This document shows positions 1 through 64,000 of a stretch of 64,000 nucleotides of DNA, piece by piece. Numbering within the stretch: the first letter of the stretch is position 1; every line of letters begins with the position of its first letter. The notes beneath the pieces were generated by a model. That model was not told the origin of the DNA and did no database searches. It saw nothing but the letters and a program-made list of their open reading frames with translations. Both the position numbers and the translations under genes were made by a program. This stretch comes from Gammaproteobacteria bacterium (lineage in GTDB: Bacteria > Pseudomonadota > Gammaproteobacteria > Burkholderiales > Rhodocyclaceae), in NCBI GenBank assembly GCA_029289235.1, contig JARFTZ010000048.1:62001-126000 (forward strand). Direction: 5' to 3'.

Positions 1-1756
1 GCGCCGGCGGCACGTCGATGCTCAGCGCCAGCCCCTTCTCCCGCGCCGCATCGCCAAGCAGCCCGCGCAGCGAGTCAACCAGCGCCTGCAGGGTGAACTC
101 GGTCTCTTCGAGGACGATCCTGCCGGCTTCGATGCGGGAGATGTCGAGCAGGTCGTTGATGATCGCGCGCAGATGCCGCGAGGCCTGCATGACTTTCTCC
201 AGCCGCGCGCGCAGCGCCGGGTCCGGCAGCTTGCGCTGCACCAGCTGGGTCATGCCCATGATGCCGTTGAGCGGCGTGCGCAACTCGTGGCTGACGTTGG
301 CCAGGAAGGCATCCTTGGCACGGTTCGCCGCTTCCGCCTGGCGCGCACGGAAAGCCAGTTCGTCGTTGAGCTTGCGATGCTCGCCGAGCATGAATTCGAG
401 CATTTCGACCGTCCGCTTCTTCTCGGTAACGTCTCGCGCCGAGGCCACGACGAATTCCTCGCTGCCCAGCCGGAACCGGGACAGGTTGACATCGACGTCC
501 CGCATCGCGCCGTTGGCCTGCCGGTAGCGCGTGGCAAACTGCCGCACCTGCCCGGGCGCGCAGCCGCCAGCCGCGGCGCCGGTAACCATGCCGGCCTCCG
601 TGCCAGGATCCCAGTCGCCAACCCGCAGGTTTCCGCCATCATTCTCGTCACGCCCGATGAGCGCGAAGAACGCCGGATTGGCAAGCACCAGCCGCCCCTG
701 CCGGTCGAGCACATGGATGCCGTCGGCCGATGTGCGCAACACCGTCTGGAAACGCTCCGCCTCGGCTGCCAGCGCCTGCCCGACCGCCGCCTGCTGCCGC
801 GACAGGCGGTAAAGTGCCGCCAGGACAAGCAACACGGTGAGCAGCAGTGCGCCGGAAAAGACGCCGATCAGCGCGGTATTGCGCCGCCAGTCACCGAGGA
901 AGTCCTCGGTGGCCATGCCGACCAGCACGTAGAACGGATAGCCTTCGACGGGGCGATAGGCGTTGCTGCGCTCGATGCCGTCCAGCGCCGTCGACGCGAC
1001 GAACTCGCCTCCGCCGGGAGCCTCTGCAGCGGCCCGGCGCAATTGATCGGAAACATTGCGGCCGCCAATATCCGCCAGTTCGGGGCGGGGGTTGCGATAG
1101 ACCAGCGCCAGATCGGCGGTGCGGACGGTCGCGGCGCCGTGTCTGCCGAGATCGGCGCGCGTCAGCACGCCGTGGAAATACTCTGACGACAATGCAGCGA
1201 AGACCACCCCGGCGAACCGCCCGTCTGCGTCGCGCAGAGGATAGGAAAAGACGACGACCGGGCGCTGACTCAAACGAGAGCGGAACGGGCCATCGACGAT
1301 CAGGCCGCGATGCGGGTTTTCCCGGGCGGCCGTGAAATACGTCCGATCGGAAAAGTCGCCGCCACGCCCCGAGGGAAACGGCCGGGCCTGCTGCAGCACG
1401 CCCTGATGATCGAGCACACCGAGACTCTCCAGCTCCGGAAACAAGGCACCCAAGAGGTCGACCGCGCGTTCGAGGCGCGCGCTCGAAACGCCCCCCTGGC
1501 GCGCGTCGCGCATGTACTCGACGGCAAAATTGGCGATCGCCAGATCGACCCGGCGAAAGTCGCCGGCCAGTTTTGCTTCGAGCAGCGCGGTGACGTTCTG
1601 CGTCGCGACGCGCGCCCGCTCCCGGTAACGATCACGTTCCAGGAAAAACGACACCGACGCCAGCGCAACGACCGCCACCACTACCAGCAACGCCGAGGCG
1701 ACGAACAGACAGCGCCCCTGAGCACAGCGCCGGAGCAGCCGCTCGAGCCGCGACAT
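1..1756 (-). CDS. Membrane sensor histidine kinase (Cache-PAS-HisKA), 3' end cut by window edge
   Basis: The minus-strand frame is open from the ATG at 1756 to the window edge (about 585 codons, no stop), so the C-terminus is missing. Residues 16-38 are a membrane segment. A periplasmic region of about 250 residues follows that looks like a double-Cache sensor, then a second membrane segment (about 290-313) and a PAS-like region (about 325-440). The HisKA box reads NVSHELRTPLNGIMGM with the phospho-accepting His at residue 490. The ATPase domain lies beyond the edge, so whether this is a hybrid kinase with receiver domains cannot be seen. An in-frame ATG at 1789 is an alternative start; neither start has a strong Shine-Dalgarno. 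Ligand and partner regulator are unknown. Confidence 0.88.
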   Translation of the reverse strand, partial: MSRLERLLRRCAQGRCLFVASALLVVVAVVALASVSFFLERDRYRERARVATQNVTALLEAKLAGDFRRVDLAIANFAVEYMRDARQGGVSSARLERAVDLLGALFPELESLGVLDHQGVLQQARPFPSGRGGDFSDRTYFTAARENPHRGLIVDGPFRSRLSQRPVVVFSYPLRDADGRFAGVVFAALSSEYFHGVLTRADLGRHGAATVRTADLALVYRNPRPELADIGGRNVSDQLRRAAAEAPGGGEFVASTALDGIERSNAYRPVEGYPFYVLVGMATEDFLGDWRRNTALIGVFSGALLLTVLLVLAALYRLSRQQAAVGQALAAEAERFQTVLRTSADGIHVLDRQGRLVLANPAFFALIGRDENDGGNLRVGDWDPGTEAGMVTGAAAGGCAPGQVRQFATRYRQANGAMRDVDVNLSRFRLGSEEFVVASARDVTEKKRTVEMLEFMLGEHRKLNDELAFRARQAEAANRAKDAFLANVSHELRTPLNGIMGMTQLVQRKLPDPALRARLEKVMQASRHLRAIINDLLDISRIEAGRIVLEETEFTLQALVDSLRGLLGDAAREKGLALSIDVPPA

Positions 1757-1953
1757 GACGGGGGGTACCCCGGGATCAGCGGCCGGCATAATCACCAAGG
1801 GGAAGAGCGCGCGCGTCCAAAGCAATCGACTCCTGTCCGAGAACAATGCGCGGCGAATGCGTCACGACGGGCCGCATCGTTTCAATGACGGTGATTTGCG
1901 CGTCGGGAACGCTTCATTCCAAGGCCGGGCGTACCGGCCGGGCCATTCTTGCT

Positions 1954-2808
1954 TCAACTCTGCCGCACGGCATCGATGGCCAGCACGCCCGCATCCTCCG
2001 CGCCGTAGCCTGAAGCGATCAGCTGATCCATCCGCGCGGCGACCGAACGCAGCGCGGCCAACGGCAGCTCGCCCGCGGTGTCCAGCATCAATTGCACATC
2101 CTTGCGCGCCATCGCCAGTTCGAAGGTCGGCTTGAAATTGCAGGAGGCCATGGTCGTGCCGCGCGCGGCGACCACGGCATTCAGGTCGAGCGTTCCCAGC
2201 AGCTTGATGGCGTCCTCCGGTGCGACGCCACCGGCCTTGGCCAGCGTAAGGATGTCCGCCATGACCGCCCAGAGGCCGATGAACATGGCGTTGCCGAACA
2301 GCTTGTGGAGCGCCGCGAGGTCCGGGCGTTCGCCGAGGTAGTCGAGTCGCCCGGTCATTCGGGCAAGCTCCGCCTTGACGCCATTGAAGATCGCTTCCGG
2401 CCCGCTGACCAGCATGCTGCCCTGGGCATTTCGGGCCGCCGAGGGCCCCATGAAGACGGGGCAATGCAGATAGCGGATGCCCTCGGCGCCAAGCCGCGCA
2501 GCACGTTCCGCCGTGAGCTGCGGCTGCGTGGTGCTGTGGTCGATCACCACCGCATCGGCGGCGAGTCCCGGGCGCGCGGCCGCAATGACCTCCGCCACGA
2601 CAGCATCGTCCTTGAGGATCAGGTGGACCCGCTCGGCGCCCCGTACCGCGTCGGCGGGGGTGGCGGCAGCCTTGACGCCGAACGGCGCCAGGGCCAGGAG
2701 CTTGTCCGGCGAACGGTTCCATGCGGTGACGGCGTCCCCGCGCCTGGAGGCGGCTTCCGCGAATGCGCTGCCGAGCAGCCCGGTACCGAGAAAGGTGATG
2801 GTGGCCAT
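1954..2808 (-). CDS. NAD(P)-dependent oxidoreductase, 3-hydroxyisobutyrate dehydrogenase / 6PGDH-like family
   Basis: A 284-residue protein that begins with a Rossmann nucleotide-binding motif (ITFLGTGLLGSAFAEAA) and carries the HKLFGNAMFIG segment, which in this family holds the catalytic lysine. The length is typical of beta-hydroxyacid dehydrogenases such as MmsB and GLYR. Members reduce or oxidise small beta-hydroxyacids or semialdehydes, or reduce imines; the substrate here cannot be read from sequence. I chose the ATG at 2808 because GAGG lies about 8 nt upstream and the Rossmann fold begins immediately; an ATG 12 codons earlier would add a tail without a function. It appears monocistronic. 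Confidence 0.85.
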   Translation of the reverse strand: MATITFLGTGLLGSAFAEAASRRGDAVTAWNRSPDKLLALAPFGVKAAATPADAVRGAERVHLILKDDAVVAEVIAAARPGLAADAVVIDHSTTQPQLTAERAARLGAEGIRYLHCPVFMGPSAARNAQGSMLVSGPEAIFNGVKAELARMTGRLDYLGERPDLAALHKLFGNAMFIGLWAVMADILTLAKAGGVAPEDAIKLLGTLDLNAVVAARGTTMASCNFKPTFELAMARKDVQLMLDTAGELPLAALRSVAARMDQLIASGYGAEDAGVLAIDAVRQS

Positions 2809-2830
2809 GGTAGTTATCCTCAAAGGGTGG

Positions 2831-2850
2831 CTTCGCGTTGGCACGCGAAG
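2831..2850. repeat. 7-bp perfect inverted repeat upstream of the oxidoreductase gene
   Basis: CTTCGCG (2831-2837) and CGCGAAG (2844-2850) are separated by six bases, 22 bp upstream of the oxidoreductase start. This could be an operator or an RNA hairpin in the leader; nothing else supports either. The rest of the 293-bp gap to 3102 shows no gene. Confidence 0.35.
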
Positions 2851-3101
2851 GATCGAATCATCTTACCCGCAACCCGTGGCAGGTTTCACGCCTTTGATCA
2901 TGCAATCAGCGCAACGGCGCCAAACAGGGCCATCGTTCTTGTGCACTTGTTTCCTCTTCGACGCCCCGAAACAAATTGCAACGAAGACTCCCGCGAGCGA
3001 AATCCTTTGCAACGGCGCACTCCGGAGAATGGCGACATCAGCAAGGCAACGGAAACGGACAAGCCGGCTGACCCCCTCAATTCGCAAAGGAGACCCGCAT
3101 C

Positions 3102-3659
3102 ATGAAAACACGCTTTTCCCCCCGCCTGCTGATCGCCGCCCTGACCCTCTCGCTCGGACTTGCCGCCGGCGGTACGGCACTGGCCCGCGGCAAGGATTTC
3201 GGCCCCGAGCAAGGCAAGCCCGGTCATCACCTGGTCATGCATGAAAGGGCGATGAGTCGCTTGTACGGAGAGCTCAAGCTCGATGAGAAGCAGGACACGC
3301 TGTGGAAGGTGGCCGAGAAATACAGTCGCGACCACCGCGAAACGATGCGCGAGCGCTTCCAGAAGGAGCGTGCGGAAATCAAGGGAATGCTCGACCAGCC
3401 GGGTGCCGATCTGCGCGCTGTTGCCAAACGGATGGACGATCTGAAGACCGAAGCCGCGAAGGAACGTGACAGTGTCCGCGAGCGCTGGCTGACGGTTTAT
3501 GACTCGCTCAATGCCGAGCAGAAGGAAAAGGCGCGGGTGTTCTTCAAGTCGGGATTCGAGCGAATGGAGCGCGCGGGCGATCACCGGCGCTCGCACGGCA
3601 AGGATCGTCCGGGACGCAACCAGCCGCGCGAGATGCCGGCACCGGCGCCGCAAGGGTGA
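3102..3659 (+). CDS. Periplasmic Spy/CpxP-like protein (LTxxQ family)
   Basis: A 185-residue protein with a cleavable-looking signal peptide (residues 1 to about 28, ending ALA-R-G), so probably periplasmic. The mature part is helical, charged and rich in Lys, Glu and Arg, with a segment LDEKQDTLWK and a second YDSLNAEQKEKARVFF that match the LTxxQ-type repeats of Spy/CpxP chaperone and metal-stress proteins. The C-terminus is basic and Pro-rich (about 160-185). AAAGGAG lies 10 nt before the ATG. It stands alone, 160 bp upstream of an exporter operon on the same strand. The assignment is to family only; whether it acts as a chaperone, a stress sensor or a metal protein is unknown. Confidence 0.75.
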   Translation: MKTRFSPRLLIAALTLSLGLAAGGTALARGKDFGPEQGKPGHHLVMHERAMSRLYGELKLDEKQDTLWKVAEKYSRDHRETMRERFQKERAEIKGMLDQPGADLRAVAKRMDDLKTEAAKERDSVRERWLTVYDSLNAEQKEKARVFFKSGFERMERAGDHRRSHGKDRPGRNQPREMPAPAPQG

Positions 3660-3818
3660 TCCTGTCCTCCCGACCATGCTGCGCCGTCACCGGATGGCGT
3701 GGCATGGCTACGCCTTAACCCGCATTTACCGAACCCAGATTCCTTTTCTGTCGCGATTTTGCGGCAAGCTGGCCGATAATTCCGGCTTGCCCGTTACCAC
3801 GTTGTCCGAAAACACCCC

Positions 3819-5264
3819 GTGTCCTCCCCTTTCCGCACGTTGCCACTCGTCGCCCTGGGCCTCGTCCTTGGCGGTTGCGCCACGCTCGACCAGCGCCTGG
3901 AGGCGCTTGCTTCTGCCCACCGCGTCAGCGTGCCGCCGGCCTGGAGTGCTTCGGCGCAGGCGGCGCGTCCCGTCGATGCAGGTGAACTCGCCCGCTGGTG
4001 GCGCCAGCTCGGCGACCCGCTGCTCGAACAGTTGATCGACACGGCGTTGACCGCCGCGCCCGATCTGCGCAGCGCCCAGGCAAAACTGCGCCAGTCGCGC
4101 GCAACGCGGGACCTGGCCGTGGCCAACCTCTACCCGAGCCTCGGCGTTTCCGCCGGCGCGACACGCTCGCGTACCGGGGTCGAGGCCGGGGGCAGCAACC
4201 AGTCGCAAACACTTTACACTGCCGGCTTCGACGCCAGCTGGGAGCCGTCGATCTTCGGCGGTCTGCGCGATGCGGCGACGGGTGCGGAAGCCGATGCCGC
4301 CGCGATGGCCGCGACGCTCGAATCCACCCGCGCTTCGCTGGCCGCCGAGGTCGCGCTCGAATACGTCAGCCTGCGCGCCAGCCAGCAGCGGCTGGGCATC
4401 GCCCGCGCCAACGTCGCCAGCCAGGCCGAGACCCTGCAGATCGCCGAGTGGCGCGAGCTGGCCGGCCTCGTCACCGCACTCGACGTGGCGCAGGCGCGCA
4501 CCAATCTCGAACAGACCCGGGCGTCGATGCCCGCCCTTGAAAACAGTCGCGCCGCGGCCGAGAACCGTCTCGCGCTGCTTAGCGGCCGCCCGCCCGACAG
4601 CCTGCGCGAAACGTTGCAGGAAATCCGGCCGCTGCCGGCGGCGCCGGAGACCATTGCTGTCGGCATTCCGGCCGATACCCTGCGCCAGCGCCCGGACGTG
4701 CAGGCGGCCGAACTGACGCTGAAGGCCGAAATCGCCCGCACTGCCGAACGCGAGGCCGACCGCTACCCGACGCTCACACTGAGCGGTTCGTTGGGCTGGA
4801 AAGCACTCGGCCTGTCGGCGCTCGGCGGCAGCGACGGGCTCGTGCGTTCGCTGGCCGCCAGCCTTGCCACGACCTTGTTCGACGGTGGCCGCATCCGCAG
4901 CCGGATCGCCGTGCAGAACGCGGTACAGGAACAGGCGCTGATCGCTTGGGAAAAGAGCGTGCTGACCGCGCTTGAAGACGTCGAGAACGCGATGAGCGCC
5001 TACGCCACCGGACGCGAACGCACCGAAGCGCGACGCCGTGCCGCCGCGTCGGCCGCGACGGCCGCCGAACTCGCCCGCGCCCAGTATCAGGCAGGGTTGG
5101 CCGACTTCCAGAACGTCCTAGAAACCGAACGTACCCTGCTCGCCGCGCAGGACAACCTGGCCAGTGCCAACGCCGACGTGCTGACCGCCGTCATTCAGCT
5201 GTACAAGGCCCTGGGCGGTGGCTGGCAGGCCGTTCCCGTCACCACGGAATCCGACAAATCATGA
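3819..5264 (+). CDS. Outer-membrane efflux lipoprotein, TolC/NodT family
   Basis: 481 residues starting at a GTG codon, with a lipoprotein signal (LVLGGCAT, acylated Cys20). The body carries the duplicated TolC-type helical hairpin repeats: two Ala/Arg/Glu-rich coiled-coil regions (about 80-260 and 290-460) with typical [10 protein letters not shown] and [15 protein letters not shown] motifs. It forms the outer-membrane duct of a tripartite exporter. The next gene starts inside its stop codon (ATGA, 5261-5264), so the four exporter genes are translationally coupled. Its substrate is not evident from the sequence. An aminoglycoside/macrolide or siderophore exporter of the MacAB class is one possibility. 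Confidence 0.93.
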
Positions 5265-6543
5265 CCGCGCTCGAACAACGCCCCGACAACGCCCTCCCCG
5301 ATTTCCTCCAGGCAGGAGGACGATCCGCCACCTTTCTCGGCCGCTCGAAGCGCTTCTGGGTCATTGCCGGGCTTGGAACAGTCGCCGTGTTGCTCGCGCT
5401 GGCTTTCTCCGGCAGCGGCAACGGGGGGGCTGGGCAGTTTCTGACCGAAGAGGCACTCACCGGCAACCTCGTCGTCAGCATTTCCGCGAGCGGCACCCTG
5501 GCGCCGACGCGCTCGGTCGATGTCGGCAGCGAACTCTCCGGTACCCTCGAGGCAGTGCTCGCCAACGAGAACGACAAGGTGACGAAGGGGCAGGTGGTGG
5601 CCCGCCTCGACACCGCCAAGCTGCGCGACGCCGTTGCCAAGTCGCAGGCGGCGGTACAGGCCGCCGAAGCGGTCGTCGCGCAGACGGAAGCGACCGTCGC
5701 CGAAGCGCGCGCCAACCTGAACCGCCTCAAACACGTCGCCGAACTCTCCGGCGGCAAGGTGCCGTCGAAGAGCGAACTGGAAACCGCCGAGGCAACGTAT
5801 CAGCGCGCCGTCGCCAATCTCGCCAGCGCCAGGGCCGAGGTGGCGCAAGCCCGGGCGACGCTGAAGACCGACCAGACCAACATCGAGAAGGCGGTCATCC
5901 GCTCGCCGATCAACGGTGTCGTGCTCACGCGCAGCGTGGAACCGGGCCAGACCGTTGCCGCGCAAATGACGACCCCCGTGTTGTTCGTAATTGCCGAAGA
6001 CCTGACCAAGATGGAACTGCAGGTGAAAGTCGACGAGGCTGATGTTGCCGCAGTCCAGCTTGGGCAACCCGCGAGCTTCAACGTTTCCGCGTGGCCGGGG
6101 CGCAACTTCCCGGCGACGATTCAGCGCGTCGGCCTCGGCTCGACGACGACGGACAACGTGGTGACCTACAAGACCGTGCTGACCGTCGCCAATGACGATC
6201 TGGCGCTGCGTCCCGGCATGACGGCGACGGCGCGCATCATCACCGCGCAGCGCGACAGCGTGCTGCTCGTGCCGAACGCGGCGCTGCGCTTTTCTCCCCC
6301 GGCCGTCGGCGCCAAGCCCGAGGGCAGTATCCTCTCCCGCCTGATTCCGCGCCCGCCGCGACCGCAGAACCGCAAGCCGCAAGCCGCTAACGGGGAGAGC
6401 AAGCAGGTCTGGATCCTGCGCGACGGCCAGCCAGTGTCGATCCCGGTGCAGACCGGCGCCAGCAACGGCCGGCAGACCGAGATCACCGGCGGCGAACTGG
6501 AACCGGGCGCAGCGGTGATCGTCGACTACCAGGAAAAAGCCAA

Positions 6544-6547
<4 letters not shown>
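5261..6547 (+). CDS. Efflux periplasmic adaptor, HlyD/MacA-type
   Basis: 428 residues. A single membrane anchor (about 32-50) is followed by a periplasmic part with the split biotinyl-lipoyl-like domain (ISASGTLAPTRSVDVGSELSG, then VIRSPINGVVLTRSVEPGQ). A long Ala/Glu/Arg helical hairpin (about 125-205) and beta-barrel domains with the VGLGSTTTDNVVTYK segment follow. It links the inner-membrane ABC permease to the TolC-type duct. The start overlaps the preceding stop (ATGA) and its own stop overlaps the next GTG start (GTGA, 6544-6547). A Pro/Arg-rich insertion around 350-380 is longer than in typical MacA. The substrate is unknown. Confidence 0.92.
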
Positions 6548-8462
<1,915 letters not shown>

Positions 8463-8763
8463 AAACTGGCCGTGTGGTCAGGCCAATAAATACCGCGCGC
8501 GGCGATGTAAACGCCCGGCGTCTTTCGCCGCCCGGATGAGGCCGGTCGACTGACCAAGCCAATCGAAAAAAATCGATTTTCCCTGAATAATCAAACCGTT
8601 TCACAAAACCAACAGGCACCGGGAAAAGCGGCCGGATTTCACCGGCAGGCCGTGCGACCTCGCGCCAGCAGGACTACAATGTGGCCTTCGGCATTCCATC
8701 AGGAAAAAAATGCCGAGCCAACAACAAGAAAACCAAGCCACCCACTTCAGGAGATTTGCATCA
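8463..8763. other. Intergenic region between exporter operon and pta
   Basis: About 300 bp with no convincing gene. It holds a 12-bp palindrome AAAATCGATTTT (8569-8580) and a -10-like TACAAT around 8675 that may belong to the pta promoter, though the matching -35 is poor. I see no strong terminator for the exporter operon here. Confidence 0.4.
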
Positions 8764-10824
8764 ATGAATCAGCGCTTCACCCAGACCTTCCTTGTCGTTC
8801 CCGCACGACAAGGCGTGGGTCTAACCTCCGTTACCCTGGGGATTGTGCGTGCCCTGCAGCGTCACGGCGTCGAGGTTCGCTTCGCCAAGCCCGTGGCGCA
8901 GGAGATCGGCGACACGTCGGTCCATTTCGCCCGCGAAATTTTCCCGGTTACCGTCCCGGAAGCGATTCCGCTGCAGGACGTCGCCGAGCAGGTCGCCGCC
9001 AACCAGTCGAACGAGCTGATGGAGGAGATCGTCACACTGTGCATGAATGCCGGGGAAGGTGCCAGCGTCCTGGTGGTCGAGGGACTGCACACCGATCCGG
9101 CACATCCGTTCACCTCCCAGCTGAACGTCGACATGGCACGCAGCCTCAAGGCGGAAGTCGTCGTCGTGGCCGACGCCAAGGCGTCCAACGCCACGGGCGA
9201 TCTGCGCCTGACGATCAGCCAGTACGCCAACGAGGGCTGCAAGGTAGCTGGCGCCATCCTGAATATGGCGCCGGAGGACTATGTTGCCGACGACCTGAAG
9301 CGGCGCCTCGGCAACGTGCCGCTGTGGGGCGTCGTCCATGACACGCCGCTCCTGCAGGCGCCACGCATGGTCGACGTGGCCCGCCACCTGAACGCGGAAA
9401 TCATCCTTCCCGGCGAAATGGCCACGCGCCGCGTCACCGACACGATCATCACCACCCGTTCGGCCGCGGCGTTCATCCCGCGCCTGCGTCCGGGCACGCT
9501 GGTCATCGCCGCCGGTGACCGCGACGACATCGTGATGGCCGTGGCATTGGCCGCCAGCCGTGGCATTCCACTCGCCGGGCTGCTCCTCACCCACAACAGT
9601 TCGATCGCGCCGGAACTGATGGACCTCGCCGGCCCGGCGCTGAACACCGGCCTGCCGATCCTGCGTACCCAGGGCGACAGCTACGTCATCGCCCGCGCCG
9701 TGAGCAAGATCCCCAACGACGTCCCCAGCGACGACACCGAACGCATGAACGCCGTGCTGGATACCGTGGCCGAGCATCTGGACATCAACGCGATCACCGG
9801 GTCGTTCCACATTCCCGAATCGGTCAAGCTCTCGCCGCCGGCGTTCCGCTACCAGCTCATCCAGAAGGCGCGTTCCGCGCACAAGCGCATCGTGCTGCCC
9901 GAGGGCGACGAGCCGCGCACCGTGCGCGCCGCGGCGATCTGCGCCGAGAAGGGTATCGCCCACTGCGTGCTGCTCGGCAAGCGCGATGCCATCGAGACGG
10001 TCGCCGCCTCGCAGGGCATCACGCTGCCAACAAAGAATCTGGAAATCCTCGATCCGGACAGCATCCGCGAGCAGTACATCCCGCCGATGGTCGAACTGCG
10101 CAAATCCAAGGGGCTGACGCCGCAGATGGCCGCCGCGCAACTCGAAGACACCGTGGTGCTCGGCACGATGATGCTGGCCGTGAATGAAGTCGACGGCCTC
10201 GTTTCCGGCGCCGTGCATACCACGGCCAATACCGTCCGCCCCGCGCTGCAGCTGATCAAGACCGCGCCGGGCTCGTCGATCGTCTCGTCGGTGTTCTTCA
10301 TGCTGATGCCCGACCAGGTGCTGGCCTACGCCGACTGCGCGATCAACCCGAACCCGACCGCCGAGGAACTGGCGCAGATCGCCAAGCAGAGCGCCGACAG
10401 CGCGGCCGCCTTCGGCATCACCCCGAAGGTGGCGATGATCAGCTACAGCACCGGCAGCTCCGGAGCAGGACAGGACGTCGAAAAGGTGCGCCAGGCGACC
10501 GAGATCGCCCACGCGCAATTCCCCGACCTCGTCCTCGACGGCCCGATGCAGTACGACGCCGCGTCGGTCTACGAAGTCGGCAAGCAGAAGGCGCCGAACA
10601 GCCCGGTCGCCGGCCAGGCCACGGTGTTCATCTTCCCCGACCTGAACACCGGCAACACGACTTACAAGGCCGTGCAGCGCAGCGCCAACGTCCTGTCCGT
10701 CGGCCCGATGCTGCAGGGCCTGCGCAAGCCGGTTAACGACCTGTCGCGCGGCGCACTGGTCGACGACATCGTGTTCACCATCGCCCTCACGGCGATCCAG
10801 GCCGCCTCGGCGCCGCAGGGCTGA
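8764..10824 (+). CDS. pta: Phosphate acetyltransferase (long form)
   Basis: 686 residues from the ATG at 8764, which has AGGAG 10 nt upstream; an in-frame ATG 18 codons earlier lacks a ribosome site. It catalyses acetyl-CoA + phosphate to acetyl phosphate + CoA. The layout matches the long enterobacterial form (E. coli about 714 residues). It has an N-terminal P-loop-like/DRTGG part (FLVVPARQGVGLTSVTLG, then the middle domain to about 340) and a C-terminal PTA/PTB catalytic domain (about 370-680, with VLPEGDEPRTVRAA and the SYSTGSSGAGQDVEKV segment). No ackA is adjacent. A strong terminator follows 14 nt after the stop. Confidence 0.97.
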   Translation: MNQRFTQTFLVVPARQGVGLTSVTLGIVRALQRHGVEVRFAKPVAQEIGDTSVHFAREIFPVTVPEAIPLQDVAEQVAANQSNELMEEIVTLCMNAGEGASVLVVEGLHTDPAHPFTSQLNVDMARSLKAEVVVVADAKASNATGDLRLTISQYANEGCKVAGAILNMAPEDYVADDLKRRLGNVPLWGVVHDTPLLQAPRMVDVARHLNAEIILPGEMATRRVTDTIITTRSAAAFIPRLRPGTLVIAAGDRDDIVMAVALAASRGIPLAGLLLTHNSSIAPELMDLAGPALNTGLPILRTQGDSYVIARAVSKIPNDVPSDDTERMNAVLDTVAEHLDINAITGSFHIPESVKLSPPAFRYQLIQKARSAHKRIVLPEGDEPRTVRAAAICAEKGIAHCVLLGKRDAIETVAASQGITLPTKNLEILDPDSIREQYIPPMVELRKSKGLTPQMAAAQLEDTVVLGTMMLAVNEVDGLVSGAVHTTANTVRPALQLIKTAPGSSIVSSVFFMLMPDQVLAYADCAINPNPTAEELAQIAKQSADSAAAFGITPKVAMISYSTGSSGAGQDVEKVRQATEIAHAQFPDLVLDGPMQYDAASVYEVGKQKAPNSPVAGQATVFIFPDLNTGNTTYKAVQRSANVLSVGPMLQGLRKPVNDLSRGALVDDIVFTIALTAIQAASAPQG

Positions 10825-10838
10825 GCGTCCTGCACGGA

Positions 10839-10883
10839 AAGACGGGCTGCGCCTCGCGGGGGCGCAGCCCGTCTTCCTTTATT
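10839..10883 (+). terminator. Intrinsic terminator after pta
   Basis: A perfect 15-bp stem, AAGACGGGCTGCGCC (10839-10853) against its complement (10861-10875), has a 7-nt loop and is followed by CCTTTATT. It lies 14 nt past the pta stop. Confidence 0.9.
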
Positions 10884-10979
10884 ACGCCTCGTTACAAAAT
10901 CGTCGGGCCTTTGGCCGGGGTGGGGAAAAAGCGGTTGTTATAATCATTTCCTTTGCAATTTCTTCCGGATTTTCGCCCC

Positions 10980-12113
10980 ATGACCATGCTCCGTTCGTTG
11001 TTCCTGTCCTTCCTGCTCCTGCCGCTGCTGGCCTTCGCCCAGCAGATGCCGACCCCGCCCGCGCTGGCGGCCAAGTCCTGGCTGCTGATCGAGTCGGCCT
11101 CCGGTCAGGAACTCGCGGCCCAGGCTGCCGACGAGCGTCTGGAACCGGCCTCGCTGACCAAGCTGATGACCGCCTACCTCACCTTCGCCGCGATCAAGCA
11201 GGGCACGATCAAGATCGACCAGACCGTGCCGGTCTCGGAAAAGGCCTGGAAATCCCAAGGCTCGCGCATGTTCATCAAGGTCAATACCCAGGTATCGGTG
11301 GAAGACCTGATCAAGGGCATGATCGTCCAGTCGGGGAATGACGCCTGCGTTGCGCTGGCCGAGGCGATCGCCGGCAGCGAGGACAATTTCGCGCAGATGA
11401 TGAACCGCGAGGCGCAGCGTCTGGGCATGAAGAATTCGAACTTCCGCAATGCCGCCGGGATGCCCGACCCGCAGCACTACACCACGGCACGCGACCTGGC
11501 GATCCTCACCGGCGCACTGATCCGCGATTTCCCCGAGGAATACGCCAAGTACTACTCGATCAAGGAATTCCGCTACAACAACATCACCCAGCCGAACCGC
11601 AACCGGTTGCTGTGGATCGACCCGACTGTCGATGGCGTCAAGACCGGACACACCGAAGCCGCCGGCTACTGCCTGATCTCCTCGGCCCGGCGCGGCGACC
11701 GCCGCTTGCTCTCGATCGTTCTCGGCACGGCATCCGATTCGGTGCGGACGCAGGAATCGCTCAAACTCCTCAACTACGGTTTCCAGTTCTACGAAGCCGT
11801 GCGCCTGTATGCCAAGGATCAGGCGGTGTCGAACCTGAAGGTCTGGAAGGGTTCTTCGCCGACGGTGAAAGCCGGCTTCCAGAACGACTTCGTCATTTCC
11901 ATTCCCAAGGGTTTTTCTTCCCGCCTGACCACCGAACTGGTCTCGCAGCAGCCGCTGATGGCGCCGGTCGCCGCCGGCCAGCCGATCGGCACACTCAAGG
12001 TGCTGCTCGACGGCAAGCCCTTCGGCGAGTATCCGGTGGTCGCCGTCGAGTCGGTGTCGGCCGCCGGCATCTTCGGGCGAGCCATCGACAGCATCCGTCT
12101 GTGGTTCAACTAG
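10980..12113 (+). CDS. dacA: D-alanyl-D-alanine carboxypeptidase (PBP5/6 type)
   Basis: 377 residues from ATG 10980 (a second ATG lies two codons later). A signal peptide (about 1-20, ending AFAQQ) is followed by a class A low-molecular-weight PBP domain. The active-site motifs are all present: S58-L-T-K61, SGN (in VQSGNDAC) and KTG (in DGVKTGHTEAAG). The C-terminal PBP5-type domain and an amphipathic tail (FGRAIDSIRLWFN) would anchor it to the outer face of the inner membrane. It trims the terminal D-Ala from peptidoglycan pentapeptides. A TATAAT at 10939-10944 upstream is a likely -10 element, though I find no good -35 at the right distance. Next gene: the D-Ala transaminase, 10 nt on. Confidence 0.95.
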   Translation: MTMLRSLFLSFLLLPLLAFAQQMPTPPALAAKSWLLIESASGQELAAQAADERLEPASLTKLMTAYLTFAAIKQGTIKIDQTVPVSEKAWKSQGSRMFIKVNTQVSVEDLIKGMIVQSGNDACVALAEAIAGSEDNFAQMMNREAQRLGMKNSNFRNAAGMPDPQHYTTARDLAILTGALIRDFPEEYAKYYSIKEFRYNNITQPNRNRLLWIDPTVDGVKTGHTEAAGYCLISSARRGDRRLLSIVLGTASDSVRTQESLKLLNYGFQFYEAVRLYAKDQAVSNLKVWKGSSPTVKAGFQNDFVISIPKGFSSRLTTELVSQQPLMAPVAAGQPIGTLKVLLDGKPFGEYPVVAVESVSAAGIFGRAIDSIRLWFN

Positions 12114-12123
12114 GAGCGCTCGC

Positions 12124-12996
12124 ATGAAGGCGTACCTGAACGGGCAGTTCCTGCCCCTTTCCGAGGCGCGCATATCGCCGCTCGACCGCGGCTTTCTCTA
12201 CTCCGACGGAGTCTATGAGTTCATCCCCGTCTATTCGCGTTGCCCATTCCGCATCGACGAGCACCTGCGCCGGCTACAGGATTCGCTCGACGGCATCCGG
12301 TTGGCGAACCCACTCAGCGACACCGAATGGAAGAGGATCATCCTGCGCCTGATCGCTGAAACCGAGTTTGCCGACCAGACCGTGTACATCCAGGTCACCC
12401 GCGGCGCCGACGTCAAGCGCGATCCATGCTTCCCGCCCGGCGTCACGCCGACGGTCTTCCTGTTCAGCGCGCCGCTGGTCGGGCCGTCCGCCGCCCTGCG
12501 CGAGCAGGGCGTCGCGGCGATCACCGCGCCGGACCTCCGCTGGGCGCGCTGCGATATCAAGACCATCGCGTTGCTGCCGAACGTCCTGACCCGTCAGCTC
12601 TCCGCCGATAGCGGCGCGGCCGAGACGATCATGCTGCGCGACGGCTACCTGACCGAGGGAACGTCCACCAACGTGTTCGTCGTGCGCGACGGCGTCATCC
12701 TCACGCCGCCACAGGACCGGCACATCCTGCCCGGCATTACCTGCGACGTGGTGCTCGAACTCGCGGAGAAGCACAAGGCGCCGTACGAAGTCCGGCCGGT
12801 CAGCGAAGACGAACTGCGTAACGCGGACGAGGTGTGGCTGACCTCGTCGACCAAGGAAGTGCTGGCGGTGGTCACGCTCGACGGCCGACCGGTCGGCCAC
12901 GGTGAAAACGCCGGCAAGCCCGGCCCGGTGACGAAGCGAATGCACGCGTGGTTTTGCACCTTCCGTGAAGACGTGATGAGGCGATGCGATGCCTGA
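12124..12996 (+). CDS. dat: D-amino acid (D-alanine) aminotransferase, class IV PLP enzyme
   Basis: 290 residues with the fold-type IV pattern: N-terminal LPLSEARISPLDRGFLYSDG, the PLP lysine K146 in CDIKTIALLPNV, and YLTEGTSTNVFVV, the cofactor-phosphate-binding segment. It is in the same family as branched-chain aminotransferase. I favour D-alanine transaminase because it lies between dacA and ybeD/lipB, an order commonly annotated as dat in betaproteobacteria. It would interconvert D-Ala/2-oxoglutarate and D-Glu/pyruvate, fitting recycling of D-Ala released by the neighbouring carboxypeptidase. Its 3' end overlaps the next gene by 8 nt. Confidence 0.88.
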   Translation: MKAYLNGQFLPLSEARISPLDRGFLYSDGVYEFIPVYSRCPFRIDEHLRRLQDSLDGIRLANPLSDTEWKRIILRLIAETEFADQTVYIQVTRGADVKRDPCFPPGVTPTVFLFSAPLVGPSAALREQGVAAITAPDLRWARCDIKTIALLPNVLTRQLSADSGAAETIMLRDGYLTEGTSTNVFVVRDGVILTPPQDRHILPGITCDVVLELAEKHKAPYEVRPVSEDELRNADEVWLTSSTKEVLAVVTLDGRPVGHGENAGKPGPVTKRMHAWFCTFREDVMRRCDA

Positions 12997-13258
12997 GCAG
13001 AAGGAAACCCTCCTCGAGTTCCCCTGCGCCTTCCCGCTGAAGATCATGGGGCTGGCCGGCGGCGCGCTGGCGCAGGCGGTGCTGGAGATCGTCCGCCGCC
13101 ACGCGCCGGATTTCGACGGCGCGACGATGGAAATGCGCGCCTCGTCGGGCGGCAAGTACGTCAGCCTGACCTGCACGATCAACGCCACCTCGAAAGCCCA
13201 GCTCGACGCGCTGTACCGCGAACTGAGCGGGCATCCCCTGGTCAAGGTCGTGCTGTAG
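12989..13258 (+). CDS. YbeD/DUF493 family protein
   Basis: 89 residues, with a compact alpha/beta ACT-like pattern ([12 protein letters not shown] at the start, [22 protein letters not shown] in the middle, ending [10 protein letters not shown]; quoted pieces are motif landmarks). The family (UPF0250, E. coli YbeD) sits between dacA and lipB in many proteobacteria and has no firmly assigned biochemical role; a regulatory role in lipoate metabolism has been suggested from the conserved position. It overlaps dat by 8 nt and precedes lipB by 7 nt, so it is part of the same transcript. Confidence 0.9.
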
Positions 13259-13265
13259 GCAGCGG

Positions 13266-13898
13266 ATGCCCGACGCCGCGATCGCCGTCCGCCAACTCGG
13301 CCGGGTCGACTACGAACCGACCTGGCGGGCGATGATCGACTTCACCGTCGCCCGCAATGAAGCCACCGCCGACGAACTCTGGGTCTGCGAGCACCCGCCG
13401 GTCTACACGCTCGGCCAGGCCGGCAAGCCCGAGCACCTGCTCGCCGACAACGGCATCCCGCTGGTGAAGATCGACCGCGGCGGGCAGATCACCTACCACG
13501 GCCCCGGCCAGGTGGTCATCTACCTGCTGCTCGACCTCAACCGGCGCGGCCTCAAGGTGCGCGAACTGGTCGACCGCATGGAGCAGGCGATCATCGACCT
13601 GCTCGCGGAGTTCGAGGTGGCAGCAACCCGCCTCGACGGCGCGCCGGGCGTCTATGTGCCGCAGGGCGGCAACGCCGACTACCCGGCCAAAATCGCCGCG
13701 CTCGGCCTGCGCATCCGCCGCGGTTGCAGTTACCACGGCCTTGCGCTCAACGTCGACATGGAACTCGCGCCGTTTTCGGCGATCAACCCCTGCGGCTACG
13801 CCGGCATGCCCGTCACGCAACTGCGCGACCTCGGCGTTCGAATCTCGCCAGCGCAGGCTGCCGACGCACTCACCCGACACCTGATCCAATTACTGTAA
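13266..13898 (+). CDS. lipB: Lipoyl(octanoyl) transferase
   Basis: 210 residues. It transfers octanoyl from acyl carrier protein to the lipoyl domains of 2-oxoacid dehydrogenases and GcvH, the first step of de novo lipoylation. Family landmarks: [13 protein letters not shown], the [16 protein letters not shown] block, [18 protein letters not shown] with the catalytic Lys and the acyl-carrying Cys, and the [14 protein letters not shown] segment. It lies 7 nt after ybeD and 29 nt before lipA, consistent with one lipoate-synthesis unit. Confidence 0.97.
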
Positions 13899-13927
13899 AA
13901 CTCGCTCGAAACCCCGCTGGAAACCTC

Positions 13928-14899
13928 ATGACCGAAACCACCACGCCATCCGCCACGAAAATCGCCGGCGTCAAGCAGAAAGGCGAACTGAAGACCGCAC
14001 GCATCCCGATCAAGATCGTTCCCGTCGATACGCCGTTGAAGAAGCCGGCGTGGATCCGCGTCAAGGCCGGCAACGAGGTCGGGCGCTTCGGCGAAATCAA
14101 GCGCATGCTGCGCGAACAGAAGCTGCACACCGTCTGCGAGGAAGCCGCCTGCCCGAACATCGGCGAATGCTTCGGGCGCGGCACGGCGACCTTCATGATC
14201 CTCGGCGACATCTGCACGCGCCGCTGCCCGTTCTGCGACGTCGGCCACGGCAAGCCGCTGCCGCCCGATCCCGACGAGCCGGCCAACCTCGCCGAGAGTG
14301 TGTCGAATCTCAAGCTGCGTTACGTGGTGATCACCAGCGTCGACCGCGACGACCTGCGCGACGGTGGCGCCGGTCACTTCGCCGACGTCATCGCGGCGGT
14401 GCGCGAGAAGTCCCCGGCGACGACCATCGAAACGCTGGTGCCCGACTTCCGCGGGCGCATGGAGGTGGCCATCGACGTGCTCGGCCGCGCCCTGCCCGAC
14501 GTGCTCAACCACAACCTCGAAACCGTGCCGCGCCTGTACAAGCAGGCCCGCCCCGGCGCCGACTACACGCACTCGCTGGAATTCCTCAGGCAGTTCAAGG
14601 CGCGCTACCCGCAGATCCCGACCAAGTCCGGCCTGATGGTCGGCCTCGGCGAGACCGACGAGGAAATCCTGGAAGTCATGCGCGACCTGCGCGCCCACGG
14701 CGTCGAAATGCTGACCATCGGCCAGTACCTCGCGCCGTCGACGCACCACCTGCCGGTCACCCGCTACGTGCATCCGGACACCTTCAAGATGTACGAGGAC
14801 GAAGCGAAGAAGATGGGCTTCTCCGGTGCCGCCTGCGGGCCGATGGTGCGCAGCAGCTACTGGGCCGACAAGCAGGCACACAGCGCGGGCGTCGCCTGA
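13928..14899 (+). CDS. lipA: Lipoyl synthase (radical SAM)
   Basis: 323 residues from ATG 13928; the frame is open farther upstream through lipB, but only this ATG gives a family-length protein. It inserts two sulfurs into protein-bound octanoyl groups. Both cluster motifs are present: the auxiliary [12 protein letters not shown] and the radical-SAM CTRRCPFC, and the C-terminal RSSY serine that ligates the auxiliary cluster. The stop overlaps the start of the next gene (TGATG). Confidence 0.97.
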
Positions 14900-15732
14900 T
14901 GTTCAACATCGGCTGTCACCTGTCAACGGCCAACGGCTTCCTCGGCATGGGCCGCGACGCGCTGGCGATCGGCGCCAACACCTTCCAGTTCTTCACGCGC
15001 AACCCGCGCGGCGGCAAGGCCAAGGATCTCGACCAGGGCGACATCGACGCCTTTCTCGCACTGGCGGCGGAACACGGTTTCGGCAAGCTGCTGGCGCACG
15101 CTCCCTACACGCTCAACCCGTGTTCGGCCGACGCGAAAACGCGCAATTTCGCGCTGGAAACGATGCTTGACGACCTGGCGCGCATGGAGCGGCTGCCGGG
15201 CAATCTATACAACTTTCACCCCGGCAGCCACGTCGGACAGGGCGAAGAGGCGGGCATCGCGCTGATCGTCGACCAGCTCAACGCGGTGCTGACGCCGGAG
15301 TTGCACACGACGGTGCTGCTCGAAACGATGGCCGGCAAGGGCAGCGAGGTCGGGCGCAGTTTCGAGGAGCTCCGCCGCATCCTCGACGGCGTGGCGCTAC
15401 AGGAGAAGATGGGCGTCTGCCTCGACACCTGCCACCTGCACGACGCCGGCTACGACCTGGTCGACGACCTCGACGGGGTGCTGGAACACTTCGACCGGGT
15501 GATCGGTCTCGGCCGTCTGCACGCCATCCACCTCAACGACAGCATGAATCCGCGCGGCGCCCGCAAGGACCGCCACGAGCGCATCGGCCACGGACACCTC
15601 GGCCTGGAAGCGATCGGGCGCGTCATCAACCACCCGGCGCTGCGCCACCTGCCCTTCCTGCTGGAAACGCCGAACGAACTGCCCGGTTTTGCCGCGGAAA
15701 TCGCCCTGCTGCGCGGCCTCTACAAGAACTAG
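14899..15732 (+). CDS. nfo: Endonuclease IV (AP endonuclease)
   Basis: 277 residues starting on the A of the lipA stop codon. It cleaves abasic sites in base-excision repair using three zinc ions. Zinc-ligand segments are visible: [40 protein letters not shown] and the C-terminal ETPNE. The length matches the family (E. coli 285). It is translationally coupled to lipA although the functions are unrelated. Its TAG stop shares the palindrome CTAG with the TAG stop of the convergent symporter gene. Confidence 0.95.
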
Positions 15733-17090
15733 AAAACCTTCAGCCCGTGCAGCAACACGATGCCGATCAGTAGCGGCGAGACGTAGCGCACCAGGAAGAA
15801 GACCGCCCTGACCAGCACGCCGTTGGGCAGTTTGCCGTCATTGCCGAGCTGCTTCTGCAATTGCGGCAAACCATAGACCCAGCCGGCGAACAGGCAGATC
15901 AGGATACCGCCGAGCGGCAGCATTACGTTAGAGCTTAGGAAATCGTAAAGATCGAATGGGTTCATCCCGAAAATCTTCGTCTCTGCCGTCAGGCTCTGCG
16001 AAAGCGCGGCCGGCGCGCCGACAAGGGCAATCGCCAGGATGGTGTAGAGCGAAGCGCGCTTACGCCCGCAGCCGAATCGTTCGGAGAGAATCGCGACCGG
16101 CACCTCCAGCAGCGAGAGAATGGCGCCGACGCTGGCCACCGCAGTGAGCACGAAAAAGATGGTCATGAACACCGTCCCGCCCGGCATCGAGGTGAATACC
16201 GCCGGGATGGTCATGAACACCAGCGACGGGCCGGCCGCCGGCTCGAAACCGAAGGCGAACACGGCGGGAAAGATGGCGATGCCGGCGAGCAGCGAAACCG
16301 ACAGGTCGGCGAGCATGACCCGCGTTGCCGTCGCCGGAATGTTCTGGTCGTCGCGGAAGTAGCTGCCGTAGGTCAGCATGCAGCCCATGCCGATCGACAG
16401 CTTGAAGAAGGCCAGACCGAGCGCGGTGAGGATCACGGCCGGGGTGATCTTGGCGAGGTCCGGGCTGAACAGGAAGGTCAGCCCCGGCACCGCGCCGCCG
16501 GGCAGCGTCAGGCTGCGCACGCAGAGCACGAGCAGCAGGATGAACAGCAGCGGCATCAGCTTGCGCGCGACCGCCTCGATGCCCTTCGCCACGCCGAGCA
16601 TGATGATGCTGCCGGTGAGGCCGAGCACGACCCACTGCCAGACGAGCGAGGTAACGGGATTCGATACCAGCGCGCCGAACGTGGCGCCGGCGGCCTTCGG
16701 ATCGGTCGTCGAAATCGCGCCGGCCGCCGCCTTGAAGACGTAGGCATAGACCCAGCCGGCCACTTCCGAATAGAAGGACATGATGAAGAGCGCCGCGAGG
16801 AAACCCATCCAGCCGATGATTTGCCACCACCATTGCCCGCGCGGGGCCACGCGCTCGAAGGTGGTGATGGCGTTGGCGCGCGCCGCGCGTCCGAGCATCG
16901 TTTCGACGATCATCACCGGCAAGCCGATCAACAAGGTTGCCAGCAGGTAGACCAGGAGGAAGCCGGCGCCGCCGTTCATCCCGGTCAATGAGGGGAATTT
17001 CCAGATGTTGCCGAGGCCGACGGCTGAGCCGAGGGTGGCGAGCAAGACGCCGAAGGTGCTGGTGAATCCGTCGCGCGAGGTTTTGTTCAT
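15729..17090 (-). CDS. Sodium:neurotransmitter symporter (NSS) family transporter
   Basis: 453 residues, polytopic inner-membrane protein with about 11-12 helices. The N-terminal signature [16 protein letters not shown] is the unwound TM1 that forms the sodium and substrate sites in LeuT. TM6 lies near [14 protein letters not shown]. Substrate is probably an amino acid (for example Trp, Tyr or Leu) or an amine, but cannot be fixed. The start at 17090 has GGAAGG about 9 nt upstream; the longer open frame upstream overlaps another gene. It lies 34 nt downstream of the lactonase gene on the same strand. Confidence 0.93.
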
Positions 17091-17124
17091 GTTTTCCGAC
17101 CTTCCCGAATCGAGCTTCTGTTTG

Positions 17125-18120
17125 TTATTTGCGAGAAACGATTTCGACGCAGATCGGATCGTCGCCAGTGGCCTGACGATACCGCGCGTCGACCCGGCCG
17201 GAATGCCGGTCGACCTCGTACACCGTGAGGTGCCCCGACAACTGGCCGGCGACCACCAGCCAGCGGCCGGAAGGATCGATCGCCATCCCGCGCGGCTGCG
17301 TCTCCGTCGCATGGCTGCCGAGCAATGCAAGCTGCCCCTCGGTCGACAGGACCGCCAGCGTACTCGATCGGCGGTCCGTCGCGAAGAGCAGGCGGCCATC
17401 GGGACTCGCGCGCAGTTCAGCGGCCCAAGGCGCATCGCTGAATCCCGCCGGCAGCATGCTCACCGAATGCAGCCGGCGCAGTTCGCCCCGCTCGGCATCG
17501 AAAGCCAACTGTTCGACGCTGCCGTCCAGTTCGTTCAGGCAGTACACATGGCGATTGTCCGACGAAATCACCAGATGGCGCGGCCCGCTCCCGGCGCGCG
17601 CGCGCGCCACCGAATGCGGCGCAGTGCACCCGTCGCTGCCAAGCGCGAAGACTCTGACCTCATCGGCGCCGAGCAAGGGCACCAGCAGCCAGCGGTTGCT
17701 CCGGTCGGTCAGCGCGGCATGGGCACGCGGCAATGCCGGCTTCACCTGGCCCGGGGCGGTCGGCACGCCGCTGGCGTCAAGCGGGAAAGTGGCCAGCAGG
17801 TTGCCGTGGTAGGAGGCCACGAAGGCAACCCGCCGCGCGGCGTCGCAGCTCACGTAGGTCGGCACGCCCGGCGAAGGAGCTCCGCCCAGGCAGGCCAGTT
17901 CGCCGCTGTCAGCGTCAATCGCGTACGCCAGCAATGCATCCTCGGCGCGGGTGCCGACGTACAGGCGGGAGCCGTCCCGACTGGCGTACAGCGGCAAGGG
18001 GCTGCCGGCGACCGGCACGCGCTGGCGCGGGGTCGGCGCACCGCTGTCGGAGTCGAGGGCGAAGACGTCGATGTGGCAACTTCCGGCACAGGAAACGTAA
18101 ATGAAGGTCTGAGTCGTCAT
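17125..18120 (-). CDS. Lactonase-family seven-bladed beta-propeller (6-phosphogluconolactonase YbhE-like)
   Basis: 331 residues from ATG 18120. Repeated blades are seen, each with patterns like YASRDGSRLYVGTRAEDALLA, FVASYHGNLLATFPLD and SPDGRLLFATDRRSSTLAV (short landmarks). This is the PF10282 lactonase family, which includes E. coli Pgl (YbhE) and muconate cycloisomerase-like proteins. Pgl hydrolyses 6-phosphogluconolactone, but substrate assignment from the family alone is unsafe, and no zwf or edd gene is adjacent. No signal peptide, so cytoplasmic. It is divergent from arginase across 69 bp. Confidence 0.82.
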   Translation of the reverse strand: MTTQTFIYVSCAGSCHIDVFALDSDSGAPTPRQRVPVAGSPLPLYASRDGSRLYVGTRAEDALLAYAIDADSGELACLGGAPSPGVPTYVSCDAARRVAFVASYHGNLLATFPLDASGVPTAPGQVKPALPRAHAALTDRSNRWLLVPLLGADEVRVFALGSDGCTAPHSVARARAGSGPRHLVISSDNRHVYCLNELDGSVEQLAFDAERGELRRLHSVSMLPAGFSDAPWAAELRASPDGRLLFATDRRSSTLAVLSTEGQLALLGSHATETQPRGMAIDPSGRWLVVAGQLSGHLTVYEVDRHSGRVDARYRQATGDDPICVEIVSRK

Positions 18121-18189
18121 GGCAAGTTCGCAAATGCTGAAGCTGCTAGTGTAAGTTACGGCGCTGCAATCGCGAGAAAAGGAGGGGAG

Positions 18190-19122
18190 ATGAACATGAA
18201 GTGCGTAAGTCTTGTCGGCGCGCCAGCCGATGTCGGTGCCGGCATACCAGGCGCCCGGCTGGGACCGGATGCCTTGCGCGTCGCCGGGTTGGCCGAGGCC
18301 ATCGCGCGCTTCGGCTTCGACGTGAGCGATACCGGCAACGTCGTCGGGCCGCCCAATCCGCAGCGGGCCGCGGAAAACGGTTTTCGCCACCTGCCCGAGG
18401 TCGTCGCCTGGAACCGCGCCGTCCATGCGGCGATCCACGCCGAGCTGGAGCGCGGCTCCCTGCCCATCCTCCTCGGCGGCGACCACTCGCTGGCGATCGG
18501 CTCGATCAGCGCCGTGGCCCGCCATTGCCGGGAAAGGGGCAAGAAGCTGCGGGTATTGTGGCTCGACGCCCACGCGGACTTCAACACGGCGGCGCTGACG
18601 CCGAGCGGCAACCTGCACGGCATGCCGGTCGCCTGCCTGTGCGGCGATGGCCCGCGAGAGCTGGTGGACATGGCGGGGAGCGGCCCGGCGTTAAGGCCGA
18701 AGGAAATCCGCCAGATTGGCATCCGCAGCGTTGATCCCGGCGAGAAACGGCTGGTGCACGACGCCGGTATCGAGGTCTTCGACATGCGCTTCATCGACGA
18801 AACCGGGATGCGCCAGACGATGGAACTGGCCCTGGCCCTGGTTGGGCCGGACACCCATCTGCACGTCAGCCTCGACGTTGACTTCCTCGACCCCGACATC
18901 GCCCCGGGCGTCGGCACGGCGGTGCGCGGCGGCCCGACCTATCGCGAGGCGCAGCTATGCATGGAGATGATCGCCGACACCGGCCGGCTGGGGTCGCTCG
19001 ACGTGGTCGAGCTCAATCCGGCGCTGGATGTGCGCAATCGCACCGCTGAACTGGCCGTCGACCTGATCGAAAGCCTGTTCGGGAAGAGCACGCTGATGCG
19101 CACCGGACGGCACGCCGGATGA
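18190..19122 (+). CDS. rocF: Arginase
   Basis: 310 residues. It hydrolyses L-arginine to ornithine and urea with a binuclear manganese centre. Metal-binding motifs: LLGGDHSLAIGS, WLDAHADFNTA and SLDVDFLDPDIAPGVGTAV; the N-terminal SLVGAPADVGAGIPGARLGP is also typical. AGGAGG lies 4 nt before the ATG at 18190 and 10 nt before a second in-frame ATG at 18196, so either could be used. Agmatinase is less likely because of the N-terminal and HGMP segments, but ureohydrolases are easily confused. No urease or ornithine aminotransferase gene lies nearby. Confidence 0.9.
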   Translation: MNMKCVSLVGAPADVGAGIPGARLGPDALRVAGLAEAIARFGFDVSDTGNVVGPPNPQRAAENGFRHLPEVVAWNRAVHAAIHAELERGSLPILLGGDHSLAIGSISAVARHCRERGKKLRVLWLDAHADFNTAALTPSGNLHGMPVACLCGDGPRELVDMAGSGPALRPKEIRQIGIRSVDPGEKRLVHDAGIEVFDMRFIDETGMRQTMELALALVGPDTHLHVSLDVDFLDPDIAPGVGTAVRGGPTYREAQLCMEMIADTGRLGSLDVVELNPALDVRNRTAELAVDLIESLFGKSTLMRTGRHAG

Positions 19123-19138
19123 TCCGTTGCCAGAACGA

Positions 19139-19843
19139 TCAGGACGCAGCCGCCAGCGGCGGATCGATCGTCCATTCGTCATGCAGGAAGTCGAGTCCTG
19201 CGCCATGCACCTTGAGGCTGTCGAGCGTCTGGTGCAGCAGCACGGCCGGCGCGTTGACGCGCGGACACTGCCGCAGTTTGCCGATCTGGCGAAAACCGAA
19301 GCGGGTCTTGTAGAAGCGCACATGGCGCGGATTGACCTCGATGACCGCATCGCTGGCGCGATACGCCGCCTTTCCGTAGAGCAGCGCCGTATAAAAAAGC
19401 GCGTTGAGCATGTCGGGCGAACTGAAATCCGGATGCACAGCCAGGCGGGTTACTTCGCAAACCAGGCGGCCCGGATGGCGCAACCCGACGAGTTCTCCAG
19501 CATAAAGCCCGTCGGCCAGCAGACCCTCGGGCGAATCGCGGCCGATCGTCAAGGTGGCCAAGGCCTCCTTGTCCTGCCAGACGGCCAGGGTCATCCGGTT
19601 CGGATCGCCAAGCGGATACGCCGATGGCTGGAGGCTGTAGCCGCGCCAGGAGTACATCCGGCGCACCAGGCTGCTGACTGCGCCATGCTGCGCCGCCGTA
19701 CGCGCCAGGCGAATGTCGTAGCCGCCCGACTCCGGTCTGTCCGGCACCCGGCGATGTGCGTCGAACGGCACGACGATCTCCGCCGATCCCGACCGGCTCG
19801 TCGCTGGCGCGTCTCCCTGAATTGTTGTTGTGTTTGCTTGCAT
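19139..19843 (-). CDS. FeeM-like N-acyl amino acid synthase / GNAT-fold acyltransferase
   Basis: 234 residues. The first 35 or so are low-complexity. A GNAT-like core follows with VRRMYSWRGYSLQ, CEVTRLAVHPDFSSP, and near the end EVNPRHVRFYKTRFGF and CPRVNAPAVLL. These match the FeeM/LuxI-related N-acyl amino acid synthases, which join an acyl chain from acyl carrier protein to an amino acid. Members occur next to exosortase/PEP-CTERM loci, but no exosortase is seen in this window. It is convergent with arginase (16 bp) and lies 173 bp downstream of a bactofilin on the same strand. The product is unknown. Confidence 0.78.
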   Translation of the reverse strand: MQANTTTIQGDAPATSRSGSAEIVVPFDAHRRVPDRPESGGYDIRLARTAAQHGAVSSLVRRMYSWRGYSLQPSAYPLGDPNRMTLAVWQDKEALATLTIGRDSPEGLLADGLYAGELVGLRHPGRLVCEVTRLAVHPDFSSPDMLNALFYTALLYGKAAYRASDAVIEVNPRHVRFYKTRFGFRQIGKLRQCPRVNAPAVLLHQTLDSLKVHGAGLDFLHDEWTIDPPLAAAS

Positions 19844-20016
19844 GGTTTAAAAATAATGGCACAGGAAAAACGACTTAGCCAAGAAAATCTGCAACGCCCC
19901 GGACCAGGGCTTCCGCACCCCGCAGGGCGATGGCGACTGCCACGCCGCAGCCCACCGCCCACGCCCGGTGCCACGCAGCGCAATGGTTCAGCCGAACCGC
20001 CAGGCGCAGGCGGCGA

Positions 20017-20664
20017 CTAGCCGGCTGCCGCATTGAGCACTACGGGCGCCTCGCTGCCCGCCTTCGATTTTGCTGCACCGTTCGGCGTGAGCACGGCGAT
20101 ATCCCCGCACAACTCGCAGCCTTCGTCGGCCATCAGGCGACCGTAGCGAATCGTCCCTTTCACGCGTCCGGTGGAATGGATGATCAGTTGGGAGCGCGCG
20201 GTCAACTCACCCTCGAACGAACCGTGGATCTCGGCAATGTCGATGCTGACTTTCCCGACAAAGGCGCCGTGCTCGGCGATGCGCACCACCCGGCTGTCCA
20301 TCGTCGCTTCGACGCGGCCTTCGACCACCAGCGTGTCGCAATCCAGAATCTCCGCCCCCTTGAGCTTGACCTCGGGACCGACGATCAGGCGGGCGCCCAG
20401 GCCCGTGTCCGCAGCGGATTCGGCGGTGGCCGGCGCTTTCGCCTCGACGGATGTTGACGATGCCATGGCCGAATCAACCGGCGCTGCCACCGATGGCGCG
20501 GGACTTGCCGTCGCTGACAAAGGAATTTCCTTGACAGAAGCGGCTGGACGCCCTCCTGTACTCTCTGCCGGCGGCGTCTGACGCGTGCTGCCGGGCGTGG
20601 CCGGAGTACTCTCGCGGCGCGAGACGGGATCGTTGCGATTGAACAGGGTCGATTTGTTGAACAC
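20017..20664 (-). CDS. Bactofilin (polymer-forming cytoskeletal protein)
   Basis: 215 residues. A disordered, Pro/Ala/Ser/Thr-rich N-terminal half (about 1-95) precedes a beta-helical bactofilin domain (about 95-200) with regular hydrophobic repeats such as LIVGPEVKLKGAEILDCDTL, VVEGRVEAT and GSFEGELTARSQLIIHSTG. Bactofilins self-assemble into nucleotide-independent filaments and scaffold cell-shape, stalk or cell-wall enzymes. No M23 peptidase partner is adjacent, although such pairs are common. The long N-terminal tail is unusual for minimal bactofilins and may be the interaction module. Confidence 0.9.
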   Translation of the reverse strand: MFNKSTLFNRNDPVSRRESTPATPGSTRQTPPAESTGGRPAASVKEIPLSATASPAPSVAAPVDSAMASSTSVEAKAPATAESAADTGLGARLIVGPEVKLKGAEILDCDTLVVEGRVEATMDSRVVRIAEHGAFVGKVSIDIAEIHGSFEGELTARSQLIIHSTGRVKGTIRYGRLMADEGCELCGDIAVLTPNGAAKSKAGSEAPVVLNAAAG

Positions 20665-20978
20665 GGCTACTCCTTCGTGGGATCAGAAACACCGGCAGGC
20701 AATAGCGATATCCGTGCCATACAAAAGTTTTTCCTAATAAACAGCGAAGTAGAAAAAGCATCGGAGAATCGGGGTGAAGACCAAGGGGCTTTATGTCGCA
20801 AATCAACGACAGAACTTCAATCTTTTCGGCATAACCTCGGAGTATCAATGCGTTGCAGAGTCGCCGAATGGCGACATCGCCCCGGTTCGTTCGATTCCCG
20901 GCGCTTGACTGGCCGTTTTTCGGATCGCATTCTGCTACGCTTGCACATCTCCTGATGCGCGCCAAAACATCTTTCCCC
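20665..20978. other. Divergent intergenic region between bactofilin and sensor kinase
   Basis: About 310 bp with no credible gene. It contains the dyad GTCGCC-GAAT-GGCGAC (20860-20875), which may be an operator, and a good -35-like TTGACT (20905-20910) facing the kinase gene with only a weak -10 (CATTCT, 17-bp spacing). Confidence 0.4.
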
Positions 20979-22391
20979 ATGATCCGTGTGTCGTTTCGAC
21001 AGAGCATGCTGGCAGGTCTTCTGCTGATCGTCGCGTTGCTCGGCGGTGCGAGCGTGCGCAGCTGGTATCTGCTTGAACACTTTGCCGCCCAGAGTCGGGC
21101 CAACGGAGCGCTCGCCTTGCGCATCAGCGCTTCGACGCAGGAACTGGCAGAACGCACGACGGAGCTCGAACGCAGCGCCCGGCAATACATGGTGCTCGGC
21201 GACCCGGGCGTGCTGGCGCGTTTTGACGCGCAGCTGACCCATGCCCTCGGCGCCATCGGCAACCTCGACTCACTCCCCGGGCAGCCGCTGGCATCGCAGC
21301 CCGTCGACTGGCGGCGAGCGGTCGATGAACTCGGCACATCACTGCATCGCAAGGATGCCGAGGACAACCTCGCCAACGCCCTGACCCGGCTCGCGACGAT
21401 CAATGCCGCCCTGGACGCCCAGGGCAAGCGCTGGATCGAGAACCAGCATGGCGCGCTGCTCGGCGAGCTCGAGGAAAACCGGCTGCGTCTCGGCACTCTG
21501 GTGGTCGCCGCGATTGCCACGGCGTTCCTGATCGCTCTGGCGATGAGCTGGTGGCTGTCCCGCCCCATCGATACCATCGAGGAGGCCATCGAACGCCTGG
21601 GGGAAAGCCGCCTGGGCGATCCGGTCGAAGTCGGCGGCCCCGCCGATCTGCGCCAGATCGGCAAGCGGCTCGACTGGCTGCGGGTACGCCTCGGCGAACT
21701 CGAGGCCGAGCGGGAAAAGACGCTGCGCCATGTCTCGCACGAGCTGAAGACGCCGTTGACCGCCCTCCGCGAGGGAGTTGCGTTGCTGCAGGAAGAGATC
21801 GCCGGGCCGCTGACGGCGGCGCAACGCGAAGTGGCGGACATCCTCGACGCCAACGCCAGATCGCTGCAAGGGCACATTGAAAGCCTGCTGCGACTGAACG
21901 CCGTGTCATTGGGTACGCGGCGCGTCCATCGGCGGCCGGTGAACCTCAAGCGGCTACTCGGTGAAGTCGTTCAGGAACGGGAACTGCAGGTCCAGGCGCG
22001 GCGCGTACAGATCCAGTGCAACGCGCCTTCGACCCCCGGCCTGGAGGATGCGGACAAGCTGCGCGTGATCATCGACAACCTGCTCTCGAATGCCATCGAT
22101 TTCAGCCCGGACGGCGGTGTCGTGCGTCTGGATGCGAGAATTGACGGACCAAGGCTGCGTCTTTCGTGCATCGACCAGGGTCCAGGCGTCGCCGCGGAAG
22201 ATGCCCAGAGGATTTTTTCCCCGTTTGTTCAGGGTCTGCGCCCCGCACCGGTTCCCCGGCAAGGCAGCGGGGTAGGCTTGTCGATCGTGCGTGAACTCGT
22301 CACGGTCATGGGCGGCAGGATCGAGCTTGTCACGCCGGGAAGCTCCGGCGCCCATTTCGAGATCGAATTGCCATGGACCCCCGCCAGTTGA
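20979..22391 (+). CDS. glrK: Sensor histidine kinase, GlrK/QseE-like
   Basis: 470 residues from ATG 20979; an in-frame ATG at 20955 is possible and neither has a clear ribosome site. Layout: TM1 (about 8-27), a helical periplasmic region, TM2 (about 168-190) ending in WWLSRPID, a HAMP-like linker, HisKA with HVSHELKTPLTALREGVALL (His254), and a HATPase domain with DNLLSNAIDFSP, CIDQGPGV and GSGVGLSIVREL. The H-box closely resembles E. coli GlrK (QseE). It is followed by a QseG-like lipoprotein and a GlrR-like regulator, the same three-gene order as qseE-qseG-qseF, so it should phosphorylate that regulator. The stimulus here is unknown. Confidence 0.88.
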   Translation: MIRVSFRQSMLAGLLLIVALLGGASVRSWYLLEHFAAQSRANGALALRISASTQELAERTTELERSARQYMVLGDPGVLARFDAQLTHALGAIGNLDSLPGQPLASQPVDWRRAVDELGTSLHRKDAEDNLANALTRLATINAALDAQGKRWIENQHGALLGELEENRLRLGTLVVAAIATAFLIALAMSWWLSRPIDTIEEAIERLGESRLGDPVEVGGPADLRQIGKRLDWLRVRLGELEAEREKTLRHVSHELKTPLTALREGVALLQEEIAGPLTAAQREVADILDANARSLQGHIESLLRLNAVSLGTRRVHRRPVNLKRLLGEVVQERELQVQARRVQIQCNAPSTPGLEDADKLRVIIDNLLSNAIDFSPDGGVVRLDARIDGPRLRLSCIDQGPGVAAEDAQRIFSPFVQGLRPAPVPRQGSGVGLSIVRELVTVMGGRIELVTPGSSGAHFEIELPWTPAS

Positions 22392-22399
22392 ACTCCGCC

Positions 22400-22954
22400 A
22401 TGAAGACGAACCGTCCACTGCTCCGCCGCTGGCCATTGCTGGCACTGACTGGTTTGCTCACAGCCTGTGCCGCACTTCCACCGGAAGGGGAGCAGGCTCC
22501 CGTGATTCCTCCCGCCACCGCAATCCAGGTCAATGAAATGGCGATGCTGCCGCTGCTTGGCTACTACCACCTGCTGCAGCGGATGACGCCGGGAGAGCTG
22601 ACAAGGGAACGCCAGACGCTCGCCAGGCTGCCGTCGTCACCGTCGGTGCAACTCCGGCAGGCGTTGCTCTACGGCATGCCGCGAGCCACCACCGACCTGG
22701 CGCGCGCGCAAACGATTCTTGAGGCCGTCCTGCGCTCGAACGCGCCGGAGGCGGCCAGCCTGCATCCGCTGGCCAAGCTGCTCGCGACGCAATATCAGGA
22801 ACGCCTCCGTAGCGAAACCCAGAACGAACGCCTGAGCCAGCAGCTCAAGGAAACCCAGCGCAAGCGCGACGAACTGCAGGAGAAGATCGACGCGCTGACC
22901 GACATCGAGCGCTCGATACCCATTCGCCCCAACGCCGACAAACCGGCATTCTGA
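22400..22954 (+). CDS. QseG-like outer-membrane lipoprotein
   Basis: 184 residues from ATG 22400, with a lipoprotein signal (LTGLLTACAALP, Cys at about residue 24). The mature protein has a helical region LPLLGYYHLLQRMTPGELTRERQ and a charged coiled coil near the C-terminus (about 135-165, rich in Gln, Glu, Lys, Arg). Its place between the GlrK-like kinase and GlrR-like regulator matches qseG (yfhG), whose product in E. coli is an outer-membrane lipoprotein that affects kinase activity. Sequence identity alone would not make the call; position, size and lipobox do. It lies 8 nt after glrK and 7 nt before glrR. Confidence 0.75.
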   Translation: MKTNRPLLRRWPLLALTGLLTACAALPPEGEQAPVIPPATAIQVNEMAMLPLLGYYHLLQRMTPGELTRERQTLARLPSSPSVQLRQALLYGMPRATTDLARAQTILEAVLRSNAPEAASLHPLAKLLATQYQERLRSETQNERLSQQLKETQRKRDELQEKIDALTDIERSIPIRPNADKPAF

Positions 22955-22961
22955 CCGCCCT

Positions 22962-24353
<1,392 letters not shown>

Positions 24354-24430
24354 TTCATCCGGCGCGACGCACTTGTCCGCAGCCCGGGCAACGGAGTAAG
24401 GTGAGGCATTGCCCCGAACGGAGACTTGCC

Positions 24431-25138
24431 ATGCAATTCGTTTCGCCCGTCATCAAGACGCTGCTCAACCTGACGCTGACCTTTGCCCTTGTTCTCGGCG
24501 GCCAGGCCATGGCCGCGGGTATCGACAGCCTGTCGAACAGCGATACCGCCTCGGGCCTCAAGGAAGCGCTGACGCGTGGCGCCGAAATCGCCGTCGGCCA
24601 GCTCGGCAAGAAGGACGGCTTCCTCGGCGACAAGCGTGTGCGTATCCCGCTGCCCGATTCGCTGCGTTCGGTGGAAAAGGCGATGCGTACCTTCGGCATG
24701 AAGAAACAGGCCGACGAATTGATCGAGACGATGAACCGCGCAGCGGAGATGGCCGTGCTCGAAGCCAAGCCGATCCTGACCAACGCCGTGAAGTCGATGA
24801 GCTTCGACGACGCGCGCGGCATCCTCACCGGCGGTGACGATGCGGCCACACAATATTTCAAGCGCACGACGTCGAAGGACATCGCCGCCAAATTCCTGCC
24901 GATCGTCAAGCAGGCCACCGCCAAGGTCAATCTGGCCGCACAGTACAACCAGTACGCCGGGCAGGCGTCCAAGCTCGGCTTGCTCGACGAGAAGGATGCC
25001 GACCTCGACACCTATGTCACGCACAAGGCCATGGACGGGCTGTTCAAGATGATCGCCGAACAGGAAAAATCGATCCGCAAGGATCCGGTCGGAACCGGCT
25101 CGGCGATGCTCAGGAAAGTCTTCGGCGCCCTGAAGTAG
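24431..25138 (+). CDS. DUF4197 family periplasmic protein
   Basis: 235 residues from ATG 24431 (GGAGA about 8 nt upstream; an earlier in-frame ATG gives a poor signal peptide). Residues 1-28 form a signal peptide ending QAMAAG. The mature part is helical with the DUF4197 landmarks GLKEALTRGAEIAVGQLG, VRIPLPDSLRSVEKAMR and the QYNQYAG segment. The family is widespread in proteobacteria and has no known function. It lies 8 nt before a BamE-like lipoprotein gene, so both may be envelope proteins made together. Confidence 0.88.
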   Translation: MQFVSPVIKTLLNLTLTFALVLGGQAMAAGIDSLSNSDTASGLKEALTRGAEIAVGQLGKKDGFLGDKRVRIPLPDSLRSVEKAMRTFGMKKQADELIETMNRAAEMAVLEAKPILTNAVKSMSFDDARGILTGGDDAATQYFKRTTSKDIAAKFLPIVKQATAKVNLAAQYNQYAGQASKLGLLDEKDADLDTYVTHKAMDGLFKMIAEQEKSIRKDPVGTGSAMLRKVFGALK

Positions 25139-25146
25139 ACCAACCA

Positions 25147-25638
25147 ATGTCGAGGAAACTGCTCGTGGGATTCTTCTCCGGACTTCTCGCCTTCCTCCTG
25201 CCGGGCTGCGACAGCGTCAAGCTTGAGAAGCTCCAGCCCGGCATCACCACCATGGCGCAAACGCGCGAGGTCATGGGGCCGCCGACGATGGAGTGGCTGG
25301 ACAGCGACGGATCGGTCAGCTGGGAATACCCGCGCACGCCGAACGGCGTTGTCAATTACATGATCGACTTCGGCCCGGACCGGATCCTGCGCGAGGTCCG
25401 GCAGGTGCTGACCAAGGAGAATTTTGCCCGGGTGAAGGAAGGGATGACCCGCGAGCAGATCCGCCGCCTGCTCGGCCAGCCCGCCAGCGAACAATATTTC
25501 TCGCTGAAGCGGGAATACGTCTGGGACTGGAAGACGAAATCGGAAAACTCCTACGACTACTTCTTCGACGTGTATTTCGATGAGCAGGGCCATGTCACCC
25601 GGACGGGCACCCATTACAAGCCGATTTCTGGCAACTGA
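25147..25638 (+). CDS. BamE/SmpA-like outer-membrane lipoprotein
   Basis: 163 residues with a lipobox (LLPGCDSV, Cys at about 21) and two motifs of the SmpA/OmlA (BamE) fold: LQPGITTMAQTREVMG and VKEGMTREQIRRLLGQP, each followed by a Trp-rich strand (EWLDSDGSVSWEY; YVWDWKTK). This apparent duplication distinguishes it from BamE proper, which has one copy. It may be a divergent paralogue of the outer-membrane assembly factor, tethered to the outer membrane. The gene ends 26 bp before the metH promoter. Confidence 0.8.
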   Translation: MSRKLLVGFFSGLLAFLLPGCDSVKLEKLQPGITTMAQTREVMGPPTMEWLDSDGSVSWEYPRTPNGVVNYMIDFGPDRILREVRQVLTKENFARVKEGMTREQIRRLLGQPASEQYFSLKREYVWDWKTKSENSYDYFFDVYFDEQGHVTRTGTHYKPISGN

Positions 25639-25664
25639 TATCCCCGTGGCTACCCCCGTTAATA

Positions 25665-25693
25665 TTGACAATCAAGGGCTTGGCGCGTAGATT
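25665..25693 (+). promoter_or_regulatory. Sigma70 promoter of metH
   Basis: A perfect -35 TTGACA (25665-25670), exactly 17 bp, and a -10 TAGATT (25688-25693). Transcription would start near 25700, leaving a leader of about 150 nt before metH that holds the SAM-II riboswitch and a terminator. Confidence 0.8.
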
Positions 25694-25721
25694 CGGGCCT
25701 CTTTCCGGCTCGTCGCCGGGA

Positions 25722-25776
25722 CCGCGCCGATTTGAAGTTCAGCTTGCAGGCGCGTTACAAATCTGGCTAAAGCGGG
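25722..25776 (+). promoter_or_regulatory. SAM-II riboswitch upstream of metH
   Basis: The sequence fits the SAM-II aptamer pattern. P1 is CGCGCC (25723-25728) with GGCGCG (25749-25754). The loop begins GATTT and ends CTTGCA. After P1 come a conserved AAAT (25759-25762) and GGCTAAAGCGGG (25765-25776). The loop GATTTG (25729-25734) is complementary to CAAATC (25758-25763), consistent with the pseudoknot/triplex core. SAM-II binds S-adenosylmethionine and represses methionine genes. It is followed 22 nt later by an intrinsic terminator and is preceded by a small hairpin (CCGGC-TCGTC-GCCGG, 25705-25719). Recognised by eye against remembered consensus; a covariance search would settle it. Confidence 0.85.
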
Positions 25777-25797
25777 CGCGATTCGATGACTTTGCCG

Positions 25798-25836
25798 AAA
25801 CCCGTTCGCTGACTGTGCTGAACGGGTTTTTTCTTT
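25798..25836 (+). terminator. Intrinsic terminator in the metH leader (riboswitch expression platform)
   Basis: AAACCCGTTC (25798-25807) pairs with GAACGGGTTT (25820-25829), with a 12-nt loop, followed by TTTCTTTT. It sits between the SAM-II aptamer and the metH ATG, so it is well placed to be the regulated attenuator. Confidence 0.88.
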
Positions 25837-25849
25837 TCGAGGTTTTTCC

Positions 25850-29530
<3,681 letters not shown>

Positions 29531-29532
29531 CG

Positions 29533-30597
29533 ATGCGTTCGGCGAGTTGTTGGCCCTGGCCCGACTTCGTCGAGCGCGAGGCCAATCTCAGCCAGCGCAA
29601 CACGCTGGCCTTGCGGGCGCATGCCGCGTTGTATGCGCGGGTATTGTCTGTCGAGCAGTTGGCAACGCTGGCCGAGTTCTACGCGCCCGGCGATTGTCGG
29701 TTCTTCATCCTCGGCGGCGGCAGCAACCTGGTGCTCACCGGCGACTTCGACGGTCTCGTGCTGCATATCGCTCTTTCCGGCCGGGCGCTGGTTGGCGAAG
29801 ATGACGAGGCGTGGTACGTGCGCGCCGGCGCCGGCGAGAACTGGCACGACTTCGTGCAATGGACGCTGGCGCAGGGCTGGCCGGGGCTGGAAAATCTCTC
29901 GCTGATTCCCGGCACGGTCGGCGCCGCGCCGATCCAGAACATCGGCGCCTACGGGCTGGAAGCCGGCGAGCGATTCCATGCGCTGACGGCGTTCGACCTG
30001 CAGACCGGCGAGACGGTCCGCTTCGACCGTGCGGCCTGCCGTTTCGGCTATCGCGACAGTGTCTTCAAACAGGAAGGCTGGCATCTCGATGGACGCTTCG
30101 TCATCATCGACGTCACCTTCCGCCTGCCGAAGCGCTGGCAGCCGCTGACCGGTTACGCCGACATTGCCCGTGAACTGGCGGAGCACGATCCGCACGGCAG
30201 TGCCAGACCGACCGCCCGCCAGATCGCCGACGCCGTCATCGCGGTACGTCAGCGCAAGCTGCCCGATCCGGCGCGGATTCCGAACACCGGCAGTTTCTTT
30301 CACAACCCCGTCGTCGAGGCCGATACGGCCAGGCGTTTGTTGTCTGCGTATCCGGCGTTGCCGCACTACCCGCAGCCCGACGGCCGGATGAAGTTCGCCG
30401 CCGGCTGGCTGATCGAGCAGGCCGGCTGGAAGGGCCGCGATCTCGGCGCGGTCGGCATGTTCGAGAAGCAGGCGCTGGTGCTGGTCAATCGCGGCGGCGC
30501 GACGGGAGCCGATGTCATCGCGCTGATGCAGGCCGTGCAGCGCGACGTCAGGGAAAAATTCGGTGTCGAGCTGATGCCAGAGCCCGTATTTCTGTAG
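29533..30597 (+). CDS. murB: UDP-N-acetylenolpyruvoylglucosamine reductase
   Basis: 354 residues, E. coli-type (type I) MurB. It reduces UDP-GlcNAc-enolpyruvate to UDP-MurNAc with FAD and NADPH in peptidoglycan precursor synthesis. Landmarks: [12 protein letters not shown] (FAD), [41 protein letters not shown] with the catalytic Ser, and a final EPVFL with the catalytic Glu. It begins 2 nt after metH with no obvious promoter between, so it is probably on the SAM-controlled metH transcript, at least in part. It is convergent with the next gene, 4 nt apart. Confidence 0.96.
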
Positions 30598-30601
30598 GTC
30601 T

Positions 30602-31450
30602 TTAGTCGGCCTCGATCCGTTCGAAACGGACCTGCCCGTACATTTCCGGACTGCTCGTCGCGATCCAGTAAGCGGCCTCGGACTCGGCCCGTTCCCAGGT
30701 TGCCGCGCGCAAGGGAACATCGAGCAACTCCCCGTTCGCCTTCGGCCAGCACAGCATGAAACTGCGCACGCCGGCGCGCTCGCGGAGCCGGATCTCCCGC
30801 GTCCATCGCGGCGCCTCGCGCTTCAGGGTGGAAAAGAACGGATCCAGGCAAAGCTCATAGCGGGGCCCCTTGCCCCTATGTTGTACGACGAAGGCACTCC
30901 CTGGCGTAACTTCCTCGACAACCAGCCAATCGCGGCAGCCCTCGATAATTGCCTTGCTCAGCCCGCCATCGTCATCCTTGATGACCTCGGCAGTGACGAC
31001 ATGCTCTTCCTGTCCTTCAACCAGGTCATGCCAGGGCAGGCCGTTTCGGGTCGGCGGCGGAAACGGCAACGGCCGCTTCCCGTCGCGGATTCGGGCGAAC
31101 AGCGAGGACTTGAGCACGTCCTCAAGGTCGACATGCGGAAAATCGGTGCGCGGCTGAGCGGGAAAGCTCGCCGACCCCATGTACCCGACGTCCCAGAGCG
31201 TTTTCAGCCATTCCGCGGCGTCCAGCGCCACTTGCGCCAACCGGGTGTCGAGTTCGCTCCCGCTGTCAGCGAATGGTGTATCGGCCTCCGTTACATTCTC
31301 CAGCAACTGCGCTTCGTGCATCCGCGCCCGCAGGCATTCCTGGAACAGCCGGCCAACCCATTCGGCATCGGCCGGCGGCAACGCCTCGAGGCGGTCGCCC
31401 ATCAGCATCAATTCCTCGGCGTCCAGCGGCGCGTCGTCATCGTCCATCAT
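30602..31450 (-). CDS. Hypothetical acidic cytoplasmic protein
   Basis: 282 residues; I do not recognise the family. No signal peptide or membrane segment. The N-terminus is strongly acidic (MMDDDDAPLDAEEL) and helical to about residue 95. A middle part is rich in Pro and Trp (LPFPPPTRNGLPWHDLVEG). The C-terminal half is a mix of strands with Trp-rich pieces (DWLVVEEVTPGSAF, RSFMLCWPKANGELLD). Starts at 31450 or 31447; GAGG lies just upstream, favouring the second ATG. It lies 33 nt downstream of queC on the same strand, so probably cotranscribed, but nothing in it suggests a role in queuosine synthesis. Confidence 0.8.
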   Translation of the reverse strand: MMDDDDAPLDAEELMLMGDRLEALPPADAEWVGRLFQECLRARMHEAQLLENVTEADTPFADSGSELDTRLAQVALDAAEWLKTLWDVGYMGSASFPAQPRTDFPHVDLEDVLKSSLFARIRDGKRPLPFPPPTRNGLPWHDLVEGQEEHVVTAEVIKDDDGGLSKAIIEGCRDWLVVEEVTPGSAFVVQHRGKGPRYELCLDPFFSTLKREAPRWTREIRLRERAGVRSFMLCWPKANGELLDVPLRAATWERAESEAAYWIATSSPEMYGQVRFERIEAD

Positions 31451-31483
31451 GTCCTCACTGGCAGATTCTCATCGTTGGCGAGT

Positions 31484-32185
31484 CTACGCGTTTGCGTAAC
31501 GCGTCGGATCGGAAACGCCGGCAGCGACGAAGCCTTCGTGCCGCAACCGGCACGAGTCGCAGACGCCGCAGGCGCGTCCCTGCTTGTCAGCCTGATAGCA
31601 GGAAATGGTGATCCCGTAATCGACGCCGAGCGCATGGCCCTTGCGAATGATCTCGGCCTTGGTCAGGTTGATCAACGGGGCATGAACGGTCAACCGGCGC
31701 CCTTCGACGCCGGCCTTGGTGGCGAGGTTGGCAAGGTTTTCGAAAGCCGCGACGAATTCCGGCCGGCAGTCCGGATAGCCGGAGTAATCGACGGCATTGA
31801 CGCCGACGAAGATGTCGCTGCTTCGCAAAACCTCGGCCCAGGCCAGCGCCAGGGAAAGCATGATGGTGTTGCGGGCCGGGACGTAGGTGACCGGAATGCC
31901 GGGCCCGACGCCTTCGGTCGGCACCGCGATGTTCTCATCGGTGAGCGCGGAACCGCCGAAAGCGGTCAGGTCGAGGCGCAGGGTACGGTGTTCCCTGGCG
32001 CCGAGAGCGTGAGCGACGCGATGGGCGGCGTCGAGTTCGGTCCGGTGGCGTTGTCCGTAGTCGAGGGACAGGCAGTAGCAATCGAATCCGGCATCGCGGG
32101 CGATAGCCAGGCTGGTCGCAGAATCCAGCCCGCCGGAAAGCAGGACGACGGCGCTTCGGGACGATGAAATGGTGGATGTGGGCAT
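31484..32185 (-). CDS. queC: 7-cyano-7-deazaguanine synthase
   Basis: 233 residues from ATG 32185. It converts 7-carboxy-7-deazaguanine to preQ0 using ATP and ammonia, in the queuosine pathway. It has the N-terminal PP-loop SGGLDSAT, the catalytic core [14 protein letters not shown], and a C-terminal zinc site built from C in ITISCYQ plus [10 protein letters not shown]. queE is about 7 kb away on the same strand, separated by an ion-transport/c-di-GMP block. I see no preQ1 riboswitch upstream. Confidence 0.96.
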
Positions 32186-32326
32186 GAGGATCGGGCGGCG
32201 TAATCTGCCGGCAAAAGTGGCTGACGGGCTGCATTTTAACGATTTTCCGTAGCGGACCCTGGCGTGGATATCTGCGACAGGTTCAATCCGGCGCTCAAAC
32301 ACCTCTACGGCAAGCCGGGCGGAGCG

Positions 32327-33175
32327 TTACCACTGACGCTGCAGGATTCGGTCGCGACCGGTGCGCTTGGCTTCGTACATCAGGGAATCCGCCTGACCGA
32401 TCAGGGTGTCGAAGTCACTCGGCGCAACCTGAAAGCTGGCGACACCGATGCTGAAGGTCACCGGCCAGCCCTTGTCGTTCATTGCGGACAACAGTTGTTT
32501 CTGCAGTTTCTCGACATAGCTGGAGGCGCCGTGGGCGTTCATGTTCGGCAGCAGCAGCGCGAATTCGTCGCCCCCCAGCCGCCCGGGAATATCGCTGGCG
32601 CGAACGTGGGCGCGAATGGTCTGGGCCACCGCAGTCAGCAGTTCGTCGCCGATGGCATGACCATGGCAGTCGTTAACTTCCTTGAACCGATCTAGATCGA
32701 TGAACACTGCGGTGAAGGGAGCTCCCTGCCGCTGTGCCTGGGCAAAAGCCTGCTGCCCGCGTTCGCGGAACTCGCGACGGTTCGGCAAGCCGGTCAACGC
32801 GTCTTCACGCGCGAGCCGGGATTCGCGCAGCAGCACGCGGCGCATTTCGGCCACCAGCCACGCGCCGTAGAGGAAAATCACCAAACGCATGATCGTGTTG
32901 AAGACGAGCGGCAGCAGATTCACCTGTGTCCCGGCCAGCGCAAAATCGGCAACAAACCACTCGGCTGCAGCGAGTGCAGCAAGCGCATAGCCGGTGCGCC
33001 TTCCGACGAACCAGCTGACCGTCAGGACGGGCAGGATGAAAAAGATGTGGAATTCGTAATCCAGCCCGGTCAATGCGTGCAGATAGCCGACCAACAGCGT
33101 TGCAAGGACGCTGGCGAAGACGATGCCGGCACGGACGAGGAGGGGGGGTGTCCAGACCAGCGGCTCACGCGGCAT
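32327..33175 (-). CDS. Membrane-anchored diguanylate cyclase (GGDEF)
   Basis: 282 residues. The N-terminal 110 residues hold about four hydrophobic helices (a small membrane sensor region, roughly 12-32, 43-57, 62-78, 90-110). A GGDEF domain follows (about 122-280). The active-site motif GGDEF is at 201-205 and an inhibitory I-site RASD at 192-195, exactly five residues before it, so product inhibition by c-di-GMP is expected. DALTGLPNRREF and DLDRFKEVND are intact. Its ATG shares one base with the stop of the upstream antiporter-like gene (TGATG), so it is translationally coupled to an ion-transport operon. Confidence 0.93.
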   Translation of the reverse strand: MPREPLVWTPPLLVRAGIVFASVLATLLVGYLHALTGLDYEFHIFFILPVLTVSWFVGRRTGYALAALAAAEWFVADFALAGTQVNLLPLVFNTIMRLVIFLYGAWLVAEMRRVLLRESRLAREDALTGLPNRREFRERGQQAFAQAQRQGAPFTAVFIDLDRFKEVNDCHGHAIGDELLTAVAQTIRAHVRASDIPGRLGGDEFALLLPNMNAHGASSYVEKLQKQLLSAMNDKGWPVTFSIGVASFQVAPSDFDTLIGQADSLMYEAKRTGRDRILQRQW

Positions 33176-34587
33176 CACGTTCTTGCCTCCTTGTTGTTGT
33201 GCAGCAGGCTCAGCATATCCCCCGGCGGCGGCGCCCACGGGCGGATGCCACGCCGGATTACCCACCAGACGATGACCGCGCCGACCGCCAGCGGAGCGGA
33301 TGCGGCGAACATGGCCTCTGCCGTTGTCACACCGGTCGCCGTGCCGTGCGGACTGATCCACCAAGGCAGGGCGACGCCCGAAGGTACGAGCGCCAGCCAG
33401 GGCAGAGCCAGGCCGGAAGGTGACACAGCGTGGGCTTTCTTCAGACTCACCAGCCAGAGCAGGCGCGCCATTAGCAGCGTTGTTCCAAGCGCGGCCAGCG
33501 GCAACAGCCAGGCCAGTACCGACGGCCACGGCCAGGACAGGTCGAGAGCTGTCTTCAACGTCCACTTCGCAAGCAGCCCGCTCGTCCCCGGTGCACCTGC
33601 CAGCGCGAGCGCCGGGAGCGCAAGGCCGGCGAACACCCAGGGCCGCGCACCGTACGCCTGCGCCACACCGACACCGAGAAACAGCGCGCTTTTGCCTAGT
33701 GCATGATGCAGCGCATAAAAGGTCACCGCCGGCAGCAGCCCGGGCCAGGCGGACGGTTGCGCCAGTCCGGCGCCGACGCCGAGGCTGAGGAATCCCATCT
33801 GGCTGACGCTGGAATAGGCCAGCAGCACCTTGACGTCGCGCTGACCCACGCCAAACGCGATGCCGAGGAACATCCCGGCAAATCCCGCAATCATCAGCAC
33901 TGTGCCGGCCACTGGCCAGGCCTCGTTGCCGAGCGGCAGCAAGCGCAGCCAACCGATCAGCCCGGCCTTGAGGATCAGGCCGGACAGCACCGCCGAGGCT
34001 GGCACCGGAGCGACCGGATGGGCGAGCGGTAGCCACATGTGCAGCAGGGGCACGCCGACCTTGATGCCGAATCCGGCTATCAACAGGGTGATCGCTGCCG
34101 TCGGCAACGGCGTGCGCACGATGTCAGCGAGCAGCAGGGAGCCCGCCGCATGACTTGCCATCATCATGCCTGCAGCGAGCAGCGCCTCGCCGAGCAGGGC
34201 CATGGCCAGATAGACGTTGGCGGCGCGATGAGCTTCCGGCTTGCCGGAATGGATCACCAATCCGTAGGCGGCGAAGGTCATCAACGCGAAAAAGAAATAG
34301 AAACTCACGGCGTCCCCTGCAATGCAGACCCCCAGATGTCCGGCCTGGGTGGCGAGAAAAAAAGCGCCGAAGACGGACCGCCGCGAATCGCTTCGCAGAT
34401 AGGCTCGCGCATAAAGGGCGGTGACGAACCAGACGAGCGCGCTGAAGCCAAGGAAGGTTCGTCCGGTGTCGTCTAGGACGATGCGCGTACCGAGCAGCAG
34501 CCAGGGAATATCCAACGCGGCTCGCGACGGCGCGAGGACGAGCGATGCCAGAGCAGAAAGGGACAGTAGAAGACTCAGGGCGACCAT
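33175..34587 (-). CDS. NuoM/MrpD-like proton-conducting membrane subunit (second copy)
   Basis: 470 residues, about 14 hydrophobic helices, of the NuoL/M/N-MrpA/D family. The TM7 lysine region is present (AGFGIKVGVPLLHMWLP, Lys176), as is the TM8 lysine (GLILKAGLIGWL, Lys207). However, the TM5 glutamate seen in its neighbour (FYELLT) is replaced by alanine (FFALMTF, Ala101). It overlaps the upstream antiporter-like gene by 13 nt and the downstream diguanylate cyclase by 1 nt. No other Mrp or complex I subunit is encoded nearby, so it is neither a full Mrp antiporter nor complex I. The ion moved, if any, is unknown. Confidence 0.88.
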   Translation of the reverse strand: MVALSLLLSLSALASLVLAPSRAALDIPWLLLGTRIVLDDTGRTFLGFSALVWFVTALYARAYLRSDSRRSVFGAFFLATQAGHLGVCIAGDAVSFYFFFALMTFAAYGLVIHSGKPEAHRAANVYLAMALLGEALLAAGMMMASHAAGSLLLADIVRTPLPTAAITLLIAGFGIKVGVPLLHMWLPLAHPVAPVPASAVLSGLILKAGLIGWLRLLPLGNEAWPVAGTVLMIAGFAGMFLGIAFGVGQRDVKVLLAYSSVSQMGFLSLGVGAGLAQPSAWPGLLPAVTFYALHHALGKSALFLGVGVAQAYGARPWVFAGLALPALALAGAPGTSGLLAKWTLKTALDLSWPWPSVLAWLLPLAALGTTLLMARLLWLVSLKKAHAVSPSGLALPWLALVPSGVALPWWISPHGTATGVTTAEAMFAASAPLAVGAVIVWWVIRRGIRPWAPPPGDMLSLLHNNKEART

Positions 34588-36086
34588 GTCTGATACTCAC
34601 GCGAGGTGATGAGACGGGCCCAGGCCAGGGGGCTGAACTCCGTCATCGCCAGCATGCCGGCCAGAAGGGTCAGGCCGGCGGTGAAGAGCGGGGGAAGCAG
34701 CAGCAGGAGCGTTGTCTCGCGGCTCCCTCTTGGCAAGATGTTCCCCTCCGGCCAAGCGGCGGGGGGCGGCAGGAACCAGGCGCGATAGAGCACCGGCAGG
34801 AAATAGGCCGCATTGAGCAGGCTGGAAGCAGCGAGCACGGCCAGCACCCAGGGCAAGCCGGCGGCCAGGGCACCTTGTCCGAGATACCACTTGCTGACGA
34901 AACCGGCGGTAGCCGGCACGCCGATCAGCCCCAGCGCGGCGATCGAAAACGCCAGCGTCGTCAGCGGCATCCGGTGCCCGGCGCCGCCCATCTCACTCAC
35001 CTTGTGGATGCCCAGCGTTTCGGCGTAATTGCCGGCACAGAAAAACAGTGTGATTTTCATGATTCCCTGATGCACCAGATGGATGAGGCCGCCGATGGTG
35101 CCGATCGGGCCGAACAGGGCGACACCGAGAGCAATGTAGGAAACCTGGCTGACAGTGGAGAAGGCGAGGCGCTTCTTCAGGTCGTCCTGGTACAGAGCCC
35201 GGACACTTCCCCAGACGATGGTCAGGGAGGCGAAGGCGGCCAGCGGGGCGAGCAGGCCGAGCGACGCGGCAAGCTCGATGCCATAGATGTCATAGACGAT
35301 GCGCACGATGCCGAACGCACCGGCCTTGACCACGGCGACCGCGTGCAGAAGCGCCGACACAGGCGCGGGTGCGACCATTGCCTGCGGCAACCAGCCATGC
35401 AGCGGCACAATGGCTGCCTTGACGCCGACACCGGTCATCAGGAGCAGGAAGATGGCCTTTAGCTGTCCGGCGTTCTCCCCGGCGAGTGCCGCGACGATGC
35501 CCGTGTGGGCGAATTCCGTATGGCCTAGCAGATGATGCAGCCAGACGATGCCGGCGAGGAGCACGGTTCCGCCGCTCAGCGTGTAGGCCAGATAGACCCG
35601 GCCTCCCTTCATCGCCTTGTCGGTGCCGCGATGCACCACCAGCGGAAAGGTCGACAGCGTCAGCAGCTCGTAGAAGATGAAGAAAGTGAACAGGTTGGAC
35701 GCCATCGCGATGCCCACGGTCGCCGTGACGCACAGGCTGAAGAAGCCGAAGAAACGGCTGCGGCAAGGCGAGCCTTCAAGGTAACCGATGGCATAGAGCG
35801 TCGTGAACAGCCACAGTACCGCCGACAGGCTGATGAACAGCAATCCCAGCGCATCGGCCTTCAGTGCCAGGTCGAGGCCCGGCAGCACGGCGAAGCGAGC
35901 GCTGTACTCCTTACCCGAAGCCACCCCGCGCAGCAGAACACCGACGAGAACAAGCTTGGTGCCAGCGCCGGCCAGGTTGAGTGTCGTGCGTAGCGCGATC
36001 CTGCGTTCCGGCAGGACGAAGATGAGCAACCCCGGCAGCAGCGAGGAAGCCAGCAAGGCGAGCGGCAACCATTCGTTCGTTGTCAT
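34575..36086 (-). CDS. NuoL/MrpD-like proton-conducting membrane subunit (first copy)
   Basis: 503 residues, about 14 helices, of the proton-translocating subunit family shared by complex I (NuoL/M/N), Mrp antiporters and membrane hydrogenases. Key charged residues look intact: Glu140 in FYELLTLSTFPLV, Lys223 in GVGVKAAIVPLHGWLP, Lys254 in HAVAVVKAGAFG, and a Lys in SKWYLGQG near TM12. It lies 22 nt downstream of a P-type ATPase gene and overlaps the next antiporter-like gene by 13 nt. Alone with its paralogue it may form a two-subunit cation/proton exchanger; that is inference. Confidence 0.9.
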   Translation of the reverse strand: MTTNEWLPLALLASSLLPGLLIFVLPERRIALRTTLNLAGAGTKLVLVGVLLRGVASGKEYSARFAVLPGLDLALKADALGLLFISLSAVLWLFTTLYAIGYLEGSPCRSRFFGFFSLCVTATVGIAMASNLFTFFIFYELLTLSTFPLVVHRGTDKAMKGGRVYLAYTLSGGTVLLAGIVWLHHLLGHTEFAHTGIVAALAGENAGQLKAIFLLLMTGVGVKAAIVPLHGWLPQAMVAPAPVSALLHAVAVVKAGAFGIVRIVYDIYGIELAASLGLLAPLAAFASLTIVWGSVRALYQDDLKKRLAFSTVSQVSYIALGVALFGPIGTIGGLIHLVHQGIMKITLFFCAGNYAETLGIHKVSEMGGAGHRMPLTTLAFSIAALGLIGVPATAGFVSKWYLGQGALAAGLPWVLAVLAASSLLNAAYFLPVLYRAWFLPPPAAWPEGNILPRGSRETTLLLLLPPLFTAGLTLLAGMLAMTEFSPLAWARLITSREYQTWSP

Positions 36087-36108
36087 GCGTTCCCGCGTGG
36101 CGGCATCG

Positions 36109-38787
36109 CTATGTCACGGAACGCCCGCGCCAGAATGTCTTCTCAAGTTCTACCGCCAAGAACACGACGACACCGGCCAGCACGACGCGCGACCAGGTGG
36201 CCGCATCAAGGTGGTCGGTGCCGAACAGCCCCTGCTTGAACGGCAAATGGGTCATCGCCAGTTGCAGCACGACGAGTATCGCTACGGCTTTCAGCGCCAC
36301 GGTATTGCCGAGCAGGCCGTCCTTCGAAAACACCGATCCGGTGAGCCGGCGGCAGTTGAAAAGATAGACGATCTGCCCCATAACCAGCGTGTTTACGGCT
36401 GCGGTGCGAGCGAATTCCAGATCCATCCCGCGCTCGAGTTCCCACAGGAACAGGCTGAACGACGTGGCGACCAGCAACAGGGTGACGAAGGCGATGCGCC
36501 AGAGCATGAAACCGTTGACCAAGGGTTCCCTGGGGTCGCGCGGCGGTCGCGCCATCAGGCCCGGTTCAGGGCGCTCGAAGGCGATGGCCAGCGAGAGCGT
36601 CACGGCGGTTACCATGTTGACCCAGAGAATCTGCACCGGCGTGATCGGCAACGTCATGCCCAACAGCACCGCGATCAGCACCATGGCAGCCTGACCGACA
36701 CTGGTCGGCAGCACGTAGACGACCGCCTTGCGCAGGTTGTCATAAACCGTTCGACCCTCCTCGACGGCGGCGGCAATCGAAGCGAAATTGTCGTCGGCCA
36801 GCACCATCTCGGCCGCTTCCTTGGCAGCTTCGGTCCCTTTGTACCCCATTGCCACCCCGACGTCGGCCCGCTTCAGCGCCGGCGCGTCATTGACGCCATC
36901 GCCGGTCATTGCCGCGACTTCGCCGTTGGCCTGCATGGCCTCGACGAGGCGCAGCTTGTGCTCGGGACTGGCGCGCGCGAAAACGTCGACGTCACGTACC
37001 GCCCGATGCAGGCCGGTGTCGTCCATCGCCTCGATCTCTGCCCCGGTCATCGCCTGGCCGCCGCCACGGGCCAGACCCATCGAGCGGGCAATGGCCGCGG
37101 CGGTGAGCGCGTGGTCGCCGGTGATCATCTTGACGCGAATCCCTGCGGCGTGACAGCTGGCGACGGCGCGGATCGCCTCGTCCCGCGGCGGATCCATGAT
37201 GCCGGCCAGCCCAATCAGGATCAGCTCCGCCTCGACGTCGGCGAACGACAGCTCCCGCGTGCCGGACTCCATCGGCCGGGTCGCCAGGGCAAGCACACGG
37301 AAGCCTTTCGCGGCGAGTTGCTCGATCTTGCCCTGCCAGAAAGCGGTGTCGATGGGCTGTTCCTGTCCGTTGGCGCGTTGCCGGGAGCACATACCGATGA
37401 CGCGTTCGGGCGCCCCCTTGACGAAGACGAGCGCATGGCCGGCATGATCGTGGTGCAGCGTGGCCATGAAGCGGTGTTCGGATTCGAAGGGAATGACGTC
37501 GATGCGCGGTAGCGCCTCGGCCTCGAAGTGCGGATCAAGGCCGCACTTGAGCGCCAGCGTCAGCAGGGCGCCTTCGGTCGGATCGCCCTCAAGCTTCCAC
37601 TCTCCGCCGGTTTCCCGCAGGCTGGCGTCGTTGCAAAGCAACGCGATACGGCCGATGTCGGCCAGCGCCGCCGGATCCACGTCGCGGCCGTCGGCGGTGA
37701 AGCCGCCGTGCGGCGCGTAGCCAACGCCGCTGACCTCGATGAATTGGTCCGCCATCACCAGGCGCTGTACCGTCATCTCGTTCTTGGTCAGCGTACCGGT
37801 CTTGTCGGAGCAGATGGTCGTGACCGCGCCGAGCGTTTCCACCGCCGGCATGCGGCGAATGATCGCGTTGCGGCCCGCCATACGCTGCACGCCGATCGCC
37901 AGCGTGATGGTCATGATCGCCGGCAACCCCTCGGGAATCGCCGCGACCGCCAGACCGACGGCAGCCAGGAACATCTCCCCGGCCGACTGCCCATGCACCA
38001 GCATCCCGAAGGCAATGGTCAACGCGGCGAGGGCAAGGACGCCCGCCGTCAACCAACGGCCGAAGACGGCCATCTGCTTGAGCAGCGGGGTGTCGACCGA
38101 TTCGACTTCGGCCAGCATGCGGCCGATGCGGCCGATTTCGGTGACATCTCCCGTAGCGACGACGACTCCCCTGCCCTGACCGAAGACCACCAGCGTGCCC
38201 GAGTAGGCCATGCCGGTTCGATCGCCGATCGGGGCATTCTCCGCCACCGCGTCCGGCGATTTCTCGACCGGTTCCGATTCGCCGGTCAACGCCGCTTCCT
38301 CGATGCGCAGATTGCGCGTCTCGACCAAGCGCAAGTCGGCCGGCACCTTGTCGCCGGAGGCGAGCAGGACGATGTCGCCGGGCACAAGTTCTTCCGCGGC
38401 GATCTCGACGCGCCGGCCGTCACGCGTCACCGTGGCCGAGAGGGACAGCATGCTGCGGATCACGTCGAGCGACTTTTCGGCCTTGCCTTCCTGGATGAAG
38501 CCGATCAGGGCGTTGATGACGACGACGCCGATGATTACCGTGGTGTCGACCACTTCGCCCAGCACCGCGGTAACCACGGCGGCGCCGAGCAGCACGTAAA
38601 TCAGCACGTTATGGAACTGCAGCAGGAAACGCACGAGCGGGCCGCGTTTCTTGGGGGGCGTCAGCCGGTTCGGGCCATGCGCGGCGAGTCGCCGAGAGGC
38701 TTCAGCGGCGTTCAGGCCGGCGGCGGTCACCTCGTGCGCGGCAAGAACTTGTTCGGACTCGGTGGCGTGCCAGACGGGGTTCGTCAT
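36109..38787 (-). CDS. Cation-transporting P-type ATPase (P2, calcium/sodium-pump-like)
   Basis: 892 residues from ATG 38787 (AAGGAAGAG just upstream). It shows cation ATPase N-domain, actuator with LTGESEP, phosphorylation site SDKTGTLTKNE (Asp328), a soluble N-domain, and TGDGVNDAPALKRADVG, plus about 10 membrane helices. TM4 contains AAIPEGLPA; the PEGL motif is typical of P2-type calcium pumps of the SERCA/PMR1 class and related sodium pumps. Substrate calcium is the best guess, sodium or manganese possible. It heads a four-gene operon with two NuoL/M-like subunits and a diguanylate cyclase (gap to the next gene 22 nt). Confidence 0.93.
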   Translation of the reverse strand: MTNPVWHATESEQVLAAHEVTAAGLNAAEASRRLAAHGPNRLTPPKKRGPLVRFLLQFHNVLIYVLLGAAVVTAVLGEVVDTTVIIGVVVINALIGFIQEGKAEKSLDVIRSMLSLSATVTRDGRRVEIAAEELVPGDIVLLASGDKVPADLRLVETRNLRIEEAALTGESEPVEKSPDAVAENAPIGDRTGMAYSGTLVVFGQGRGVVVATGDVTEIGRIGRMLAEVESVDTPLLKQMAVFGRWLTAGVLALAALTIAFGMLVHGQSAGEMFLAAVGLAVAAIPEGLPAIMTITLAIGVQRMAGRNAIIRRMPAVETLGAVTTICSDKTGTLTKNEMTVQRLVMADQFIEVSGVGYAPHGGFTADGRDVDPAALADIGRIALLCNDASLRETGGEWKLEGDPTEGALLTLALKCGLDPHFEAEALPRIDVIPFESEHRFMATLHHDHAGHALVFVKGAPERVIGMCSRQRANGQEQPIDTAFWQGKIEQLAAKGFRVLALATRPMESGTRELSFADVEAELILIGLAGIMDPPRDEAIRAVASCHAAGIRVKMITGDHALTAAAIARSMGLARGGGQAMTGAEIEAMDDTGLHRAVRDVDVFARASPEHKLRLVEAMQANGEVAAMTGDGVNDAPALKRADVGVAMGYKGTEAAKEAAEMVLADDNFASIAAAVEEGRTVYDNLRKAVVYVLPTSVGQAAMVLIAVLLGMTLPITPVQILWVNMVTAVTLSLAIAFERPEPGLMARPPRDPREPLVNGFMLWRIAFVTLLLVATSFSLFLWELERGMDLEFARTAAVNTLVMGQIVYLFNCRRLTGSVFSKDGLLGNTVALKAVAILVVLQLAMTHLPFKQGLFGTDHLDAATWSRVVLAGVVVFLAVELEKTFWRGRSVT

Positions 38788-38855
38788 GATGCTCTTCCTT
38801 GGACATCGTTTCACGAAACCTGCAGCGCGTCGCAGACTGCCGACGAGGTAGTACT

Positions 38856-39218
38856 TCAGTCGGCGATCAGTGCCGACAGTTCGCGTTCGAGCAGCGCCGG
38901 GTCTCCAAGGTTCAATTCGACGAGGCGCCGCAGGTGCGTCACGCTGTCGAGGTCTATCGACAGACAGTTCAAGCCAGCGTAGCGGCCCTCCACGTGGGCG
39001 ACGCGGGCCGCCATGTCGATGCCGGTTTGCGTGTTGCTAAGGTGAACGCGCAGCCGGCAATCGGTCTGCTCGACGGCATCCACGCCCGCGGGCAGGCGCA
39101 CCAGCGCCCCCTTGAGCGACAGATCGAGAACGACCGTGTCGATCGTCAACTCCGGGAAAATCAGCGTTGCAGGGGTGTGGAAGGCGATGCGGGAGTGCTT
39201 GCGGCGTTCCTCGGACAT
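38856..39218 (-). CDS. PilZ-domain protein
   Basis: 120 residues from ATG 39218, which has GGAGG about 9 nt upstream. It is a single PilZ domain: the c-di-GMP-binding RxxxR part reads RRKHSRIAF at the N-terminus and the second motif region is LDLSLKGALVRLP. The usual D/NxSxxG is D-L-S-L-K-G, so binding looks possible. It lies between queE and the P-type ATPase, 68 nt upstream of the latter on the same strand. With the diguanylate cyclase at the far end of that cluster, it makes a local c-di-GMP maker/reader pair; this link is inference from position. Confidence 0.85.
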   Translation of the reverse strand: MSEERRKHSRIAFHTPATLIFPELTIDTVVLDLSLKGALVRLPAGVDAVEQTDCRLRVHLSNTQTGIDMAARVAHVEGRYAGLNCLSIDLDSVTHLRRLVELNLGDPALLERELSALIAD

Positions 39219-39249
39219 TTGGCACGACCTCCGGGAAAGGGGGTGAGGG

Positions 39250-39909
39250 TCATTTCCCCCGCATGTTACCCCAAAGCACCTTGTGCAGCTGTAGCTGGAA
39301 GCGTACCGGCAGCCGGTCGGCAAGGATCCACGCCGCCAGGTCCGTCGGTGGCAGAGCTCCCTGCACGGGAGAGAAAAGGAGCGGGCAGCGCTTGTCCAGC
39401 GCGTGTTCGACAACGACACCTTTCGCCCATTCGTAATCGGCGCGATCGGCAAGGACGAACTTCAACTCGTCCCGGCTGGTGAGAAACGGGAGGTTTTCCC
39501 AGCGGTTTCGTGCTGCCTCTCCCGATCCGGGCGCCTTCAAATCGACAATGCGCGAGACGCGGGGATCGACGCCGGAAATATCCAGAGCCCCCGACGTTTC
39601 CAGCGACACATCGTAACCGGCGTCGCAAAGCGCGGACAGCAGCGGCAGGCAGGATTTTTGCGCCAGGGGCTCGCCGCCTGTTACGCAGACGACGCGTGTG
39701 CCGAAGGCAGCTACCTGCGCCAGGATCTCGGGAACGCTCCGGCGTTCGCCGCCGGAAAAGGCGTGCTCGGTGTCGCACCAGGTACAACGCAGCGGGCAGC
39801 CGGTCAGGCGAATAAATACGGTCGGCAGCCCGACGCGGGAGCTTTCCCCCTGCAGGGAATGGAAAATCTCGTTGATGATCAACGAGGGAAAATCACCTCG
39901 CCTGGTCAT
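39250..39909 (-). CDS. queE: 7-carboxy-7-deazaguanine synthase (radical SAM)
   Basis: 219 residues. It rearranges 6-carboxytetrahydropterin to 7-carboxy-7-deazaguanine in queuosine synthesis. It has an N-terminal FHSLQGESSRVGLPTVFIRL, the cluster motif CPLRCTWCDT, CVTGGEP (SAM binding) and LETSG. It starts 4 nt after cpoB, so it is read from the tol-pal transcript, a linkage common in betaproteobacteria. Its pathway partner queC is displaced by 7 kb. Confidence 0.95.
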   Translation of the reverse strand: MTRRGDFPSLIINEIFHSLQGESSRVGLPTVFIRLTGCPLRCTWCDTEHAFSGGERRSVPEILAQVAAFGTRVVCVTGGEPLAQKSCLPLLSALCDAGYDVSLETSGALDISGVDPRVSRIVDLKAPGSGEAARNRWENLPFLTSRDELKFVLADRADYEWAKGVVVEHALDKRCPLLFSPVQGALPPTDLAAWILADRLPVRFQLQLHKVLWGNMRGK

Positions 39910-39913
39910 CGGC

Positions 39914-40690
39914 CTATTTTTTCAGGCGTTGCTTGGCCGTGGATGCTGCCGGGCTGTCGGGATATTTGATGACGACGGCTTCCAGGGTCGTGCGGGCGCT
40001 CTTTGCGTCGCCCAGTTCCTGCTGACAGGAAGCGACACCGATCAGCGCATCGGGGGCCTTGGAATTCTGCGGCCACTTGGTGGTGACAATACGGTAGACA
40101 TCAATGGCGCGCTTGCAGTCGCGTTGTGCGGCCAGCGCGTTAGCCTGCCAGTAGTAAGCATTCGGGGTCAGGGTGCTCTCGGGGTAAGCCTTGGCGAAGG
40201 CTTCGAAGGCGTTGCCCGCCTCCTTGAGCTTGTTGGCCTTGAACAGGTTGAGTGCCGCTTCGTAGCCGCGGGTTTCTGCGGCGGGATCGGCGGGTGGCGG
40301 CTTGGCCGGATCACTGGCGGCGTCGCCGGGCGCCACGGTTTCCGCTGGCTGCGCAGGGATCGTTTCAAGTTTGCGCAGGCGTCCGTCCAGATCGACGTAG
40401 AAATCCTGTTGCCGCTTCTTGGCCGATTCGAGTTCGTATTGAAGAGTTTCCACCTGCCCGCGCAACCTGGCGTTCTCCTCGCGCAAGGATTGAATCTGGT
40501 TAACCAGTTCAATCTGCGCCCGGGAGAGCGTATCGACGCGTTCGTTCATCTTGATCGACAGATCGCTGATCTGCCGGCGAGCTTCCTCGTCATCGAACAA
40601 CGCTGCATGCGCCTGCTGGGCACCGAACAGGGCAATCAGCAGGGCGGCAACGGTGAATGCCGGGCGAAAGCGCGGGCGGTGGGCTGGCAT
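39914..40690 (-). CDS. cpoB: Cell division coordinator CpoB (YbgF)
   Basis: 258 residues from ATG 40690. It has a signal peptide (about 1-30, ending AQQAHAA), a trimerising coiled coil (about 35-95, DTLSRAQIELVNQIQSLREE), a Pro/Ala linker, and C-terminal TPR repeats (about 135-255, YEAALNLFKANKLKEAGNAF onward). The periplasmic protein couples Tol-Pal to PBP1B during constriction in E. coli. It starts 1 nt after the pal stop, the usual tol-pal order. Confidence 0.95.
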   Translation of the reverse strand: MPAHRPRFRPAFTVAALLIALFGAQQAHAALFDDEEARRQISDLSIKMNERVDTLSRAQIELVNQIQSLREENARLRGQVETLQYELESAKKRQQDFYVDLDGRLRKLETIPAQPAETVAPGDAASDPAKPPPADPAAETRGYEAALNLFKANKLKEAGNAFEAFAKAYPESTLTPNAYYWQANALAAQRDCKRAIDVYRIVTTKWPQNSKAPDALIGVASCQQELGDAKSARTTLEAVVIKYPDSPAASTAKQRLKK

Positions 40691-40691
40691 C

Positions 40692-41216
40692 TTAGAACTC
40701 GCCGCTGTAGAGCATGTCGCCGCGGCGGTTTTCAGCCCAAGCGGCATCGTTCTGGCCAGGGTTCTTCGGCTTCTCTTCGCCGAGGCTCACCGACTCGACC
40801 TGGTCTTCACGGGCGCCGAGGAGAACCAGTTGCTTCTTGATCGCGTCGGCGCGCTTCTGGCCGAGCGCGAGGTTGTATTCGCGGCTGCCGCGCTCGTCGG
40901 TGTTGCCCTGGATCAGCATCTTGAACTGGCGATGGCCGGTCAGGAATTTGGCGTGGGCGGCAACCAGATCACGGTACTCGGGTTTGATGTCGAACTTGTC
41001 ATAATCGAAATAGATACTGCGCTTCGACAGGATGTTCTTCGGATCGGTCAGTTCGGGCGGCAGCTTGCGGCTGTCCATGTTGCCGGCGGTCACGGTAGCG
41101 ACCTTGCCGTCGTTGCCACGGGAATCGACCGGCGCAGCGGCCTGGTCGGCGTCGGGAGTCGAACTGCAGCCGACGATCAGAAGAGCGAGCAGAGCGGGAA
41201 TTGCGAGGCGTTTCAT
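40692..41216 (-). CDS. pal: Peptidoglycan-associated lipoprotein
   Basis: 174 residues with a lipobox (LLIVGCSS, Cys at about 17) and an OmpA-like peptidoglycan-binding domain (about 65-170: SIYFDYDKFDIKPEY, then IQGNTDERGSREYNLALGQKR). The Asp/Arg pair that grips diaminopimelate is in the NTDERGS region. It anchors the outer membrane to peptidoglycan and works with TolB. It lies 54 nt downstream of tolB. Confidence 0.97.
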   Translation of the reverse strand: MKRLAIPALLALLIVGCSSTPDADQAAAPVDSRGNDGKVATVTAGNMDSRKLPPELTDPKNILSKRSIYFDYDKFDIKPEYRDLVAAHAKFLTGHRQFKMLIQGNTDERGSREYNLALGQKRADAIKKQLVLLGAREDQVESVSLGEEKPKNPGQNDAAWAENRRGDMLYSGEF

Positions 41217-41270
41217 TTCGGAGAATCTCCAGCGTCAAAAATAAAAAATGTCCGGTTGTTCAACGGTCCG

Positions 41271-42563
41271 TTACCGAAGGTAGGGGCCCCAGGCCGGCTC
41301 ACGGACGTCGCCAGCCGGGATTGAAAGGCGCTGCTTGATGCGCCCGTCGACCGAAACCGCCGACAGGACGCCGCGACCGCCGAGTTCGGTGGCGATCAGG
41401 ATCATGCGGCCGTTGGGCGCGAAGGACGGCGATTCGTCCTTGTGGGAATCGGTCAGCACCTGCACCTGGCGGCTGGCGAGGTCCATCACCGCCAGGCGGA
41501 AGCCGCCGTCACGGCGGCTGATGAAGGCCATCGTCTTGCCGTCCGGCGAGATGCGCGGGGACACGTTGTAGCTGCCTTCGAAGGTAACGCGCTGGACGTC
41601 TCCTCCGTTGACACCGGTACGATAAATTTGCGGGCTGCCGCCGCGATCGGAGGTGAAATACAGCGATTGCCCGTCGGGTGCGAAGAACGGCTCGGTATTG
41701 ATCCCCGAGTTCGTGGTCAGGCGCTGGACGCCGGAACCGTCGGCGTTGATCGTGAAGATCTGCGAACCGCCGTCTTTCGACAGGGTGACCGCCAGCTTCT
41801 GTCCGTCCGGGGACCATGCCGGCGCCGAGTTGGAGCCCTTGAAGTTGGCGATGACGGTCCGCTTGCCGCTGGCCAGGGAATGGACGTAGATGACCGGCTT
41901 CTTGTTTTCGAACGAGACGTACGCCAGGCGCGAGCCATCCGGCGACCAGGACGCCGAGATGATCGGCTCGCGCGAGATCAGTGCCGCCTGGGCATTCTGT
42001 CCGTCGGCGTCGGCGATGTGCAATTCGTAGCGCGCCGGGCCATTCTTGACGACATAGGCGATCCGGGTGGCGAAGACGCCGGATTCGCCGGTCAGCTTCT
42101 CGTAGATGAAATCGGCGATGCGGTGGCCGGCGGCGCGCAACATCGCCGTCGACGTGGTGAACGCGGCGCCGCCGAGCGAAGTCTGCCGGTTGATGTCGTA
42201 AAGGCGGACACGCGCCTCCTGCCGACCGTTGACCGGACTGACGCTGCCGGCGGCCAGCGCGTCGGCGCCACGGTTCTTCCAGTCGGCGAAGGCCGGGGCC
42301 GTGTTCTCTGTCAAGGCCGCGCCGGCCGGGTCGATCAACTGGAAGAGGCCGCTGCGTTCGAGATCGCTGCGCACGACCGTGGTGATGGCACGGGCGGAGC
42401 CAAGGTCGCCGCCGAAGTCGGCGATGGCGACCGGGATACGGTTGGCTCCCGCACCGGTGATTTCGATGGTCAGTTCGGCATGCGCCGACGACAGGGCCAG
42501 GCTGGCCAGAACGCTGCATGCGATCAGGCTCAGGCCACGCAAAGAGAGCGGGGTTCGAAACAT
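41271..42563 (-). CDS. tolB: Tol-Pal system beta-propeller protein
   Basis: 430 residues. A signal peptide (about 1-29, ending SSAHAE) is followed by the alpha/beta N-domain (about 30-165) and a six-bladed propeller (about 170-430) with repeated SPDG patterns, for example [16 protein letters not shown] and [16 protein letters not shown]. It is periplasmic and binds Pal. It sits between tolA and pal with 95 nt to tolA, a slightly larger gap than the others in the operon. Confidence 0.97.
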
Positions 42564-42658
42564 GGGACGCAGGCTTCCTCGAAAGAATGGGCGATTATAT
42601 CGCCTTGGTGAAAGATGGACTTGTAACGAAAGGTAATTCGGATAAATTCAGCTCGCCA

Positions 42659-43627
42659 CTATTCATTAAAAGGCTTGTATTTGAGTTCAAGTACGCGCTC
42701 GAAAAGACCGGGCTGGTCGGGTAGCGGGAGCGGGTCCGATTTTCGGATAGCCCGCTCGATTGCATCGTCAAGTGCTTTGTTGCCACTCGACTTGCTGAGC
42801 TTGACATCAATGATCTGACCGGAGGGCAGTTGCGTAACTTTGAAAACGGCTTCAGGGTTGCCCTTGATGCCAGGCGGAAGTGCTGTATTGCCGCGAATCT
42901 TGTCGCGAATTTTCCCGATGTAAGCGTTTTTGCCTGCACTACCTTTTGCTCCCGAACTGCTGCCAGTCGGCGATCCGCTCGGTGATCCGCGCAGGCCTTT
43001 TAACTCGGCGTCAATCGCAGAATCATAGCTGCGGACAGCTGCACTGCTGCGTTGTTGCTGGGCGTGCTTGAGGTCGCGTTCGAGTTCTTTTGCCAACTCG
43101 GCTGCTCGGCGCGCCTCTTTCTCCTGCTGCTCGCGCTTTTTCTTTTCTTCCTCTTCCTTCCGGGCTCTTTCCTTTTCCTCTTTTTCTTTCCGGATGGCTT
43201 CTTCTTTCTGTTTTTGTTCCTCTTCCAGCTTTTGCTTCTTCAGTTTTTCGGCCTCTTCCTTCTCGAGGCGTTCTTTTTCAAGCTTCGCTTTCTCCTCCTT
43301 TTCGCGACGCTCCTTGTCCTTGATGGCGATTTGTGGATCGATCTGCGGAGGCTCGACAACTTTGGGCTCGGGTATTGGGAATGGCTTCTGTTCCGGAATG
43401 GGCTCAGGTTTCGGTTCGGGCTGTGGCTCAGGGACAGGTCGTGGCGGCGGAAGCGTGGCGGCTGGATTGCCGAAATAGACGTCTACGGGTGTGCCGCCCG
43501 GTTGCTCGTTCTTCCACTGAACACCGAAGAACAGTGCTGCGATGAGCAACGCGTGCACCGCGGCGGAGAGGGCGAGAGCCGTCTTGTTCGTCGGTTCGTC
43601 GTATTGCGGAGGTTGTTGGCTGTTCAC
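42659..43627 (-). CDS. tolA: Tol-Pal inner-membrane protein TolA
   Basis: 322 residues. TM at about 15-35, a Pro/Glu-rich stretch (PEPQPEPKPEPIPEQKPFP), then a long Lys/Glu/Arg helix (about 95-190) with EEKAKLEKERLEKEE-type repeats that spans the periplasm. The C-terminal TonB/TolA domain (about 235-322) reads AVFKVTQLPSGQIIDVKLS. It transmits TolQR energy to TolB/Pal. The base composition of the coiled coil is more A+G rich than its neighbours, as expected from the Lys/Glu repeats rather than transfer. Confidence 0.95.
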   Translation of the reverse strand: MNSQQPPQYDEPTNKTALALSAAVHALLIAALFFGVQWKNEQPGGTPVDVYFGNPAATLPPPRPVPEPQPEPKPEPIPEQKPFPIPEPKVVEPPQIDPQIAIKDKERREKEEKAKLEKERLEKEEAEKLKKQKLEEEQKQKEEAIRKEKEEKERARKEEEEKKKREQQEKEARRAAELAKELERDLKHAQQQRSSAAVRSYDSAIDAELKGLRGSPSGSPTGSSSGAKGSAGKNAYIGKIRDKIRGNTALPPGIKGNPEAVFKVTQLPSGQIIDVKLSKSSGNKALDDAIERAIRKSDPLPLPDQPGLFERVLELKYKPFNE

Positions 43628-43642
43628 GTGCTTGGGTTTTGC

Positions 43643-44044
43643 CTATTTGCCAGGTTGCACGACCAAGCTAACGTTCTTGACGTTCTGCTTACGGAGTGTA
43701 TCCATGGCGTGTACCACGACCTCGTATTTCAGCTCTTTGTGGGCCGAGATCAGAACGGGCTGTTCGGGGTTCTTGTCCATCGCGTCGGCAATGGTTTTAA
43801 ACGCGGTTGTCTCGCTTATGTTGCCGCTGGTTTTGCCGTTTACCGTGAGTGAGAAAGCCTTGTCTGCATCGATGTTGAGATAGATCGCATCGATCGGCGC
43901 TTGCTTTGTCTTTCCAGCAGATGGCACGTCGATGCTCGCAGTCGTGATCATCGGCGCGGTGACCATGAAGATCACCAGCAGCACGAGCATGACGTCGATG
44001 TAGGGGACGACGTTGATTTCGTTTTTCAGGCGGCGTTCGCGCAT
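43643..44044 (-). CDS. tolR: Tol-Pal proton-channel subunit TolR
   Basis: 133 residues of the ExbD/TolR family. The N-terminus NEINVVPYIDVMLVLLVIFMV carries the essential membrane Asp (in YIDVMLV) that takes part in proton flow with TolQ. The rest is periplasmic. It lies 12 nt after tolQ and 15 nt before tolA. Confidence 0.97.
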   Translation of the reverse strand: MRERRLKNEINVVPYIDVMLVLLVIFMVTAPMITTASIDVPSAGKTKQAPIDAIYLNIDADKAFSLTVNGKTSGNISETTAFKTIADAMDKNPEQPVLISAHKELKYEVVVHAMDTLRKQNVKNVSLVVQPGK

Positions 44045-44056
44045 GGTGCCTCCCGC

Positions 44057-44734
44057 TTAGCGCATCTGGCGCTGGAGAATGTTCGAGAACTCTTCCATGA
44101 ACGACTCGAAGCGGGTGGCCAGCCGGTCGATTTCATGGGAGAAGCGGTTGTAGGCAACGACCGCCGGAATCGCGGCGAAAAGGCCGATGGCGGTGGCGAC
44201 CAGCGCTTCGGCGATGCCCGGCGCGACGGCCGAAAGCGTGGCCTGGCCGACGTTGGACAGGCCGCGGAACGAGTGCATGATCCCCCACACAGTGCCGAAC
44301 AGGCCGACGTAGGGGCTGACCGAACCGACCGAGGCGAGGAACGCGAGGTGGGCGTCGATGTTGTCGATCTCGCGCTGGTAGGTGGCGCGCATCGCGCGGC
44401 GCGAGCCGTCGATGATGTCCTTGGGATCGAGGTTCTTCTGGCTGCGCAGTTTGGCAAATTCGCGGAAGCCGGCTTCGAAGATGCGTTCCATACTGCCGGC
44501 CCCGTGGCGGTCGTTAACTGCACTCTGGTACAGGCTGTTCAGATCGCCGCCGCTCCAGAAGTCGCGCTCGAACTGCTCGGTCTGCGACTTGGCCTGCTTG
44601 ACGGTGAACCATTTGCGGAAGATGTAGTACCAGGACATGAAGGAGACGCTGGCGAGCATCGCCATGACGACCTGGACGACGGCACTGGCGTTGAGGATCA
44701 GGTGCAGGATGGAGAGGTCTTGCGAGACGTTCAT
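44057..44734 (-). CDS. tolQ: Tol-Pal proton-channel subunit TolQ
   Basis: 225 residues of the MotA/TolQ/ExbB family: an N-terminal TM (about 17-40, VVQVMAMLASVSFMSWYYIF), a cytoplasmic loop, and two further helices with GLFGTVWGIMHSFRGL and EALVATAIGLFAAIPAVVAYN, the channel-forming motifs. Its start overlaps the stop of ybgC by 4 nt. Confidence 0.97.
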   Translation of the reverse strand: MNVSQDLSILHLILNASAVVQVVMAMLASVSFMSWYYIFRKWFTVKQAKSQTEQFERDFWSGGDLNSLYQSAVNDRHGAGSMERIFEAGFREFAKLRSQKNLDPKDIIDGSRRAMRATYQREIDNIDAHLAFLASVGSVSPYVGLFGTVWGIMHSFRGLSNVGQATLSAVAPGIAEALVATAIGLFAAIPAVVAYNRFSHEIDRLATRFESFMEEFSNILQRQMR

Positions 44735-45186
44735 TGGATGGCTTCCAGTTGAGCCCGCATCGGCGCGGGAATGGAGGTGACTTTCATCTGGCCCGCGCCG
44801 CTATCCACGCTGACGCAGACGATCTGGATCTTGCCGCTGATCAGCTCGTCCCAGCCATCTTCGGCCAGCGGGTTGCCGCGCCGGATGTGCTGGCGGAAGA
44901 AGATCTGCGAGCGGGATATCTTCTCGACTTCGAGGCTGACGGTCAGCAGGTCGTCGAGCCGGGCCGGTTTCAGATACTCGAGGCTGACACTGCGCACGAC
45001 GAAGGCGATGCCGGCATCGCGCAGCAGATCACCCTGCTCATGCCCGATCGAGCGCAGCCATTCGGTGCGGCAGCGCTCCAGGAATTTCAGGTAGTTGGCG
45101 TAATACACCACGCCACCGGCGTCGGTGTCTTCGTAATAGATGCGAACAGGAATCGTGAAGGCGTTCGGCTTCTGCTCGTGTTTCAT
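44731..45186 (-). CDS. ybgC: Tol-Pal system-associated acyl-CoA thioesterase
   Basis: 151 residues with a 4HBT hotdog fold. The catalytic segment is YYEDTDAGGVVYYANYLKFLERCRTEWL (key part DTDAGGVVYYANYL). YbgC hydrolyses acyl-CoA thioesters and is the conserved first gene of the tol-pal operon. It starts 71 nt after ruvB; the intervening sequence may carry a tol promoter (a TTGTCA on the minus strand) but its -10 is poor. Confidence 0.95.
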   Translation of the reverse strand: MKHEQKPNAFTIPVRIYYEDTDAGGVVYYANYLKFLERCRTEWLRSIGHEQGDLLRDAGIAFVVRSVSLEYLKPARLDDLLTVSLEVEKISRSQIFFRQHIRRGNPLAEDGWDELISGKIQIVCVSVDSGAGQMKVTSIPAPMRAQLEAIQ

Positions 45187-45257
45187 GGCGGGATTCTAGT
45201 TCTGCGCTGAAGACTTTGATGTAAGAAATTGTGACAAGCTCTTGTTTTATGGCTTTT

Positions 45258-46327
<1,070 letters not shown>

Positions 46328-46331
<4 letters not shown>

Positions 46332-47401
46332 ATGGACGGCTGCTCTTCGTATTCGGTCAGCGCCAGCCACTCGCGGATCAGCACCTGGCCAAGAGCCAGC
46401 AGCATCGGACCGAGGAACAGGCCGATGAAGCCGAAGACGAGGACGCCGCCGAAGATGCCGACGACGATCAGCAACAACGGCAGGCTGGACGTGCGCGAGA
46501 TCAGGATCGGCTTGACGAAATTGTCGACGCTGCTGATCCCGAACATGCCCCACAACACCATGAAGATCGCCCAGCCGGTCTGCCCGCTGTCGTAGAGCCA
46601 CACGGCGGCGCCAAGCCAGATCAGGGTCGCGCCGATGACCGGAACCATCGAGAAGATGAAGGTGGTGAAGGTGAGCATGGCCACGCCGGGAACGCCGGCG
46701 ATGGCGTAGCCGATCATGGCGACGAGCGCCTGCGCGGCGGCTGTGCCGACGATGCCGACCATCACGCCGGTAACCGTGCCTTCGGCCAGTTTGAGCATCC
46801 GCTGGCCGAGGTCGCCAGCGATCTTGCGTGCACCGTTGCGCATCGCGGCCGCATACTTCTCGGCGTCGCGGAAAATGAAGAAGACGAAGAAGATGACCAG
46901 CATCAACTGGATCAGCCCCTGGCCGAGCAATGAGACCGTGGCGACCGCCATCTTGCGGGTCGGGTCGATCAACTGGCGCAGGAGATTGTTCATCTCTTCG
47001 CGGCTGGCAGCGAGTTCGTGCCAGTACGTGTCGATGACGTTGCCGATAACCGGCCAGTTGCTCATCCATGCGGGCGGGTCGGCCGGCAGTCCGGTTTCGA
47101 GCATCGGGCGGAAATAGCGCAGCGCCGTTTCGATGCCCTGGGCCAAGGTGCCGGAGAGCACAGCCAGCGGCGCAAGCAACAGAAGAACGAGCAGAATCGA
47201 CATCAGCAACGCGGCAAGGTGGCTGCGTCCGCGACAAAACGTCACCATGCGGTCGCGTAGCGGTGCAGTGGTGACGCAGATGACCACCGCGAACAAGAGC
47301 GTCCCGGTGAACGGCAGCAGCACCGCGATACACCCCACGAGCAGCAAGGCGACGATGGCGATCTGGATGATCTGTTTCTGGGCGGAGGTGATCTGGTGCA
47401 T
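46328..47401 (-). CDS. AI-2E family (PerM/TqsA-like) membrane protein
   Basis: 357 residues, about eight helices, of the UPF0118/AI-2E transporter family. Landmarks: the N-terminal helix pair, the central [16 protein letters not shown] region, and C-terminal helices with [18 protein letters not shown] and [17 protein letters not shown]. Family members include the quorum-signal exporter TqsA and sodium/proton or other permeases, so the substrate is undetermined. It sits inside the ruv operon: it begins directly after the ruvA stop and overlaps ruvB by 4 nt. Confidence 0.9.
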
Positions 47402-47977
47402 TTACGCTTTGGACAAAAGTTTGAGGGCCTGGCGAATGCCGTCCGACGTTGAGAGACCCGGTGGCAGCTGCTTCATGACCGCCGAAGCTTCGCGGTCATT
47501 GTATCCCAGCGCCAGCAGGGCGTTGATGATGTCGTGCTGGCTGTCCTCGATGGCGCGATGGGCGGTTGGCAGCGCGTCGGCAAGCTTTCCCTTGAGTTCG
47601 AGCAGCAACCGCTCGGCGGTCTTCTTGCCGATGCCCGGAACCTTGGTGAGGCGACCAACTTCCTGGCGCGCAATGGCTTCAGCCAGTTCGCCGACCGACA
47701 GCCCGGACAGCACGGCGAGCGCGGTGCGCGCGCCGATGCCGGAAATCTTCAGCAGTTGCCGGAAGGCGAAACGTTCTCCTTCCGTGCCGAAGCCGAAAAG
47801 GAACTGGCCGTCCTCGCGGACCGCGAAGTGAGTGAACAGGGTCGTCTTTTCGCCGATGCCCGGCAGATTGAAGAAGGTGCTCATCGGGACATCGACCTCG
47901 TAGCCGATGCCATGCACATCGATCACCACTTGCGGTGGAGTCTTTTCCAGCAGTATTCCCGTCAATCGCCCGATCAT
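47402..47977 (-). CDS. ruvA: Holliday junction DNA helicase subunit RuvA
   Basis: 191 residues from ATG 47977. Domain I is an OB fold ([20 protein letters not shown]). Domain II has two helix-hairpin-helix motifs ([18 protein letters not shown] and [20 protein letters not shown]). Domain III, which contacts RuvB, is at about 145-191 ([12 protein letters not shown]). Its start overlaps the ruvC stop (ATGA), and its stop abuts the next gene. Confidence 0.97.
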
Positions 47978-48549
47978 CCGTTCTTCGCCTCGCTCAGTTT
48001 GCCCAGGATCATCCGGCCGTTGCGAATCCGGAATCCCTTCGTTGACATGCTCCCCAACCCCTGCCCGCCATGCGCGTGGGCGATGGCGCAAGCCAGCGCG
48101 TCGGCGGCGTCGGGGCTCGGTTCGCCGGGCAGCGACAGCAGCCGGCGAACCATGTGCTGAACCTGTGTCTTGTCCGCATGCCCGTTGCCGACGACCGCCT
48201 GCTTGACCTGCAGCGCGGTGTACTCGGCGACCTCGACGCCGCCGGCGACCAGCGTGGTGATTGCCGCTCCGCGCGCCTGCCCCAGCAACAACGTCGATTG
48301 GGGGTTAACGTTCACGAAGACGATTTCGATGACAGCCTGATCGGGCTCGTACTTTTTCAGCAGTTGGTTGATTCCCGTGTTGATCGTGCCCAGTCGCGCC
48401 GGGAGCGAGGTCGTGGCGTCGGTGCGGATGCAGCCGCTGGCGATGTATGTCAGCCGGTTGCCGAGCTTCTCGATGACGCCGAAGCCGGTGACGCGCAGGC
48501 CCGGATCGATGCCGAGAATGCGGATGGGAGAGAGTGTCGTCGAGGGCAA
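47974..48549 (-). CDS. ruvC: Holliday junction resolvase RuvC
   Basis: 191 residues if started at the TTG at 48549. The acidic residues are in place: Asp in [15 protein letters not shown], Glu in [15 protein letters not shown], and the Asp pair in [14 protein letters not shown]. No ATG or GTG is found close to the fold start, and the next in-frame ATG upstream (48672) would add about 40 residues read through a terminator-like hairpin. The TTG has no clear ribosome site, so the exact start is uncertain. It is the first gene of the ruv operon. Confidence 0.92.
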
Positions 48550-48641
48550 CGTCGGAGGCTCGTGGTGACGGCGGGCTGGCGATGGAGGCGCACAGTATAC
48601 CGAGTCCGGGTTGCGCAGCGTGTTTGAATGGCGCTGAAAGT

Positions 48642-48670
48642 GGTGCTGCCCGAATGCTTCGGGCAGCACC
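48642..48670 (-). terminator. Terminator-like hairpin after the TRAP operon
   Basis: GGTGCTGCCCGAA-TGC-TTCGGGCAGCACC is a perfect 13-bp stem with a 3-nt loop, 20 nt past the TRAP permease stop. The following minus-strand sequence (ACTTTCAG) is poor in T, so termination may be weak or factor-dependent. Confidence 0.65.
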
Positions 48671-48689
48671 ATCCGTGCCGGCGGGACGG

Positions 48690-50723
48690 TCAGGCCGGCA
48701 GGGCGTTCCCGCTCTTCTTGGCGGCCAGGTACTGGATTGCCAGCAGCAGGGCCAGGGCGGCCAGGCCGATCATGTCGGAGTAAACACCGCTGTCGATCAG
48801 CGCCAGTGCGCCGAGCGCAGCGACGAACCGCACGAGCATGTTCGCCCTGGTGAAGAGATAGCCTTCAACCGCGACGCTGATCATGAAGACGCCGACGCAG
48901 GCGCCAGCAGCGACCCGCAGTCCTTCGAGGAAAGTCGTGTTGATGAGGAGCAGTTGCGGCGAGTATACGAACATGAACGGCACGATGAATCCGGCGATGG
49001 CCAGCTTGACCGCGGCGAAACCGGTCTTCATCGGGTCGCCTCCCGATACGCCGGCCGCCGCGAAGGCCGCCAGTGCGACCGGCGGCGTGAGGTTGGCGAA
49101 CATGGCGTAGTAGAAGGAGAACATGTGCGCGGCGATCACCGGGATGCCCAGTTTGGCCAGAGCCGGAGCGGCGACCGTAGCGGTGATGATATAGGCCGGA
49201 ATCGACGGCACGCCCATGCCCAGGATCATGCAGGTGATCATGGTGAAGATGAGCGTAATGACCAGGCTCTTGCCGCCGAGCGTGATGATGGTGTTCGCCA
49301 TCGTCAGCCCGAAGCCGGTCTTCGAGGTGACGCCGATGATGATGCCCACGCAGGCGCAGGCGATGGCCACCGCCACGGTCTGTGTCGCACCGTCGGCGAA
49401 CGCGTCGCAGATGTCCTTGAAGCTCATCCGGGTGCTCTTCTTCAAGGACGCCACGACGATGGTCGCGACGATGGTGATCACCGCCGAGAAGACGACCGTG
49501 GTGCCCGAGAAGAGCAGCAGGTAGAGCAGGAGGAAGATCGGGATCAGCAGATGCCCCTTGTCCTTCATGACGTCCTTGACGAGCGGCAGGCGATCCTTCG
49601 GCAGGCCGACCAGGTTGGTCTTTCCGGCACGCAACTGCACCTGGACGATGATCCCGAGGTAGTACAGCAAGGCGGGAATCGCGGCGTGGACGATGATGGT
49701 CGAATAGGGAACGCTCAGTATCTCGGCCATGATGAAGGCCGCCGCGCCCATGACCGGCGGGAGCAACTGTCCGCCGACCGACGAGGATGCTTCCACCGCA
49801 CCGGCGAAATCCTTCGAATAGCCGGTTTTCTTCATCAGCGGAATGGTGAAGGCGCCGGTGGTCACCACGTTGGCTACCGCGGAGCCGTTGATCGAGCCAA
49901 GCAGTCCAGACGACATGACCGCGACCTTTGCCGGCCCGCCCTTGGTGTGTCCGGCCAGCGCCATGGCCAGATCATTGAAGAAGGCCCCCATCCCCGACTT
50001 GCCCATCACGGCACCGAACAGGATGAACAGGAAGATGTAGCTCGCCGCGACGCTGACCGAGGTGCCGAAAATGCCTTCGGTATTGGCGAAGAAGTGGTTG
50101 GAAAGCTGCATCCAGGTGTAGCCGCGGTGCCCGAAGACGCCGGGAACGCTCCGCCCGAACAGGCCGTAGGCGATGAACAGCAGGCTCAGGACGGGGAGCG
50201 CCCAGCCAGCGGAGCGTCTCGCGGCTTCGAGAACCAGCACGGTCAGCAGGGTCGCCACGACGAGGTCGGGGGTGTTAGGCATCCCCGCCCGTTCGACCAC
50301 GCCGAGATAGTCGGCCCAGACATACGCCGCCACGGAGATGGACAAAACGACGAGCAGCCAATCCCACCAGGAAACGTGCTTGAAGTTGCTCCGCTTGCTG
50401 AACGGATACATGACGAAGCAGAGGCCGAGCATCATCGAGACGTGCAGCGAGCGATGCTCGAGCACGACCGGTGTGCCGACCAGCGAAGTGATGAAGTGGT
50501 ACAGCGTCACCCCGATGCAGGCCAGGTAGAACAGCTTGGCGATCCACGGCGTCGCCAGCTTGCGCACGCTGGACTCCTTGTCCAGGTCCTTGATCAGATT
50601 CAGTTGTTCTTCGGTCAGTTCGCCGGCCATGGCCTTGGCGATGGCCTCGTCCGAGCCGTCCTGGCCGGTATCGGCGCGCAGGCCGTCGCCGGTATTTTTA
50701 TCGTCTTGCTTCATTTCCGCCAT
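48690..50723 (-). CDS. TRAP transporter fused permease (4TM/12TM, TAXI type)
   Basis: 677 residues, about 16-18 helices. The small DctQ-like part and large DctM-like part are fused in one chain, which is characteristic of TRAP systems that use TAXI solute-binding proteins. Family landmarks: [38 protein letters not shown], and [20 protein letters not shown]. It drives sodium- or proton-coupled uptake of organic acids or related anions delivered by the binding protein encoded upstream. The start at 50723 has AAAGGTGA upstream and overlaps the DUF1850 gene by 13 nt. The substrate is unknown. Confidence 0.95.
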
Positions 50724-51259
50724 TTTGGTTCACCTTTGTCCGCTTTTTCGATAACGAGCCGCAATCGGGTGTGCTCGGGAAGTTCGCTGCCACGCGTGAT
50801 CCGAATACCGTCGAGCACCAGTTCGCGTGTTGAAAAGTGCGAGTTAAGCCACACAAGTTCGGCAAACGACTGATCGATGCCCTGCATGTGGATCAGCCCG
50901 TCCTTGATGAAAGTGACGCGCCCCTTGTCTTCCGGAATCCCCGCCCCGAACGCCGGGAACGTGATCTCGTCGAGGATCAGGTTGAGGTGCTCGTCGACGT
51001 GGTAGTACTCGTTCCAGGGAATCTTCTCCAGGGAGTGTACCCAGGCGAACAACAGGCGACTGTTGGTCCGCGCAGGCACCTCCACGTACACCTGGCCTGT
51101 CTTCCAGTCATGAATGCGCAGCACGACCTCCTGCGCCGGGAACGAAGCACAGCCCCCGAGCAGAAGCACGAAAATGGCCGCAACAACGCGTCTGGCGCAC
51201 GAACTTCCAGGCGTACGCCAGACGCCATGACATGAAATGCAGGCGAGGACCCCCTGCAT
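50711..51259 (-). CDS. DUF1850 family lipoprotein associated with TAXI-TRAP transporter
   Basis: 182 residues with a late lipobox (FVLLLGGCASF, Cys at about 37; the first 20 residues before the hydrophobic stretch may mean that the true start is internal, but I find no better start codon). The mature part fits DUF1850: WVHSLEKIPWNEYY, FPAFGAGIPEDKG and the THR-LRLVIEKA end. DUF1850 genes recur between TAXI binding protein and fused permease. The function is unknown; an accessory role in the transporter is inferred. It starts 4 nt after the binding-protein stop. Confidence 0.85.
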   Translation of the reverse strand: MQGVLACISCHGVWRTPGSSCARRVVAAIFVLLLGGCASFPAQEVVLRIHDWKTGQVYVEVPARTNSRLLFAWVHSLEKIPWNEYYHVDEHLNLILDEITFPAFGAGIPEDKGRVTFIKDGLIHMQGIDQSFAELVWLNSHFSTRELVLDGIRITRGSELPEHTRLRLVIEKADKGEPKWRK

Positions 51260-51263
51260 TTCC

Positions 51264-52259
51264 TTACTTCATCAGGCCCGCTTCCTTGTAGTAGCGGATC
51301 GCCCCTTCGTGGAGCGGAACCGACGTGCCGGTAACGCCGCGCAAGGCGGTTTCCGGCTTGATGTTGGCCTTGGCCGTGGCATGGGCGCCCTGGATGGTCT
51401 CCAGTCCGGCCGGCGAGAAGACGTTCTTCAGGATGTCGTGAACGACCTCGGCGGGAAGCTTCTTGTCGGCCACCAGGATGTTCATGACGGCGGTGGTCTG
51501 CGTGTCGGCCGGGGTACCGTAGGTTGCAGCCGGGATGTTCGACTCGATGTAGAAGGGATACTTCTTGATCAGCCGCTGCCGGGCTTCGCCGTCGACCGGA
51601 ACGAAGGCGATCTTCTTGGTCACGCCGAGTTCGCGGATGGTCGCGTTGCCCAGTCCGGACGTGACGAACGCCGCGTCGATCAGGCCGTTCTTCATCTGGT
51701 CGATGGCCTCGCCGTAGTTGAGGTAATCAACCTTGACGTCCTTGTAGGTCATGCCGTGCGCTTCGAAGATCATCCGGGCGTTGATTTCCACGCCGGAGTT
51801 GGGGGCTCCCACGCCGATCCGTTTGCCCTTGAGGTCGGCGAACGACTTGATGCCCGAGTCCGCGGTGGTCACGATCTGGACGACGTTCGGCCAGAGGCCC
51901 ATCAAGGCGCGCAGGTTGGCCGCCGGTTTCTTTCCTTCGTAGGCGCCGAAGGCTTCGACCGCCTGAATGACGGCGTCGGACATGGCGATCGCGATTTCGC
52001 CCTGGCCGGTCTGGAGGGCGTTGATGTTCTCGGCCGTGGCACCGGTCGCGGTGGCGGACGCCTTGTAGCCCAGTTTGCCGATCAGGGTGGAGAAGGCGCC
52101 CCCGATCGGGAAGTAGATGCCGCTGGAGGGACCGGTCAGCACGGTGATGTAGTGGTCGCCGCGCTTGATGTCCTGCGCCGAAGAGACCGAGGGCAGGGTG
52201 GACAGTGCCATGGCGAGCGGTACGGCAACGGCACAGAGAAGACGTCGACTGCTTTTCAT
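51264..52259 (-). CDS. TAXI-family TRAP solute-binding protein
   Basis: 331 residues from ATG 52259, with AAGGAGG 8 nt upstream. A signal peptide (about 1-27, ending VSSAQD) directs it to the periplasm. The fold has TAXI landmarks: VLTGPSSGIYFPIGGAFSTL, GATAENINALQTGQGEIAIAM (landmark pieces), and KRIGVGAPNSGVEINARM. It captures substrate for the fused permease. It is the first gene of its operon, about 112 nt downstream of the predicted sigma54 start site. Known TAXI ligands include glutamate and C4/C5 dicarboxylates, but the ligand here is not known. Confidence 0.95.
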   Translation of the reverse strand: MKSSRRLLCAVAVPLAMALSTLPSVSSAQDIKRGDHYITVLTGPSSGIYFPIGGAFSTLIGKLGYKASATATGATAENINALQTGQGEIAIAMSDAVIQAVEAFGAYEGKKPAANLRALMGLWPNVVQIVTTADSGIKSFADLKGKRIGVGAPNSGVEINARMIFEAHGMTYKDVKVDYLNYGEAIDQMKNGLIDAAFVTSGLGNATIRELGVTKKIAFVPVDGEARQRLIKKYPFYIESNIPAATYGTPADTQTTAVMNILVADKKLPAEVVHDILKNVFSPAGLETIQGAHATAKANIKPETALRGVTGTSVPLHEGAIRYYKEAGLMK

Positions 52260-52382
52260 TGTAAAACCCTCCTTGTTGAGTATTGAGCTTTGCCATTCGC
52301 CTGCAAGGAACGGATCGGAAAGACCACGAAAAGACACGCTTGAAAACGGGCCTCTGCAGGCGTGATGGTCTGCTAGCGTTGA

Positions 52383-52397
52383 GCAAATCCTGTGCCA
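52383..52397 (-). promoter_or_regulatory. Sigma54 (-24/-12) promoter of the TAXI-TRAP operon
   Basis: On the minus strand the sequence is TGGCAC-AGGAT-TTGC, a perfect match to the consensus TGGCAC-N5-TTGC. Transcription would start near 52371 and give a leader of about 112 nt to the binding-protein ATG. The adjacent divergent gene encodes a sigma54 activator. Confidence 0.88.
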
Positions 52398-52448
52398 GCG
52401 AGAAAACTCCGGTCCGCCTGCGCAAACGCTTGAAACAATGCCCTTCCG

Positions 52449-52471
52449 GTGCTGCGCATTGGTCGCAGCAC
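52449..52471. repeat. 8-bp dyad, candidate activator site (proximal)
   Basis: GTGCTGCG-N7-CGCAGCAC is a perfect inverted repeat, centred about 88 bp upstream of the predicted sigma54 start. Confidence 0.6.
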
Positions 52472-52497
52472 GGGCGCCGTGTCGGGTTTTCCGGAAT

Positions 52498-52512
52498 CGC
52501 CTGTCGCAGGCG
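52498..52512. repeat. 6-bp dyad, candidate activator site (middle)
   Basis: CGCCTG-TCG-CAGGCG is a perfect inverted repeat adjoining the next dyad (they share base 52512). Confidence 0.5.
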
Positions 52513-52527
52513 TGCGGATTTCCGCAC
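52512..52527. repeat. DctD-like upstream activator site (distal dyad)
   Basis: GTGCGGA-TT-TCCGCAC is a perfect 7-2-7 dyad, centred about 148 bp upstream of the predicted start. From memory it resembles the dyads bound by rhizobial DctD. The spacing is usual for enhancers of sigma54 promoters. Confidence 0.65.
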
Positions 52528-52657
52528 ATTGAGTGACTCGAAAGCCCCCGTTGCAAGGAGACCCCCGCGTTTTTGTATGGAGGAGACGCCGCCTTGTGTC
52601 GCATAATCACCACCTGATGAGCAATCCGGGTCTGACTTTGAACAAAAAAGGGAACGC

Positions 52658-54505
52658 ATGCGCATAGCCGGTCTCGCAGCCCGGAGCGGTCGCGCCTGGA
52701 CCCGATCGATGCTGCGGCTCTCCCTCGCCTTGGTCGTTTGCGTCCTCGCGGGATGGGGCGTGCGCGAGCTGGTGCTGGTGCATCAGCTCGACCTGCTGGC
52801 CCTGCAGTCGCGGCATCACGTCGAGTTCTTCCGCATGAGCCTGCAGTCCCTGCTTTCGCGCAACGAGTCGCTGCCCCGTGTCATCGCGATGGAGGAGCGG
52901 CTGCTGGCGTTGCTGGCCAATCCCACGGACACGAAGGCGCAGGATGCGGTCAATAACTACCTTCTCGATGTGCAGCACGGGGCGGGCATCAATGCCGTGT
53001 ATCTTATGGACCGCAACGGATTGACGCTCGCCGCGAGCAATTTCCAGTCGGCGAGTTCGTACATTGGGCACACCTATGCTTTCCGCCCGTATTTCCAGCT
53101 GGCATTGCACGGCGGCCTGGGCCGGTTCTACGGCCTCGGGGCGACGACCGGGGAACCCGGCTATTTCCTGGCATCGCCGATTGCCGGTTCGGACGGCCCG
53201 ATCGGCGTCGTCGTCGTCAAGATAAGCCTTGAGGATTTCGAATCCGCTTTGGTACGCAACGGTGATCCGGTCCTGCTGGTCGACGCCAACGGGGTGGTAT
53301 TTCTGTCCTCGGTTCCGGAGTTCAAGTACCGTACCCTGATGCCGCTCGACGCCGAGGTCATGCAGAGGATCAAAGCGTCTCGCCAGTACGGCGACCAGGA
53401 CCTGCGCCCCTTGGGCATCCACTTGCAGTTGCAGGACGAGCCGCAACAGATTCGCGCCAGCCTGCAGGGACGGGCCGATGACGTCTATCTCGCACAATCG
53501 GTGCTGACAGCACCCGAAGGATGGTCGATCGTGCTGCTGTCGTCAACGCGACAGCAGCGGCAGAACGCGCTGCTGGCCGGGATGGCGACAGGCCTGGCGG
53601 TGGCCTTCGCGCTGTCGGTGCTGTTCTTCTTCCGCCTGAACATCAAGCGCTATCACGAGCGTCGGCAGGCGGAGGCGGCGTTGCGCCAGGCGTATGCCGA
53701 CCTGGAGAAGCGTATCGCCGAACGGACGGCTGACCTGACGGCGACCAACGCTTCGCTGGAGGAAAAGGTCGGTGCGCTGAAGACAACGGAAACCATCCTG
53801 CGCGAAACGCGGGACAGCGCCGTGCAGGCCGGCAAGCTCGCCGTACTCGGGCAGATGGCCGCCGGGATCAGCCACGAACTGAATCAGCCGCTGACCGCCT
53901 TGCATACCTTTGCCGACAACGCGGTTGGCCTGCTCGAACGCGGCGATGCCGCCGAAGTCCGAGAAAACCTCGGGCTGATCCGCCAGATGGCTGCGCGCAT
54001 GGGACGTATCGTCGGCGAAATCAAGAGCTTCACGCGCAAGCCTGCGCTGGAGCGCCGTCCGGTGGGAGTGACCAGTGTCGTGGTTCAGGCATTGATGCTG
54101 GTCGAAGCGCGGCGAAGACAGGTAGAGGCGCAGATCGACGTCCTGGGCGTACCGGACGATCTGCAGGTGTGGGCCGACCCGCAGAGGCTAGAGCAGGTAC
54201 TGGTCAATCTCCTGCTCAACGCGCTGGATGCCGTGGCCGACTCCGCGCAACGGCGCGTCAATGTCACCGCCTGCCGGGTGGACGGGCGGGTACGCATCGT
54301 GGTGCGCGATAGCGGCAGCGGGATCGACGCGGCGACGCTGCCGCATCTCTTCGAGCCCTTTTTCACCACAAAGTCCGTCGGACAGGGACTCGGGCTGGGG
54401 CTGGCCATTTCGCGGATGATCGCCAGCGAACTGGGCGGCAGCCTCGACGCCCGTAACAGCGACGGCGGCGGCGCGGAATTCATCGTGGAACTGGAGGGGG
54501 CATGA
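52658..54505 (+). CDS. Sensor histidine kinase, DctB-like
   Basis: 615 residues. TM1 at about 23-42; a large periplasmic double-Cache-like sensor (about 45-300, with GLGRFYGLGATTGEPGYF, a segment common in dicarboxylate sensors); TM2 at about 305-328; a coiled-coil linker; HisKA with GISHELNQPLTALHTFADNA (His406); and HATPase with NLLLNALDAVAD, DSGSGID and GLGLGLAISRMI. It resembles DctB, the C4-dicarboxylate sensor. It starts 7 nt after AGGGAA and overlaps the regulator gene by 4 nt. Being divergent from the TRAP operon, it probably senses the transported substrate. Confidence 0.9.
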   Translation: MRIAGLAARSGRAWTRSMLRLSLALVVCVLAGWGVRELVLVHQLDLLALQSRHHVEFFRMSLQSLLSRNESLPRVIAMEERLLALLANPTDTKAQDAVNNYLLDVQHGAGINAVYLMDRNGLTLAASNFQSASSYIGHTYAFRPYFQLALHGGLGRFYGLGATTGEPGYFLASPIAGSDGPIGVVVVKISLEDFESALVRNGDPVLLVDANGVVFLSSVPEFKYRTLMPLDAEVMQRIKASRQYGDQDLRPLGIHLQLQDEPQQIRASLQGRADDVYLAQSVLTAPEGWSIVLLSSTRQQRQNALLAGMATGLAVAFALSVLFFFRLNIKRYHERRQAEAALRQAYADLEKRIAERTADLTATNASLEEKVGALKTTETILRETRDSAVQAGKLAVLGQMAAGISHELNQPLTALHTFADNAVGLLERGDAAEVRENLGLIRQMAARMGRIVGEIKSFTRKPALERRPVGVTSVVVQALMLVEARRRQVEAQIDVLGVPDDLQVWADPQRLEQVLVNLLLNALDAVADSAQRRVNVTACRVDGRVRIVVRDSGSGIDAATLPHLFEPFFTTKSVGQGLGLGLAISRMIASELGGSLDARNSDGGGAEFIVELEGA

Positions 54506-55845
54506 GTGTGGACGACACCGGCACGCAGACGGCGCGGCCGGTCTACCTGATCGAAGACGACGAGACTGTGCTGCGCGCCTGCGCGCAGGCGCTGAAGCTG
54601 GCCGAACTGGAAGTGCGCACCTTTGCCAGTGCTGAGCATGCGCTTGCGGCCTGCGGTGACGATCCGCCGGCGGTAGTCGTCAGCGACGTGCGCATGGCCG
54701 GCATGAGCGGACTGGAACTGCTCGACGTCATGTGGCAACGCGACCGCGACGTCCCGGTCATCCTGATCACCGGGCACGGCGACGTCTCGATGGCCGTCCA
54801 GGCCATGCGCGCGCATGCCTATGATTTCATCGAAAAACCGTTCAGTTCGCCGCGGCTCGTCGATGTCGTTCGCCGTGCGCTGGAGCGGCGCGCCCTGCTC
54901 ACGGAAAACCGCGTTCTGCGCGAACAGCTCGGCACCATGCGCGAGATGCCGCTGATCGGCGCGTCGGAGGGCATTCAGCGCGTGGCACGGACGATCGACT
55001 CGCTGGCGCCGACCGACGTCGATGTGCTGATCCACGGCGAGACCGGCACCGGCAAGGAAGTCGTGGCGCGCGCGCTGCACGCGCGCAGCGGCCGTGCCGG
55101 TCCGTTCGTGGCGCTCAATTGCGGCGCCTTGCCCGAATCGGTATTCGAAAGCGAGATCTTCGGCCACGAGACCGGGGCGTTCACCGGCGCCGACAAGCGG
55201 CGCATCGGCAAGATCGAGTACGCCAGCAACGGCACGCTGTTTCTCGACGAAATCGAATCGATGCCGCTGGCACTGCAGGTGAAGCTGCTGCGCGTATTGC
55301 AGGAGCGCTGCGTCGAGCGCCTTGGCAGCAACGTCAGTATCCCCGTGAATTGCCGGATCGTCGCGGCGACCAAGACCGATTTAAAGCGCCTGTCCGACCA
55401 GGGCGGTTTTCGCGCCGACCTGTACTATCGGCTCAACGTGGTGACTATCGAACTGCCACCACTGCGGCAGCGCCTCAGCGACATCGCGCCGCTGATGACC
55501 TACTTTCTCTCGCAGGCCAGCCAGCGCTTCAACCGCGAAGCGCCCGCATGGGACGAACAGGATCTCTTCCGCTGGCAGCATCACGACTGGCCGGGCAACG
55601 TGCGCGAGCTGAAAGCTGTCGCCGAAAGGCTCTGCCTCGGCGTGGGTGATGGCCTGGAGGGAATCGAGACGGCCGCGGTGTCACTTTCCGCACGCATGGA
55701 CAACTACGAGCGGAGCCTGATTCGTGAGGCGTTACGCGGCACGCGCGGCAACGTGGCGGCGGCGGCGGCGCACCTGCATCTGCCGCGGAAGACGCTGTAC
55801 GACAAGCTGGCGCGGCACCAGATCGATCCGGACTCGTTCCGCTGA
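54502..55845 (+). CDS. Sigma54-dependent response regulator, DctD-like
   Basis: 447 residues. The receiver has D62 in VVSDVRMAGMSG. The AAA+ domain (about 150-375) has Walker A GETGTGKE and the sigma54 loop ETGAFTGAD. The C-terminal Fis-type helix-turn-helix reads GTRGNVAAAAAHLHLPRKTLYDKL (key part). It is translationally coupled to the kinase (ATGA overlap) with GGAGGGGG upstream. The natural target is the sigma54 promoter 2.1 kb away in the divergent intergenic region, in front of the TAXI-TRAP genes. Confidence 0.93.
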   Translation: MSVDDTGTQTARPVYLIEDDETVLRACAQALKLAELEVRTFASAEHALAACGDDPPAVVVSDVRMAGMSGLELLDVMWQRDRDVPVILITGHGDVSMAVQAMRAHAYDFIEKPFSSPRLVDVVRRALERRALLTENRVLREQLGTMREMPLIGASEGIQRVARTIDSLAPTDVDVLIHGETGTGKEVVARALHARSGRAGPFVALNCGALPESVFESEIFGHETGAFTGADKRRIGKIEYASNGTLFLDEIESMPLALQVKLLRVLQERCVERLGSNVSIPVNCRIVAATKTDLKRLSDQGGFRADLYYRLNVVTIELPPLRQRLSDIAPLMTYFLSQASQRFNREAPAWDEQDLFRWQHHDWPGNVRELKAVAERLCLGVGDGLEGIETAAVSLSARMDNYERSLIREALRGTRGNVAAAAAHLHLPRKTLYDKLARHQIDPDSFR

Positions 55846-55867
55846 AAGAAGCCTCCGGGGTGGAGGC
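55844..55867 (-). terminator. Intrinsic terminator of the cytochrome c gene
   Basis: On the minus strand GCCTCC-ACCCC-GGAGGC is followed by TTCTTTC, 22 nt after the cytochrome stop. The 3' side touches the end of the convergent regulator gene. Confidence 0.7.
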
Positions 55868-55888
55868 CTGGGACTATGCTGCGGGACT

Positions 55889-56230
55889 CTATTTCAGGCT
55901 GAGGATCCACTTCGCCAACTTTGCCGCGTCGTCCGGCTTGACTGCTGCGTTGGGCGGCATGAACGGCATGGTGGCCTTGCCTTTCTTCTGCCAGCCGACC
56001 CCTCCCGGCAACGGCGTGCCCTTGAGGATGGCGTTCGTGAGGCGTGCCTCGGCATCCTTTTGCCCCGCATATTCCTGGGCGACTTCCTTGTAGGTCGGGC
56101 CGATCAGTTTCTTCTCCACGGTATGGCAGGCCAGGCAGCCCTTGGCTTTGGCCAGCGACTCGTCGGCGAGGACCGCGCCGGACGCCCCGAGGCTCAGGAT
56201 GCCGATCAGGCAGAGGAAACGGATTTTCAT
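55889..56230 (-). CDS. Small periplasmic class I cytochrome c (c551/c8-like)
   Basis: 113 residues from ATG 56230 (CAGGAG about 8 nt upstream). A signal peptide (about 1-23, ending AVLADE) is followed by one haem site C32-L-A-C35-H36 and a distal methionine in the KATMPFMPPN segment, the usual Met ligand region. It is a soluble electron carrier of the c551/c8 type, which can feed terminal oxidases or denitrification enzymes; its partner is not nearby. It is 58 nt downstream of a LysE-type gene and ends at a terminator. Confidence 0.93.
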   Translation of the reverse strand: MKIRFLCLIGILSLGASGAVLADESLAKAKGCLACHTVEKKLIGPTYKEVAQEYAGQKDAEARLTNAILKGTPLPGGVGWQKKGKATMPFMPPNAAVKPDDAAKLAKWILSLK

Positions 56231-56288
56231 GCAAAACACTCCTGGTCGTTGAAGGTCGTTGGAAAAAAGTGGACTTGCGTGGCGGGGT

Positions 56289-56906
56289 TCAGTTCCGGCT
56301 CGTCGTCGCCAGCAGGACCCCCGCGCCAACAAACACCCCGCCAAAGAAACGGTTCTGCGCCTTCATGGCGCGCAGATCGCGCAACCAGCGCCGCAACCGG
56401 GAGGCGAGCAGGGCGTAGCCGGACATCACCAGCGTGTCGACACCGCACATCGTGGCGCTGAGAATCAGGAACTGGAGCCATTGCGAGCGCGCCGGATCGA
56501 TGAACTGCGGCGTCAGCGCGGCCATGAAGACGATCGCCTTGGGATTGGTCAGATTGACCAGCAGGCCCTGGAGGAACAAGCCGTTCGGGCGATTGACGGC
56601 CGATGTGTCGTCAAGAGCGTGCGGAATCTCCCGCCATTTCTGGATGCCGAGCCAGACCAGATAGCCGGCACCGACGAACTTCATGATCTCGAACGCGGTT
56701 GTCGAGGCCATCAGCAGGGCGCCAAGGCCGGCAAAGACGATCCCCAGCTGGATCAGCAGGGCCGCCTGCAACCCGCCGATGGCACGCAGCGCTGCCAGGT
56801 AGCCATGACGGAGGCCGACGCTCATGCTTGTCGCCGCGCCCGGCCCGGGCGAGACCGCGATCAGGATCGCGGCGAGGAGGAAGGCCAGCCAGGTGCTCAG
56901 GGCCAT
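56289..56906 (-). CDS. LysE/RhtB family amino acid exporter
   Basis: 205 residues, about six helices, of the LysE superfamily: AILIAVSPGPGAATSMSVG at the start (the Pro-Gly-Pro motif), FVGAGYLVWLGIQKWRE and NLTNPKAIVFMAALTPQF in the middle. It exports amino acids or related small molecules. It begins 4 nt after the ilvD stop, so it is in an operon with a branched-chain amino acid gene; export of an excess branched-chain amino acid is a fair guess but not shown by sequence. Confidence 0.93.
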   Translation of the reverse strand: MALSTWLAFLLAAILIAVSPGPGAATSMSVGLRHGYLAALRAIGGLQAALLIQLGIVFAGLGALLMASTTAFEIMKFVGAGYLVWLGIQKWREIPHALDDTSAVNRPNGLFLQGLLVNLTNPKAIVFMAALTPQFIDPARSQWLQFLILSATMCGVDTLVMSGYALLASRLRRWLRDLRAMKAQNRFFGGVFVGAGVLLATTSRN

Positions 56907-56910
56907 CGGC

Positions 56911-58770
56911 TCAACGCCGCTTGATCTGGTTCAGGTCGCGCACGGCGCCCTTCGCTGCAGACGTGGCCATCAGGCCGTATGCCTGCAGCGCGGTGGAAAC
57001 GCTGCGCTGGCGCGGCTCCGCCGGTTGCCAGGCGCCGTCGCCCCGGGCTTCCATCGCGGCGCGACGCCGCTGCAGCTCGGCATCGGGAACGGCCAGGTGG
57101 ATGCGCCGGTTGGGGATGTCGATCTCGATCGTATCGCCGTGCTCGACCAGGCCGATCAGGCCGCCTTCGGCCGCTTCCGGAGAAACGTGCCCGATGCACA
57201 GGCCCGAGGAACCGCCCGAGAAACGCCCGTCGGTGACCAGCGCGCAGACCTTGCCGAGGTGCTTCGACTTGAGGTACGAGGTCGGATAAAGCATTTCCTG
57301 CATGCCCGGCCCGCCCTTCGGGCCCTCGTAGCGGATCAACACGATTTCGCCGGGCTTCACCCGGTCGCCGAGAATGCCCTGCACGGCGGCGTCCTGGCTT
57401 TCGAAGACGTGCGCGGTGCCGGTGAATTTCAGGATGCTTTCGTCCACGCCTGCCGTCTTCACGATGCAACCGTCCTCGGCGAGGTTACCGTAGAGCACCG
57501 CGAGACCGCCATCCTGCGAATAGGCGTTGGCTTTGTCGCGGATGCAGCCCTGCGAGCGGTCAAGGTCCAGTTCGGGATAGCGCGCGCTCTGCGAGAACGC
57601 GGTCTGCGAGGGAATGCCGCCGGGCGCAGCCTTGAAGAATTCGTAGACTTCGTTGCTGTGGGCGTGGTGCATCACGTCCCAGATGTCCAGCGCTTCGCCG
57701 AGCGTCTTGGCATGGACAGTCGACGTGTTGCGATGGATCAGGCCGCAGCGGTCGAGTTCGCCGAGGATGCCGAAGATGCCGCCGGCACGATGCACGTCCT
57801 CGATGTGGTATTTCTCGGTGGCCGGCGCGACCTTGCACAGGCAGGGCACCTTGCGCGAAATACGGTCGATGTCGGCCATGGTGAAATCGACGCCGGCCTC
57901 GCGGGCAACGGCCAGCAAATGCAGCACGGTGTTGGTCGAGCCGCCCATCGACACGTCGAGCGACATGGCGTTCTCGAATGCGTCAAACGTCGCGATGCCA
58001 CGCGGTAGCACGGAAGCGTCGTCCTGCTCGTAGTAGCGGCGGCAGAGTTCGACGATCTGCGCGCCGGCCTTGAGGAACAGGTTCTTCCGGTCGGCGTGCG
58101 TGGCGACCACGGTACCGTTGCCCGGCAACGCCAGGCCGAGCGCTTCGGCCAGGCAGTTCATCGAGTTGGCGGTGAACATGCCCGAGCACGAGCCGCAGGT
58201 CGGGCAGGCCGAACGCTCGATGGCGTCGACATCCGCGTCGGAAACCGTGTCGTCGGCCGCCTTGATCATCGCGTCGACGAGATCGAGGTGGATAGTCTTG
58301 CCGTTCATCACCACCTTGCCGGCTTCCATCGGGCCGCCGGAGACGAAGATGGTCGGGATGTTGACGCGCATCGCCGCCATCAGCATGCCCGGGGTGATCT
58401 TGTCGCAGTTGGAGATGCAGACCATGGCGTCGGCGCAGTGGGCGTTGACCATGTACTCGACCGAATCGGCGATCAGGTCGCGCGAGGGCAGCGAGTAAAG
58501 CATCCCGTCGTGCCCCATGGCGATGCCGTCATCGATGGCGATCGTATTGAATTCCTTGGCGACGCCGCCGGCTGCCTCGATGGCGCGGGCAACCAGCTGA
58601 CCCAGGTCCTTGAGGTGCACATGACCGGGAACGAACTGGGTGAAGGAATTGACCACGGCAATGATCGGTTTGCTGAAATCGCCGTCCTTCATCCCCGTGG
58701 CGCGCCACAGGGCGCGGGCGCCGGCCATGTTGCGGCCGTGGGTCGATGTGCGGGAGCGATAGGCGGGCAT
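56911..58770 (-). CDS. ilvD: Dihydroxy-acid dehydratase
   Basis: 619 residues. It dehydrates 2,3-dihydroxyisovalerate and 2,3-dihydroxy-3-methylvalerate in valine and isoleucine synthesis with an iron-sulfur cluster. Cluster cysteines are visible in [12 protein letters not shown] and [18 protein letters not shown]. Other landmarks: [35 protein letters not shown] and [15 protein letters not shown] lies about 8 nt before the ATG. It is the first gene of a short operon with a LysE-type exporter and is divergent from lgt. A TATAAT (58822-58827) in the shared 114-bp gap faces lgt. Confidence 0.98.
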
Positions 58771-58884
58771 GTCAGGTCTCCAAAGGAAAAACGCCGCCAG
58801 GGGCGGGCAAGGGTGACGGGCTATAATCGCGATTCTATCCGAAAGACCTGCCGGTTGCCCCGGCGGATCAAACTACCCAGGCCC

Positions 58885-59682
58885 ATGCTCATCTATCCGA
58901 AAATCGATCCGATCGCCCTGCAAATCGGCCCTCTGGCCGTGCGCTGGTACGGGCTGATGTACCTGCTGGCCTTCCTGCAGTTCTGGTGGCTCGGGCGCCA
59001 CCGGATTCTGACGCACCCGCGGTTGATCCGCGACGGCTGGCGCGTCGCCGAACTGGACGACCTGTTGTTCTACGGGGTAATCGGGGTGATCGCGGGCGGC
59101 CGTCTCGGGCAGGTGTTGTTCTACGAACCCGCCTACTACCTGCAGCATCCGCTCGAGATCTTCGCCGTATGGCACGGCGGCATGTCGTTCCACGGCGGCT
59201 TTCTCGGCGTCCTGACGGCGATGGCGCTGTATGTCCGCAAGACCGGACGCAACTGGCTCGACGTCACCGACTTCATCGCACCACTGGTGCCGCTAGGCCT
59301 GGCGACCGGACGCATCGGCAATTTCATCAACGGCGAATTGTGGGGGCGGGTCGCCGACCCGGCGCTGCCGTGGGCGATGGTCTTCCCGCACGTCGACAAC
59401 CTGCCGAGGCATCCGTCGCAGCTCTATCAGGCGGGGCTGGAGGGCGTCGCGCTGTTCATCGTGCTCTGGCTCTTTTCCGGACGGGAGCGGCCACGCGGCG
59501 CAGTGTCCGGAGCGTTTCTCGCCGGTTATGGCGTGTTCCGTTTCTCTGCCGAGTACTTCCGGACACCGGATGCAGGAATCTTCGGCCTGTCCGAGACGAT
59601 CAGCATGGGGCAGTGGCTGTCGCTGCCGATGATCGTGGCCGGCCTCGCCCTGTGCGGGTGGGCCTATCGCCGGCGCGCATGA
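58885..59682 (+). CDS. lgt: Prolipoprotein diacylglyceryl transferase
   Basis: 265 residues, about seven helices. It attaches diacylglycerol to the lipobox Cys of prolipoproteins such as Pal, the NodT-type channel and QseG-like protein in this window. Signature regions: [12 protein letters not shown] and [14 protein letters not shown] with the essential Arg, plus [18 protein letters not shown] use ATG 58885; the frame is open upstream without a likely start. Confidence 0.97.
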
Positions 59683-59745
59683 TTCCGGCCGGAACGTGGC
59701 CGGCCTTGCGGTTTTCCGCAGCACCGGTCACGGGCGGCACGATTT

Positions 59746-59760
59746 GGAGGATAATCCTCC
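59746..59760. repeat. 7-1-7 palindrome upstream of mce
   Basis: GGAGGAT-A-ATCCTCC is a perfect inverted repeat 49 bp before the mce start. It overlaps a -10-like GATAAT (59750-59755), so it could be an operator; it could also be chance. Confidence 0.4.
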
Positions 59761-59809
59761 CTTGTTTTCGCAATGGTTCGTTTCATCATCGTTCTAAAGG
59801 AAAGTCGCA

Positions 59810-60220
59810 ATGAATCTCACGCACATTGAGCATCTCGGTATTGCAGTCAAGAGTCTCGACGAAGCCATCCCGTTCTGGGAAAAGAAACTCGGCATGAAGT
59901 GCTACTCGATCGAGGAAGTCCAGGAGCAGAAGGTTCGTACCGCCTTCTTCAAGATCGGTCAGACGAAGATCGAACTGCTGGAATCCACCGATCCGGAAGG
60001 CCCGATCGGCAAGTTCATCGAAAAGAAGGGCGAAGGCGTGCATCACGTGGCCTTCGCCGCGGACGGCCTGCAGTCCAACCTGGACGAACTCGCCGCCAAT
60101 GGCGTGCAACTGATCGACAAGACCCCGCGCAAGGGCGCCGAGGGCCTGAACATCGCCTTCCTGCACCCGAAGTCGACGGCTGGCGTGCTGATGGAGCTGT
60201 GCGAGGATCCGGCGAAGTAA
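59810..60220 (+). CDS. mce: Methylmalonyl-CoA epimerase
   Basis: 136 residues, a glyoxalase/VOC-fold enzyme. It interconverts (2S)- and (2R)-methylmalonyl-CoA in the propionate pathway. Family landmarks: HIEHLGIAVKSLDEAIPFWE with a metal-binding His, KIELLEST, EKKGEGVHHVAFA with a second metal His, and VLMELCED with the catalytic/metal Glu. AAAGGA is upstream of the ATG. It is alone here; no mutase or propionyl-CoA carboxylase gene is adjacent. A strong terminator follows 45 nt after the stop. Confidence 0.93.
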   Translation: MNLTHIEHLGIAVKSLDEAIPFWEKKLGMKCYSIEEVQEQKVRTAFFKIGQTKIELLESTDPEGPIGKFIEKKGEGVHHVAFAADGLQSNLDELAANGVQLIDKTPRKGAEGLNIAFLHPKSTAGVLMELCEDPAK

Positions 60221-60265
60221 ATCGCAGATCGCGGAAGATTGCCCCCAGGAGTCCTGGGCATCAAG

Positions 60266-60296
60266 GAAAACCGGCCAGCGTAAGCGGCCGGTTTTC
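60266..60296 (+). terminator. Intrinsic terminator after mce
   Basis: GAAAACCGGCC (60266-60276) pairs with GGCCGGTTTTC (60286-60296) around a 9-nt loop; the 3' arm ends in a T-run. It may act on both strands. Confidence 0.8.
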
Positions 60297-60351
60297 GCTT
60301 ATGATGCAGGATTCATTTTCAGGCTTGGGCCCGGAGTCTCAAGGGGGATGA

Positions 60352-61947
60352 ATGAACGGATATCTGCAGGCGGGTAAAGCTGCGCAAAATCTGCCGCTGT
60401 TTCGCGATGCGGCCGGCGCGGAGCGTTGGCTTGCAACACAGCCGCAAGCCAACGTGCCGGCCATGTTGGACAATCTTCACTCGCAGATCGAGGCTTTCGG
60501 CCAGGTCGCCGTCACGCCGCGTGAGCGCTTCCGCGCGCTGGAGACGCTGCGCAAGGCGGTGTTCTCCGCCACCGGTGCAAGCCAGCGCCGCTTCGAAAGC
60601 AGGCCACTGCCTCTGGCGCCGGTCGAGCAGGACACGCTCGACGCGGTTTGCCGTCTCTGGAAGACTTGCGCGGTGGCTTATCAGATTTGTGTCGATGCCT
60701 GCGCAAAAGGCGACCCTGCTTTGTCGAGCCGGGCGGCGCGGGTGGCGCATCGCGTCTTCGCCTGCCTGCGCCAGGAGCAGATGCATTGCTATGCGGCCGG
60801 CGTGGAGCCGGGGCCGGATTTCTGGAAACGTTTGCACGCCGCTTTCCTCGCCGCCGAGCGCCTCGGTGTTTCTGCCGAGCCCGTTGAAGATCGCTTGCTT
60901 GGTGAAACGCGGGAATCGACGATCGTCGGGCAATATGCCATGGCCGTGATGCTTTACCTCGCTCGCCCCCCCATGCTGGCGAGCGGCCACTTCGCCGCAG
61001 TGGTCCGCTGGCTGGTGCGCTGGCGTGAACAGGCGGCCGTTCTTTGCGCGCCGAACCCGGATCGCCGGGGCGGGGAAGTCGTGTTCGATCTGGCCGGAGC
61101 GGCTCCGATCGACAATGCATCGGACAAGCCGCAGCTGCCTCGGTGGCTTTCGCTGGATCGTGTGCTGCGCAAGATACGTAGCCGGATGGCGGCGCTGGAC
61201 GCGGGCGAGTCGCCCGAGAATCTGAAGCTGGGCAGCGGCCTTCCGGCCGCGACGTGCAGGATGTTGCTGGAAGACCTCGCCGGACATCTGCAACGCCCCC
61301 CGTTCGGCCTCGCCGGCGTATCCGGCAACATGCCGCGACTGGCTGTCGGCACCGGCCTGCAGCGGATTCATTCCCTGATGGGCGGCGAGGGCTTGCACGC
61401 CGAACTGGACCCAAACGTGTCGGTCGATGACCGCTTGTTCAAGGAACAGCTGGCGGTATTCGGGCACGTCGTCCGCGAGGCTGCGCCGACAGAACAACAG
61501 CCCCTCGAATCCTGGCGTCTCGCGCTCAGGGAGCGCGAGGAACTGACGTTGTTGCGCGCACCCGATGAGGGCTCGTCGCGTCTTGCTTTGCGGAGCCTGC
61601 TGGCGATCCGGCAGCGGGATCATTTCCTGCTGGCCATGGTGACCGGCATCCAGCAGCGCGACGACGGGTTGCTCTGCGCGGTGATCAATCTGTTTCCCGA
61701 CGGAGCGCTGCCGCGTGCCGTCGAGGTGCGGGACAAGACCACCGGGCGGATTGCGCGCCATCCGGCGTTCGAGATCGCTGCCAGCGACGGGAACGCACGT
61801 TTGTTGCTTATTCCTGGGGGTCTGATGCAGCGCGCGGCGGCCGCGCGCATTTTCGACGCGGCGGGCAAGCCGCTGTCCGGCCTTCGCCTTGGCGAATGCC
61901 TGGAACGTGGCGGCGATGTCGATGTCTGGAGCGTGTCGCCGGCATGA
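60352..61947 (+). CDS. Hypothetical protein, 531 residues
   Basis: I do not recognise this protein. It is soluble, without signal peptide or clear membrane segment. The first 250 residues are helical, with RERFRALETLRKAVF and SRAARVAHRVFACLRQEQMHCY pieces. The C-terminal third (about 400-531) looks like beta strands of a small barrel (LLAIRQRDHFLLAMVTGIQQ, CAVINLFPDGALPRAVEVRD), which loosely recalls PilZ-like domains, but I do not see a PilZ RxxxR plus D/NxSxxG pair. It stands between mce and cutA, 19 nt before cutA, so probably cotranscribed with cutA and dsbD. Confidence 0.85.
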   Translation: MNGYLQAGKAAQNLPLFRDAAGAERWLATQPQANVPAMLDNLHSQIEAFGQVAVTPRERFRALETLRKAVFSATGASQRRFESRPLPLAPVEQDTLDAVCRLWKTCAVAYQICVDACAKGDPALSSRAARVAHRVFACLRQEQMHCYAAGVEPGPDFWKRLHAAFLAAERLGVSAEPVEDRLLGETRESTIVGQYAMAVMLYLARPPMLASGHFAAVVRWLVRWREQAAVLCAPNPDRRGGEVVFDLAGAAPIDNASDKPQLPRWLSLDRVLRKIRSRMAALDAGESPENLKLGSGLPAATCRMLLEDLAGHLQRPPFGLAGVSGNMPRLAVGTGLQRIHSLMGGEGLHAELDPNVSVDDRLFKEQLAVFGHVVREAAPTEQQPLESWRLALREREELTLLRAPDEGSSRLALRSLLAIRQRDHFLLAMVTGIQQRDDGLLCAVINLFPDGALPRAVEVRDKTTGRIARHPAFEIAASDGNARLLLIPGGLMQRAAAARIFDAAGKPLSGLRLGECLERGGDVDVWSVSPA

Positions 61948-61966
61948 TTATTCGGAGCAAATCGAA

Positions 61967-62302
61967 GTGAGCATTCTTGTCGTACTGACCAACCTGCCCA
62001 ATCGCCAGTCGGCCGAAGAACTGGCGCGCTTTCTCGTCGAGAACCAGCTCGCGGCATGCGTCAACGTGTTGTCATCGTGCCGGTCGATCTACCGCTGGAA
62101 GGGCGAGGTCGAGGAGACCGACGAAGTGCCGCTGCTGATCAAGACCACGGAGGCGCGCTACGAGGCGCTCGAAGCGGCGATTCGCGCGCGGCACCCCTAC
62201 GAGTTGCCGGAGATCATCGCCCTGCCCGTGGCGCAGGGGCTGCCGGACTACCTGGCCTGGCTGGCGGCGGAAACGCAGATGGACAACTGGCTGCCAACAT
62301 GA
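61967..62302 (+). CDS. cutA: Divalent-cation tolerance protein CutA1
   Basis: 111 residues from GTG 61967 (GGAG 9 nt upstream; the frame is open farther left but only this start gives the family length). The ferredoxin-like CutA fold is clear: VVLTNLPNRQSAEELARFLV, LAACVNVLSSCRSIYRWKG, EVPLLIKTTEARYEALE and the HPYELPEIIALPV segment. CutA1 proteins are trimers linked to copper tolerance in E. coli; the mechanism is unsettled. Its stop overlaps the dsbD start (ATGA), the same cutA-dsbD order found in E. coli and many proteobacteria. Confidence 0.96.
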   Translation: MSILVVLTNLPNRQSAEELARFLVENQLAACVNVLSSCRSIYRWKGEVEETDEVPLLIKTTEARYEALEAAIRARHPYELPEIIALPVAQGLPDYLAWLAAETQMDNWLPT

Positions 62303-64000
62303 AGCGGGCTTTCTGTTTCGCGCTCTTCTGGTTGCTCCCCACGATTGCGGGAGCGGCCGGGTTGCTGCCGCCCGAGCAGGCGTTTCGGCCATCGGCGAGC
62401 GCCCTGGACGGCCAGACCGTGGAAGTGCGTTTCGACATCGCCGACGGCTACTATCTCTATCGCGACAAGTTCCGCTTCGCCGTCGAGCCGGATACGCTGC
62501 GCCTTGGCACGCCCGCCTTGCCGCCGGGCAAGGAGAAGATGGACGATACCTTCGGCCAGGTCGAGGTCTATTACCGGGAGGTGGCGATTCGCCTGCCGGT
62601 CGAGCGCAACAGCTCGGGGAATTTGCCTCTCGTGTTGCACGTCACCTCGCAGGGGTGTGCCGATCTCGGCGTCTGCTATCCGCCGTTGAAGCAGACACTC
62701 AGCGTCGAATTGTTCGACTCGCCCGATCCGTCTGCAGTCCCGGCTGCGCCAGCGGCAGGCAATGACGAATCCGGGCGGATTGCGGCGATGCTCGCGAATG
62801 CCTCGTCCTGGTGGGTGGCGATCAGCTTTTTCGGCTTCGGTCTGCTGCTCTCGCTGACGCCGTGCACCTTCCCGATGATCCCGATCCTCTCCGGCATCAT
62901 CGTCGGCGCCGGACGCGATGGCCAGCCGGTTTCGCGCGGACGGGCCTTTGCGTTGTCGCTGGCCTACGTGTTCGGCATGGCGCTGACGCATGCCGTCGCC
63001 GGTGTCGCAGCCGGACTGACCGGGACGCTGATCTCAGCCGCACTGCAGAACGCCTGGGTGCTGGGCGGCATGGCGCTGATCTTCGTGGTGCTGGCGCTGT
63101 CGATGTTCGGCCTGTTCGAGCTGCAGATGCCCTCGTTCCTGCAGAGCAGGATTTCCGAGGAGTCCGCGCAATTGCGCGGTGGTCATCTGCCGGCGGTAGC
63201 GCTCATGGGCGCGCTTTCGTCGCTGGTGGTCGGGCCGTGCGTGGCGGCGCCGCTGGCCGGCGCATTGCTCTATATCGGCGGCACCGGCGATGCCCTGCTC
63301 GGTGGCCTGGCGCTGTTCTGCCTGGCTCTGGGCATGGGCGTGCCGCTGCTCGCGGTCGGGTTGTCGGCAGGCAGCCTTTTGCCCAAGGCCGGGCCGTGGA
63401 TGGCGGCGATCAACAAGGTTTTTGGCGTCGTGCTGCTGGCCAGCGCGCTATGGATCGTCAGTCCGCTGATTCCGGTCGTCGCGCAAATGCTGGCCTGGGC
63501 GCTGCTGCTGATCGTTCCGGCGATCTATCTGCACGCCCTCGACCCGTTGCCGCCGCAGGCGCATGGCTGGCAGCGCTTCGGCAAGGCGGTGGGCGTGGTC
63601 ATGTTGCTGACCGGTGCGGCGATGCTGGTCGGAGTGCTCTCCGGCGCCCGTGATCCGCTGCAGCCGCTGGCCCGGATCGGTATGGCCGGCGGCAGCGAGG
63701 TGCGCCCGTTGCCGTTCGAGCGGGTGCGTTCGCTGGCGGAACTCGACGCCCGCATCGCCAGCGCCGGTCGTCCTGTCATGCTCGATTTCTATGCGGACTG
63801 GTGCGTCTCCTGCAAGGAGATGGAGCGCTTCACCTTTGCCGATCCGCGCGTCCGCGCCAGGCTCTCGGGCTGGCTGCTGCTGCAGGCCGACGTCACGGCG
63901 AATTCCGCCGAGGACAAGGCGCTGCTGGCGCACTTCAAGCTCTTCGGTCCGCCGGGCATCGTCTTCTTCGACCCGTCAGGGCGCGAGGTACCCGGGGTGC
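62299..64000 (+). CDS. dsbD: Thiol:disulfide interchange protein DsbD, 3' end cut by window edge
   Basis: 567 residues visible, no stop before the window ends, so the extreme C-terminus is missing. It carries electrons from cytoplasmic thioredoxin to periplasmic disulfide proteins. Layout: signal peptide (about 1-19), the N-terminal nDsbD immunoglobulin-like domain with CADLGVCYP (Cys pair), a membrane part of about eight helices with LTPCTFPMIPIL and VVGPCVAAPLAG (the two membrane Cys), and the C-terminal thioredoxin-like domain with WCVSCK. It starts inside the cutA stop. Confidence 0.96.
   Translation, partial: MKRAFCFALFWLLPTIAGAAGLLPPEQAFRPSASALDGQTVEVRFDIADGYYLYRDKFRFAVEPDTLRLGTPALPPGKEKMDDTFGQVEVYYREVAIRLPVERNSSGNLPLVLHVTSQGCADLGVCYPPLKQTLSVELFDSPDPSAVPAAPAAGNDESGRIAAMLANASSWWVAISFFGFGLLLSLTPCTFPMIPILSGIIVGAGRDGQPVSRGRAFALSLAYVFGMALTHAVAGVAAGLTGTLISAALQNAWVLGGMALIFVVLALSMFGLFELQMPSFLQSRISEESAQLRGGHLPAVALMGALSSLVVGPCVAAPLAGALLYIGGTGDALLGGLALFCLALGMGVPLLAVGLSAGSLLPKAGPWMAAINKVFGVVLLASALWIVSPLIPVVAQMLAWALLLIVPAIYLHALDPLPPQAHGWQRFGKAVGVVMLLTGAAMLVGVLSGARDPLQPLARIGMAGGSEVRPLPFERVRSLAELDARIASAGRPVMLDFYADWCVSCKEMERFTFADPRVRARLSGWLLLQADVTANSAEDKALLAHFKLFGPPGIVFFDPSGREVPGV

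Follow-up and report, generated by a model that had tools for sequence, protein, structure and literature searches.

The window, i.e., the whole stretch of 64,000 nucleotides that was analysed, derives from a Rhodocyclaceae genome of 3.8 Mb in 63 contigs and contains a leader region between a lipoprotein-like gene and metH, which encodes the cobalamin-dependent methionine synthase. MetH was identified by two NCBIfam models with high scores (NF007024.0, 2138.9 bits; TIGR02082.1, 1702.9 bits), which supports the proposal of an earlier reading made from the sequence alone that metH is the target gene of a SAM-II riboswitch. For the ORF upstream of the leader an OsmE-like match is weak (26.3 bits compared to a cut-off of 65). 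Further upstream, in 20853-24353, ORFs follow consecutively that were read from their proteins as a histidine kinase, a small lipoprotein-like protein and a response regulator. The features of the locus are:

25147..25638, + strand: upstream gene, ORF of 163 aa, lipoprotein-like, ending 5' of the promoter
25665..25693, + strand: promoter TTGACA-N17-TAGATT (TTGACA 25665-25670, spacer of 17 nt, TAGATT 25688-25693)
25714..25791, + strand: match to SAM-II (RF00521), core aptamer 25723-25775
25723..25728, + strand: P1 5' strand CGCGCC, pairing with 25749-25754
25729-25733, + strand: GATTT, from sequence reading
25737..25743, + strand: loop strand GUUCAGC, the P2 5' strand and possible second antiterminator strand, complement of 25817-25823
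25743-25748, + strand: CTTGCA, from sequence reading
25748..25764, + strand: single pair A25748-U25764 of the last loop base with the tail, covarying in leaders
25749..25754, + strand: P1 3' strand GGCGCG, pairing with 25723-25728
25759-25762, + strand: AAAT, from sequence reading
25765-25776, + strand: GGCTAAAGCGGG, from sequence reading
25766..25778, + strand: GCUAAAGCGGGCG, conserved P2 3' strand in the tail
25771-25778, + strand: AGCGGGCG, proposed antiterminator strand in the tail, predicted to pair with 25803-25810
25797..25832, + strand: intrinsic terminator, arms 25797-25809 and 25817-25830, U-tract 25827-25832
25803..25810, + strand: CGUUCGCU, segment of the terminator 5' arm, pairing with 25771-25778 in the proposed antiterminated state
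25839..25842, + strand: Shine-Dalgarno-like GAGG of metH, outside the aptamer, from sequence reading
25850..29530, + strand: metH, cobalamin-dependent methionine synthase, 1226 aa, named by NCBIfam

The Infernal search with the Rfam model of SAM-II (RF00521), which had been proposed as a check, resulted in a significant match at 25714-25791 on the forward strand (45.6 bits, E 4.5e-7, gathering score 36), and this is the single Rfam match above the gathering score in the whole window on both strands. Moreover, a covariance model of our own, built from 20 leaders with the copy of the window included, scores 75.4 bits at 25723-25775, and a chance match was rejected as the second-best place in the 64-kb window reaches only 9.1 bits. 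The conserved SAM-II motifs GAUUU, CUUGC, AAAU and GCUAAAG are present in 25729-25772, and all motifs named in the sequence-only reading were found at the positions it had assigned to them, supporting the identity of the aptamer. Judged by its sequence the element is a SAM-II riboswitch, real but ordinary, for which binding of SAM is predicted.

The conservation of the pairing was analysed in leaders of related bacteria. With the SAM-II core pattern 170 hits were obtained, located in 160 of 163 loci, and 155 unique leaders remained after removal of 3 duplicates and of 12 hits that could not be parsed (the latter include L036, L037 and L118, clustering with metH, and L101 and L160, clustering with metX, which the pattern could not frame). 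The outer P1 pair of these 155 leaders is CG in 58, AT in 49, TG in 24, GC in 10 and TA in 6 cases, with GT (1), CA (2) and TT (2) as rarer states and three further leaders besides. In 20 diverse aptamers the same pair is CG in seven, AU in five and GC, GU, UA and UG in one case each, with three others among the 19 that have letters at this position, while the third pair is CG in 19 and UA in one, the inner P1 pairs being almost invariant. Over nine pairs the covariation score of these 20 aptamers is 0.219 compared to 0.103 +/- 0.018 for shuffles, a value reached by 0/500 shuffles, and slid pairing gives at most 0.061. Furthermore, the base at the end of the loop and that two positions 5' of GCUAAAG combine as G-C in 143, as A-U in 9 and otherwise in 3 of the 155 leaders, and A25748-U25764 of the window is one of the minority A-U cases. 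A loop-tail pair of this kind was predicted for SAM-II (PMC2258182), and A25748-U25764 appears to correspond to it. In the pseudoknot helix P2, the scheme of which was placed by hand, 25737-25743 pairs with 25772-25777 leaving A25741 unpaired. Over its six pairs 96.4% of the cells are paired in 19 metH leaders, no pair showing a change on both sides in this set, and the two inner pairs are paired to 85% in 20 diverse leaders. Covariation in relatives is seen for the outer P1 pair and the loop-tail pair, but not as two-sided change in P2 of the 19 metH leaders.

The aptamer is framed by a promoter and a terminator, as had been claimed. TTGACA-N17-TAGATT is the sole promoter-like site listed by a scan of 25400-26200 (10/12 matches), shuffles of this region yielding 0.2 +/- 0.5 sites, and it recurs in relatives: TTGAC[AC]-N15..19-TAnnnT occurs at most 75 nt 5' of P1 in 29/47 unique metH leaders, parsed from relatives with the window included, versus 1/2350 shuffles. 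The transcript of the metH leader would probably start approximately 25 nt 5' of P1. Downstream of the aptamer, AAACCCGTTC and GAACGGGTTT form a 10-bp stem (25798-25807 / 25820-25829) followed by T-rich sequence, with a loop of 12 nt or, if two more pairs are added, with a bulged U and a loop of 7 nt, and the hairpin folds at -17.4 kcal/mol. A simple terminator scan of 25400-26200 listed 0 sites, which we attribute to its rule of a loop of 3-8 nt, as the stem has a 12-nt loop or a bulge. With a tight rule (fold <= -10 kcal/mol, at most 2 unpaired bases per arm and a T-run behind) terminators are present in 45/47 metH, 44/51 metX, 19/22 metZ and 32/35 other unique leaders and in 5/188 shuffled metH controls; this rule was used instead of a looser one, which accepts 47/47 metH leaders but also 65/188 shuffles. 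In three loci with SAM-II before a metK-like gene (L069, L075 and L153) the terminators hold UUUUAGC, the complement of GCUAAA of the aptamer. The GAGG of metH is located 66 nt downstream of the conserved GCUAAAG and beyond the terminator, which argues for a termination platform rather than for occlusion of the ribosome binding site, as proposed earlier, with termination in dependence of SAM as the predicted outcome.

For an attenuator of this type a competing pairing is expected, and the complementarity of the terminator arms to the P2 strands was compared with that of shuffled arms, excluding the 15/155 leaders without a tight terminator. In 26 representatives that are less than 80% alike, the set on which the idea of a pairing between tail and terminator 5' arm was formed, the mean z is -1.15 +/- 0.30 for tail and 5' arm and -0.87 +/- 0.22 for loop and 3' arm, with -0.02 +/- 0.19 (loop and 5' arm) and +0.54 +/- 0.17 (tail and 3' arm) for the controls. 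In 16 independent leaders from named genomes, unlike those of the first set, tail and 5' arm reach z -1.5 +/- 0.30 (p <= 0.05 in 6/16), loop and 3' arm do not clearly replicate (-0.39 +/- 0.21; 0/16 at p <= 0.05), and the controls are at -0.6 +/- 0.30 (3/16 at p <= 0.05) and -0.01 +/- 0.26. As the tail:5'-arm pairing replicates and the loop:3'-arm pairing is weak, the former was chosen as the proposed antiterminator. For the window alone, pairing of the real arm with the tail is equalled by 14/100 shuffles of the terminator arm, and the 19-leader alignment shows no covariation between tail and 5' arm. The complement of loop and 3' arm is present in 94.7% of the cells of these 19 leaders with weak covariation, i.e., a single compensatory pair, shared by two leaders that are related to each other, and GCUGAAC of the metH type keeps a U that forms the bulge of the terminator but would pair with A25741 (16/19 leaders).

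Swapping partners between leaders gives pairings of loop and 3' arm as good as the real ones in 0 of 5000 trials for metH (45 leaders), 3703 for metX, 3252 for metZ and 1300 for the rest, the corresponding values for tail and 5' arm being 1090, 520, 208 and 287, so that among the metH leaders the tail:5'-arm pairing is not weakened by swapping. For the 26 representatives the values are 789 (loop and 3' arm) and 235 (tail and 5' arm) of 5000. Compared base by base, three bases of the loop and the terminator 3' arm are matched as well by 303, 0 and 66 of 5000 permutations in 114 leaders and by 1199, 56 and 929 of 5000 in 79 unique combinations. It is possible that the loop:3'-arm pairing is an addition to the antiterminator in the metH type. 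In minimum free energy folds of the growing transcript, the energies of which ignore pseudoknot and Mg, AGCGGGCG and CGUUCGCU are paired at both of the sampled lengths that stop short of the 3' arm, namely 92 and 98 nt if counted from P1 and 122 and 128 nt if counted from 25693. At the next sampled length the terminator is the minimum free energy fold, and for the transcript of 116 nt from 25693 the minimum belongs to another long-range fold. AGCGGGC is also part of the P2 tail strand, and for this reason SAM binding and antitermination would be mutually exclusive.

These data lead to a model in which the SAM-II riboswitch turns metH off by transcription attenuation, to which we assign a probability of roughly 85%. 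At low SAM the tail AGCGGGCG (25771-25778) would be free and would pair with the newly made CGUUCGCU (25803-25810), thereby blocking the terminator 5' arm and allowing RNA polymerase to continue into metH. With SAM bound, the tail would be sequestered in P2, the terminator 25797-25832 could form and transcription would end 5' of the metH Shine-Dalgarno sequence. The identity and covariation of the aptamer, the recurrence of promoter and terminator and the complementarity of tail and 5' arm above shuffles were computed here. From these we infer SAM binding, SAM-dependent termination, the start site and the order of folding.

An uncoupled, constitutive terminator, which yields a short riboswitch RNA and holds metH at a low level, with SAM acting on RNA stability or at another point, is unlikely, although a terminator of this type, lacking a predicted antiterminator, is described for the metA SAM-II of S. 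meliloti (PMC9373788), and the covariation of the antiterminator in the leaders analysed here is weak. Against it, the complementarity between tail and terminator 5' arm exceeds that of shuffles in both sets of leaders, and their pairing is predicted for the intermediate transcript. Translational control is known for the SAM-II class (PMC10907184; PMC9373788), and by analogy to the metX SAM-II of the Sargasso Sea metagenome, for which such a switch was proposed, SAM might hide the ribosome binding site. Within the same order metX SAM-II leaders of translational type (L071, L077, L163 and perhaps L083) are found: these four of the 155 leaders, all before metX, have AGG and a possible start codon directly 3' of GCUAAAG, and L083 also has a tight terminator. 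In the window, however, the tail GCGGGC has no adjoining start codon and the metH Shine-Dalgarno sequence is found only past a terminator; a translational switch is very improbable here, and occlusion was rejected for this locus as the ribosome binding site is too distant from the aptamer. Even slighter is the chance that the aptamer is a relic or a sensor of a ligand other than SAM: the SAM-II core motifs are present, P1 and the loop-tail pair are maintained by compensatory change, and metX (55), metH (51) and metZ (22) make up most of the genes downstream of the 170 hits of the pattern in relatives. Transcription attenuation by SAM stays the preferred reading.

Regarding the role of the switch in the cell, TIGR01371 (the B12-independent MetE), the one family searched for this purpose, has no match in the source genome (0/1, 95% complete), suggesting that SAM-II at metH may gate most of the final step of methionine synthesis. 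The same genome has a second RF00521 match with 33.5 bits, i.e., below the cut-off, which precedes a 375-aa ORF clustering with metX. Six cobalamin riboswitches (RF00174) above the cut-off were observed on its contigs C42, C48 and C60. At E <= 0.001 RF00521 matches in 36/59 relatives, 151/297 genomes of the family and 178/399 of the order, and above the Rfam cut-off in 16, 53 and 70 of these, respectively. The ORFs behind the core-pattern hits form, next to the three main clusters, smaller groups; the names metX, metZ and metK were given by reading the proteins instead of by family search.

The kind of device found here was already known, as promoters and terminators were reported for SAM-II before. 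Corbino et al. (2005; PMC1273637) describe, in the text consulted, SAM-II promoters just 5' of P1 and terminators 3' of P2 and mention a Bordetella example in a figure legend. The metA SAM-II of Agrobacterium (SAM_alpha, RF00521; PMC1273637) and its relatives share with the window the core, P1, the pseudoknot and a near-consensus promoter before P1 as well as, in many examples, a terminator between pseudoknot and ORF, whereas in the window the target is metH and the host is beta-proteobacterial. The view of the sequence-only reading that SAM-II is mainly described in alphaproteobacteria is incomplete, since terminator-linked SAM-II in beta-proteobacteria was reported in 2007 (PMC2258182); the setting is thus less unusual than was implied. 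That report concerns the same class, platform and broad group as the window, as a statement on the class in the part of the text available, which does not name metH. In S. meliloti, where the SAM-II leaders of metA and metZ were studied (Scheuer et al., 2022; PMC9373788), transcription termination is predicted for that of metZ, the short RNA of which rises at high SAM. It shares the predicted SAM-driven termination with the window, but gene and lineage differ. In the literature searched, mainly open text without figures and thus a weak basis for absence, metH was not found as a SAM-II target; with the window the list of SAM-II-linked genes is extended by metH, in a defined clade.

Leyn et al. 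(2014; PMC4239095) state in the sections consulted that SAM_alpha occurs 'only in Rhizobiales and Rhodobacterales' and announce a beta-proteobacterial 'metXZ RNA element' as new and distinct from SAM_alpha. This element combines a pseudoknot with a terminator, an antiterminator being a speculation of the authors, and precedes metXW in 30/35 genomes; in Methylophilales, Nitrosospira and Thiobacillus it precedes metZ (PMC4239095). It shares pseudoknot and terminator with the window and occurs in taxa for which SAM-II leaders were observed here, while metX and metZ are the only genes named for the element in the text seen. A search with the SAM-II core pattern over named genomes covered at least 117 stretches and gave at least 118 sites, namely, among the matches listed, 38 before metX, 30 before metZ, 8 before metH, 1 before metK and 41 without an assigned gene; four of the metH sites are doubtful (L199, L212, L245 and L272, approximately 28-34% identity) and were not taken as MetH. 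Methyloversatilis thermotolerans (L265) is a named strain in which SAM-II precedes metH. Among the matches listed the pattern precedes metX in genomes named Cupriavidus, Ralstonia, Pandoraea, Bordetella, Lautropia, Herminiimonas, Herbaspirillum, Tepidimonas and others, and metZ in Nitrosospira, Nitrosovibrio, Methylophilales HTCC2181, Novimethylophilus and Sideroxydans; in a MAG named Bordetella parapertussis (L170) it precedes metZ. SAM-II leaders resembling the metXZ element in genes, taxa and anatomy include L268, L195, L205, L177 and L242. As genes, groups and anatomy are shared, the orphan metXZ element of beta-proteobacteria, compared by its published description, is very probably SAM-II, and it would thereby probably gain a ligand.

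Less expected is the presence, in related bacteria, of another type of switch at this position before metH. The first 350 aa of MetH have a match in 112/121 genomes of the family, and 110 of 119 MetH matches gave upstream regions (G090 and eight partial or weak matches were omitted; that of L298 has only 7 nt 5' of the match, too few for a leader to be seen). SAM-II is present in 25/110 of these regions, 21 found by pattern and 4 more by our 20-leader model, among the latter L341 approximately 400 nt before metH and L311 with a long insertion; 12 of the 25 also reach the Rfam gathering score, and L343 (16.1 bits, E 0.011) was not counted. The SAH riboswitch (RF01057), which has ON logic, is found above its gathering score in 46 of the other 85 regions (46/110; by batch 6/20, 11/20, 17/20, 11/20 and 1/5), including L283, L285, L292, L297, L300 and 41 further loci. 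It is present in 0/25 of the SAM-II-bearing leaders, none of the 110 regions having both, and 39/110 have neither (Fisher p = 2e-7 for exclusivity, ignoring kinship). Thus gene position and family are the same as for SAM-II of the window, and aptamer and ligand differ. In Comamonadaceae the occurrence of SAH riboswitches at metH is already known (PMC4239095).

MetH N-termini that are 88-89% identical to that of the window are preceded by SAM-II at L282 and L284 and by the SAH riboswitch at L283 and L285. In a tree of MetH N-termini with 57 rows, to which 29 loci were added because they bear SAM-II (two without a row), the SAH label needs 2 changes, forced by well-supported branches. The SAH pair L283 and L285 groups with a SAM-II clade with a support of 92/87, below the starred level, and the other SAH group is located among rows with neither switch, so that a direct exchange is suggested once and not twice. 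We lean towards the view that the metH leader of Rhodocyclaceae acts as a socket for interchangeable sensors, either SAM-II (end product, OFF) or SAH (by-product, ON), with at least one replacement among close relatives that would have switched control between clearing of the by-product and feedback by SAM, leaving the gene unchanged. Close relatives with a SAM or a SAH switch at the same metH site represent a natural experiment.

The source genome itself has an SAH riboswitch before an ORF read as ahcY. At another locus (L394:216-398) a 6S RNA (RF00013, 56.1 bits) is located directly 5' of a metH. Tandem SAM-II, already described in the text of PMC9481103, is also seen in relatives, with SAM-II-like cores at 237-280 and 381-422 on the forward strand of L151 and at 240-284 and 404-454 on the reverse complement of L162.
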